Part shown: piece after piece, positions 1-44,358 of the stretch
How positions within the stretch are numbered: position 1 is the stretch's first letter
How the letters are laid out: every line of letters starts with the position of its first letter
Source of the DNA: Candidatus Cloacimonadota bacterium
GTDB taxonomy: Bacteria; Cloacimonadota; Cloacimonadia; Cloacimonadales; TCS61
DNA: 44,358 bases
Assembly (NCBI GenBank): GCA_021735645.1
Contig: JAIPGP010000021.1
Location: forward strand, 1-44,358
Reading direction: 5' to 3'
Notes under the pieces: model-generated
What the model was told of the DNA's origin: nothing
Seen by the model: only the letters and a program-made list of their open reading frames with translations
Databases searched by the model: none
Made by a program: the position numbers and the translations under genes

Positions 1-468
1 GTTCAAAAATAAAATGCTCATTCTCGAGCAAAAATGTCAATTTTGAATATTGACCCTATTTTAACAAAGATGTGCACTTAATGTGCCTAATATAGATTTT
101 GCTCTTTATAATTCAATTACTTAGATTGAACAGTCTCTATTTACCCTTGATAATGTATCACTAATGTTAATATTAAACACAAATTATTTATTTTTTTGTA
201 TCTATTTCAATGTGTAAATATTTTACTGCTTAATCTTCTCGTACATAAGAGTCCGTATTTACTACTACCGCCCAATAAATGGATTATTTTTTTTCACTGA
301 TCCTCTTGTTTCATGCAATATCTGTCTCTGGGCAAATAACCTATACAAATATGATATGAATTTCCTCACTATTTGCCTGATTTTTCACCTTTGTACTTGA
401 CAAACTATGGCAGAATCAAAATTTTATCTATATAGATAGACTACATAACAGTTTATTAAAGAGGAATT
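1..468. other. AT-rich gene-free leader region
   Basis: No convincing gene is seen here. The stretch is AT-rich, with stop codons in all frames. It holds a TTGACA box at 397-402 and a perfect 14-bp palindrome at 425-438, which probably belong to the control region of the gene starting at 469. No well-spaced -10 box accompanies the TTGACA box (the best is TTTTAT, 19 nt away), so the promoter is tentative. Confidence 0.5.
425..438. promoter_or_regulatory. 14-bp perfect palindrome, possible operator
   Basis: TATCTATATAGATA reads the same on both strands. It lies 31 bp before the start codon at 469 and about 22 bp after a TTGACA box (397-402), where a repressor site would be expected. The regulator is unknown. 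In an AT-rich region a chance palindrome is possible. Confidence 0.3.
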
Positions 469-1335
469 ATGTATTACTCAAAAATACTTGCAGATTTGAA
501 GAAACAGGATCGTAATCCTGTGAACAAGATGTACTTAAGTGAACTCTCACTTAAGTGGAAGAATTTTCAGCAACTCACTGAAAATCCTGCCTCAGCCAAT
601 GCCGATCTGGCAAAAGCTCTCTCTAAATTCCTGACGGTTCTGCATAACCGTAAATTTCTTTATAATAAAGTAAAGAATAATGGTTTTCACGAGGACTCAC
701 CCATCTATTCAGCCAACTACATGAATGACCTGATAGCAGCCCTGATGATCCGGCAACCGCTTACCATACAGCCAGGCATCACCTGGGATTTTCAGCCGCT
801 GAACTACAAACTGGCAATTTCGGGTAAAAACCCTGCTGAGATCGCTGCAGCTCCACTTGTCGGCAGTCAGGAAACACCTCCAGTGCTTTCACTGGCACTC
901 AATCTTGATTTTCAATACCGCGTATCAGGTAAACGCAATTTCACTAAAGGGAATTTCAAGCTGCCTTTCCTGCTTTTTTTCCCGATCAAAAATCCCACGA
1001 TGGCTGACCTGTTCCTGCTCGAACACTACGCTATGCAAGTGAAATCCACCTGTCATACTGCCCAGGTTTTCTTAGTTTGCGAATCTCTGGAAAATTGTAA
1101 AGAAGCAAACTTTCAAGACCTTAACTTTAAAATTTTTGCTCTGCTCACAGAAAGTGAAAGCAATCCCTACCAGATTTCAATCCAGCTGATTGATAAACTG
1201 GACACTGCTATAAAAAATGTTCTATACCACTCGCCGGAATCTCAACTGGTCATTGTTAAAGAAAAGAAAAAAGCCGCTCCGGCTCATCCTGTTCCCAAAA
1301 CAAAAACCCGTCATAATAGATATAAGAAAAAATAA
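469..1335 (+). CDS. Hypothetical protein, 288 aa, lysine-rich tail
   Basis: I do not recognise this family. The 288-aa product has no signal peptide or membrane segment and is probably cytoplasmic. It looks globular to about residue 262, then ends in a very basic, proline-containing tail (KEKKKAAPAHPVPKTKTRH and onward to KKK), which would suit nucleic-acid or membrane-surface contact. GAGGA at 461-465 supports the ATG at 469, with tight spacing. The stop is only 17 bp before the hutU start, so the two genes are very probably co-transcribed; whether this reflects a role in histidine breakdown is unknown. The reading frame is long and uninterrupted and its codon use matches its neighbours, so it is a real gene. 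Confidence 0.8.
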   Translation: MYYSKILADLKKQDRNPVNKMYLSELSLKWKNFQQLTENPASANADLAKALSKFLTVLHNRKFLYNKVKNNGFHEDSPIYSANYMNDLIAALMIRQPLTIQPGITWDFQPLNYKLAISGKNPAEIAAAPLVGSQETPPVLSLALNLDFQYRVSGKRNFTKGNFKLPFLLFFPIKNPTMADLFLLEHYAMQVKSTCHTAQVFLVCESLENCKEANFQDLNFKIFALLTESESNPYQISIQLIDKLDTAIKNVLYHSPESQLVIVKEKKKAAPAHPVPKTKTRHNRYKKK

Positions 1336-1352
1336 ATTTGTTTGGAGTTGAA

Positions 1353-3359
1353 ATGGATAACAATTCTATCGCCAACGCTATGACGATTAGGCTCGAACCT
1401 GTATTGCCCGAAAAAAAAGATTTTGAACCCGGCATCAGACGTGCCCCGGATCGCGGTTTGCCACTTAATAACCATGAAATTAAGATCGCTCTTAAAAATG
1501 CACTCCGCTATATACCTGAAAACCTGCATAACGAAATTGCACCGGAATTCTTACAGGAATTGCGTACAATGGGCAGGATTTATGGCTATCGCTGGCGTCC
1601 TGCCGGAAAACTCTCAGGTAAACCAGTTAACGAATACAAAGGTATCCTTGCTGCCAGAGCTCTTCAGGTCAATATCGATAATAACCTCGATTTTGACGTA
1701 GCTCTCTATCCCTACGAACTTGTCACCTATGGTGAAACAGGTCAGGTCTGCCAGAACTGGATGCAGTATCTGCTCATCAAAAAATATCTGGAAGTGATCC
1801 GTGAAGATCAGACTCTGGTAGTTTCTTCCGGTCACCCTGTAGGTATTTTCCCCTCTTCCAAAGATGCACCACTCGTGATCTCAACAAATGGTCTGCTGGT
1901 AGGTAAATGGGATAATCCCGATGATTTCAAAAAACTCGCTGCCATGGGCTGCTCAAATTACGGACAGATGACTGCTGGCGGCTGGATGTATATAGGTCCG
2001 CAAGGCATCGTCCATGGTACATATATTACTCTGCTTAATGCCGGTCGTAAATATCTGGGTATCCCGGAAGATCAGGACTTAGCAGGCAGATTCTTCATTT
2101 CCTCCGGCTTAGGTGGTATGAGTGGTGCTCAGGCAAAAGCGGTGGAAATCGCCGGAGGCATAGGCGTTATCGCTGAAGTGGATTACAGCCGTATTGAAAC
2201 CAGACATTCCCAGGGCTGGGTAGGCAAGGTTAGCGCTGACTTAAAACAGATCGCTGACTGGATGCAGGAGTATAAAATATCAAAAAAACCTGTCTCTATT
2301 GCTTATCACGGCAATATTGTTGACCTTCTGGAATATCTTGACCAGCACAATATAGCTGTTGACCTGATCTCTGACCAGACTTCCTGTCATGCCGTTTATG
2401 AAGGGGGTTACACTCCTGCCGGCATCAGTTTTGATCAAGGTAGAAAATTAATTAAAGAAAATCCTGATAAATTCCATCAGCTTGTGGATGTATCACTGCT
2501 GCGCCATTTTGAAGTGATTAAAAAACTCACTGCCAAAGGCTCATATTTCTGGGATTACGGTAACAGCTTCCTGGCTTCCATCTTTGATGCCGGAGCTACG
2601 GAAATTGCTGCTAATGGTAAAGATACTTCCGAAGGCTTTATCTACCCCTCCTATGTGGAAGATATTATGGGACCTATCTGCTTTGACCGCGGCTTCGGTC
2701 CCTTCCGCTGGGTTTGCCTCTCACGCCAGGATGCTGATCTTAAACGCACTGATGAAGCTGCCATGGCTTGCATTGACCCCTCGCTCAGTTCGCTGCACCG
2801 CGATAATTATCACTGGATAGCTACTGCCGAAGAAAATAAACTCGTGGTCGGCACGAAATGCCGTATCCTTTATGCGGATGAAGAAGGCAGAATGGAAATA
2901 GCCCTCAAATTTAACCAGATGGTACGCGACGGCATTATTGGTCCCATATTATTAGGTAGAGACCATCATGACGTATCCGGCACAGATTCACCCTTCCGTG
3001 AAACAGCAAATATCTATGACGGCAGTCGCCCGACTGCAGATATGAGCATCCAGTGCTGGGGTGGAAATATTGCCCGAGGTATGACCTTAGTTGCCCTGCA
3101 TAATGGTGGTGGAGTTGGCATCGGAAGAGCTTCAAATGGCGGCTTTGGCCTCCTCTTAGATGGCTCAGCCCACGCTGATAAAGTTATTAAAAGTGCTCTG
3201 AGCTGGGATGTGATGGGCGGAGTTGCCCGTAGAAGCTGGGCAAGAAACCAGCCAGCTCTCGAAACTGCCTCAATCTGGAACAAAAAACATCCCGATGAAG
3301 GACATATCACCATACCCTTCCTTGCTGACGATGAGCTCATCAATAAACTCGTAGATTAA
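1353..3359 (+). CDS. hutU: Urocanate hydratase (urocanase)
   Basis: Converts urocanate to 4-imidazolone-5-propionate, the second step of histidine degradation, using tightly bound NAD+; cytoplasmic. Family signatures are clear: ETGQVCQNWMQ, SSGHPVGIF near residue 157, a glycine-rich SSGLGGMSGAQAKA near 250, DQTSCHA near 345, and GGGVGIGRASNGGFG near 590. At 668 aa it belongs to the long urocanase form (the classical Pseudomonas enzyme is about 555 aa). I start it at the ATG at 1353 because GGAG (1344-1347) sits 5 bp upstream; an in-frame TTG at 1338 lacks such a site. No hutH, hutI or formimidoyl-glutamate enzyme is seen in the window, so the rest of the pathway must lie elsewhere. It follows the unknown 288-aa gene and ends at a strong terminator. 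Confidence 0.96.
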   Translation: MDNNSIANAMTIRLEPVLPEKKDFEPGIRRAPDRGLPLNNHEIKIALKNALRYIPENLHNEIAPEFLQELRTMGRIYGYRWRPAGKLSGKPVNEYKGILAARALQVNIDNNLDFDVALYPYELVTYGETGQVCQNWMQYLLIKKYLEVIREDQTLVVSSGHPVGIFPSSKDAPLVISTNGLLVGKWDNPDDFKKLAAMGCSNYGQMTAGGWMYIGPQGIVHGTYITLLNAGRKYLGIPEDQDLAGRFFISSGLGGMSGAQAKAVEIAGGIGVIAEVDYSRIETRHSQGWVGKVSADLKQIADWMQEYKISKKPVSIAYHGNIVDLLEYLDQHNIAVDLISDQTSCHAVYEGGYTPAGISFDQGRKLIKENPDKFHQLVDVSLLRHFEVIKKLTAKGSYFWDYGNSFLASIFDAGATEIAANGKDTSEGFIYPSYVEDIMGPICFDRGFGPFRWVCLSRQDADLKRTDEAAMACIDPSLSSLHRDNYHWIATAEENKLVVGTKCRILYADEEGRMEIALKFNQMVRDGIIGPILLGRDHHDVSGTDSPFRETANIYDGSRPTADMSIQCWGGNIARGMTLVALHNGGGVGIGRASNGGFGLLLDGSAHADKVIKSALSWDVMGGVARRSWARNQPALETASIWNKKHPDEGHITIPFLADDELINKLVD

Positions 3360-3387
3360 GATTAATTATCTAGTAAAATAATTTCTC

Positions 3388-3425
3388 AAACACGCCCGAC
3401 CAACAATCGGGCGTGTTTCTTTTTA
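3388..3425 (+). terminator. Rho-independent terminator of hutU
   Basis: A perfect 12-bp stem (AAACACGCCCGA at 3388-3399 with its complement at 3407-3418) closes a 7-nt loop and is followed by TTTCTTTTT. It lies 28 bp after the hutU stop. Confidence 0.9.
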
Positions 3426-3426
3426 C

Positions 3427-3472
3427 TCCTTCCCAGCATCAGAGTCTCTGGACTAAGTAAGACTGGGAAGGA
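3427..3472. repeat. Nested inverted repeat
   Basis: Outer arms TCCTTCCCAG (3427-3436) and CTGGGAAGGA (3463-3472) are exact complements. Between them lies a separate 11-base palindrome, CAGAGTCTCTG (3440-3450), so two stacked hairpins are possible. It directly follows the hutU terminator and has no T-run of its own. Confidence 0.6.
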
Positions 3473-3490
3473 ACATAGCTTATTGCTTTT

Positions 3491-3526
3491 TATAGGTCTT
3501 ATAGGTCTTATAGGTCTTATAGGCGA
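3491..3526. repeat. 9-nt-period array, unit TATAGGTCT
   Basis: Three exact TATAGGTCT units begin at 3491, 3500 and 3509, and a fourth, diverged unit (TATAGGCGA) begins at 3518. The same word recurs at 4433-4450, and related words occur at 7431-7452. It is a direct array only, with no second arm here. Confidence 0.85.
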
Positions 3527-3853
3527 GCAACATGTTATAACGTTCCTTTTGATTCAAAACTTTTTATATTCCGTAACTGCTTTTAAGTGGGCATTTTAAT
3601 TTTATCTCTGCGTAAATTTCCATAAATCACTGTAAAAATGCACTTTGAGCTGTGTACATGTGTTTCTTGCGATATCTACCATACTCCCTGTGGTCCCCCG
3701 TGGCTTCCCTGAGGCTTTTGATAGGTTATGATCAATAACTGTAACATTAGTTCAGATTTATTTTTTCTGTCCTACTGAATTACAAATCCAATTTTTCCTA
3801 TCCACTAATTTCTGGTGCTGCCAGATTTACAGGGAAAATGCTTGACATAATTA
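3527..3853. other. Gene-free stretch with a CCCTGTGG-type direct repeat
   Basis: No gene is seen. At 3684-3715 a degenerate direct repeat reads CCCTGTGG, CCCCGTGG, CCCTGAGG with a 10-11 nt step. The same word set occurs at 22437-22458. The rest is AT-rich and unremarkable. Confidence 0.5.
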
Positions 3854-3882
3854 TTTGGAAATTTAATGAAATAAGATATAAT
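3854..3882 (+). promoter_or_regulatory. Candidate promoter for the 170-aa membrane protein
   Basis: A perfect TATAAT at 3877-3882 is preceded by TTTGGA at 3854-3859 with a 17-bp spacer. It lies 19 bp before the start codon at 3902. A TTGACA box at 3842-3847 is too far from the -10 to pair with it. Confidence 0.45.
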
Positions 3883-3901
3883 CTCAAATAAAGAGGTAAT
3901 T

Positions 3902-4414
3902 ATGAGAACTGGAATAATTAAAACGTGGTTGTTACTGTTTCTGATTGTTGTTCCCGCGGCATTACTTATTGCCGTTAAACAGGAAGGTGAAAATAATAAT
4001 ACATCCATAGCACTGATCTTAGAGGAAATACGAGGAACTCAGAATGTGACTTCAGATAACAAAATTCAACCCGATAAAGTTAATATCCTGCAATTGGGAA
4101 AGCTTGGTGAAGCAGTATTTTCCAATTTATTTCCCGATAGGAGCAAACGGGAATTCATGGAGAATCTGATGAGAGAAGAAGATTCCGAATCTTTAGAGGA
4201 ATTGTATCAGCGGATCGGATATAAATATCTAAAAGAAGGTTTTAAATTACCAGTCAATGATCTAAGCAGTAAGCCCAAAGAACCTGGTTACCATATCGGT
4301 TTTGGAGAAATATTGGTGCTATTATCATTTTTAATACTGGTAATTCTTTGGAGAATATTCAGCTACGTTAAAGAGATACTGCGGCATAATAAGGTTGGGA
4401 AAGGAGATAATTGA
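3902..4414 (+). CDS. Hypothetical two-helix membrane protein, 170 aa
   Basis: Not recognised. An N-terminal hydrophobic segment (about residues 8-25, WLLLFLIVVPAALLIAV) and a second near residues 134-154 (ILVLLSFLILVILWRIF) bracket a ~105-residue hydrophilic, acidic central domain that would face the periplasm or exterior if both segments span the inner membrane. The C-terminus is short and basic. GAGG (3893-3896) precedes the ATG by 5 bp and a good -10 box lies just upstream, so it seems to be transcribed alone. A 9-nt-period repeat follows the stop. There is no neighbour of related function. Confidence 0.75.
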   Translation: MRTGIIKTWLLLFLIVVPAALLIAVKQEGENNNTSIALILEEIRGTQNVTSDNKIQPDKVNILQLGKLGEAVFSNLFPDRSKREFMENLMREEDSESLEELYQRIGYKYLKEGFKLPVNDLSSKPKEPGYHIGFGEILVLLSFLILVILWRIFSYVKEILRHNKVGKGDN

Positions 4415-4423
4415 TTGTTTTCT

Positions 4424-4468
4424 TTTAGGACTTATAGGTCTCATAGGTCTTATAAGTCCTATAGGGCA
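4424..4468. repeat. 9-nt-period array with hairpin arms
   Basis: Units step by exactly 9 nt from 4424, 4433, 4442, 4451 and 4460 (TTTAGGACT, TATAGGTCT, CATAGGTCT, TATAAGTCC, TATAGGGCA). The first and fourth units create an exact 11-bp inverted repeat: TAGGACTTATA at 4426-4436 and TATAAGTCCTA at 4451-4461. It follows the 170-aa gene by 10 bp, but there is no T-run to make it a classical terminator. Confidence 0.85.
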
Positions 4469-4580
4469 TATAAAAAGAGACGTGAAGGGATATTTGAATC
4501 GGATAAAATCACATTTCAGTTGACTGTAGAATAGGTGGCTGGATAATTTGAAAGTAAAAATATTGATGAAGGAGAAAAAT

Positions 4581-4913
4581 ATGTATCCAGGTGGCAAAAA
4601 AGGCAATATGAATGACCTGATGAAGCAGGCAAAGAAGATGCAGGAACAGATGATGAAAGCTCAGGAAGAGCTGGCAAACAAGGTAGTGGAAGCCACTTCA
4701 GGCGGCGGTATGGTCACTGTGAAAATGAATGGTCATAATGAACTTCTGAGCGTGAAAATTGATCCGGTAGTGGTCGATCCCGCTGATGTGGAAATGCTGG
4801 AAGACCTGATATTGGCTGCCGTAAATGAAGCTCAGCAGAAAGTTGCAAAAAGTTCCGAAGAAGAGATGTCCAAATTCGTACCCGGCAATATGAAAATACC
4901 TGGATTATTCTAA
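4581..4913 (+). CDS. ybaB: YbaB/EbfC family nucleoid-associated protein
   Basis: Small DNA-binding protein thought to bind the nucleoid as a dimer. The 110-aa length fits the family. It has the Met/Lys/Gln-rich N-terminal helix (MNDLMKQAKKMQEQMMKAQEEL) and the family core VVEATSGGGMVTVKMNGH followed by the VKIDP and LEDLILAAVNEA segments. GGAG (4571-4574) is 6 bp before the ATG at 4581; a TTG further upstream at 4548 has no comparable site. recR begins 3 bp after the stop, the widely conserved ybaB-recR pairing, which supports both calls. Confidence 0.93.
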   Translation: MYPGGKKGNMNDLMKQAKKMQEQMMKAQEELANKVVEATSGGGMVTVKMNGHNELLSVKIDPVVVDPADVEMLEDLILAAVNEAQQKVAKSSEEEMSKFVPGNMKIPGLF

Positions 4914-4916
4914 GCG

Positions 4917-5516
4917 ATGCTGTCCGGTAGTTTTATAGAACTTAAGCAGGGCTTAAAGAAACTTCCAGGTATAGGCGAGAAAACAGCGACACGGCTGGCA
5001 ATGTACCTGATACGGATGCCAAAAGACGAGGCAACGGGTCTGGGCGAGGCAATTATCAAGACGGTAAGCAGTTTTTCCAATTGCTCTATCTGCAATATTC
5101 TCAGTGATGTGGAACCCTGTATATTTTGCACTGACAGCCAGCGAGATCAGCGGTCGCTCTGCCTAGTTGAAGACACTCAGGATGCCTATCTGATCGAAGA
5201 TACCAACGAGTTTAAAGGACGCTATTTTGTCTTAGGCAATCTGCTCTCTCCTATGGATGGGATCGGACCTAATGAGATCAATTTTCCACTTTTGCAGGAA
5301 TTTCTGGCTGCTAATCCCGTGGAAGAGCTTATTCTGGCACTAAGTCCATCTGTGGAAGGAGAAAGCACAATAAACTTTCTGGTTAATCAGCTTCAGGATA
5401 AAGTGGATAAGATCACGCGGCTTTCTACCGGACTGCCCTTTGGCGGGGATATGGAATATGCCACTTCGCGAACACTCACCACTGCCCTGCAAAGACGCTA
5501 TTCGGCAGATAAGTAG
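4917..5516 (+). CDS. recR: Recombination mediator protein RecR
   Basis: Works with RecO and RecF to load RecA at gaps in DNA. The 199-aa product has the family order: a helix-hairpin-helix (LPGIGEKTATRLA, residues 16-28), a four-cysteine zinc site (C56, C59, C68, C71), a Toprim domain starting around LCLVEDTQDAYLIE, the YFVLGNLLSPMDGIGP motif, and a C-terminal segment with RLSTGLPFGGDMEYAT. It starts 3 bp after ybaB and ends 2 bp before ribE, so the three form one transcription unit. Confidence 0.97.
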   Translation: MLSGSFIELKQGLKKLPGIGEKTATRLAMYLIRMPKDEATGLGEAIIKTVSSFSNCSICNILSDVEPCIFCTDSQRDQRSLCLVEDTQDAYLIEDTNEFKGRYFVLGNLLSPMDGIGPNEINFPLLQEFLAANPVEELILALSPSVEGESTINFLVNQLQDKVDKITRLSTGLPFGGDMEYATSRTLTTALQRRYSADK

Positions 5517-5518
5517 TT

Positions 5519-6148
5519 ATGTTCACAGGAATAATAGAAGAAATCGGCAAGCTGGAGAGTTATCTTGATAAAGGCGGCAAACGTTATCTGAATATCGGTT
5601 GCAGCAGGATCATAGAATCGCTCAAGATCGGTGACAGCGTGTGCTGCAATGGTGCCTGCCTCACTGTAACTGCTTTCAATAATCGCCAGATCACTGTGGA
5701 AGTGATGGGCGAAACGCTTTCCAAAACAACTGTCAGCTCCTGGAAACCAGCAGAGAAAATCAATCTGGAACCTGCCCTGCCTGCCAGTGGCAGATTTGAC
5801 GGTCATATAGTGCAGGGTCATGTGGATTGCGTGAGTGAATTTATCAGCCAGGAACAGATTGCTGAGACTACCTATTTATGGTATAAACTGGCAGCAGAGC
5901 ATCAGGATATGGTCACCTGGCAAGGCTCTATCGCGGTCAATGGAGTGAGTCTTACTATAGCAAAACTGGAAAAAGACCGCTTTGCCGTCGCTTTGATCAC
6001 GCATACGCTGCAGGAAACCAATCTGGTAGAGCCAGGCAGGTATGTGAATCTGGAATTTGATATTATCGGCAAGTATATAGTCCGCTATTTCAGTAATCAT
6101 CAGAACCCGAAAATGACCATGGAGTGGCTGCGTGAAAAGGGTTTTTAG
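5519..6148 (+). CDS. ribE: Riboflavin synthase, alpha subunit
   Basis: Dismutates two molecules of 6,7-dimethyl-8-ribityllumazine to riboflavin and a pyrimidinedione; cytoplasmic trimer. The 209-aa protein starts with the classic MFTGIIEE and has two lumazine-binding barrels, visible as the matched pairs CCNGACLTV / AVNGVSLTI and a FDGHIVQGHVD segment near residues 96-106. No other rib gene and no FMN riboswitch is seen nearby, so here it is separate from the riboflavin pathway genes and sits in the ybaB-recR run. Its 3' end overlaps the next gene by 17 bp. Confidence 0.96.
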   Translation: MFTGIIEEIGKLESYLDKGGKRYLNIGCSRIIESLKIGDSVCCNGACLTVTAFNNRQITVEVMGETLSKTTVSSWKPAEKINLEPALPASGRFDGHIVQGHVDCVSEFISQEQIAETTYLWYKLAAEHQDMVTWQGSIAVNGVSLTIAKLEKDRFAVALITHTLQETNLVEPGRYVNLEFDIIGKYIVRYFSNHQNPKMTMEWLREKGF

Positions 6149-7421
6149 TTTATTTGCGGTGCTGCTGCTAATACTTATTGTGGCAGGCTGTGGTAATAAA
6201 GAAAATGCCGCCGGCGGACCAGAGGATACGGAAAAACCATATATCTTGACCACCTATCCGGCAGAATATGCAGATATTACAGGCAAAAATATAGAAATCA
6301 CCTTTTCCAAACCGATGGATACAGGCACTTTCAGTACTGGACTGCGCATATATCCCGAGATATTCTCCAAACGCTTCCGCTGGGAAAATAATACTCTTAT
6401 TATTGAAATCAAAGAAATGCTGGAGCCTGAAACCAATTACTTTTTTTCTTTTTCTGAAACCATCCGCGGTTATCACAATAATCCTTTGGAGAAACAGTAT
6501 GACCTGGTTTGGGCAAGTGGAAAATTAAATGACTACAAAATTTCTGGCAATTTCCTGTTTGAAGAAATTGAGGACAGCAAGAGCGAAGTGAGGCTGAGTC
6601 TTTTTTCTGCTGATACTACTTTGATAACTACTCAGTGGTTTACTAATAATTACAGTTTTGAGACCTTGAATCCCGGTGGTCATTTCCTCAGGGCATTTAT
6701 CGATAAAAATAAGAATAAAAAACTGGATATTGAAACAGAACCATTTGCGGAAAATAATGTATCTGATAAACCAGTAGCTACCGTTGACCTGTTCCTGGCA
6801 TATTCAGATTCTACAGCTCCGGTATTGAAAAAAGTTTCTCCGGTCTTCAATGATGAACTTGATCTCACCTTTGATGAGAATGTGGTGAATGTGCATACTA
6901 TTCACCTGTTCACAGATTCCCTGGGACAGGCTTTGCGAGTGAAACGCTGGCGTATTGCTGATGATAAACTGAAATTATTCACCGCGGAAATGGATACTGT
7001 TGATTATAAGATCATGGTAATGGGTGCAGAAGATAAAAAGGGCAATATTGCTGATATAGATTCTCTTGTATTCTCCGCTGTTACAAAAATTGATACTGTA
7101 GCTCCCAAGGTTGTTAAAATCGATCCGCGGAATGGCTCCTCAGTTACTGATCTGCAGCCTGAGATCAAGGTAACTTTCAGCGAAGTGATTTTCAAAGAAC
7201 ATGCCAAAGCCTGGCTTACAGAAACCGAAACTGATTTGAAATATCCTCTGAAAGCCATCAGTGGTGATAATGAAGTAGTGGTCTTCAAACCCCTGGTGAA
7301 ACTCAAGAATTTTAATACATATCGCATCTCACTTGATGTGCAGGACCCGCGAGGTAACCAGTTAACTGATTTCGACGGCTCAGTTTTCCTCCCTGTCGTA
7401 AGAGAAGAATTACAAGATTAG
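6132..7421 (+). CDS. Ig-like domain lipoprotein (Big_5 type)
   Basis: Predicted lipoprotein of 429 aa. A hydrophobic signal ends in a lipobox, VAGC, with the acylated Cys at residue 20. It is followed by an Ig-like domain of the SbsA/Big_5 kind (about 35-130; YPAEYADITGKNIEITFSKP style) and a middle domain. Two further copies of the same theme are near 225 and 328 (APVLKKVSPVF; APKVVKIDPRNGSSV ... VTFSEVI). This architecture is common in Bacteroidetes-like envelopes; the precise role is unknown. The GTG start at 6132 lies inside ribE in another frame, with GGAG at 6121-6124 seven bases upstream, so translation is probably coupled to ribE. A 9-nt-period palindrome follows the stop. Confidence 0.85.
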   Translation: MKRVFSLFAVLLLILIVAGCGNKENAAGGPEDTEKPYILTTYPAEYADITGKNIEITFSKPMDTGTFSTGLRIYPEIFSKRFRWENNTLIIEIKEMLEPETNYFFSFSETIRGYHNNPLEKQYDLVWASGKLNDYKISGNFLFEEIEDSKSEVRLSLFSADTTLITTQWFTNNYSFETLNPGGHFLRAFIDKNKNKKLDIETEPFAENNVSDKPVATVDLFLAYSDSTAPVLKKVSPVFNDELDLTFDENVVNVHTIHLFTDSLGQALRVKRWRIADDKLKLFTAEMDTVDYKIMVMGAEDKKGNIADIDSLVFSAVTKIDTVAPKVVKIDPRNGSSVTDLQPEIKVTFSEVIFKEHAKAWLTETETDLKYPLKAISGDNEVVVFKPLVKLKNFNTYRISLDVQDPRGNQLTDFDGSVFLPVVREELQD

Positions 7422-7430
7422 AAATTAATC

Positions 7431-7452
7431 TATAAGTCCTATAGGACCTATA
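7431..7452. repeat. 9-nt-period palindrome
   Basis: TATAAGTCC (7431), TATAGGACC (7440) and TATA (7449) step by 9 nt and together form a near-perfect palindrome around GTCCTATAGGAC (7436-7447). It lies 9 bp after the lipoprotein stop and uses the same words as the arrays at 3.5 and 4.4 kb. Confidence 0.8.
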
Positions 7453-7621
7453 CAGAATCTACCAGAACTTTTCAATTTTGGAACGAATTATGCTTTTTAT
7501 TTTCCGGGATGGGAATAAATTTAAGCAAAGATAGCTAAACAGCAAAAGTGAAACGTTATTTGTGTACAACTTGTTAACATACTTTACAGATCAGGGGTTG
7601 TAAAAATAGATGGAGGACCAG

Positions 7622-10546
7622 ATGAGAAGACTGTTATTATTTCTATTATTGGGTTTGTTAGTAGGATTATATAGTAACGTCTGCTGGGAAGAGAATGGTA
7701 AAGTTATCTGGCAGGGAAGCTATTTTAATTATTCGGATTTAGTAATTGGACTGAGCGATGGCAGCTATATGCTGATGTGGAATGATGCTTCCGGTGGATT
7801 GCCGGAAATGAAAATGCAAAGAGTATCTGCTGAGGGAGAAAATATCTGGCAGCAGCCGATACTGGTAAGCGAACAGGAATTATACCGTCCTCACGAAGAA
7901 AAATTAATGGAAGCAGCAGATGGCAATATTATCGCAGTCTGGATAGAGCTTGAAGAGCCTCCTGTAATACGCTGTCAGAAGCTTGATCCGGCAGGAAATA
8001 AACTGTGGGGAGATAATGGCTTGAGCTTTGATCTTGATAATTACTGCCAGTATCCTAACAATCTTGAGATTGCAGCAGCCCCGGCAGGTGGAGTATATAT
8101 AGTCTTTACCGGAGAGGATATCAAGGCAATTTATCTAGATACAGATGGAAATCTGGGAACAGGCTGGAGCATTGGCGGTAATACTATATTTACTGATACA
8201 CAATACTATTCATGTGCAGTAATACCGGACAGTTTTGGTGGATTTGCAGTTGCAGCAAAAGGAGATGGATGTGATAATATCTTACTGCAAAGATGCAATA
8301 TAGCAGGTGATTTTATCTGGGGTGATGAAGGGTTGGAAATCACTGATGCCTCTGGTTTTCAGTTTCAGAATTGGGATTCTGAATCCTTTATGGTCATTTA
8401 TAAAGATTCAGAATCAGAATCACTAAAAGCAGCAGCAATAAGTGAAGCGGGTGAATTTTTATATTCTGAACCTGAGACAGTGGCAACTGCCGGTGATAAT
8501 TATGATCTTAGATATTTTGAGTTCACCAGATCATCTGAGGGTAAATTAATCCTCGTGCATGAAGCAATGGAAGTATATACAGAGGAGCATTTACTGATTG
8601 CCCAGAAAATGGAAATTGGTGAAGATCCGGAATGGGGGGAAACAGGGATTATCGTTAAATCTTTATGCTCTATGGCTACAAATCATCATTTTCACTACCA
8701 AATGGCTATTTTAGCAGATGATGCTGGGGGAATTTATCTAAGCAGTCTTTTTTCAGAAATTTATAATTCCGGGATTGACTATTTTCACCTTAACAGCGAG
8801 GGAAACTTGCTTGCCGGTATAGAACCCGTCGTAGAATTTACCCGTAATCAGGGAACAGTTTTGAAACTGATAGAAAATCCAAATGGCAGCAGAGGAATGT
8901 TCTGGAGTGAATTTGAGGGTGAATATGAAAACCTTCAACTGCAAATCTTTGATGAAAATGATGATATTGTATTACCAGAAAATGGCGATATTATCTGGCA
9001 GGTAGCTTATGGCAATGCCTATAGCAATTCAGATTTAGTATCTAAAGGAATATATTCGGCAGTAGCCTGGAGCGATAAACGTAAAGGAAATTTAGACGTT
9101 ATTGTTCAAGTAATTAATAATGAAACAGGTGAATTCCAGTTTGCTGAGCTGGGAATTGCAGTTTCAGAGAGTAATGAGATCAGGCAGGATAATCCCCGGA
9201 TATGTTTTAGTGATAATGGTGAATATATCTGCATAATCTGGAAATATTCTACATCCGGACACGTTTACGGGGTACAGATCATGGATCTGGCAGGGAATCG
9301 ACTTGCCGGTGAGAATGGCATAATCATAGAAGAGCCTATATTCTATCTCTATGGAATTTCATTAGGAGTGATAGATAATAGTTTTATAGTTACCTGGTCT
9401 GGAAATACAAATAGCTATGTGGATCCAGGCTGGAATGTGAGAGCTCAGAAAATTGAGAATTTTCTGCCAGTCTGGGGTGAAGGAATAGTCCTGCAATATA
9501 GTCAAGAAGAGAGTTATGCAAATATTAAAAGCTTAGGAGAATATATTCTCTGGGAAGCATATACCGAGAATGGCAGATATTTAAAGATCACCAAACTTGA
9601 AGAAAATGGTGAAATAGCAGAGAATTGGGAAGATATTATCCTGAATAGCTCTTATTCATTTGCATACTACAATGCGGAAATATTTCCTTCTCCTGAGGGA
9701 GTGTATGTCCTGTGGGAAGCTAATGTTCCTTTAGGTAATTGTCACCTTTATGCTCAGTCGATTTCAGCAGATGGTAATATATTGTGGGAAGCTGAGGGAC
9801 GCCATATTTGTGAATTAGAAGCTGAAATGAAAGTAATGAAACTTGAAAATGAGCAGCTTTTTTACCTTTACTATTCTGATAATTATAATCTGGAACTCAG
9901 GCAATATGATCTGGCAGGAAATTCTGAATGGGAAGAACCTGTAGTTATTGATGCTTGTGCAGAAGGCATGGATACCTGGGCAAGTCTGGGAATATGGGAA
10001 GATATTATCACCGTTTACTGGACAACCGAAACTGAGAGAGATGTATATGCCAAATTCTATGATCTGGATGGGAATTTAGTAGATAATTTTCCCGAAGACG
10101 GTTTGGCAATCTGCACTGAAAGACATAGCCAGACCGTAAGTTCATCAACTATAGATGACAACGGCAGCAGTATCCTTCTCTGGCAGGATACCAGAGGTGA
10201 AGGAAGCTATTACGGATTATATGCCCAGAAAATCGAGTTAAGTACAATACCGGCAACAGATGATGAGATTTTAAATGGTAATCTGACAAATATAAATAAT
10301 TATCCCAATCCTTTTATGCAAAGTACAACTTTGACATGTGACCTGCCCAGAGGCATTGAAAGTGCAGAAATAGTTATCTATAACATCAAAGGACAAAAGG
10401 TGAGAAGCCTGCCGGCAAAAGCAAATGAAGTTGAATGGGACTGCCGGAATGAAGCAGGGAAACTAGCAGGAGCAGGAGTATATTTCTACAAGCTGAAAGG
10501 GAAAGGAATAGAAAGCAAAACTGGTAGAATGATACTGCTGCGTTAA
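7622..10546 (+). CDS. Secreted repeat protein with T9SS-like sorting domain, paralogue 1
   Basis: Predicted secreted protein of 974 aa. A signal peptide (MRRLLLFLLLGLLVGLYS) is followed by about a dozen ~70-residue repeats with the consensus [VLA]Q-[KR]-x4-G-x3-W-x-E (MQRVSAEGENIWQ, CQKLDPAGNKLWG, AQSISADGNILWE), which suggests a beta-propeller or beta-solenoid. The last ~85 residues form a Por/T9SS-type sorting domain: NYPNPF, AEIVIYNIKGQKVRS, GVYFYKLKG, then a basic ending. GGAGG (7612-7616) is 5 bp before the ATG at 7622; an ATG at 7610 overlaps that site and is less likely. It is the first of four secreted-protein genes in a row. Substrate or partner unknown. Confidence 0.88.
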   Translation: MRRLLLFLLLGLLVGLYSNVCWEENGKVIWQGSYFNYSDLVIGLSDGSYMLMWNDASGGLPEMKMQRVSAEGENIWQQPILVSEQELYRPHEEKLMEAADGNIIAVWIELEEPPVIRCQKLDPAGNKLWGDNGLSFDLDNYCQYPNNLEIAAAPAGGVYIVFTGEDIKAIYLDTDGNLGTGWSIGGNTIFTDTQYYSCAVIPDSFGGFAVAAKGDGCDNILLQRCNIAGDFIWGDEGLEITDASGFQFQNWDSESFMVIYKDSESESLKAAAISEAGEFLYSEPETVATAGDNYDLRYFEFTRSSEGKLILVHEAMEVYTEEHLLIAQKMEIGEDPEWGETGIIVKSLCSMATNHHFHYQMAILADDAGGIYLSSLFSEIYNSGIDYFHLNSEGNLLAGIEPVVEFTRNQGTVLKLIENPNGSRGMFWSEFEGEYENLQLQIFDENDDIVLPENGDIIWQVAYGNAYSNSDLVSKGIYSAVAWSDKRKGNLDVIVQVINNETGEFQFAELGIAVSESNEIRQDNPRICFSDNGEYICIIWKYSTSGHVYGVQIMDLAGNRLAGENGIIIEEPIFYLYGISLGVIDNSFIVTWSGNTNSYVDPGWNVRAQKIENFLPVWGEGIVLQYSQEESYANIKSLGEYILWEAYTENGRYLKITKLEENGEIAENWEDIILNSSYSFAYYNAEIFPSPEGVYVLWEANVPLGNCHLYAQSISADGNILWEAEGRHICELEAEMKVMKLENEQLFYLYYSDNYNLELRQYDLAGNSEWEEPVVIDACAEGMDTWASLGIWEDIITVYWTTETERDVYAKFYDLDGNLVDNFPEDGLAICTERHSQTVSSSTIDDNGSSILLWQDTRGEGSYYGLYAQKIELSTIPATDDEILNGNLTNINNYPNPFMQSTTLTCDLPRGIESAEIVIYNIKGQKVRSLPAKANEVEWDCRNEAGKLAGAGVYFYKLKGKGIESKTGRMILLR

Positions 10547-10568
10547 AAAGAGAATTCTGGAGGAAAAG

Positions 10569-13490
10569 ATGAAAAGAATTGCATTATTTTTAGTTTTAGT
10601 TTTATCAATCGGTTTACATAGCTATGTCTGCTGGGAAGAGAACGGCATAGCAATCCGGCAAGAGAGTAATTTAAATTATTCGGGATCTGTTATTAATCTT
10701 AATGGTGGCGGATATATGATGCTGTGGAGTGATGCCTCTGGTGGTCTGCAGGAAATGAAAGTGCAGAAGGTATCAGCAGATGGAGAAAATGTCTGGGAAG
10801 AGCCAGTGATCTTGACTACCCGTGAATGTTACTATCCAAATGGAGAATCTCTGGTTGAATCTTATAATGGAGAAATTATCGCTGCCTGGTATGAACTGGG
10901 TAATCCGGGTTTATTAAGGCTTCAGAAAATAGATGATGAAGGTAATCTGCTTTGGGGAGAATCAGGTTTGATAATTGAACTTGAATGGGAAGCGAACAAC
11001 TGCTTTGATTTTGATATGATCAGTGATGGTGCTGGAGCTGTTTATCTTATCTGGCTAAAGGAAGAAGGACAAAATGAGATCAAAGTGCTCTATGTGAATG
11101 CAGACGGGGAAGTGCCGGCAGGCTGGGACAGTAGCGGATTAGACATATTTAGTGACAACAGCTATCCTCAAACTTTTTCAGCAGAACCTGATGGATATGG
11201 TGGTATAATATTAGCTGTCAGATTTTCAATGGAAGATATTCATTTGCAAAGGTGTGATAATCAGGCAAATTTGCACTGGGGTATAGAAGGTATCACCATG
11301 CCTGGATTAGTAGCGGAATATAAGATGTCTCTTCTGCCCTGGGGAGTTGGTGAATATGCGATTATTGTTGAGCAAAACGATGGCTTTTGGGCAAATACCA
11401 TTGATTACACTGGTAATTTTGGTTTTAGTGAAATGCAGCTTATCGCTCCAGTAGAAAATGAAAGCGATTATAAAATGTTAAGAGGAATAAAAACTTCTGA
11501 TGGCAAGCTGGGAATGATCTGGAATGAAGAAGATGGCGAACTCAATTATATCCACACCCAAAAGACAGAGATGGGAGAAGAGCCGGACTGGGGAGAAGAC
11601 GGTATCCTGCTGGGAACAAGCGAGGATGACTATGTGGTAAACATGGCAGTGGTGGCAGATGAAAGCGGAGGGCTTATTCTTTCCTGGAGTGAATTGGAAG
11701 GTGACACTTATAATATTTTGTATCAGCACCTGGATAGCGCTGGAAATGCTGTAAATGAAGTCGAACCGCAATTAATGGGTTCATCTTATCATTACTGGCA
11801 TTCATTGCGGATGTTCCGAGATTCCCTGAACAGTATTATGTTCTGGCAGCAGCATAAAGAGGACAAAAATGAACTGGCTTTGCAGATATTTGATAGTGCT
11901 GAAACTCCGCAGTTAGCTGAACAGGATAATATTATCTGGGATGTACTGGCGGGAACAACACATAGTCCTTATCTGCTGAAGGCAAAAGGGAGTATTTCTG
12001 CCATTAGCTGGCGCGATGAAAGGTATCCTCAATCTCAAATTTATCTTCAGGTGATCAATAATGAAACTGGGGATTTATGGTATGAAAGTAACGGAATAGC
12101 TGTTACCAGTCAATCAGAACTGGAAGAAAATGACGAAAATTTCTGTATAAGTGATAATTGTGAAAGACTCTGTGTTACCTGCGGAGTATTATCTGACATG
12201 TACTATCTGGGAGGAGTACAAATACTTGATCAGGACGGAAACAGGCTGCTGGGTGACGATGGAATGACATTTAATGCTGAAGCTAATCTAATTGACAATG
12301 CGATTTGCAGTACTGGTGAAAATGAATTTCTGATCGTATGGACTGAGACCGACGGTGACTTTATGAATCCAGCCTGGTATTTGAAAGCACAAAAAATTGT
12401 AGATGACCAGTTTGTGTGGGGAAATGGAATAACTATTGTGGATAATCCTGAAAATGAGGTTAGTGATATTAATATTCAATACCCTTATATATCCTGGATT
12501 GATTGGGATTTTCCTGCTGGTGACTTAAAACTTGTAAAAATTTCTGATGACGGAAGTATAGCACCTGGCTGGAATACTGACGGTCTTATAGTCACTAATG
12601 ATTACAGAAATAATACATCTCAGATTTGTAAAAATGACTCAGGAATGTATATTTTCTGGCTGGAGATAATAGATCAGAATACTTATCAGGTAAGGGGACA
12701 GAACTATAGCTCTGATGGAGAAATACTTTGGGAAGAAGGTGGGAGAATATTTGGTGATCAGTGTGATGACCTCTACGAATACCATTTTGCTGGTGAATAT
12801 CTATATTCTCTGGTATATGAAGATGAAAATCCCTGTATTCTTTATAAATACGATCTGGATGGTGAATTTGTCTGGGAAAACGGTATCACATTTGAGAATT
12901 TTGCTGCTTTATATATATCTAATTTTAGTGTCTGGGAAAATGCCTTAATAGTATATGGTACTTCAGAAAGTAATGATATATATGCCATAATCTATGATAT
13001 TGATGGTAATATCGTTGAGAATTTACCTCCCGAAGGTCTGCAGGTCTGCACTCAACAGCATGCCCAATCCTTCAAGGCATGTGCAACTGATGAAAATGGC
13101 AGCAATATAGTATTGTGGAAAGATGAGAGAGGAGAATTTGCGCCATATACAGATCCCAGCCTGTATGTTCAGAAAATAGACCTTACTTCTGTGCCGATAA
13201 CTGACGAAGAGATTCCTGATGGCAATCTGGTAAATATGACCAATTATCCTAATCCCTTTTCGAGAAGCACCACTTTGAAATGTGATCTGCCCAGAGGTAT
13301 TGAAGATGCTGAAATTGTGATCTATAATATCAAAGGACAAAAAGTGAGGAGCATTCCAGCCACCTCAAATGAAGTGGAATGGGACTGCCGTAATCAGGAT
13401 GGCAATTTAGCCGGTTCTGGGGTTTATTTTTACGTTCTGCAAGGCAAGAATATCAAAAGCGAAACCGGTAAAATGATCATGCTGCGTTAA
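10569..13490 (+). CDS. Secreted repeat protein with T9SS-like sorting domain, paralogue 2
   Basis: Tandem paralogue of the gene before it, 973 aa. It has the same layout: signal peptide, mature start SYVCWEENG, repeated Q-K-x4-G-x3-W units (VQKVSADGENVWE, LQKIDDEGNLLWG, AQKIVDDQFVWGN) with W-x-D/S turns, and a C-terminal sorting domain (NYPNPFSRSTTLKCDLPRGI ... GVYFYVLQG). The first 60 mature residues and especially the last ~85 are much closer to the neighbours than the middle. GGAGG lies 4 bp before the ATG and the gap from the previous stop is 22 bp, so it is in the same operon. Function unknown; extracellular or cell-surface location is inferred from the ends. Confidence 0.88.
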   Translation: MKRIALFLVLVLSIGLHSYVCWEENGIAIRQESNLNYSGSVINLNGGGYMMLWSDASGGLQEMKVQKVSADGENVWEEPVILTTRECYYPNGESLVESYNGEIIAAWYELGNPGLLRLQKIDDEGNLLWGESGLIIELEWEANNCFDFDMISDGAGAVYLIWLKEEGQNEIKVLYVNADGEVPAGWDSSGLDIFSDNSYPQTFSAEPDGYGGIILAVRFSMEDIHLQRCDNQANLHWGIEGITMPGLVAEYKMSLLPWGVGEYAIIVEQNDGFWANTIDYTGNFGFSEMQLIAPVENESDYKMLRGIKTSDGKLGMIWNEEDGELNYIHTQKTEMGEEPDWGEDGILLGTSEDDYVVNMAVVADESGGLILSWSELEGDTYNILYQHLDSAGNAVNEVEPQLMGSSYHYWHSLRMFRDSLNSIMFWQQHKEDKNELALQIFDSAETPQLAEQDNIIWDVLAGTTHSPYLLKAKGSISAISWRDERYPQSQIYLQVINNETGDLWYESNGIAVTSQSELEENDENFCISDNCERLCVTCGVLSDMYYLGGVQILDQDGNRLLGDDGMTFNAEANLIDNAICSTGENEFLIVWTETDGDFMNPAWYLKAQKIVDDQFVWGNGITIVDNPENEVSDINIQYPYISWIDWDFPAGDLKLVKISDDGSIAPGWNTDGLIVTNDYRNNTSQICKNDSGMYIFWLEIIDQNTYQVRGQNYSSDGEILWEEGGRIFGDQCDDLYEYHFAGEYLYSLVYEDENPCILYKYDLDGEFVWENGITFENFAALYISNFSVWENALIVYGTSESNDIYAIIYDIDGNIVENLPPEGLQVCTQQHAQSFKACATDENGSNIVLWKDERGEFAPYTDPSLYVQKIDLTSVPITDEEIPDGNLVNMTNYPNPFSRSTTLKCDLPRGIEDAEIVIYNIKGQKVRSIPATSNEVEWDCRNQDGNLAGSGVYFYVLQGKNIKSETGKMIMLR

Positions 13491-13507
13491 AAGAGAAGGA
13501 GATTATG

Positions 13508-16468
13508 ATGCGAAAATTATCAGTACTTATTTTTATTCTATTTATTACCCTTAATTTACCTGGCTATACCTGCTGGGAAGATAATGGTATTCCCATCCGT
13601 CAGGAGACAAATTTATACTGGGATGGCTCTAATATTCAACTTAGTGATGGCAGCAGTGTGATCGTGTGGAGTGATGCTTCAAATGGACAGCAGGAACTGC
13701 GTGCCCAGAGAATATCCACTGCTGGAGAAACACTTTGGGCAGATTCAGGAGTATTGTTATCAGAAACGCACAATATGAATTATAATTATACCCTAAAAGT
13801 ATCGGCAGAAGATGATATTTTTGTAAGCTGGATGGAGAGCATTGACACAGTATCCCATCAGGTGCGAGGACAAAAATTAGACATAAATGGAAATACCCTT
13901 TGGGACGATAACGGAATAGTGATTGTTGGTGATGACACCGTTAGAATAACTCAGTTTGACCTGGCGCTTGATGAAGATGGAAATTCTCTTTATTTTGTGA
14001 GAATCAGGAGACTGAGTTATTACTGGTATTATGTGTATAAACTGGATAATAATGGGGTTACTTACCCAGGATGGTCTGCGATAGGGATACCGGTTAATGA
14101 ATATGCTACTGATCATTCTTGCGGTCGTGTAGTGACAGTGGAAAATAATGTCTTCTGTCTGTGGAAAGAATCAGCAGGTCCTGAATCTTATCAATATTAT
14201 CAGATATATAGTTCTGATGGACAAGCTCAACTCACTCCTGGTGGAGAAATTTTCACTGAAGATTTTTTCTTTGGCGGTACTCCAGAATTAAAGGTTACAT
14301 CCGAGTATCAGATTCTGATATTTGGTTCATCATTTACCGGTAGTGGCTATGATGCAAGAGCGCAACTCATTGACCTGACTGGTGAAGATATCTGGGAAGA
14401 ATATCTTATTTTTCATGATGAGAATAGTGCAGCTAAAACGCTGGTTCAGGGACAGGGAAATGATTATTTCTGCACCTGGTATGAACACGCTGAGCCTTAT
14501 GGCATGCGAATAAGTAAATTTAATTTAACTGGAGAATTACTTTGGTCTGAGCCTTATTTACCCGGAAATGGCGAGCAGGATAGTATCGATCTGAAACCGG
14601 ATGCTAATGGCGGAATCTGGATTAGTTGGAGTGATCAAAATAGTGAGATCATGCTGCAGCATCTAAATTCTGATAGGCAGGAAACTTTTGCTGCACCGGG
14701 AATCCTCGTCTCTGATCTGGGATTAAATAACTATATACCAAGTATATTGTTGGATGAGAATGATGAGATCATGCTGAACTGGTATAGTGAAAGAGAGAGT
14801 CAGCAGCGGCTTTATCTGCAAAAAATAGATTATGAAGGCAATCTCCTGTGGGGTGAAGATGCCCTGTTTTTTTACAGCCGGCTGGGAGGCAGAACTAATT
14901 ATTTTGACCTGGCTGGAAATGATCAGTTATCGGTTATTGCCTGGACAGATACCCGTTGCGATACTACACTGCAGGATATATATATGCAAATTGTGGATAA
15001 TGCCACCGGAGAAATCTGCTTATGCGAAAATGGCATATGCGTTGCCACGGATGCTGATCAATATGTAAAAACCGCAATTACTGATAATAGCGAATTGTTC
15101 GGGATCGTCTATCGAAAAATGGATACTGAGCATATTTATTTTCAGATGATCAATGCCAGCGGAGAGCTGCTATTCCCGGATGATGGTCTATTTCTGTATG
15201 ACTGTTATGGTAATCCTCAAGTCATAGACTTGCAAATACTTCCTGCTGCCGACTATTTCATGCTTCTTTGGTCAACTCCGCTTTTTCAACCTGATGAAGG
15301 TGTTCATTTGCAGAAAATTAATGAATCAGGATTCCAGTGGGGGGAAAACGGCATTATGCACGAATTTCCAGTGATTGTTGATGTTCTGACTGCGAAAGAA
15401 AATTACTGCGTCCTCTGGGAATTTGACCATACTGAGCCTCATCTCCATGTTCTTAGATTTACCGAAGACGGTGCCATTGCGCCGAACTGGGACACATCCG
15501 GACTTGAGATTGCTACAGGAGATCCCTATTTGTCATATATGGATGCAGAACTGGTTAATGATCAGCTTCTGGTAATATGGTCTGAATTGTTTACAGATTC
15601 TTATGAATATAGCATTAGTGGACAACTGATCAATCCTGATGGGACATCTGTATGGGAAACCGGAGGCAGGTTGCTGATGCCTGATAATACCAGCTGTCCC
15701 TATAATGCGCAATATACTGATTTAGAGATCATTGACGATCAAAGCTTTTTATTATCATATAAGGATGCCAATAACGGGAATACATATATCCAGAAATTTG
15801 ATATGGACGGTGTACCGCTTTGGGAATATGATGGCATTAATCCATTTGAGGTTAATAGTTCAAGATATCAACAGATAGTTAGTTATGGCGACGTTATTGG
15901 TATTTACAGCATGTTTTTACATAATCCCGATGATTATTACAATTATGACTTATACGGCACTTTTTATGATCTGGATGGTAATCTCTGGGAAGGTGTTTCA
16001 CAAGCAGGTTTCCCTATTTGTGATCTCACTATTCAGGATTCAATTTGCGATATAGAAAGAGATTCGCAGGGCAATAATTATCTCTGCTGGTTTGACAATA
16101 GAACTAAGAATTACAATGATGAGTATGAAAATGATCATAGCAGTCTTTATATGCAAAAAATAGAACTTCCCACGCTGGTTATCGGAGAAGACGAAATTGT
16201 CAGTTTTAGTAAGATAAGCAATTATCCCAACCCGTTTACTCAAAGCACTACTTTGAAATGTGACCTGCCCAGAAGCATTGAAAATGCAGAAATAGTGATC
16301 TATAATATCAGGGGACAAAAAGTGAGAACCCTGCCGACAACTGCTAATGAAATAGAGTGGGATTGCCATAATGATGCTGGAAAACTTGCCGGAGCTGGAG
16401 TATATTTCTATCGCCTCAGGGGTGAAGGTATAGAAAGCAGAACCGGCAGAATGATTCTACTACGCTAA
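13508..16468 (+). CDS. Secreted repeat protein with T9SS-like sorting domain, paralogue 3
   Basis: Third tandem paralogue, 986 aa. Signal peptide, mature start GYTCWEDNG, the same ~70-residue repeats (AQRISTAGETLWA, GQKLDINGNTLWD, LQKIDYEGNLLWG), and a C-terminal domain almost identical to the other two (STTLKCDLPRSIENAEIVIY, then NIRGQKVRT). Two consecutive ATGs occur at 13505 and 13508. The second is preferred because GAAGGAG ends at 13501, leaving a 6-bp spacer rather than 3. It begins 17 bp after the previous stop. The body has diverged most of the three in sequence. Role unknown. Confidence 0.87.
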   Translation: MRKLSVLIFILFITLNLPGYTCWEDNGIPIRQETNLYWDGSNIQLSDGSSVIVWSDASNGQQELRAQRISTAGETLWADSGVLLSETHNMNYNYTLKVSAEDDIFVSWMESIDTVSHQVRGQKLDINGNTLWDDNGIVIVGDDTVRITQFDLALDEDGNSLYFVRIRRLSYYWYYVYKLDNNGVTYPGWSAIGIPVNEYATDHSCGRVVTVENNVFCLWKESAGPESYQYYQIYSSDGQAQLTPGGEIFTEDFFFGGTPELKVTSEYQILIFGSSFTGSGYDARAQLIDLTGEDIWEEYLIFHDENSAAKTLVQGQGNDYFCTWYEHAEPYGMRISKFNLTGELLWSEPYLPGNGEQDSIDLKPDANGGIWISWSDQNSEIMLQHLNSDRQETFAAPGILVSDLGLNNYIPSILLDENDEIMLNWYSERESQQRLYLQKIDYEGNLLWGEDALFFYSRLGGRTNYFDLAGNDQLSVIAWTDTRCDTTLQDIYMQIVDNATGEICLCENGICVATDADQYVKTAITDNSELFGIVYRKMDTEHIYFQMINASGELLFPDDGLFLYDCYGNPQVIDLQILPAADYFMLLWSTPLFQPDEGVHLQKINESGFQWGENGIMHEFPVIVDVLTAKENYCVLWEFDHTEPHLHVLRFTEDGAIAPNWDTSGLEIATGDPYLSYMDAELVNDQLLVIWSELFTDSYEYSISGQLINPDGTSVWETGGRLLMPDNTSCPYNAQYTDLEIIDDQSFLLSYKDANNGNTYIQKFDMDGVPLWEYDGINPFEVNSSRYQQIVSYGDVIGIYSMFLHNPDDYYNYDLYGTFYDLDGNLWEGVSQAGFPICDLTIQDSICDIERDSQGNNYLCWFDNRTKNYNDEYENDHSSLYMQKIELPTLVIGEDEIVSFSKISNYPNPFTQSTTLKCDLPRSIENAEIVIYNIRGQKVRTLPTTANEIEWDCHNDAGKLAGAGVYFYRLRGEGIESRTGRMILLR

Positions 16469-16492
16469 GTATAATAAATTTTAGGAGGAAAA

Positions 16493-19354
16493 ATGAAAAA
16501 GGGATTTGTATTATTGATATTTATAGTTTTTTTATCAACACTATTTGCTGAAATTAATGATGTGTATCTGGCAGTAAGTGCCGGAGAAGATGAGGAATTG
16601 TTTTATGACCATGATGCGGGTATATATCGTGATGAAGATAATATCTATCTGGCATATTATAGAGTAACATTTGAAGCTGGAACAGTGCTTCTCAATCTAA
16701 ATGTATCTATTTCAGATGATAATGGCATAGAATTTTCTGAGCATGAAGTAATTACATTGCAATACGAGGGCTATAATTTTTATGATCTTTATAGCAATTG
16801 CTTACCCTCAATCTGGGTTGATGATGATATGATCTATGTCTTTTATCTTGATTTTGAAACAGCGAATTCTATGGTGGCTATTAGTAATGACCTGGGTGAA
16901 ACCTTCAGTTTTCAGGAATTAACCGGAATGCCGGGAAGAAGCCAATTCAAAACAATAAACAGAGATGGTGAATTACTCTTTGGAGCTGTGATTTCAGAAG
17001 ATAAAATTCCCATGAGCAGATTTCAATATCTTACCAAATTTGAAGAAAGTGAAAATCTTGAGTCCTATGACCCAGAGGATTATAGTGGAGATATATTATT
17101 TTTTGGACCAGAGCACAATGAAGGGATGACAGCCTCCGATGATGATATCTGGATTCGTCAAATTGGTGGAGGGTCAAATAATGGCTGGCCCACGTTTGAT
17201 CAGTTAGTTATGACATCAGGGCTGATTATGGACTATTCTACCGGCGCTCCTGCTGTAAATACCGCTCCTATGGACGATATTTTTACTGCTGGTTATATAG
17301 AACAAGCTGCTCATTTTAATTTTTTAGGTGGAAGTATCAGAGAGAATGGGTATATTCTTGATGGTAGTATTGATCGCGATGTGCTGCTGGCTGAAATTGA
17401 TGGTAATATCGCACATTTACGCTATGCGGACTGGATTACTCAAATTGATACCTTCACCGTCTATAACAGCTTCCCTGATCCTATGCATCCTGATCTAACA
17501 TTAGGAGATTCTATCTGGACAAATGAAGTTACCACCCGGGAACTCGTCTGGGACGAAGACACATTCGATCTGACAATATATGACAATTCCGTGTTTGTGT
17601 ACTGCCAGCTCTGGATTGAAGGCAGCATAGGCAGCAATATGACCTGGGGCTGCGCTGATACTGTCTATATCACCAGTGATATTTGCTACGCCGATATAGA
17701 AATGGGCGATCCAGCTGAGGATAGTGAATTCCTGTTTGGACTGGTTTCTGAAGAGCGGATATATTATAAATACAAATATCGCGATTTTGAGGGCAATATT
17801 CATGATGATAATTGCAATGATCTTTATATATATGGCAGTTATGCTGCTCTGGGAGATGGTAATATTGAGCTTTATGGTGATATGAATACTCATTATGAAG
17901 GGATCATCACCCCTGAATATCAGCACCCTCACGGCTCCACTCCCTCATTTACTATTGAGCTGCCGCAAGGTGACTGGTTCGTGAAATATCCTGATCTGCA
18001 TAAATTTATCTTCCCCCCTTCTCCTTACTGGACTGGAGACCCCGGATTTCAGTTCCATGGCAATGAACCTGTAAATAACAATGGTTTCTTTACCTGTGGT
18101 TATCCTTATGAAAACCCCGGATATGGTGATTTTGTCACTCCACCTTTTGGCGCTGATTACCCCTGGTATAACCCGGTATATCCTGAAGCAGCCTGCCCTG
18201 AAATGGGAGAGCGTGGTGCTATACACCAGTATGGTGGAATGCAGCAGAGAAGATGTGGCTATGTTCACCGTTCGGGATGTGGTCCCAATAATCATTCGGG
18301 GAATGAATGGGATATTGAGCACTGGCAATATTCAGGGACTCATGGTATGATGGGATATGATCAGGATTATCACTGGGATACCAGACTTGAAAATGATGCC
18401 CCACCTGATTATCCGGAAATTGAGCTCATGCTCGGAAGTTTTGGAGGAGCAGAATATGATCAATTTGCCCTGTACTCCTTTAATCCTGATTCCATATCTG
18501 TAGATCAACTTGACTACTTTGATTTAGATGATGGTTATGATCATAAAATGATCGATTTTTGCATTTTAGATGATAAACCTGCTTTCTTAGTTGGAAGTGG
18601 TTATTATGATAATAAGATCATTACCAGAATTGCAGGCGAATGGTCAGTTATCGATATAGATACAATTCCCCGGAACAGCCTGGAATTATGGCTTGAAAAC
18701 TATATCGTCAAAAGAAATGACGGAATTAATGTTTTAGATACTCAAGGTCTTCCCATAACGTTGCCTGACCTTAATCAGTTCTCATCTTTAGCTGATTATC
18801 AACCGGGTTATAATGGAGTACTGTTCACGGTAACAGGGGAAGCTCCTCTCTGGCATCTGGGTATCAGAGAAGTGGGAAATATTCCGCTTATGGGTGAATA
18901 TGATTTCGGCATTGCATCAGGAGCTTTTCCATATCATGGTACTATAGAAATATCACTTGCATCAGCAGACCAGATAGTTATGCAGATATTGAGAAAAGAT
19001 AACAGCTTTCCCTATTCTACGGATTATATCTATATCGCCACTGGAGATGTATCAGATTTACTCACCGGCACTATTGATGATGAAATTGTGCTCTCACCCC
19101 AATTTAACTGCTACCCCAATCCCTTTAATCCCGAGGTTAATCTTTCCTTTAGCCTCGATCACACTGGATTTGTGGAGATCACCATTTTTAATATCAAAGG
19201 ACAGATAGTTGAGCAGCTGATAAATGAAACGTATTCATCTGGAGATCACTCCATCACCTGGCAGCCACCAGCTGCCAGCAGCGGAATATATCTCGCTCAA
19301 TATAAGCTTGATCAAAAACTGATCTCCAGCCGGAAATTAACTCTCTTGAAATAA
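16493..19354 (+). CDS. Secreted BNR/sialidase-like protein with T9SS-like sorting domain
   Basis: A 953-aa secreted protein, last in the four-gene run (24 bp after paralogue 3, GGAGG 5 bp before the ATG). It is not a paralogue of the other three. After a signal peptide (to about residue 19) the N-terminal ~150 residues show BNR-like turns (VSISDDNGIEF, VAISNDLGETF), as in sialidase-type propellers. The central part (about 430-640) is rich in Gly, Pro, Tyr, His and Asp (YPYENPGYGDF, YWTGDPGFQFHG, RSGCGPNNHSGNEWD) and is not a family I know. The C-terminal ~85 residues are a sorting/FlgD-Ig-like domain (CYPNPFNPEVNLSFSL, VEITIFNIKGQIVEQL, SSGIYLAQYKL). No catalytic sialidase residues can be assigned, so enzymatic activity is not claimed. 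Confidence 0.85.
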   Translation: MKKGFVLLIFIVFLSTLFAEINDVYLAVSAGEDEELFYDHDAGIYRDEDNIYLAYYRVTFEAGTVLLNLNVSISDDNGIEFSEHEVITLQYEGYNFYDLYSNCLPSIWVDDDMIYVFYLDFETANSMVAISNDLGETFSFQELTGMPGRSQFKTINRDGELLFGAVISEDKIPMSRFQYLTKFEESENLESYDPEDYSGDILFFGPEHNEGMTASDDDIWIRQIGGGSNNGWPTFDQLVMTSGLIMDYSTGAPAVNTAPMDDIFTAGYIEQAAHFNFLGGSIRENGYILDGSIDRDVLLAEIDGNIAHLRYADWITQIDTFTVYNSFPDPMHPDLTLGDSIWTNEVTTRELVWDEDTFDLTIYDNSVFVYCQLWIEGSIGSNMTWGCADTVYITSDICYADIEMGDPAEDSEFLFGLVSEERIYYKYKYRDFEGNIHDDNCNDLYIYGSYAALGDGNIELYGDMNTHYEGIITPEYQHPHGSTPSFTIELPQGDWFVKYPDLHKFIFPPSPYWTGDPGFQFHGNEPVNNNGFFTCGYPYENPGYGDFVTPPFGADYPWYNPVYPEAACPEMGERGAIHQYGGMQQRRCGYVHRSGCGPNNHSGNEWDIEHWQYSGTHGMMGYDQDYHWDTRLENDAPPDYPEIELMLGSFGGAEYDQFALYSFNPDSISVDQLDYFDLDDGYDHKMIDFCILDDKPAFLVGSGYYDNKIITRIAGEWSVIDIDTIPRNSLELWLENYIVKRNDGINVLDTQGLPITLPDLNQFSSLADYQPGYNGVLFTVTGEAPLWHLGIREVGNIPLMGEYDFGIASGAFPYHGTIEISLASADQIVMQILRKDNSFPYSTDYIYIATGDVSDLLTGTIDDEIVLSPQFNCYPNPFNPEVNLSFSLDHTGFVEITIFNIKGQIVEQLINETYSSGDHSITWQPPAASSGIYLAQYKLDQKLISSRKLTLLK

Positions 19355-19374
19355 TAAATCAGCCCCCCCCCCAC

Positions 19375-19445
19375 ATGGACTCCATGGACAAAATGGACTA
19401 TATGGACACACCGTCCATAAAGTCCATATTGTCCATTGTGTCCAT
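19375..19445. repeat. 9-nt-period two-arm element, ATGGAC / GTCCAT
   Basis: Left arm: ATGGAC starts at 19375, 19384, 19393 and 19402, each followed by three variable bases. Right arm: the reverse complement GTCCAT starts at 19413, 19422, 19431 and 19440. Both arms keep an exact 9-nt step, so the 71-bp element folds into one long imperfect hairpin. It lies between two convergent genes, flanked by a run of ten C (19363-19372) on one side and a run of seven C plus seven A (19453-19466) on the other. Confidence 0.95.
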
Positions 19446-19458
19446 AAAAATGCCCCCC

Positions 19459-19490
19459 CAAAAAAAGATCAGCCCTTGCAGGCAAGGGCT
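19459..19490 (-). terminator. Terminator of the PEGA-FadL gene
   Basis: A stem of AGCCCTTGC (19471-19479) with its complement at 19482-19490 is followed on the minus strand by GATC and seven T (19460-19466 on the plus strand). It lies 28 bp past the stop at 19519. Confidence 0.8.
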
Positions 19491-19518
19491 CATTATTTAA
19501 ATTTTTAATAAAGAATTC

Positions 19519-22056
19519 TTAGAATTTCCAGGTGAAGTCAAGCATGATGTCCATAATACCACCATTATAAGTACCTGGCATATTATCTTCATATTCATCT
19601 ACTGCTCTTTCTTCAAACATGATGTATTCAACCGCGAAATCCAGCCAGAGATTATTAGTTACCACATAACCGAAACCAGCATTAAGAGCATTCTTGGTAC
19701 TGAAATCAGAAAATATCACTGTCATAGTTTCATCATTTAAAGGTGATTCATCATAATAGTATCCAAATCTGTAAGCCCAGGGACCTTTTACATATTCTGT
19801 TCCCAGTCCAAAACGCATGGTATTCTCCCAGTTCAGAATTATTACTTCGTCTGGAATTGGCTGTCCCATCAACGTTGCACCATCTTCAAACTCAAGTGTA
19901 ATCGCGTCAACTGCCTCCCACCAGGTATAGGTGAGATCAGCAGAAACCAGCCAGTGTTTATTGATACTATAACCAAGACCAACTCTTAAATCTGCCGGAA
20001 GCACAATTGTAGCTTCTGCATCTGGATTGGAATGATCAGTAAATGCATCAGATAATCCCATAGACATAGCAATCATGTTATTCACATATACATCAATATC
20101 TGCCTTAACATTAAGCTTAAACTCTGATTCCGTCCTTCCTGAAAGACCAATACTCAGACATTCAGTTGGCTTATAAATCAGGCCGTAATCAGCTCCAAAA
20201 ATCATACCAATTCCATCCATATGATAAAATATTGGCAGGTATGGACCCACAGTAGAATGTAATTTGATTTTAGACAGCTCTAATAAGGCTAAATCCAGAC
20301 TGAGACCAATTCCAGCAGAAAGTTTATCACTGAACTTGTAGCCGAAAGAAGGATGAAAATCTATCACCCTCATAGAACAGGAAGTTTCATTTTCTTCTAT
20401 TTCACCGTCCCAGACTAAAGGCAGATCATCCAGTGTGCCATTACCATTTATATCGCCACCCAGATACAGTTCATTCATTGTGTCTGGTTGTTGATATATA
20501 TCCCAGGAAGATGGCCTTCCATATGGGTATTCCGTCTTCATTGAAATACTCCAGTTTAACTTACCATTTCGGTTCCTTTGGGAATATTTAAAATAATAAT
20601 CAAAGAACACCAGATCTGCGTTTTCATACTTCCCGCCTCCAGGCATTTCATATTCTCCTTTATAACTAAAACAATGGAGATTTGTAGAAATTGATGATTT
20701 ATCAATAGAAGCTAAAGCAGCAGGATTCTTTAGTTTATTGAAAAGAGTAAAATGCTGAAGATTGTTTGACGTTTGCCTCTTAATATTAGTATATTTTGAC
20801 TCAGTAGAATTAACCGTTTTTGGCTTATTTACAGTTTTTGTCTGAGGGCTAAGTTGTATTTCATCTTTATAAGTGGAATCCCTTTCAACATAAAATGTAG
20901 AATTAAAGCTCTCATAAGAATCTTCCGATACCTTTAACCTGTATTTTCCCACCGGAATGTCTTTGAAAACACGTTTACCAAAGGAATTGTAATAATCATC
21001 ATTCTCACTCCATAATTCTATTTTGGCATTTCTTGGAATTACATTGATCATCACAATCCCAGTCTCTACTTCAGGATAATACTCTTTTTCAACATTCTGC
21101 TGCTTTTCTAAAATTATTGTATCATCAATACTTTTGGCATTCTTCATCTCAACTCGAATGTGTACTATCTGAGGATTTAGCTTTAAGCCTGTTACTCCAC
21201 CTTTATAACCCGGATCATTATTGATAAAAACTGTGGCTCCTGGATAAGTTCTAACTGTTAGTGTTGCTCTGATATCTTTGAGGATATATTCTTTTTCTGT
21301 AAATTCGGTGATTGCGATAGTATCATTGATTGTTTCATAACTTTCCTTTTCAATTCTGATGGAATATACACCTTCCGGGAAAAAATCCGTTACAGGACTT
21401 ATACCAAATTTTATTTCATTTATATAAATTTCAGCTTGCGAAGGAATGGTATTTATATATACTGTTGAGTTCATTTTCTCATTTAATTCATACTCAAACA
21501 TCTGGTTTTTCATCGATACATTAATTGTATCATCTATTGTTTCAAAACCAGCAGCTGCTAATTTGACCTCATGCATTCCATCTGCAATTGCAAAGCTAAT
21601 TTGTTTGTCTTCTGTTCTACCCATTAATTTACCATCAATTGATACCTTTACTCCTGATAAATTAGTTTTAATTATTATTGGAATACTTAAAGAACCTGTC
21701 AGCTTTAAAACATAAGTCTTCTCTGATTCAAGTGTATCTTCAAACCGATATTTAATCGGTAAATAATTTTCTACAGAAATAGTTACTGAGCTCTCATGCC
21801 TGCTTAAATAAAAATATACTATACTATTTGTCTTTTTAACTCTTTTATATACTTCCACGTCTGTAAGATATACTTCGTTTGATAAATTATGCTCTATTCT
21901 AAGGATTGAACATAAATCCCCATTGGCGTCTGAAAGTGGTTCTACACTTCCCTTCAAATCATAGCTGTCTTTCTGAAATGAAATTACTTTTAGACCTTCG
22001 GAAAACAATGACACTAATGAAACTAATATTAAAATTAATACGAAATTCCTCTGCAT
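19519..22056 (-). CDS. PEGA-array / FadL-like barrel fusion, 845 aa
   Basis: Predicted envelope protein with an unusual make-up. Signal peptide to about residue 20, a unique domain to ~125, then four PEGA-type repeats (about 128-192, 198-262, 265-325 and 334-403) with the typical V-x-I-[DN]-[GN] ... G-x-[HY]-x-[VI] pattern and repeated [TS]-IDDTI/INDTI endings. A Thr/Lys/Asn linker (~404-432) leads to a FadL/OMPP1-like beta-barrel domain (~440-845). The barrel matches the next upstream porin (22623-24008) nearly to the last residue, including PTECLSIGLSGRTESE and the C-terminal F. It lacks the porin's first ~45 mature residues, including the GVGTRAKAMGGA segment. GGAGGG lies 6 bp before the ATG. 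PEGA domains are often linked to peptidoglycan or surface roles, but that is only a guide here. Confidence 0.85.
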   Translation of the reverse strand: MQRNFVLILILVSLVSLFSEGLKVISFQKDSYDLKGSVEPLSDANGDLCSILRIEHNLSNEVYLTDVEVYKRVKKTNSIVYFYLSRHESSVTISVENYLPIKYRFEDTLESEKTYVLKLTGSLSIPIIIKTNLSGVKVSIDGKLMGRTEDKQISFAIADGMHEVKLAAAGFETIDDTINVSMKNQMFEYELNEKMNSTVYINTIPSQAEIYINEIKFGISPVTDFFPEGVYSIRIEKESYETINDTIAITEFTEKEYILKDIRATLTVRTYPGATVFINNDPGYKGGVTGLKLNPQIVHIRVEMKNAKSIDDTIILEKQQNVEKEYYPEVETGIVMINVIPRNAKIELWSENDDYYNSFGKRVFKDIPVGKYRLKVSEDSYESFNSTFYVERDSTYKDEIQLSPQTKTVNKPKTVNSTESKYTNIKRQTSNNLQHFTLFNKLKNPAALASIDKSSISTNLHCFSYKGEYEMPGGGKYENADLVFFDYYFKYSQRNRNGKLNWSISMKTEYPYGRPSSWDIYQQPDTMNELYLGGDINGNGTLDDLPLVWDGEIEENETSCSMRVIDFHPSFGYKFSDKLSAGIGLSLDLALLELSKIKLHSTVGPYLPIFYHMDGIGMIFGADYGLIYKPTECLSIGLSGRTESEFKLNVKADIDVYVNNMIAMSMGLSDAFTDHSNPDAEATIVLPADLRVGLGYSINKHWLVSADLTYTWWEAVDAITLEFEDGATLMGQPIPDEVIILNWENTMRFGLGTEYVKGPWAYRFGYYYDESPLNDETMTVIFSDFSTKNALNAGFGYVVTNNLWLDFAVEYIMFEERAVDEYEDNMPGTYNGGIMDIMLDFTWKF

Positions 22057-22175
22057 TAATAACCCTCCCTTTTATCCCGCCTAAGAGGAATAAATCAAGA
22101 ATAATCTGTCAATTAAAATATCAATCAATATTCTCCTAACAGCTTTAACCAAACTGATTAATAATGATTCTTACC

Positions 22176-22208
22176 GTCCATAATGTCCATAGTGTCCATC
22201 CTGTCCAT
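22176..22208. repeat. 9-nt-period array, unit GTCCATnnn
   Basis: GTCCAT starts at 22176, 22185, 22194 and 22203, an exact 9-nt step, with variable triplets AAT, AGT and CCT between. It is the same word as the arms at 19.4 and 31.1 kb, but only one arm is present. Confidence 0.9.
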
Positions 22209-22569
22209 AAAAAATTCCACTCAAAACCCATTTTTCACTCAGACTTCCAACCATCCAGCTATCCCCTACAAATAATACATCAGTTTTATTTTTGAATTCA
22301 TCATTTCTTCCACTCAAAATATTATGTCATCTGTTTCAATTTATCCGTTTTCATCTGTTTTGCCGGAATTTTTACCCAAATACCTGATATATATACCCTT
22401 AACTAGCTTTTCCCTGCTTTTTTCACCCCCTGTACCCTCCCTGTGGCTTCCCTGTGGGTTACAAGTGTCCTAATTTCTAAATTTAGTTTCTTATACCTCA
22501 TTACGGATATTGTATATTATTATAACGTTACTTTTTATGGTAAAAGATTTTGCCAGTTGAGCTGCTGAT

Positions 22570-22602
22570 AAAAATAGAAAAAGCCCCTGCAAGCAGGGGC
22601 TT
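22570..22602 (-). terminator. Terminator of the FadL-like porin gene
   Basis: A 10-bp GC-rich stem (AAGCCCCTGC at 22581-22590 with its complement at 22593-22602) is followed on the minus strand by TTTCTATTTTT. It lies 20 bp past the stop at 22623. Confidence 0.85.
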
Positions 22603-22622
22603 CTATCTTAATTTTATAGATA

Positions 22623-24008
22623 TTAGAATTTCCAGGTGAAGTCAAGCATGATGTCGATAAGACCACCATTATAAGTTCCTGGCAAATTATCTTCATATTC
22701 ATCTACTTCGCGTTCTTCAAACATGATGTACTCAACAGCGAAATCAAGACTGAGTTTTTCAGTTACCTGATAACCCAGACCAGCATTTAGAGCATTCTTC
22801 GTGCTGAAATCAGGGAATGTAACTGACATTGTTTTGTCATTTAAAGGTGATTCATCATAATAGTATCCCAATCTGTAAGCCAGGGGACCCATTACATATT
22901 CTGTTCCCAGTCCAAAACGAATCGTATTTGTCCACTCCAGAACCATTTCTTCGTCTTCCAGAGGCTCTCCTAACAGACTATCAACACCAGAGAACTCTAT
23001 GTTAATCACATCAACCGATTCCCACCAGGTATAGGTGAAATCAGCAGAAACCAGCCAGTTCTCGTTGATCTTATAAGATAAGCCACCACCAAAATCACCA
23101 GGAAGTACAATAGTAGCTTCTGCATCAGGATTGGCATTCACAGTTACACCATTTTCACCAGTACCAAGTCCCTTTACATATGCAATCCAATTGTTCAAAT
23201 ATACATCAATATTAGCATCACCTTCAAATGTAAGCTCTGATTCCGTCCTTCCTGAAAGACCAATACTCAGGCATTCAGTTGGCTTATACATCAAACCGTA
23301 ATTTGCTCCATAAGTCATGCCAGTTCCATTCAGCTCAAAGAAAGTTGGTAAATATTCACCCAAAGAATATGCTGGCATCTCTTCGTTTTCGTGCAGTTTC
23401 ACTTTTGTAAGTTTTATGGAAGCATAATCAATGCTTAAACCAATACCGGCAGAAAATTTATCATTAAATTTATAACTGAAAGTAGGATGAAAATCTACTA
23501 CCATCATAGAACCAAAAGTTTCATTTTCTTCCATGTCTCCATCCCAGTCAAGGGGCAGATCATCCAGTGTGCCATTACCATTGATATCGCCACCTAAATA
23601 CATTTCATTCATTGTATCTGGTCTTTGATACATATCCCATTCAGCGGAAAGCCCAAAGGGTACATAAATACCAAAACCCCAGTTCCAGGGTTTATCAGGG
23701 CAGTTTTTAGCGAAAACAAGGCTGGGAATCAGATTGAGCAGGTCGTCATTTTCATAAGTGACTCCCTCAAGATTTTCATATTCACCATTGAAATCTACAT
23801 AGTGAATTCCTGCAGTGAGAGTAGTTTCTTCAAGGAAAGACAGTCCCGCAGGGTTCCAGTACATGGCAGAAGCATCATCTGCCAGACCTCGCATAGCTCC
23901 ACCCATGGCTTTGGCTCTTGTGCCTACTCCAGACAGTGCAATACCACCAGCAAAGGTGACACTTACCATAGTCAGGATCACAATAACAAATAAAAATCTT
24001 TTAAGCAT
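22623..24008 (-). CDS. FadL/OMPP1-like outer-membrane porin, 461 aa
   Basis: Predicted outer-membrane barrel of the FadL/TodX (OMPP1) family, which moves hydrophobic compounds across the outer membrane. Signal peptide to about residue 20; an N-terminal plug segment GVGTRAKAMGGAMRGLADDA and the NPAGLSF motif (52-58) typical of the family; alternating beta strands; and a terminal aromatic residue (TWKF). An insert at 141-150, DINGNGTLDD, looks like a calcium-binding loop and is shared with the fused paralogue downstream. GGAGG lies 4 bp before the ATG. It has its own terminator, and 566 bp separate it from the fusion gene, so each is probably transcribed separately. Substrate unknown. Confidence 0.88.
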   Translation of the reverse strand: MLKRFLFVIVILTMVSVTFAGGIALSGVGTRAKAMGGAMRGLADDASAMYWNPAGLSFLEETTLTAGIHYVDFNGEYENLEGVTYENDDLLNLIPSLVFAKNCPDKPWNWGFGIYVPFGLSAEWDMYQRPDTMNEMYLGGDINGNGTLDDLPLDWDGDMEENETFGSMMVVDFHPTFSYKFNDKFSAGIGLSIDYASIKLTKVKLHENEEMPAYSLGEYLPTFFELNGTGMTYGANYGLMYKPTECLSIGLSGRTESELTFEGDANIDVYLNNWIAYVKGLGTGENGVTVNANPDAEATIVLPGDFGGGLSYKINENWLVSADFTYTWWESVDVINIEFSGVDSLLGEPLEDEEMVLEWTNTIRFGLGTEYVMGPLAYRLGYYYDESPLNDKTMSVTFPDFSTKNALNAGLGYQVTEKLSLDFAVEYIMFEEREVDEYEDNLPGTYNGGLIDIMLDFTWKF

Positions 24009-24195
24009 AAAACCTCCAATTCAGTGAGTTTTTTTTACCGGCAAAATATATTTACCGATTTGAATATAATTAACAGGTGTCAGCTAAGAAATCAGTCAAC
24101 AAATTGTAAAGCTAAAAAATGAATTGCATTCACAGTGCTAATAAATGAAATTAATAATAACTATTAAAATAAAGAATTATGCAAAACAAAATAAA

Positions 24196-25239
24196 TCAGG
24201 ATTCTTTCTGTTTTTGACCTTTCCATTCCCAGTTGCCAAGGCTGCCTCTCAGCACAAAATAACCGATCAGATAAGGTAATATCACTAATATAATTGGGTC
24301 AGTGAATTTGAACTTCAACTTAAAATGAAGAAGAACAATCATCCATAACAAAAGTAAACCACTCAAGTATATATAACCAATCTCAAATCCCTGCCCAACC
24401 ATCTGACAGGGTAAATAAATATAAAAAGCAAAAATGAGCAGCATACTTAATTTTATTGCTGGCGGAGAACTGGCAAATTTGCCATACTTCCGCAGCAGTC
24501 TCTGCGTATTTGCTCCAGCGGGTAATACAGTTTCCACCGGACATCTGTGATTAAATATTATCTTTCTGCCCAGAGTTTTCACCAGCAGCAGCAGCAATTT
24601 ATCGTCACCAGCTATCTTATCTTTGATCTTCTCGTATCCTCCAACTTCAAAAAATGCTTCCCTGCGCAGTACCCAATTCATACCAGAGGCAGAGAAAGGC
24701 ATTCCAAGGCGGGAAGTGAGAGCAAATGTCACACCGGAAGATATATCAATGATACGCTGAACCGGTGTGGCATTTTTAGTGATATACCAGCCGATAACAG
24801 CATCTATGCCATCAATAAGTAAACTGCTGTAGGAATTCAGAATATCTCCCGGCAGCAGGCAATCTGCATCTGTATATAGTAAATAGTCATATTCAGCCTG
24901 TTCGGCAGCCAGTTTTAAAGCAGCCTTTTTCCCCTTATATTCTGCTGACTTCTCCGGCAGCCTATACACCTGAAAATTCGGCAGACTGGCAGTATGTTTC
25001 AGTAAAAGCTGCCAGGTATTATCTGAGGATGCATCATCGACTATGATCACCTGAAACATATTTTGCGGGTAATTTATTTTACTTAAACTTGTAATCAAGC
25101 CGGGAATATTATCTTCTTCATCACGGCAGGCTATCAGAATGGAAAACGTTCGCTGTTCTTGGTTCGCATCCCGCTGTTTCAGCAGCAGCAGAACAGCAGC
25201 CAGAACAAATACCGAAAATATTGTTATCGCCGGAATCAT
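24196..25239 (-). CDS. Family 2 glycosyltransferase, membrane-bound
   Basis: Predicted to transfer a sugar from a nucleotide donor at the cytoplasmic side of the inner membrane, probably in surface polysaccharide or glycolipid synthesis. The 347-aa protein has an N-terminal membrane segment (about 4-20), a GT-A fold with VDDASSDNT (D68, D69), the metal-binding DAD (124-126), a GDD acceptor/base motif (211-213), and two or three membrane segments after residue 260. The usual QxxRW is degenerate (Q246, R250, then K rather than W), as in non-processive relatives. It starts 3 bp after the Wzi-like gene, so the two form an operon. Acceptor unknown. Confidence 0.88.
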   Translation of the reverse strand: MIPAITIFSVFVLAAVLLLLKQRDANQEQRTFSILIACRDEEDNIPGLITSLSKINYPQNMFQVIIVDDASSDNTWQLLLKHTASLPNFQVYRLPEKSAEYKGKKAALKLAAEQAEYDYLLYTDADCLLPGDILNSYSSLLIDGIDAVIGWYITKNATPVQRIIDISSGVTFALTSRLGMPFSASGMNWVLRREAFFEVGGYEKIKDKIAGDDKLLLLLVKTLGRKIIFNHRCPVETVLPAGANTQRLLRKYGKFASSPPAIKLSMLLIFAFYIYLPCQMVGQGFEIGYIYLSGLLLLWMIVLLHFKLKFKFTDPIILVILPYLIGYFVLRGSLGNWEWKGQKQKES

Positions 25240-25242
25240 ATA

Positions 25243-26745
25243 TCAATAACGTGTAAACCACGATATATAAAGCTGTAAATCATCCTCATCATCCCGAAGA
25301 AGAGCATCAGCTCCCAGTTTAAGCCAGTGATGTGCCAGCAACTGCCAGGATATCACGCCCTGCAGTTTATATCTGTTCTCAGGATTACCACCAAACCATT
25401 TGGTTTCTTCATTATCAATATCTGTGATCTCATTCTGATAGTTGATCGACCAGTTATTTCCGGTTTCACCCTGCCGGATAAAGGCAGCCAGGCAATTAAG
25501 TATCATTCTATCAGATAGCTGCAGTTCAAGAGCAGCGGCAATCTGCATCAGATTACTGCCTTCCGGGAAGCCCAGTCCTTTTTTGTCATGCGAATAGCGG
25601 GTATAAATTGATTTGTGCGTATAGAGCCAGGGACGCACCGCAGTAAATTCCAAAGAGAATTTATGTTGCCCGAAATAGAAGGTATTACCAGTCTGCAGAG
25701 CATATTTATTGCCCCACCAGTCTCCGATAATCTCAGATTTTCGCAGTTCGTCCAGCACCAGATTACCATACCAGAATAAATTTTGGGCATACTTCCATTC
25801 CCAGCCGGCAAATATGATCACATTATCATGATCACCCAGATTATGCTCAATTGCCCGGATAAAATTAAAAGGCAGCAGATAACTGATTTCCGCATCATGC
25901 GAGCCATATATAACTTCTTCTCCCAGAAAAAAATGCAGCTTTTGCGACGGAGTCCAGTCAATTTTATGAATCGTGAGGTATTTATCTTCATTGTAGCGGT
26001 AATTTTTATATTCATCGCTGAAATTCACACTGCTGGAATCAGCTGTAAGACTGGCATTCAGCAGTGAAAACCGGAGATCACCGAGCTTGAAATCAAGACT
26101 TATGTAGCCATAATCATTACAGACATCTGAGAGGATAATGCTGCCGGCTATATTACTGCCAATCTCATACTTGCCCCGTCCCAGAGCAGCATCCAGATAG
26201 TTTCCTGTATACAGCAGCTTGCCTCTGATATTATCCAGATAATAAGTATCATTCTGATATTTGAGCCAGCTATCTATTAAAGGTGAATTAGGCAGGACAA
26301 AATCTGAATCGCCACCGAAATGCCCGGCCCAGAACTGAGTATAAAAACTAAGTTTCTCCCCGATGTGACCCTGCATAAGCCACCCATAATGCGTGAAATA
26401 ATAGCTGCTGTCAGTTACCGCTGCATAATCTGCTCCCGCCTGAAGACTGATCTGCAGCCAGATATCCGAGCTGCCAGCCGGCTGATATTGAAAGAAAACG
26501 CCTTCTTCATCAGATCGAGAAATATACCTGCTCAGACTTTTGACAAAATTCCGCCAGCCAGATATTGCCAGATCATATTCCTGAGCAACAGCTTTAGAAG
26601 CTGGAATAATTTCATCTGTATCTTGCAGCCAGGAAAATTTTATTTCATTCCTGCAGGCAGGTGTATTCCAGGACAGGTCTATCTGTCCCAACAAAGGAAA
26701 CAGCATCACCAGCAAAAAAATACCTGTGACCAGTAATCTAAACAT
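25243..26745 (-). CDS. Wzi-like capsule-assembly outer-membrane protein
   Basis: A 500-aa predicted outer-membrane beta-barrel. Signal peptide to about residue 20 (FLLVMLFPLLGQ), then alternating hydrophobic strands with many Trp and Tyr and a final aromatic pair (WFTRY). The region GKLLYTGNYLDAALGRGKYEIG ... SIILSD and the YGYISLDFKLGDLRFSLLNA strand pair resemble the Wzi/Caps_assemb_Wzi family, which anchors capsule to the outer membrane; I judge this by pattern only. GAGGAG precedes the ATG by 5 bp. Co-transcription with the glycosyltransferase downstream fits a surface-polysaccharide job. An unrelated barrel remains possible. Confidence 0.7.
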   Translation of the reverse strand: MFRLLVTGIFLLVMLFPLLGQIDLSWNTPACRNEIKFSWLQDTDEIIPASKAVAQEYDLAISGWRNFVKSLSRYISRSDEEGVFFQYQPAGSSDIWLQISLQAGADYAAVTDSSYYFTHYGWLMQGHIGEKLSFYTQFWAGHFGGDSDFVLPNSPLIDSWLKYQNDTYYLDNIRGKLLYTGNYLDAALGRGKYEIGSNIAGSIILSDVCNDYGYISLDFKLGDLRFSLLNASLTADSSSVNFSDEYKNYRYNEDKYLTIHKIDWTPSQKLHFFLGEEVIYGSHDAEISYLLPFNFIRAIEHNLGDHDNVIIFAGWEWKYAQNLFWYGNLVLDELRKSEIIGDWWGNKYALQTGNTFYFGQHKFSLEFTAVRPWLYTHKSIYTRYSHDKKGLGFPEGSNLMQIAAALELQLSDRMILNCLAAFIRQGETGNNWSINYQNEITDIDNEETKWFGGNPENRYKLQGVISWQLLAHHWLKLGADALLRDDEDDLQLYISWFTRY

Positions 26746-27881
26746 CTAAACTCCTCAATCTCACTTAGTAACTACATAATTTCTTTAAGCACTGCCCTTC
26801 TGTCAAGCATAAGCCTCCGGGCTCTTCTCCTCAAATACACATAAACCCTTTAAAGATATCGAGTTTAGATGATGTACTCATCAGATTGACTTGAGAATCT
26901 GACCCTGAAAAAAGCCCCATCTAAACCAAAAGTCTTATTCTCACACTTCCATTACATTGCCCCAGCTAAGTCAGAAGTTTTGAACGCTACCCCGGATAAG
27001 ACTTCTGGACGTCCTTCCCTCCTGATTCCCAGTCAGTCAAAGTCGCTCAAAACTCCTGTCCCGGGTACGATTCAGAAGTCTTAGCTCACCTTCGTTCCTA
27101 CATTACATTCCTCTGTGTTCTCTGTGGTTAAAAAACTCTTAAATTACATTAATCCGCACAAATCCCCAAAATCCGCGTCATCCATGTTCTATATTCTACC
27201 AACCTTCCCGCATTCCCGCCCCACCTGCGAAATACACCGGCGATGCACGTCTGCTCAGCTAAGTGCCCGTGCAACGCTAACGGTACTCCGGAAGTGTGGC
27301 GCAGGAAACGACCAATTTATAACCATACTACTATAATACTCTTTCTTATCTTATCCGTGTAAATCCCCAAAAATCCGCGTCATCCGTGTTCTATGTTCTA
27401 CCAACCTCACGCATTCCCGCCCCACCTGCGAAATACACCGGCGATGCACGTCTGCTCAGCTAAGTGCCCGTGCAACGCTAACGGTACTCCGGAAGTGTGG
27501 CGCAGGAAACGACCAATTCATCATAAAACTGCTATAATACTCTTTCTTATCTTATCCGCACAAATCCCCAAAATCCGCGTCATCCGTGTTCTATCTTCAG
27601 TCCCGGGTACCATTCAAAATCCTGGCTCACCTTCGTTCCTACATTACATTCCTCTGTGTTCTCTGTGGTTAAAAAACTCTTAAATTGCATTCTCCCACCA
27701 TTCGATTTACCTGTAACTATCATTCTGATGCTATACCCCTGTTTTCTCCAAAATTTACATTTATGTTTCTCTAACACTAACCTCTGTAAAGTCCCTTTTT
27801 TCATAATAATTCACCAGGAAAGGCAAATTTAGTTGACATATAATAATTTTATTAAAAAAGAATCTTGGTCATGGAGTATAT
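26746..27881. other. Gene-free repeat-rich region between divergent operons
   Basis: No credible gene is seen. It contains an inverted repeat (TCAGAAGTTTTGA at 26970-26982 against TCAAAACTCCTGT at 27047-27059), CTCTGTGTT/CTCTGTGGT 9-nt units at 27111 and again at 27651, two full ~201-bp repeat units (27161-27562) and a partial third. The block GTCCCGGGTAC plus the following CTCACCTTCGTTCCTACATT recurs at 27058 and 27599. Promoters for the minus-strand Wzi-like gene and the plus-strand ABC operon must lie at its edges; a TTGACA box is at 27833-27838. Confidence 0.75.
27161..27580. repeat. ~201-bp tandem repeat, two full units plus a partial
   Basis: The anchor AATCCCCAAA recurs at 27161, about 27362 and about 27563, giving a ~201-bp period. 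Each full unit holds ATCCGCGTC/ATCCRTGTT 9-nt words, TTCCCGCCCCACCTGCGAAA-like sequence and a core with CCGGCGATGCACG (27237-27249) opposite CGTGCAACGCTAACGG (27268-27283), which can pair with one bulge as a hairpin. The same unit recurs at 44049-44250. The units are nearly identical in the core and looser in the AT-rich spacer. Confidence 0.9.
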
Positions 27882-28553
27882 ATGGAAACAGTGATCAGAT
27901 TTGAAAATATTGTCAAAGAATATAACATGGGTAAAATTTCCGTACAGGCTTTGCGAGGTGTAACTGCTGAGATACAAAAAGGCGAATTTGTCGCCATTAT
28001 GGGACCTTCCGGTTCGGGTAAATCTACTTTGATGCACATTCTGGGCTGCCTGGACACTGCTACAACTGGCAGTTACTGGCTGGAAGACCAGGAGATCAGC
28101 AAAATGAAGAAGTCAAAACTTTCTGCGATTCGAAATCACAAAATCGGCTTTGTATTTCAAACCTTTAATCTGCTGCCCCATCTGAATATTCGCCGTAATG
28201 TGGAACTGCCTTTAATGTATTCCGGTATGAGTGCTGCCAAAAGAAAAGTCCTGGCAGAAAAAGTGCTGGCTGACGTAGGTCTGGCAGACCGCCTGAAACA
28301 TAAACCCTCGGAGCTTTCCGGCGGACAGAGACAGCGGGTTGCTATTGCCAGAGCTTTAGTGAATACTCCCACTATCCTGCTTGCGGATGAGCCAACCGGC
28401 AATCTGGACACAAATTCCGGTAATGATATCCTCTCCATCTTCTCTGATCTTAACCGGAAGGGCCACACAATCATCATCGTCACACATGATAGTGCCGTCT
28501 CGGAAAGAGCAGACCGCTCCATTAAGATCATTGACGGTCTGATTGTAGAATAA
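27882..28553 (+). CDS. ABC transporter ATPase, MacB/LolD type
   Basis: Cytoplasmic ATPase of a type VII-like (MacB/LolCDE) ABC system, which uses ATP to drive periplasmic work such as lipoprotein release or substrate extrusion. The 223-aa product has Walker A GPSGSGKST (41-49), a Q-loop in FVFQTFNLLPHL, the signature LSGGQRQRVAIARAL (near 145), Walker B ILLADEPTGNLD and the H-loop THD. Such a short, stand-alone ATPase with FQTFNLLP is typical of this branch. GGAG (27873-27876) is 5 bp before the ATG. The permease starts 2 bp after its stop. I give no gene symbol because lolD and macB-type members cannot be told apart by eye. Confidence 0.95.
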   Translation: METVIRFENIVKEYNMGKISVQALRGVTAEIQKGEFVAIMGPSGSGKSTLMHILGCLDTATTGSYWLEDQEISKMKKSKLSAIRNHKIGFVFQTFNLLPHLNIRRNVELPLMYSGMSAAKRKVLAEKVLADVGLADRLKHKPSELSGGQRQRVAIARALVNTPTILLADEPTGNLDTNSGNDILSIFSDLNRKGHTIIIVTHDSAVSERADRSIKIIDGLIVE

Positions 28554-28555
28554 TC

Positions 28556-29782
28556 ATGGCTATCTCACTTAAAGAAAGCATTCAGGTCGGGCTATCTGAT
28601 TTCTGGTCCCGAAAAATCCGCAGTCTGGTTACTGTTCTCGGTATTGTCCTGGGTACAATGTCTGTGATAGTTGTGCTGGCAATGGTGAATGGCATTAATC
28701 AGCAAACACTGTCCTGGATGATGGAACGGGGCGGACTGGCAAAGATCACAGTACACCGCAACTGGGAATATGATGGTGACGGCAATGAACGCGATTATTT
28801 TACTCTCAAAGAATTATTCCATATCCGAGAACTGCTCCCCGAAGCCCAATTCTTTAATCCCGAAACGAATGACTGGGGCAGAATCACCTATAAAGATAAA
28901 TTTTATCGCAACCGCGTTCAGGGTGTAGTGCCGGATTATCAATATATTGAAGAATGGACAGCAGATCGTGGACGCTTCATCAGTGAATTTGATATTGACC
29001 AGAATAATGATGTGATCGTGATAGGCAGTACTATCAAAAATGAGCTATTTGCCAATAATGATCCTATAGGCGAATTTGTGACGTTTAATAACCGCCGGCT
29101 GAAAGTAATTGGCGTTATGAAACACCGCTATCTGAAAAATAATTTTAATGTCGGCAATGATAACTCGCTTGACTACCTGAATAGACGCAGCTTTGTCCCA
29201 ATCAGCACAATGGTTAATAAAATTACCGGTAAAGATGTAATAAATTCTCTGACTCTCAAGGCAAAATCACCCGAAGCCGCTCCTGATCTCGCCGATAAAC
29301 TGGAAAATATACTCCTCAATATCCGACATGGAGAAAATATTTTCAATATTGAGTCCGCTCAGGAAGAAGCTCAGGAAATTGAGAGAAATGCCCAGACTTT
29401 TCGCATGGTATTTTTTCTGATCAGTATTATTTCACTGCTGGTTGCCGGTATTGTGATCATCAATATCATGCTGGCTACCATCCAGGAACGTACCCGGGAA
29501 ATTGGTATCAGACTGGCTGTAGGTGCCCGTAGATTTGATCTTTTTATCCAATTCCTGGTGCAAACTATTCTGGTTACCTTCATTGGTGGCGTTATCGGAG
29601 TTGCTACCGGCTTCTCTATCTTGAATATTGTCAGTAGATATCTGGAATTCCAGCTAATCGCTTATCCCGGTATGGTCATTGCTGCTATAGCAGTCTCCGT
29701 GGGAGTAGGCTTCCTTTCCGGTATTATTCCCGCTATCAAAGCAGCAAACCTGAACCCGGTTACTGCCCTTCGCTATGAATAA
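28556..29782 (+). CDS. ABC transporter permease, MacB/FtsX family
   Basis: Inner-membrane partner of the ATPase just upstream. The 408-aa protein has the expected four-helix plan: one helix after the N-terminus (SLVTVLGIVLGTMSVIVVLA, about 24-43), a ~230-residue periplasmic MacB-PCD-type domain, then three helices in the FtsX domain (near 283-308, 330-355 and 370-395). The motif RTREIGIRLAVGAR in the cytoplasmic loop is characteristic, as is the ending PVTALRYE. This fits a MacB-like half transporter without its own ATPase; no membrane-fusion protein or TolC is nearby. Cargo is unknown; a lipoprotein or envelope role is inference. Confidence 0.93.
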   Translation: MAISLKESIQVGLSDFWSRKIRSLVTVLGIVLGTMSVIVVLAMVNGINQQTLSWMMERGGLAKITVHRNWEYDGDGNERDYFTLKELFHIRELLPEAQFFNPETNDWGRITYKDKFYRNRVQGVVPDYQYIEEWTADRGRFISEFDIDQNNDVIVIGSTIKNELFANNDPIGEFVTFNNRRLKVIGVMKHRYLKNNFNVGNDNSLDYLNRRSFVPISTMVNKITGKDVINSLTLKAKSPEAAPDLADKLENILLNIRHGENIFNIESAQEEAQEIERNAQTFRMVFFLISIISLLVAGIVIINIMLATIQERTREIGIRLAVGARRFDLFIQFLVQTILVTFIGGVIGVATGFSILNIVSRYLEFQLIAYPGMVIAAIAVSVGVGFLSGIIPAIKAANLNPVTALRYE

Positions 29783-29796
29783 ATAAGGAATTGCCC

Positions 29797-30753
29797 ATGT
29801 CTAAATTGCACTCATTCCTTTCCCTGTTTGGTAAAAAATTTCTCAAAGACCGCGTCTTTAACCAGTCAGCATCTCTCACTTTTGTAACACTGCTGGGATT
29901 TGTCCCGTTCCTTATCTTCCTTTTTTTCCTGATTCCTGAGCTGCCTTTCGCTTCCGGTCAATCACTGGAAACCTTTCTTATCTCCATCTTTGTTCCGGAT
30001 TCTGCCCAGCAGATAGGTGAATATATAGCAAAAATCACTACTCAGAAAATATCCTTTAACTTATTTAGTTTCATGCTGCTCATCTTCACGTCTTACTCTC
30101 TTTTCCGTATTATTAATGACACCTTTGATACTATCCTGGGGGCAGCTTCCCAGAAAAATAAAAATTTCTTTGGTGATATCATCAAGTTCTTTGGCATGTG
30201 CGTTGGTGGAGTTCTGCTTCTGCTTATTCTTATCTCTACTTCCTCAGTGCCAATTCTGCTTAAATTCATTGAAATTCCCTTCCTCCAGGGTATTCTCACC
30301 TATATCTCCCCCTTCCTCATCATGTTCGTGATCTTCACTCTCGGCTTCTTCTTTATCCCCACTGTTAAAATCCGCTACAGCTCCATCTTCATCGGTGCCG
30401 GCACTTCCGCCCTGATCTGGATCATCTTTAAATACGCTTTTGACTGGTATATTTATAATCTTACTAATATGCAGATCATCTTCGGCGTTGTCTCTTTTGT
30501 GCCTATCTATCTCTTCTGGATATACGCCAACTGGGTCATTATCCTTTCCGGAGTTGTGCTGGTAGCTATTTTGGATGGCAGACTGCAGATTAATGAATCC
30601 TTACTTCCAAACACCCAGAAAATCCGGATAATAATCGAAAAAGAAGTCAATCAGGATGAAGTGAAAACTCTAACTGATGCCATTGCTACTCCTCAAGACC
30701 TGCAAAAGGCACTTGCAACTTTCCTCAAAGACGAAAACCCTGACTTAGATTAA
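29797..30753 (+). CDS. YihY/UPF0761 family membrane protein
   Basis: A 318-aa integral membrane protein of the family long mislabelled ribonuclease BN; its function is not established. After the N-terminal SASLTFVTLLGFVPFLIFLF helix come about five more hydrophobic segments, including VGGVLLLLILISTSSVPILL and IWIIFKYAFDWYI, then a hydrophilic C-terminal tail of ~60 residues. AAGGAA (29785-29790) is 6 bp before the ATG at 29797; the TTG at 29791 is less likely. It starts 14 bp after the ABC permease, so it probably shares its transcript. The coding strand is strikingly pyrimidine-rich. Confidence 0.88.
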   Translation: MSKLHSFLSLFGKKFLKDRVFNQSASLTFVTLLGFVPFLIFLFFLIPELPFASGQSLETFLISIFVPDSAQQIGEYIAKITTQKISFNLFSFMLLIFTSYSLFRIINDTFDTILGAASQKNKNFFGDIIKFFGMCVGGVLLLLILISTSSVPILLKFIEIPFLQGILTYISPFLIMFVIFTLGFFFIPTVKIRYSSIFIGAGTSALIWIIFKYAFDWYIYNLTNMQIIFGVVSFVPIYLFWIYANWVIILSGVVLVAILDGRLQINESLLPNTQKIRIIIEKEVNQDEVKTLTDAIATPQDLQKALATFLKDENPDLD

Positions 30754-30817
30754 TCACGATTTCAAATAAAAATCAGTTTACAGAAATTTCTGCCTGAAAA
30801 TATTGACTTCGATTTGC

Positions 30818-30911
30818 GGAGACGTGTCCGAGCTGGCTCAAGGAGCACGATTGGAAATCGTGTATATGGTTTATAGCTGTATCCAGGGTTCGAATCCCTG
30901 CGTCTCCGCCA
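30818..30911 (+). tRNA. tRNA-Ser (anticodon GGA)
   Basis: The acceptor arms GGAGACG (30818-30824) and CGTCTCC (30901-30907) pair perfectly and are followed by G and an encoded CCA. The anticodon stem CACGA/TCGTG encloses the loop TTGGAAA with GGA at 30853-30855, reading UCC and UCU. A long variable arm, as expected for serine tRNA, and a standard T arm (GGGTTCGAATCCC) are present. A T-run follows the gene. Confidence 0.97.
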
Positions 30912-30934
30912 TTTTTTTGCTTCTCAGTTTTAGC

Positions 30935-30963
30935 TTGACACATAGTTGAGCTGAAAATATTTG
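30935..30963 (+). promoter_or_regulatory. Candidate promoter of tRNA-Leu
   Basis: A perfect TTGACA (30935-30940), a 17-bp spacer and TATTTG (30958-30963) lie 15 bp before the tRNA-Leu. The placement suits a tRNA promoter; the -10 box matches the consensus only partly. Confidence 0.5.
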
Positions 30964-30978
30964 GATATTCTTGATAGT

Positions 30979-31066
30979 GCAGAAGTGGCGGAATTGGTAG
31001 ACGCGCTAGGTTCAGGGTCTAGTGAGCAATACGCTTGTAGGGGTTCGACTCCCCTCTTCTGCACCA
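30979..31066 (+). tRNA. tRNA-Leu (anticodon CAG)
   Basis: The acceptor arms GCAGAAG (30979-30985) and CTTCTGC (31056-31062) pair, followed by A and an encoded CCA. The anticodon stem CTAGG/TCTAG holds the loop TTCAGGG with CAG at 31013-31015. A long variable arm and the T arm GGGGTTCGACTCCCC confirm a class II leucine tRNA. It ends in a T-run. Confidence 0.97.
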
Positions 31067-31101
31067 TTTTTTTATCCAGCTTTTATGATTAAGACCTTTT
31101 T

Positions 31102-31208
31102 ATGGACACAATGGACTTTTTAGACAATATGGACGTAATGATAATTAAAACACAGCAGGCTTCTGCTTTGATGTCGTCCATTTTGCCCATTTTGTCCATA
31201 TTGTCCAT
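31102..31208. repeat. 9-nt-period two-arm element, ATGGAC / GTCCAT, second copy
   Basis: Left arm units start at 31102, 31111, 31120 and 31129 (ATGGAC, ATGGAC, TTAGAC, ATGGAC). Right arm units start at 31176, 31185, 31194 and 31203 (GTCCAT, GCCCAT, GTCCAT, GTCCAT). All step by 9 nt. The two arms are 41 bp apart and complementary, so the element can fold as a long stem with a loop. It lies between tRNA-Leu and tilS. Confidence 0.92.
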
Positions 31209-31309
31209 GAGTGTAATTTATGGGTCACTAAAACATGAGAGCGTTTTTTTAATTGACACATTTTAAGATAGGCAGTTATAAGCTTCAATATAAAAATAGA
31301 GGCATATTG

Positions 31310-32743
31310 ATGAAGAAAGAGATAGATTTTCTGGTAAAATTTGAGGATTATATTGAAGAGCAGCGGTTGTTCAAACCGAAATCAAGGATACTTGTTGGCT
31401 TCTCAGGCGGAGCGGATTCCACCGCTTTACTGACAGCTCTTTTTCATCTGCGGACTAAATATCAATTCCATCTGCTGGCAGTTCACATAAATTATCATTT
31501 GCGTGGTGAAAATAGTGATTTAGAAGAAAAGGCAATAGTAAAATTCTGTTTTTCCCGCAATATTGCAGTATTAGTGGAGCATTTTGATCCTGCCGGAGAG
31601 AAAGTAAATGAAAATAATCTACGCCAGTTCCGTTTTAACTGTTTCCGTCGTATCTGTCAATCCTATAAAATAGATATGATAGCTTTGGGACATAATCGCA
31701 GTGATCAGGCAGAGACGGTGCTCTACAGGTTATTGCGAGGCAGTTTATTGACGGGGCTGGCGGGTATTCGCGTCCGTAATGGAATGGTGACGCATCCCCT
31801 GCTGCCCTTTTCGCGGCATGAGATTGTCTCATATCTGGAGGCAGAGAATCTGAAGTGGTGCGAGGACATTAGTAATCAGGAAAATGAATTTACCCGCAAT
31901 AAATTGAGGAATGTAGCCATACCCTGGATAAGCGAACACATAAATCCGCGAGTGATCGAAAAAATATCAGCAGCAGCTCCGCTATTGCAGGAAGCAGATG
32001 AGATATTGTGCAGTTCAGCATTGATGCGGATGCGAAGTGTATTAGAAGATAATAATGAAGAAGCGTTTATCCTGAATATTCCTGAACTTCTAAAGATTCG
32101 CTCACTTTTAAGATTCTATATTTACCGTCATCTATTCGGAGAGATAGCTGGCAGTGAGCAGGACTTTTATCAGAGTAATTTTGAGGTAATAGAAGAGGCT
32201 TTACAGCGGAAAGGTAACCGGCAGATACAATTACCTCATAAAGTATATCTGGAAAAAGTATATGACAATCTGAAATTCTATAAGCAAGGTATAATAGAAC
32301 AGAAAGAACCGGACAGTCCGCACGAGATTCCGAGTCTGCGCAGCCGGTTTGCCTATGATGGCTGGCGGATAAGCATGAAGAAATTAAAGAAGCTGCCAGT
32401 AGATCGAGACTTATTTGTAGACAAGAATATCGCTTATCTGGATTTTGATAAATTAGTGTTTCCGCTTATAGTGAGGCATCGCGAAGCAGGTGACCGGTTT
32501 GTGCCTTTTGGTATGAAGCACAGCAAGAAATTAAAAGATTTCTTTATTGATCTAAAAGTGCCGGTGCCGGAAAGAAAACAGAACCTGGTATTTACTGACC
32601 AGGAACAGATATTCTGGGTAGGCAGCCAGCGAATAGACCAGAGATATGCTGTAAGTGAAGAAACAGTGAATATATTGATGATAAAAATAGAAAAGATTCG
32701 CCAGCGTAAAGCTCGTGCTGCAGAGCGAATGAAGAGAAGGTAG
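31310..32743 (+). CDS. tilS: tRNA(Ile)-lysidine synthase
   Basis: Adds lysine to C34 of the tRNA-Ile with anticodon CAU, changing both its charging and its codon reading from AUG to AUA; ATP-dependent and cytoplasmic. The PP-loop SGGADS (32-37 from the chosen start) and the family segments HINYHLRGENSDLEE, LGHNRSDQAETVLYRLLRG and ENEFTRNKLRN are all present. At 477 aa it also has the C-terminal TilS domain (FGMKHSKKLKDFFIDLKVP). I choose the ATG at 31310 because AGAGG (31298-31302) sits 7 bp upstream and the family starts near there; an in-frame start at 31253 adds 19 unlikely residues. It opens the conserved tilS-hpt-ftsH cluster. Confidence 0.95.
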   Translation: MKKEIDFLVKFEDYIEEQRLFKPKSRILVGFSGGADSTALLTALFHLRTKYQFHLLAVHINYHLRGENSDLEEKAIVKFCFSRNIAVLVEHFDPAGEKVNENNLRQFRFNCFRRICQSYKIDMIALGHNRSDQAETVLYRLLRGSLLTGLAGIRVRNGMVTHPLLPFSRHEIVSYLEAENLKWCEDISNQENEFTRNKLRNVAIPWISEHINPRVIEKISAAAPLLQEADEILCSSALMRMRSVLEDNNEEAFILNIPELLKIRSLLRFYIYRHLFGEIAGSEQDFYQSNFEVIEEALQRKGNRQIQLPHKVYLEKVYDNLKFYKQGIIEQKEPDSPHEIPSLRSRFAYDGWRISMKKLKKLPVDRDLFVDKNIAYLDFDKLVFPLIVRHREAGDRFVPFGMKHSKKLKDFFIDLKVPVPERKQNLVFTDQEQIFWVGSQRIDQRYAVSEETVNILMIKIEKIRQRKARAAERMKRR

Positions 32744-32745
32744 TA

Positions 32746-33279
32746 ATGAATTTAGATTTAGAAAGAATCATCATAGATGAGATAGAAATTTCCCGGCGAG
32801 TGAAAGAACTGGGCAGGGACATAACTAAAGAATATCAGGAAAAAGAAACACTGCTGATCTGTATATTACGAGGTGCAGTTTTCTTTTTTGCTGATCTGTG
32901 CCGGGCAATTGATATTCCTATTCTGATGGGATTTGTAAGTTTATCAAGTTATAAAGACGGTACAACCAGCAGCGGGAAAGTAGAGGAGCGTCAAAAACTG
33001 ATGGCAGACGTGAAAGGCAAGCATGTGATACTGGTGGAAGATATCGTTGATACAGGCTTAACCCTGGAGGGCTACGGAGCTAATCTGCTAAGTCGCGGAG
33101 CATTGTCTGTGAAAATATGCGCCTTATTGAAGAAACCTGAGCAGAAACATGATATTGATATAGCCTTTAAGGGCTTTGACATTGAGAATAGATTTGTGGT
33201 AGGTTATGGACTTGATTATGCGGAGCATTATCGCAATTTACCCTATATTGGCATATTAAAGAAGGAGATTTACAGTTGA
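32746..33279 (+). CDS. hpt: Hypoxanthine phosphoribosyltransferase
   Basis: Salvages hypoxanthine (and usually guanine) to the nucleotide monophosphate using PRPP. The 177-aa length is standard. The PRPP-binding motif VILVEDIVDTGLTL occupies residues 94-107, preceded by the flexible-loop segment SLSSYKDGTTSSG and the LRGAVFFFADL strand-helix. The C-terminal VGYGLDYAEHYRNLPYIG is characteristic. It starts 2 bp after tilS, and its TGA overlaps the A of the ftsH start codon. Confidence 0.96.
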   Translation: MNLDLERIIIDEIEISRRVKELGRDITKEYQEKETLLICILRGAVFFFADLCRAIDIPILMGFVSLSSYKDGTTSSGKVEERQKLMADVKGKHVILVEDIVDTGLTLEGYGANLLSRGALSVKICALLKKPEQKHDIDIAFKGFDIENRFVVGYGLDYAEHYRNLPYIGILKKEIYS

Positions 33280-35291
33280 TGAACGACGAAAAGAAAAACC
33301 AGGATAAAGAACGGAAAAGCGAAGGACAAAAGCCCTATAGCCGTTTTCAGACTCCGAGAAATTATACATTTATTATTGTGATGATATTATTTCTGATCGT
33401 GATGTACCAGATGTATAAAACAAGTGGAACGCAGGTGAAAAACATAAGTTTTTCAGAATTAATGAGCAAGGCACAGGTTGGTGAAATTGTAGAAGTCTCA
33501 TTTTCTGATAAAGATATCAGGGCAGTAGATACTGCTAAGCAGGTATATACAACTTATTTACCCTTTAGAGACCCGCAGGTGGTTTGGAAGTTTAATGATT
33601 TAGGCATAAATATAGTCTCAAATAAACCTTCCCGGATGCTGGAAATCGTCGGGGCATGGCTGCCGTTTTTGATTTTTATCGGACTCTGGTTCTTTATGAT
33701 GCGTGGTATGCGGGGTGGCTCAGGACAGGTATTCAGCTTTGGCAAGAGCCGGGCAAAACTGGCAGATGGAGCAAAATCACAGATAACTTTCGCTGATGTA
33801 GCTGGCGTGGATGAAGCCAAGGAAGAGCTGGAAGAAATCGTAGCCTATCTGAAAGCACCTGAGAAATTTCAACGTCTGGGCGGCAGAATACCGCGTGGCG
33901 TATTGCTGGTAGGCAGACCGGGAACCGGTAAGACAATGCTGGCAAAAGCAGTAGCCGGCGAAGCCAAAGTTCCCTTCTATAGCATTTCCGGTTCTGATTT
34001 CGTTGAGATGTTCGTGGGTGTGGGAGCTTCCAGAGTTAGAGATATGTTTGTAGAAGCAAAAAAGAATTCTCCCTGTATTGTTTTTATCGATGAAATTGAT
34101 GCTGTGGGCAGATCACGCGGGGCTGGTCTGGGTGGAGGTCATGATGAACGTGAGCAGACCTTGAACCAGTTGCTGGTGGAAATGGATGGCTTTGATGCTA
34201 ATGATGCCGTGATCATTATTGCTGCTACAAATAGACCAGACGTCCTGGATTCTGCCTTATTAAGACCCGGAAGATTTGATCGCCAGGTTGTGGTTGATCT
34301 GCCAGATATAAAAGGTAGAGAAGCAATCCTGCGGGTGCATTCCCAAAAACTGCCCTTAGACAAAGATACCAGTCTGGCAATTATCGCACGGGGTACTCCC
34401 GGATTCAGCGGAGCAGACCTGGCAAACCTGGTGAATGAAGCAGCTCTGCTGGCAGCACGTAAGAATAAGAAAATTATCGAAATGGATGATTTTGAAGAAG
34501 CAAAAGATAAAGTTACTCTGGGTAAAGCACGGAAAAGCCGCGTGATATCTGATGAAGATAAATTGATAACTGCCTATCATGAAGTGGGTCACGTGCTCTG
34601 CTCTATTTTTCAGGAAAAAGCAGAACCTATTCATAAAGTTACTATCATACCCCGAGGATTCACTGGTGGAGCAACGCACTTTCTGGAAACAGAGAAAGCA
34701 CATTATTCCAGGGATTATCTGATTCAGATGCTGGTGGGGCTATATGGCGGTAGATGTGCTGAAGAAGTGATATTTGGCCATGACTGCGTTACTACAGGAG
34801 CTTCTAATGATATAGAACGGGCAACAGATATTGCTCGGCAAATGGTTACGAACTGGGGTATGAGTAATAAGATAGGACCTATGACGGTATCTAAGAAGGA
34901 AAGTCAGATATTCCTAGGAAAAGATTTAGGGTCTACGGAACATGTGAGCGAAGAAACAGCAAAAATGATAGATGAAGAAATACACAATTTTATCAATGAA
35001 GCTTTTCAGAAAGCACTTAAAATATTGACTGAGCGTAAAGAATTACTGATATCCATGTCAAAGGTGCTTATGGAAAAAGAAACCCTGTCTTCGCAGGATA
35101 TTTATAATCTTACACTTGCCAGTGTACCAAAAGCGGAGCAGGAAGCAGTGATGAAAAAATATCGTAAAGTAAAAGAAATGAGTATCGAGATAACTATACC
35201 AGATGTTAAACCAGAACCGGAAGAAGAACCAGAGCAACCAGTTCAGCCCAATGAGGATGAGATTGATGAGGATCAAGACACTGTGGAATAA
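33279..35291 (+). CDS. ftsH: ATP-dependent zinc metalloprotease FtsH
   Basis: Membrane-anchored AAA+ protease that degrades damaged or unassembled membrane proteins and some regulators. The 670-aa protein has a membrane segment near 29-46, a periplasmic domain, a second segment near 123-140, an AAA+ domain with Walker A GRPGTGKT (212-219), Walker [10 protein letters not shown] and the [11 protein letters not shown]-region motif, and a peptidase domain with HEVGH (434-438) and the third zinc ligand near D511. Two departures from the usual consensus are R for the first P in Walker A and V in place of A in HEAGH; the catalytic residues themselves are kept. The acidic tail ([20 protein letters not shown]) is long. 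The ATG at 33279 overlaps the hpt stop, with GAAGGAG 11 bp upstream. Confidence 0.96.
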
Positions 35292-35700
35292 GTATTTTGT
35301 AGATGATACAGATGATACTTTTATCCAGTTCTTTCGTTATTTATTCGTAGGCGGTTTTGCTGCTGTAGTCGATCTGGCAGCTTCCAGCATTGCAGTTCGG
35401 GTTTTTGGCATTTATGAAGTATATGCCATCGTAATATCCTTCATTCTGGGACTTTCTGTTAATTATATCCTGAGTTCGCTTTGGATATTCAGACATCGCA
35501 AAATTGAGAAACAGGGTTATGATTTCATTGCCTTTGCTATTATTGGAGTCGTGGGACTGCTGCTGAAAGCTGGAATCGTCTGGTTCCTTACCGAAGTGCA
35601 GCCTTTGATGATAGAATTCTCTAATTCTATCGCCATTGTACTGGTATTTATCTGGAATTTCCTGGCACGAAAATATTTGTTATATAATAAAAAGCAATAG
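35266..35700 (+). CDS. GtrA-like membrane protein
   Basis: A ~144-aa, four-helix inner-membrane protein of the GtrA family, linked to moving lipid-linked sugars or to surface polysaccharide synthesis. The motif FFRYLFVGGFAAVVDLAAS and the later VISFILGLSVNYILSSLWIF and KYLL endings are typical. The start is uncertain: in-frame ATGs lie at 35203, 35251, 35257 and 35266, all inside the 3' end of ftsH. I use 35266 because it gives the usual family length; no start has a strong ribosome site. The overlap with ftsH suggests coupled translation. Confidence 0.82.
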   Translation: MRIKTLWNKYFVDDTDDTFIQFFRYLFVGGFAAVVDLAASSIAVRVFGIYEVYAIVISFILGLSVNYILSSLWIFRHRKIEKQGYDFIAFAIIGVVGLLLKAGIVWFLTEVQPLMIEFSNSIAIVLVFIWNFLARKYLLYNKKQ

Positions 35701-35709
35701 GGAGAGATT

Positions 35710-37314
35710 GTGGAAACAAAAAGAAAAGCCATTATTATCGGGGCAGGACCCGCAGGATTAACTACTGCTTACGAACTATTGAAGCGGACTGATATTCAAC
35801 CTGTGATCTATGAAATGAGTGATGAGATCGGAGGAATTTCCCGCACAGTAAAGTATAAGGGAAACCGGATCGATATCGGGGGACACCGGTTCTTTTCCAA
35901 GTCTGACCGGGTTATGAACTGGTGGCAGAATATATTACCTCTGCAGGGAGCTCCCAGTCAGGATGATATAAAATTGAAACGTGATATCCCTCTATCCAAA
36001 AAACCTGGAGCACCTGATCCTGAAAAGGAAAACAAGGTTTTGCTCATCCGTAACCGGATTTCACGAATATTCTTTTTACGCCGCTTTTTCTCTTATCCTA
36101 TTTCGCTTAATATGGAGACTATCCTTAATCTGGGTATTATCCGCTGCATTAAGATTGGCATCACCTATTTCTGGATACGTCTCTTCCCCATCCGCCCGGA
36201 AAAATCGCTGGCGGATTTTTATATTAACCGCTTTGGAAAAGAACTTTATAATACTTTCTTTCGGGATTATACCACCAAGGTATGGGGCATCACGCCGGAT
36301 CATATCAGCCCTGAATGGGGTGCCCAGCGAGTGAAGGGACTTTCTATATCCAAAGCTATTCTGCATGCTGTCCGCTCTATCTTCAAAAAAGATACCTCAA
36401 TTGGGCAAAAAGGCACTGAAACATCGCTGATTGAGCAATTTACCTACCCGAAATATGGGCCTGGTCAAATGTGGGAAACTGTGGCAGAAATGGTGCAGAA
36501 AGATGGGGCTGAACTCTATATGAAAAAGAAATGTACCAGATTGCTCTATGAAGATGGTGAAATCAAGGGAATAGAAGTCACCGATACTGAAAGTGGTGAA
36601 AAGGAAATAGTTTCCGGCGATCTTTATTTTTCTACTATGCCGGTGAAAGACCTGATCCTGGACATGGGAAGCAATGTTCCTGCTAAAGCCAAAGAAGTAG
36701 CAGAGGGACTTATCTATCGTGATTTCATTACAGTGGGCTTACTGCTTAAAAAACTGAAAGTGAAAAATGTCAGCACTTTTAAAACCGTTAATGATATCGT
36801 GCCGGATAACTGGATATATATCCAGGAGCGTGATGTGATCGTGGGTCGAGTGCAGGTCTTCAATAACTGGAGTCCCTATCTGGTGGCAGATGAGAATAAC
36901 GTCTGGCTGGGACTGGAATATTTCCTGAATGACACGGATGACATGTGGAGCTGGGAAGATAAGAAGATGGCACAACTGGGAATTGATGAGATGGTGAAAA
37001 TAGACATCATTGACCGGGAAGATGTTCTGGACTCGGTAGTCATTCGCACTCCCAAGACCTATCCCGCCTATTTTGGCAGCTATGACAAATTTGAACATAT
37101 CCGCGAATTCGTGGATGGGATTGATAACCTTTATATGGTGGGACGTAATGGGCTGCATCGTTATAACAATCAGGACCATTCCATGCTCACTGCCATGACA
37201 GCAGTCGATAACATATCCAAAGGCATCAAAGACAAAACCAATATCTGGGAAGTGAATACCGAAACTGAATACCACGAAGCCAAACAGGGAATGAGTGAGA
37301 AACTCAAGAAATAA
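35710..37314 (+). CDS. FAD-dependent amine-oxidase / UGM-like oxidoreductase
   Basis: A 534-aa FAD protein of the protoporphyrinogen-oxidase/UDP-galactopyranose-mutase-like group. The N-terminal Rossmann motif [16 protein letters not shown] (7-22) is followed by [20 protein letters not shown] and the GGHRFFSK element. The C-terminal FAD motif lies near [16 protein letters not shown]. Genes of this type often sit with GtrA and glycosyltransferase genes, so a role in sugar or lipid-linked saccharide chemistry is likely, but the substrate cannot be read from the sequence; haem synthesis is unlikely. It starts with GTG at 35710, with GGAGAG (35701-35706) just upstream, 9 bp after the GtrA-like gene. 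Confidence 0.82.
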
Positions 37315-37332
37315 TAAAAGTTCAGGAAAATT

Positions 37333-37866
37333 ATGAATACAATGCACGGAACTACAATAATTGGCATAAAGCATAAAGGCAAAATTGCCATTGGCGGAGA
37401 TGGTCAGGTTACACTGGGTAACACCGTTATGAAAGCCACTGCCCGTAAGATCAGAAAACTGTATGAGGATAAAGTAGTGGTAGGCTTTGCCGGTGCTACT
37501 GCAGACGCCTTCACACTCACCGAAAATTTCGAAGCAAAACTGAAACAGTATAAAGGGAATCTGCTGCGTTCCGCAGTGGAACTTGCCAAAGAATGGCGCT
37601 CAGATAAAATGCTGCGCCACCTGGAAGCCATGATGATCGTAGCTGATAAAGAAAACCTGCTGGTGCTTACCGGGAATGGTGATGTGCTGGAACCTGATGA
37701 AGGCATTGTAGCGATTGGCTCAGGTGGAAATTATGCCCTGGCTGCCGCTAAAGCCCTGGTAAAATTCAGCGATCTGACTGCTAAAGATATTGCCAGAGAA
37801 GCTCTGCTGATTGCCTCCGGAATTTGCATATATACTAATGACTCGATCGTTGTAGAAGAAGTATAA
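37333..37866 (+). CDS. hslV: ATP-dependent protease subunit HslV
   Basis: Proteolytic subunit of the HslVU (ClpQY) complex, a two-ring hexamer with an N-terminal threonine nucleophile. The 177-aa protein reads MNTMHG then TTIIGI; Thr7 is the expected nucleophile after removal of the short leader. [44 protein letters not shown] and [13 protein letters not shown] match the family closely. AGGAAAA lies just upstream of the ATG at 37333; a second ATG at 37342 would give a 3-residue leader. hslU, normally adjacent, is absent: the next gene is an unrelated lipoprotein. It follows the FAD protein by 18 bp. Confidence 0.95.
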
Positions 37867-38078
37867 TGACCGAAAACGGGAATACCAGCTGTCCAGAATC
37901 GGAGCATCTTTTAATTCAGAGCTTATGGATATATCTTTTAAAAAAAATATATATGCGCCAAAATGCAATGACAGTGCTACTTTCACAACAATGTGCAAAT
38001 TTTATTTTTAAAATGGTATTTAAATTGCTTAATGAATAGCATTAAATTGATTATAAGTTTAATTGGAGGTAATTAATT

Positions 38079-39683
38079 ATGAAAAAGTTTTTTGTTTTGT
38101 TTTTTAGTCTGCAACTGATGTCTCTCGCACTATTAATGATCGGTTGCTCTACAAGTAATGACCCTGTCAATAATGACACCAAAGTTATGACTGATCTTGT
38201 TATTGCAGATGACTTCAATTTCACTACTCACAGAGATGTTGAAGTTAGTTTTCGCGCCTTCTATACGGGAGTCTTCTATATCTATGATCTGGAAGACAAT
38301 TTACTGAAAAAGGGACTTGTAAAAATTGATGAAGGATATCAGGGCACTGTCAGCATCCCGAATGATGTCAATGAAGTGAGATTAGCCTTTAGCGAAGTGG
38401 AAGATCTGGAAGCAATTTACCAGATTGTGAATAATGAGATAATCCATGATTTTTATCCGGAAACAGAAGAAGCAGATAGAGACGGAGAGCAACGCTGCTG
38501 CTGGGAAGACCAGATTTACCCTGTATTAGAATGCGTTGAAAGCTTAGGCGATGGAGTATATCTGGCTCACTTTGGCTATTTAAATGACTATGATGTCACT
38601 CAACAGATTCCGATTGGCTGGGATAATCGTTTCGAGAATACTTCTAATTGGGATATGGGGCAATACACTGTGTTTGATCCAGGACGCCATGAAAATGTAT
38701 TCACCGTGGAATTCACTGAGGATACTGGTTGGATTAGATGGAGATTAAGTGGAACCTTAGGTTATGGCTGCGCCACGGCAACTATAGAGTCTTATGAATG
38801 TCCCAGAGGCTATGGCGATGATGACGATTATGATGGGGTATTAGATGATGATGACGATTTCCCCGAAGACCCTACCAGAGCGTTCCGGAATTTCTATCCG
38901 GTTGCTGATGATAGCTTAGCAATGGGAACTCTTGCCTTTGAAGACAAATGGCCACATATGGGCGATTATGATTTCAATGACGTAATTCTCAACTATCGCT
39001 TTGAAACCGTAGATAATTCATCAGATTACCTTTACGAGGTATTTGGATATTTCTCCTTAAAGGCATCAGGTGCTGCTTATGAAAATGGCTTTGCTATTGA
39101 ATTACCATTTTTAGATGCTGAGATAGATATTCTCACCCTTACTCCCGAACTCGAGGGTTCATCTATTACCGATGGAGATGGCTCAAAGATCATTAAATTC
39201 TTTAGTAACGCTCTGGAAATCATGGGAAAACCGGAAAATAGCACCTTCGTGAATACTGATAGCAATGACCCCTATTTAAGCCCTGTAGAATTTGAGTTCT
39301 ATCTTAAATTAGTTGAGCCATTAGATGAAAGCACTCTGCCCTGGACTGTACCCTATAATCCATTTATCATAGTTGATCAGATAACTGGTAAAGAAGTTCA
39401 TCTGCCTGATATGCCTCCTACTATTTTAGCTGATCTCCTGCTCTTCGGTACCGGAGATGATACTTCTAATGCTGGCTCAAACAGGTATTATAAGACTGTT
39501 ACCAACCTGCCCTGGGCAATAAATCTTCCTGTAGAATGGACGTATCCCATTGAGAGAATTGCCATTATTGATGCCTATAACTACGTTGATGACTGGGCAG
39601 AAAGCAGTGGTTCTGTCTACAATGACTGGTATGAAAATACTGAAGGCTACATTGTAGAAGAGAAACTTTACCAGACTCCATAA
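38079..39683 (+). CDS. LruC-domain lipoprotein with TSP3-like calcium motif
   Basis: Predicted lipoprotein, 534 aa. The signal ends in MIGC with the acylated Cys at 23. An N-terminal domain (to about 240) includes the Cys-rich spot RCCWEDQIYPVLEC. A short acidic stretch near 245-267 (DYDGVLDDDDDFPEDPTRA) is a thrombospondin type-3-like calcium motif. The C-terminal half is the LruC domain (also called DUF4842), recognised by LAFEDKWPHMGDYDFNDVIL near 285-305. LruC-domain proteins occur in Leptospira and Bacteroidetes-like envelopes; function is not established. GGAGG lies 8 bp before the ATG. It seems monocistronic, with a hairpin after the stop. Confidence 0.88.
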   Translation: MKKFFVLFFSLQLMSLALLMIGCSTSNDPVNNDTKVMTDLVIADDFNFTTHRDVEVSFRAFYTGVFYIYDLEDNLLKKGLVKIDEGYQGTVSIPNDVNEVRLAFSEVEDLEAIYQIVNNEIIHDFYPETEEADRDGEQRCCWEDQIYPVLECVESLGDGVYLAHFGYLNDYDVTQQIPIGWDNRFENTSNWDMGQYTVFDPGRHENVFTVEFTEDTGWIRWRLSGTLGYGCATATIESYECPRGYGDDDDYDGVLDDDDDFPEDPTRAFRNFYPVADDSLAMGTLAFEDKWPHMGDYDFNDVILNYRFETVDNSSDYLYEVFGYFSLKASGAAYENGFAIELPFLDAEIDILTLTPELEGSSITDGDGSKIIKFFSNALEIMGKPENSTFVNTDSNDPYLSPVEFEFYLKLVEPLDESTLPWTVPYNPFIIVDQITGKEVHLPDMPPTILADLLLFGTGDDTSNAGSNRYYKTVTNLPWAINLPVEWTYPIERIAIIDAYNYVDDWAESSGSVYNDWYENTEGYIVEEKLYQTP

Positions 39684-39706
39684 ATAATAAATCTCACATA
39701 TATATC

Positions 39707-39750
39707 AAGGCTATATTCAGCGGCTTTTTCCGTGGATATAGCCTTTCTCT
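39707..39750 (+). terminator. Hairpin terminator after the LruC lipoprotein
   Basis: AAGGCTATAT (39707-39716) pairs with ATATAGCCTT (39736-39745) around a 19-nt loop and is followed by the pyrimidine-rich TCTCTTTG. It lies 23 bp past the stop. The loop is large and the T-run is broken, so strength is uncertain. Confidence 0.6.
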
Positions 39751-39936
39751 TTGCCTCAAAACTACTTATTTAACTAATATTTCCGACTTGAGCAAATTTA
39801 CTACAAAACAATAAATTCAGAACACCTGACCTCATTAAATGTAACAGATTGTGTTGCCATACATTTCAATATATTATCCCATTGTGCAGTACCTATTCGA
39901 TAATATTCTGTCACTTTTTGGCAGAAAAGATTTTCA

Positions 39937-40029
39937 ACCACTGACCGCACTGACTTCTCTGACGAAAATAATGCCAGAATAAATAGGTTCTTTTCTTACA
40001 TTGTCAGTGCTGTCCGTGACGTCCGTGGT
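39937..40029. repeat. 9-nt-period two-arm element, CACTGAC / GTCCGTG
   Basis: Left arm ACCACTGAC, CGCACTGAC, TTCTCTGAC starts at 39937, 39946 and 39955. Right arm GTCAGTGCT, GTCCGTGAC, GTCCGTGGT starts at 40003, 40012 and 40021. Both step by 9 nt, and the outermost units are complementary at 8 of 9 positions. The architecture matches the ATGGAC/GTCCAT elements with a different word. Confidence 0.88.
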
Positions 40030-40170
40030 TGATAATCTTTCAATTGGTTTCGGTTTATCCGAGTTAGGCTTTTGTAAAGAGTCGTATTCCTGATACAGGG
40101 ACAAGTGCAGTTGGATTTACCCATCACAGTTCACTGGTTAAATATTTATAATCATTTTGTAACTCTCTCT

Positions 40171-40204
40171 GCTACAAGTCCTCCGTAGCTTCAGCGTAGG
40201 AGGA
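40171..40204. repeat. Element with two mutually exclusive hairpins
   Basis: TCCTCC (40179-40184) can pair with GGAGGA (40199-40204), or GCTAC (40171-40175) can pair with GTAGC (40185-40189). The two stems enclose each other's strands, so only one can form fully at a time. Confidence 0.45.
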
Positions 40205-40761
40205 TGCCAGAAACTTGGTGCTATTTGTGAAATCCTACTGCATAAAGTGGGTTTAATGTGAATTTTTTCTTCAATTGTAGGTCTATTATCGTGATTCTCA
40301 TCTTTATATTTATCGCAAAGGCAGATTTTATGGATATTACCTAATCTGAACTTCCAGACTATTATAGATAGAAAAATGTAAGGAAATGTAAGGAAAATGT
40401 AAGATCATAACTCCCTGCAATAATATTAATTACAACAAAATATTACTCTTTTGGCGTTTTATGAAGATTACCCCTACTATTATATTATTAAAAAAATAAA
40501 AACATCTTTCTTCAATAATTTCTTCACTATTCACTCTTATATAACACATTACAGTTCTCAAATAAAATGTGACCCAAATGTAACGTCTTATTTTATTGTT
40601 TAGCATACTTTTAACTCATTAAATTACATTTTCGCCCATTTTTGCATATCCATACCCATTATTTTTAATATTTTTTTTTAGCAGTAGCCTTTGGTAAAAC
40701 TGAGTTAAAGATTATTGTAAATTGGGGTCATTTTAATATCTTTGAGGTCAGGTATTCTGAA

Positions 40762-40789
40762 TTTACAAAAAAAACACTTGCATTATGAA
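40762..40789 (+). promoter_or_regulatory. Candidate promoter of the DUF134-MFS-reductase operon
   Basis: TTTACA (40762-40767), a 16-bp spacer and TATGAA (40784-40789) lie 49 bp before the DUF134 start codon. An upstream in-frame ATG at 40785 falls inside this -10 box, which supports the later start at 40839. Confidence 0.4.
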
Positions 40790-40838
40790 CCTATGTGCAA
40801 AATATTGCTCTCTCAAGAAAATATTATTAGGAGGGTTA

Positions 40839-41297
40839 ATGCCCAGACCGCAAAAAGACAGAATTGTGGGGCAACCACCTGTTTATACAGAATTCAAGCC
40901 GGCAGGTGTCCGGCGTAAATCACTTGATACCATTATTCTCAGTATTGATGAATACGAAGCAATCCGCCTCACAGACTATCTGAATATGGAACATGCTCAA
41001 GCAGCAGAAGAGATGGAAATATCACGACCAACTTTTACGCGGCTCATAGAACAGGCAAGGCTCAAGCTGGCGCAATTCCTGATCGAAGGAAAATATCTCT
41101 CCATTGGTGGAGGAAATATACATTTTCGAGGAAATATTTATAAATGTCTGAATTGCAGCCACGTCTTTGAAGCTGATATGGAAAAGGTGATTACACATTG
41201 CCCCATCTGCAATTCAGACCAGATAACTGACCTTGCCAGCGAGTTTGGACACGGTAATTGCTGCCGGGAAAGGAACGATAATTCTACTGATGAATAA
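40839..41297 (+). CDS. DUF134/UPF0251 family DNA-binding protein
   Basis: A 152-aa protein of the DUF134 (UPF0251) family. The N-terminal MPRPQKDRIVG start, then LDTIILSIDEYEAIRLTDYL, and a helix-turn-helix (AAEEMEISRPTFTRLIEQAR, like sigma-70 region 4) are diagnostic. The C-terminal half adds a zinc-ribbon-like CLNC ... CPIC and a Cys-rich ending (GNCCRE), so metal or redox sensing is plausible but not proven. AGGAGG (40829-40834) is 4 bp before the ATG at 40839. The 3' end overlaps the MFS gene by 8 bp, making it a good candidate regulator of the operon it heads. Confidence 0.9.
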   Translation: MPRPQKDRIVGQPPVYTEFKPAGVRRKSLDTIILSIDEYEAIRLTDYLNMEHAQAAEEMEISRPTFTRLIEQARLKLAQFLIEGKYLSIGGGNIHFRGNIYKCLNCSHVFEADMEKVITHCPICNSDQITDLASEFGHGNCCRERNDNSTDE

Positions 41298-42453
41298 TCG
41301 GAAATTCAACCTCGGAAACGTACTTACAGTCTCTTTAGCACACCTCTTCCACGATGTGTATTCTTCATTTCTGGCACCTATACTACCTCTATTAATTCAT
41401 AAACTCGGGATCAGCGTGTTCCAAGCAGGATTGCTGGATATTATCCGCCAGATACCCAGTCTCATGAATCCGCTCCTGGGACTGATTGCCGATAAAGTGA
41501 GTGTACGCTACCTGATCATTATTGCTCCCGCCATCACGGCTGTTTCCATGAGCCTGCTGGGGATTGCTCCCACTTATACTATTATTGCCGTTCTCATATT
41601 CATGGCAGGTATTGGTGCCATGCTCTTTCACGTTCCTGCCCCTGTGATGATCAAGCAGGTTTCTGGAGATCGTATCGGTAAAGGTATGAGCTTCTATATG
41701 CTGGGCGGAGAACTGGCACGAACGCTGGGACCTCTGATAATCCTGGCTGCAATCTCACTTTGGGGTCTGGATGGCACCTGGCGTCTGGCTCCCTTTGGCG
41801 TGATAGCATCCACGATCCTTTTCTTCCGTCTGAGAAAAATTAAAGTTATAAAAACTGATAAAACAAGAAATGCAGTGGGAATTAGAACCACTTTACAAGG
41901 AATGACGCCCTTCTTCATTACGATAGCAGGTATCATATTTTTTCGGGCTGGGTTAAAGGCTGCCCTCACTATTTACCTGCCTACTTATCTCACCATGAAA
42001 GGCTCCAGCCTCTGGATAGCTGGGGCATCACTTTCCATACTGCAGCTTGCCGGAGCTGCCGGCACTTTTCTGGCTGGCTCTATTTCTGATAAGATCGGCA
42101 GAAAAAATGCTCTCCTGATCATTGCCATCATCAATCCGCTCTTTATGTGGCTATTCACCCATCTTCATGGCTGGTTAACTATTCCCATGCTGATCATAAA
42201 CGGTTTCTTTCTCTTTGGCAGCGGTCCGGTGCTCCTGGCAATGGTACATGATCACAATTCCCGGCACATGTCTTTGATCAATGGCATTTATATGACTATC
42301 AGCTTTGTCTTGAGTTCCATTATGATTATGTCTGTGGGATTTCTAACCGACAAGATTGGGCTGGATAACACTTATTCGATCATTACCTTCTTTGCCCTGG
42401 GCACTATCCCTTTTGTTCTCATTTTAAAAAATAATAAAGGAGTTGAAAAATGA
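41290..42453 (+). CDS. MFS transporter, fosmidomycin-resistance (Fsr) type
   Basis: A 387-aa inner-membrane transporter of the major facilitator superfamily with about 12 hydrophobic segments. The opening VLTVSLAHLFHDVYSSFLAPILPLLI and the following GLIADKVSVRYL resemble fosmidomycin-resistance-type MFS proteins. A second-half copy of the family loop reads GSISDKIGRKNAL, as expected. The ATG at 41290 lies inside the end of the DUF134 gene; an in-frame start at 41233 would overlap that gene further and is not typical of the family. Its stop overlaps the reductase start (ATGA). The substrate cannot be read; the drug named for the family need not be its natural cargo. Confidence 0.87.
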   Translation: MNNRKFNLGNVLTVSLAHLFHDVYSSFLAPILPLLIHKLGISVFQAGLLDIIRQIPSLMNPLLGLIADKVSVRYLIIIAPAITAVSMSLLGIAPTYTIIAVLIFMAGIGAMLFHVPAPVMIKQVSGDRIGKGMSFYMLGGELARTLGPLIILAAISLWGLDGTWRLAPFGVIASTILFFRLRKIKVIKTDKTRNAVGIRTTLQGMTPFFITIAGIIFFRAGLKAALTIYLPTYLTMKGSSLWIAGASLSILQLAGAAGTFLAGSISDKIGRKNALLIIAIINPLFMWLFTHLHGWLTIPMLIINGFFLFGSGPVLLAMVHDHNSRHMSLINGIYMTISFVLSSIMIMSVGFLTDKIGLDNTYSIITFFALGTIPFVLILKNNKGVEK

Positions 42454-43805
42454 AAAATTATGACGTAATCATTATCGGAGGAGGACCCTCTGGTATTATC
42501 GCTGGTGTAACCGGCAAAAAACAAAATCCTGATAAAAGCTTCCTCATGATCAAAGAAGAAGCCAAAGGGCTTGTACCATGCGGTATTCCCTACATTTTCC
42601 ACGATCTGGGAAAAGTTGACAAAAATGTTATGGGACCCAAACCATTTGTCGATGCTGGTGGCGAAGTTGTTATTGACCAGGTAATTGCTATTGATCTGGA
42701 AAATAGTTCTCTGAAAACCATGAACGGCAAAGAATTCAGTTATCAAAAACTGGTATTTGCCACCGGCTCTATCCCAATCGTGCCCACTTTTATCCCCGGA
42801 TATGAACTCGATGGTGTGGAATATATCATCAAAAGCTATGATTATATCGAAAAACTGAAAACCAGAACTGATGCAGCAAAAAACATTGTTGTGATCGGTG
42901 GTGGGTTTATTGGTGTAGAAGTTGCTGAACAGCTTGCCAAATTTGCTGATAAAACTGTTACGCTGGTGGAAATGGAAAGCTGCTGCCTCTTCCGCGCTTT
43001 CTCCAAAGATATCGCAGATTTAGCTGATGAAGCTATCCGCTCAACTGGCATCAATCTGAAGACCGGCTGCAAAGTCACTGAAATCCTGGGGAAAGACAAT
43101 AAAGTTATCAGTGTCCGACTTTCTGACGGCTCTGAAATCACTGCCGATATGGTGATAGCAGCTATTGGCTATAAACCAAATACCGGCTTGGCAAAAGCTG
43201 CCGGTCTACCAGTAAATAAGCATAATGCCATTATCGTTGACCGCTATATGAGAACACCGCAGAAAGATGTTTTTGCCATTGGCGACTGCTCAGAAACTAC
43301 TGGCTTTATCACCGGACGTACAGATAATATCATGCTGGCTTCTACGGCTACTGCTGAAGCACGTATTTTGGGATATAACCTGTTCAGTATCAATCTTCTG
43401 CGAAATTTCGCCGGCACGCTTTCCGTGTTTTCTACTAAAATCGGTGGCATTGCCTTCGCTTCTGCCGGTGCGATTGAGCAATCTGCCCAGGAAGCTGGAG
43501 TGCAATATGTGATCGGTACATTCCAGGACGTAGATCGCCATCCCGGAACGCTGCCAGATACTTCCAAAATGCTGGTAAAACTCACTGTTTCGCCTCAGGA
43601 TCATTCTATTATCGGTGGCGAAATAGTTGGTGGTGATTCCACTGGTGAATTGATCAATGTAGTAGCTCTGGCTATTCAGAAACATGTGACAGTATATGAA
43701 TTGATCTCCTTCCAGGTTGGCACGCATCCCCTGCTTACTACAGCACCCACCAAATATCTACTCATCAAAGCTGCTGAAAACGCAATTGCCAAACTCAAGA
43801 AATAG
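42450..43805 (+). CDS. Class III pyridine nucleotide-disulfide oxidoreductase (NADH oxidase / CoA-disulfide reductase type)
   Basis: A 451-aa flavoprotein. N-terminal FAD motif IIIGGGPSGIIAG (7-19), a single redox cysteine at C44 in VPCGIPY, an NAD(P)H-binding motif VVIGGGFIGVEVAEQL (around 149-164), the ATG-like FATGSIP, and the second FAD motif VFAIGDCSE. The C-terminal dimerisation domain ends near THPLLTTAPTKYLL. C44 alone in that place defines the class III group (NADH oxidase/peroxidase, CoA-disulfide and persulfide reductases); which reaction is run is not clear. Its ATG overlaps the MFS stop by 4 bp. A strong terminator follows. Confidence 0.92.
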   Translation: MKNYDVIIIGGGPSGIIAGVTGKKQNPDKSFLMIKEEAKGLVPCGIPYIFHDLGKVDKNVMGPKPFVDAGGEVVIDQVIAIDLENSSLKTMNGKEFSYQKLVFATGSIPIVPTFIPGYELDGVEYIIKSYDYIEKLKTRTDAAKNIVVIGGGFIGVEVAEQLAKFADKTVTLVEMESCCLFRAFSKDIADLADEAIRSTGINLKTGCKVTEILGKDNKVISVRLSDGSEITADMVIAAIGYKPNTGLAKAAGLPVNKHNAIIVDRYMRTPQKDVFAIGDCSETTGFITGRTDNIMLASTATAEARILGYNLFSINLLRNFAGTLSVFSTKIGGIAFASAGAIEQSAQEAGVQYVIGTFQDVDRHPGTLPDTSKMLVKLTVSPQDHSIIGGEIVGGDSTGELINVVALAIQKHVTVYELISFQVGTHPLLTTAPTKYLLIKAAENAIAKLKK

Positions 43806-43830
43806 ATAAATAGTAAATATCTTTATAGTA

Positions 43831-43864
43831 AAAAAGGCAGATTTTCCCATCTGCCTTTTTTATC
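43831..43864 (+). terminator. Terminator of the reductase operon
   Basis: AAAAAGGCAGAT (43831-43842) pairs perfectly with ATCTGCCTTTTT (43849-43860) around a 6-nt loop, with the T-run built into the stem end. It lies 26 bp after the stop and would also work on the minus strand. Confidence 0.9.
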
Positions 43865-43879
43865 ATCAACATCCCCCTC

Positions 43880-44358
43880 CCTCAACTAAGTCATAAGTGT
43901 ACCGCTGGCGTATTCCGCAAGTGGGACGCTAATGACGACCATCCCTCCTGATACCCAATCAGTCAATGTCGTCTTCTTACATCACATTCCTCTGTGTTCT
44001 CTGTGCCCTCTGTGGTAAAAAAAACTCTTGCATTACATTAATCCGCACAAATCCCCAAAATCCGCGTCATCTGTGTTCTATCTTCTACCAACCTTCCCGC
44101 ATTCCCGCCCCACCTGCGAAATACACCGGTGGTGCACGTTTGCTTTTCTAAGTGCCCGTGCAACGCTAACGGTACTCCGGAAGTGTGGCGCAGGAAACGA
44201 CCAATTCATCACAAAACTACGATAATACTTTTTCCTATCTTATCCGCACAAATCCCAAAAATCCGCGTCATCCGTGTTCTATATTCAGTCCCGGGGTATG
44301 GTTCAAAAGTCCTGGCATGCCGTCGTTCTTACATCACATTCCTCTGTGTTCTCTGTGC
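43880..44358. repeat. Repeat block related to 27 kb, running off the window end
   Basis: No credible gene is seen. A CTCTGTG array with an exact 9-nt step (43990, 43999, 44008) is followed by one full ~201-bp unit (about 44049-44250) nearly identical in its core to those at 27.2-27.6 kb, then a partial unit. TCCCTCCTGAT, a CAGTCAA/AATGTCG stretch (43944-43975) and the CCCGGG block near 44290 also match the 27-kb region. A diverged form of the unit's GGAAGTG/ACGACC core appears at about 43915-43941. The last bases enter another CTCTGTG pair. Confidence 0.88.

Follow-up and report, generated by a model that had tools for sequence, protein, structure and literature searches.

The short-word arrays in the intergenic DNA of the window (the whole stretch analysed here, 44,358 nucleotides of a Candidatus Cloacimonadota bacterium, contig C149 of its 3.77-Mb draft genome) are probably gene-less members of a family of elements in which a small gene lies between two inverted word arrays and encodes a protein that would recognize, and thereby mobilize, its own array. 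In a full element, a single short gene would be bracketed by two inverted arrays, in each of which a 6-7 nt word recurs at constant pitch. The gene product would be either GxxExxY, a putative PD-(D/E)XK nuclease, or a four-helix bundle (PF05635/TIGR02436, or the TIGR04258 'suffix' subtype). It is well supported that the arms are inverted and matched, that the word follows the lineage of the protein and the pitch its family, and that dispersed arrays carry the words of resident genes.

An earlier note on this DNA had described ten intergenic arrays with an exact period of 9 nt, and all ten were present. In the intergenic DNA of the window, 64 six-mer matches were counted at a lag of 9, whereas 100 dinucleotide shuffles averaged 2.0 and never exceeded 9. 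Further matches appeared at lags 18 (29) and 27 (17); coding DNA displayed its codon rhythm only. The units are made of 6-nt words and 3-nt spacers, giving a pitch of 9. The best case put forward in the note, four ATGGAC units followed by four GTCCAT units, was confirmed as a doublet with a 5-nt loop on the + strand (19375..19445); it is flanked by runs of 10 C (19363-19372) and 7 C (19453-19459). Another ATGGAC doublet (31102..31208, + strand) lies directly 3' of a tRNA gene and comprises four units, one of them degenerate, a 39-nt loop and four more units. A single arm of the same family, with four units reading GTCCAT on the + strand, is found on the - strand at 22176..22208. TATAGG arrays are present on the + strand at 3491..3523 (four units at pitch 9, single arm), at 4424..4465 (five units, oriented as in the 3491 array) and at 7431..7452 (three TATAGG/TATAAG units). 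The CACTGAC / GTCAGTG-GTCCGTG doublet, with 3+3 units, spans 39939..40028 (+ strand).

The CACAGAG family (CTCTGTG on the + strand) is represented on the - strand by arrays of two units at 27111..27126, two units at 27652..27667, three units at 43990..44014 and, as read directly at the window end, two units at 44342..44357. An ATCCG array with a pitch of about 9 (ATCCGCACAAATCCCCAAAATCCGCGTCATCC; 27152..27189, - strand), also read directly, follows the CTCTGTG array, and related ATCCG arrays occur again at 27540-27595 and after 43990. A larger repeat block (window 27000-27700 and 43880-44358) combines CCCGGGTAC, the CTCTGTG and ATCCG arrays and a GCGCAGGAAACGACCAATT tail; it is found in tandem, then again at the window end, and has many dispersed partial matches in the congeners.

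The periodicity extended to the genome, which we covered by pattern searches and by a 665-kb sample. Intergenic arrays of at least three units numbered 51 at period 9, 32 at period 7 and 12 at period 8 in this sample, and 0-4 at each of the periods 5, 6 and 10-13. The pattern GTCCATNNN x3 occurred 52 times in the genome, versus 0 for its backward control. The view that the word changes freely from site to site had to be abandoned, as ATGGAC, TATAGG, CTCTGTG and CACTGAC are families that recur within the window and the genome. The claim that a second arm is the reverse complement of the same word held for 17 ATGGAC doublets; the arrays at 22176, 27111, 27651 and 43990 and the three TATAGG sites are without an inverted second arm nearby.

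Genes were found between inverted arrays of this kind, and they belong to PF13366/TIGR04256 (GxxExxY) and to PF05635/TIGR02436/TIGR04258. CACAGAG-type arrays adjoin GxxExxY genes, and this was tested here. The window's genome has three PF13366/GxxExxY genes, each enclosed by inverted arrays with a different word: CACGGAACA, CCGCGAAAG and (A)CGAACAAA. PF13366 was present in 89 of 148 relatives; the closest named relative in the GxxExxY search was a Candidatus Cloacimonadota MAG (Candidatus Stygibacter frigidus; 89% protein identity). In the flanks of 126 GxxExxY loci, autocorrelation reached 124 at lag 8, 365 at lag 9 and 299 at lag 10; apart from these peaks and their multiples, most lags gave roughly 20-70. 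The two flanks shared 7.5 inverted 8-mers within a locus versus 2.0 between loci. The words fit the loose frame CRCNRAN, which at pitch 9 had 102 occurrences in the window's genome, where its backward control had 11, and was present in 128 of the 148 genomes.

GxxExxY words follow the protein and not the chromosomal site. Sharing of the array word increased from 2.5% of pairs at 20-30% protein identity to 23% at 50-60%, 67% at 80-90% and 100% above 90%. At one orthologous site, three loci (L005, L006 and L082) encode proteins that are 75-95% identical and have CACAGAG/CACGGAG arms. A fourth locus at the same site, L153, has flanks 85-89% identical to those of L006 and L082, and it combines a protein that is 46-49% identical with CGCAAAG/CTTAGCG arms on both sides. 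The same split of word and protein was observed at a second site, upstream of a purD-like gene (L027, L150 and L080 versus L079 and L016). Of note, L003 and L034 have the same GxxExxY gene (85% DNA identity) next to the same block (77%), with gene and block reversed relative to each other, as though an inversion had taken place between the arms of the element, and one single-contig genome has several GxxExxY paralogues within about 40 kb (G048:C1:786000-828000).

We considered the possibility that GxxExxY is the driver of every word. This was rejected, since ATGGAC arrays are not next to GxxExxY and three genomes (G058, G071 and G132) have many arrays without GxxExxY and carry PF05635 instead. 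Near the ATGGAC arrays, an ORF recurs in five genomes. Its representative in the window's genome, on contig C61, lies between two ATGGAC doublets and matches the profiles of four-helix-bundle proteins (PF05635, 1.7e-8; TIGR04258, 2.5e-18). Four TIGR04258 loci were found in this genome, and their arm words all differ: ATGGAC (C61), TATAGG (C89), GTGGAC (C3) and GTTAAC (C125, where the locus is split into two frames). Two words of the window, ATGGAC and TATAGG, therefore belong to resident genes located elsewhere in the genome, the word of the 3491 array being that of the arms on C89. CCGCGAA, ACGAAC and CACGGAA are also arm words around TIGR04258 or GxxExxY genes of this genome, and the CACTGAC doublet of the window resembles, without being identical to, the CACGGAA/CACTGAA arms of the GxxExxY gene on C10. 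No resident gene was found in the incomplete draft assembly for the CACAGAG/CTCTGTG and ATCCG words, which counts against our main proposal. In four other genomes (L045, L048, L270 and L273), an ATGGAC doublet is located in frame inside the TIGR04258 gene, the reading frame remaining open because nine-base units add three codons each.

ATGGAC arrays and TIGR04258 also co-occur among the 148 genomes: TIGR04258 was present in 13, ATGGAC arrays in 12 and both in 9 (Fisher p = 2e-9; by genus, 1.6e-4). Three genomes with ATGGAC arrays and no TIGR04258 match (G064, G106 and G043) count against the proposal. The resident words had 9, 11, 5, 3, 4, 1 and 9 sites in the 665-kb sample, counts that include some of the resident arms themselves, versus an average of 0.29 for random 6-mers. 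Of 20 foreign arm words taken from other genomes as controls, 13 were without any site in the sample; those present included CACAGA (11), ACGGAT (8), CACTGA (4), CAGGAT (3) and ACAGAT (2), and the fact that four of the controls reached at least 3 sites is a further point against the proposal. The earlier note had suggested a sequence-specific binder with site-specific words. A binder is favoured, because most words also occur in the arms of some small gene of this genome, and 'site-specific' becomes 'specific to the resident protein lineage'.

Pitch, in turn, follows the protein family. PF05635 (TIGR02436) genes have flanks that gave a pitch-7 series (305 at lag 7, 249 at lag 14, 155 at lag 21) and a pitch-8 series (197 at lag 8, 206 at lag 16), and their inverted arms were matched (7.65 versus 1.61 shared 8-mers). 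The dominant pitch was 7 in 32 and 8 in 20 of 71 PF05635 loci, 9 in TIGR04258 loci, and 9 in 32, 10 in 23 and 8 in 13 of the 126 GxxExxY loci. Another 43 of these 126 had no clear dominant pitch, which we count against the proposal. On the PF05635 tree, the 7/8 pitch label changes 9 times, versus a mean of 15.8 and a minimum of 11 in 300 shuffles. An exact pitch of 9 everywhere was rejected, as GxxExxY arms have a pitch of 8-10 and PF05635 arms of 7 or 8.

The 126 loci all keep the GxxExxY residues E35, D74, E84-x-K86 and Q98 (numbered as in the L003 open frame). DNA nucleases are the nearest matches of the predicted GxxExxY fold (pLDDT 88.6), namely Cas4 SSO0001, lambda-type exonucleases and MGME1, and a sequence search against solved structures gave no convincing relative. 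GxxExxY is assigned to the PD-(D/E)XK superfamily on the conserved E, D, ExK and Q, which form a putative active site, and on the predicted core fold. PF05635 proteins match 2gsc, which is XCC0516 of Xanthomonas, and 2rld, each deposited with five chains; S23p of X. campestris is reported to be a homopentamer of four-helix bundles (PMC4990558). A ring of subunits, each reading one word, would explain the fixed pitch.

We propose that the protein would bind the array of its own word, probably in oligomeric form and with each unit contacted by one subunit; words would then be constrained and spacers largely free. The spacers are not wholly free, the first base on the ATGGAC strand never being C and the third rarely so. 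Binding could then allow the gene-bearing element, and gene-less arrays in trans, to be copied or inserted, as has been proposed for RAYTs and REPINs. Three doublets of genome G101 look like copies, because their 21-nt loop and inner units are nearly the same and their flanks unrelated, and the distribution of arrays over genomes is patchy. G001 lacks the 19375 element at the corresponding position, and about 1 kb holding the CACTGAC doublet is missing from both congeners. So is the stretch between the 3491 and 4424 arrays, where G002 has one short TATAAG array; the 7431 array is present at the orthologous site of G001 with 5 units. A 170-aa ORF with hydrophobic ends (3902-4414), without match in Pfam or NCBIfam, lies between the two direct TATAGG arrays in that roughly 1-kb stretch. 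At two G001 loci (L236 and L234), a different dispersed palindromic repeat, of the GGGCAGACACCCGGGTCTGCCCC type, lies near sites where the window has arrays. Comparisons with the congeners revealed no precise empty site or target-site duplication, a finding that weighs against the proposal, and many gene-bearing sites are old; movement is therefore slow at best.

We considered the possibility that the proteins are regulators binding word arrays in DNA or RNA, with the arms of their own genes serving autoregulation and the dispersed arrays forming a regulon that arose by mutation and selection rather than by movement. Resident arms abut the start and stop codons of their genes, and orthologous gene-bearing loci persist at the same sites, as this would predict. 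It would also account for orthologous arrays that keep words and not spacers. The orthologue of the 19375 doublet in G002, next to coding DNA that is 76% identical, again has four plus four units, and it keeps 46 of the 48 positions in words but 5 of the 18 in spacers (p = 3.7e-8). Either the words at 19375 are under selection, or the element has been rebuilt at the same place. Yet the near-identical G101 doublets at unrelated places, the replacement of whole elements at one site and the patchy distribution over genomes are not expected of a regulon. Nor are arrays enriched upstream of genes: by gap type, 8 were convergent (4.6 expected by length), 29 tandem (30.9) and 10 divergent (11.5). We therefore regard regulation without movement as unlikely.

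Could the genes merely ride on arrays that some other machine makes and spreads? One genome, G074, has 120 matches to the pattern but lacks both PF13366 and PF05635, which counts against our proposal and agrees with such passengers, as do the words for which the draft assembly holds no resident gene. A passenger, however, would not be expected to set the word, and here the word tracks the protein lineage and the pitch the family; the invariance of the putative catalytic residues of GxxExxY also argues against it. We consider this explanation rather improbable.

Ordinary tandem-repeat slippage, or hairpins at RNA 3' ends, would account for tandem units and for doublets that fold as strong hairpins (z -10.4, -5.7 and -4.1). 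The spacers nevertheless differ unit by unit, and the words match resident genes. The reading as terminators was rejected because single arms gave no fold in the same test and the sites have no 3'-end preference; the gap-type counts likewise did not bear out the statement that nearly all arrays lie just downstream of transcription units. Both variants are very improbable. Local copying, in which strand-switch or template-driven extension would have made the second arm from the first, as the earlier note had suggested, would explain why arms match in word within a site (365 of 384 positions, 95.1%, in the 17 ATGGAC doublets, whose orientation is head-to-head versus 1 tail-to-tail), but it is hardly credible and was rejected because the spacers do not match between arms (43 of 141 positions, 0.305, no better than the 0.34 across unrelated sites), and the words are common to many sites of the genome.

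Returning to elements whose small protein would recognize its own array, we tentatively extend the proposal, with less confidence than for the window itself, to a general bacterial class. A small oligomeric protein would read a word array, with a pitch of 7, 8, 9 or 10 set by the fold family and a sequence set by the lineage, and would spread gene-less arrays; heptamer repeats, including TAACTGA, may be its pitch-7 branch, and four-helix and GxxExxY elements may share one lifestyle. Two large families without known function, the PF05635 four-helix bundle and GxxExxY, would gain a concrete DNA partner, whose word and pitch could be predicted from the flanks of each gene. Should every protein read a word of its own, the code could be learned from the many protein-word pairs that natural variation provides.

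The earlier note knew of no named system producing such arrays, in agreement with the literature that we searched. A full-text search, with subscription papers and preprints outside its scope, found no link of GxxExxY, PF13366 or PF05635 to such arrays, and the association of arrays with small genes suggests an undescribed kind of gene-plus-repeat system. CRISPR also has regularly spaced direct repeats with variable spacers, and the predicted fold of GxxExxY is Cas4-like. CRISPR repeats, however, are about 24-40 nt long, are separated by unique spacers about as long, and come with cas genes, whereas here a 6-7 nt word alternates with a 1-3 nt spacer in inverted arms, and no Cas protein was found among the nine window proteins scanned near arrays. 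MITEs are likewise gene-less inverted-repeat relatives of a gene-bearing unit; in contrast to them, no transposase, target-site duplication or fixed terminal sequence was seen here, and there was no precise empty site for comparison.

The intervening sequences of 23S rRNA that carry S23p, a protein of unknown function in that literature (PMC4990558), share with the four-helix elements, but not with the GxxExxY elements, the PF05635 family, and they too have a gene between inverted repeats and a patchy, apparently horizontal distribution. Their inverted repeats form a single uninterrupted stem, whereas here word arrays and dispersed gene-less copies are found; there was no rRNA match in the window, and the loci examined lie between protein genes.

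Heptamer repeats, described for TAACTGA (PMC4679880) and by SPADE (PMC6344855), are also intergenic arrays of short words, patchy across phyla and with several words. They have an exact pitch of 7, unlike the pitch-9 arrays of the window, but PF05635 loci of the same class have a pitch of 7 or 8, and one pitch-7 arm word is TAACTGn (L291). The published accounts describe exact tandem heptamers with no flanked gene and no protein tied to them (PMC4679880, PMC6344855); SPADE found intergenic heptamer repeats to be widespread, with no clear clue to their function (PMC6344855), and MacGregor suggested an unknown binding protein for the TAACTGA repeats (PMC4679880). For these repeats our analysis offers a candidate protein, the link with PF05635 elements being only suggested. 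TAACTG and GTCCAT arrays of viral contigs had a gene of the class at 1 of 120 loci and none within 600 bp, PF05635 being likewise absent within that distance of the TAACTG arrays; the TAACTGA link therefore rests on one locus (L291).

REPINs and their RAYTs (PMC3116915) are also dispersed intergenic repeats, mostly inverted hairpin doublets, with a resident gene flanked by the same repeat and several families in a genome, each of them belonging to a single gene lineage. Here too, a repeat family is tied to a flanked resident gene, though not for every word. REP sequences are imperfect palindromes of 16-40 nt and RAYT is a Y1 (HUH) tyrosine transposase, whereas the present arrays are built from 6-7 nt words at a pitch of 7-10 with variable spacers, and their genes encode a four-helix bundle or a putative PD-(D/E)XK nuclease.
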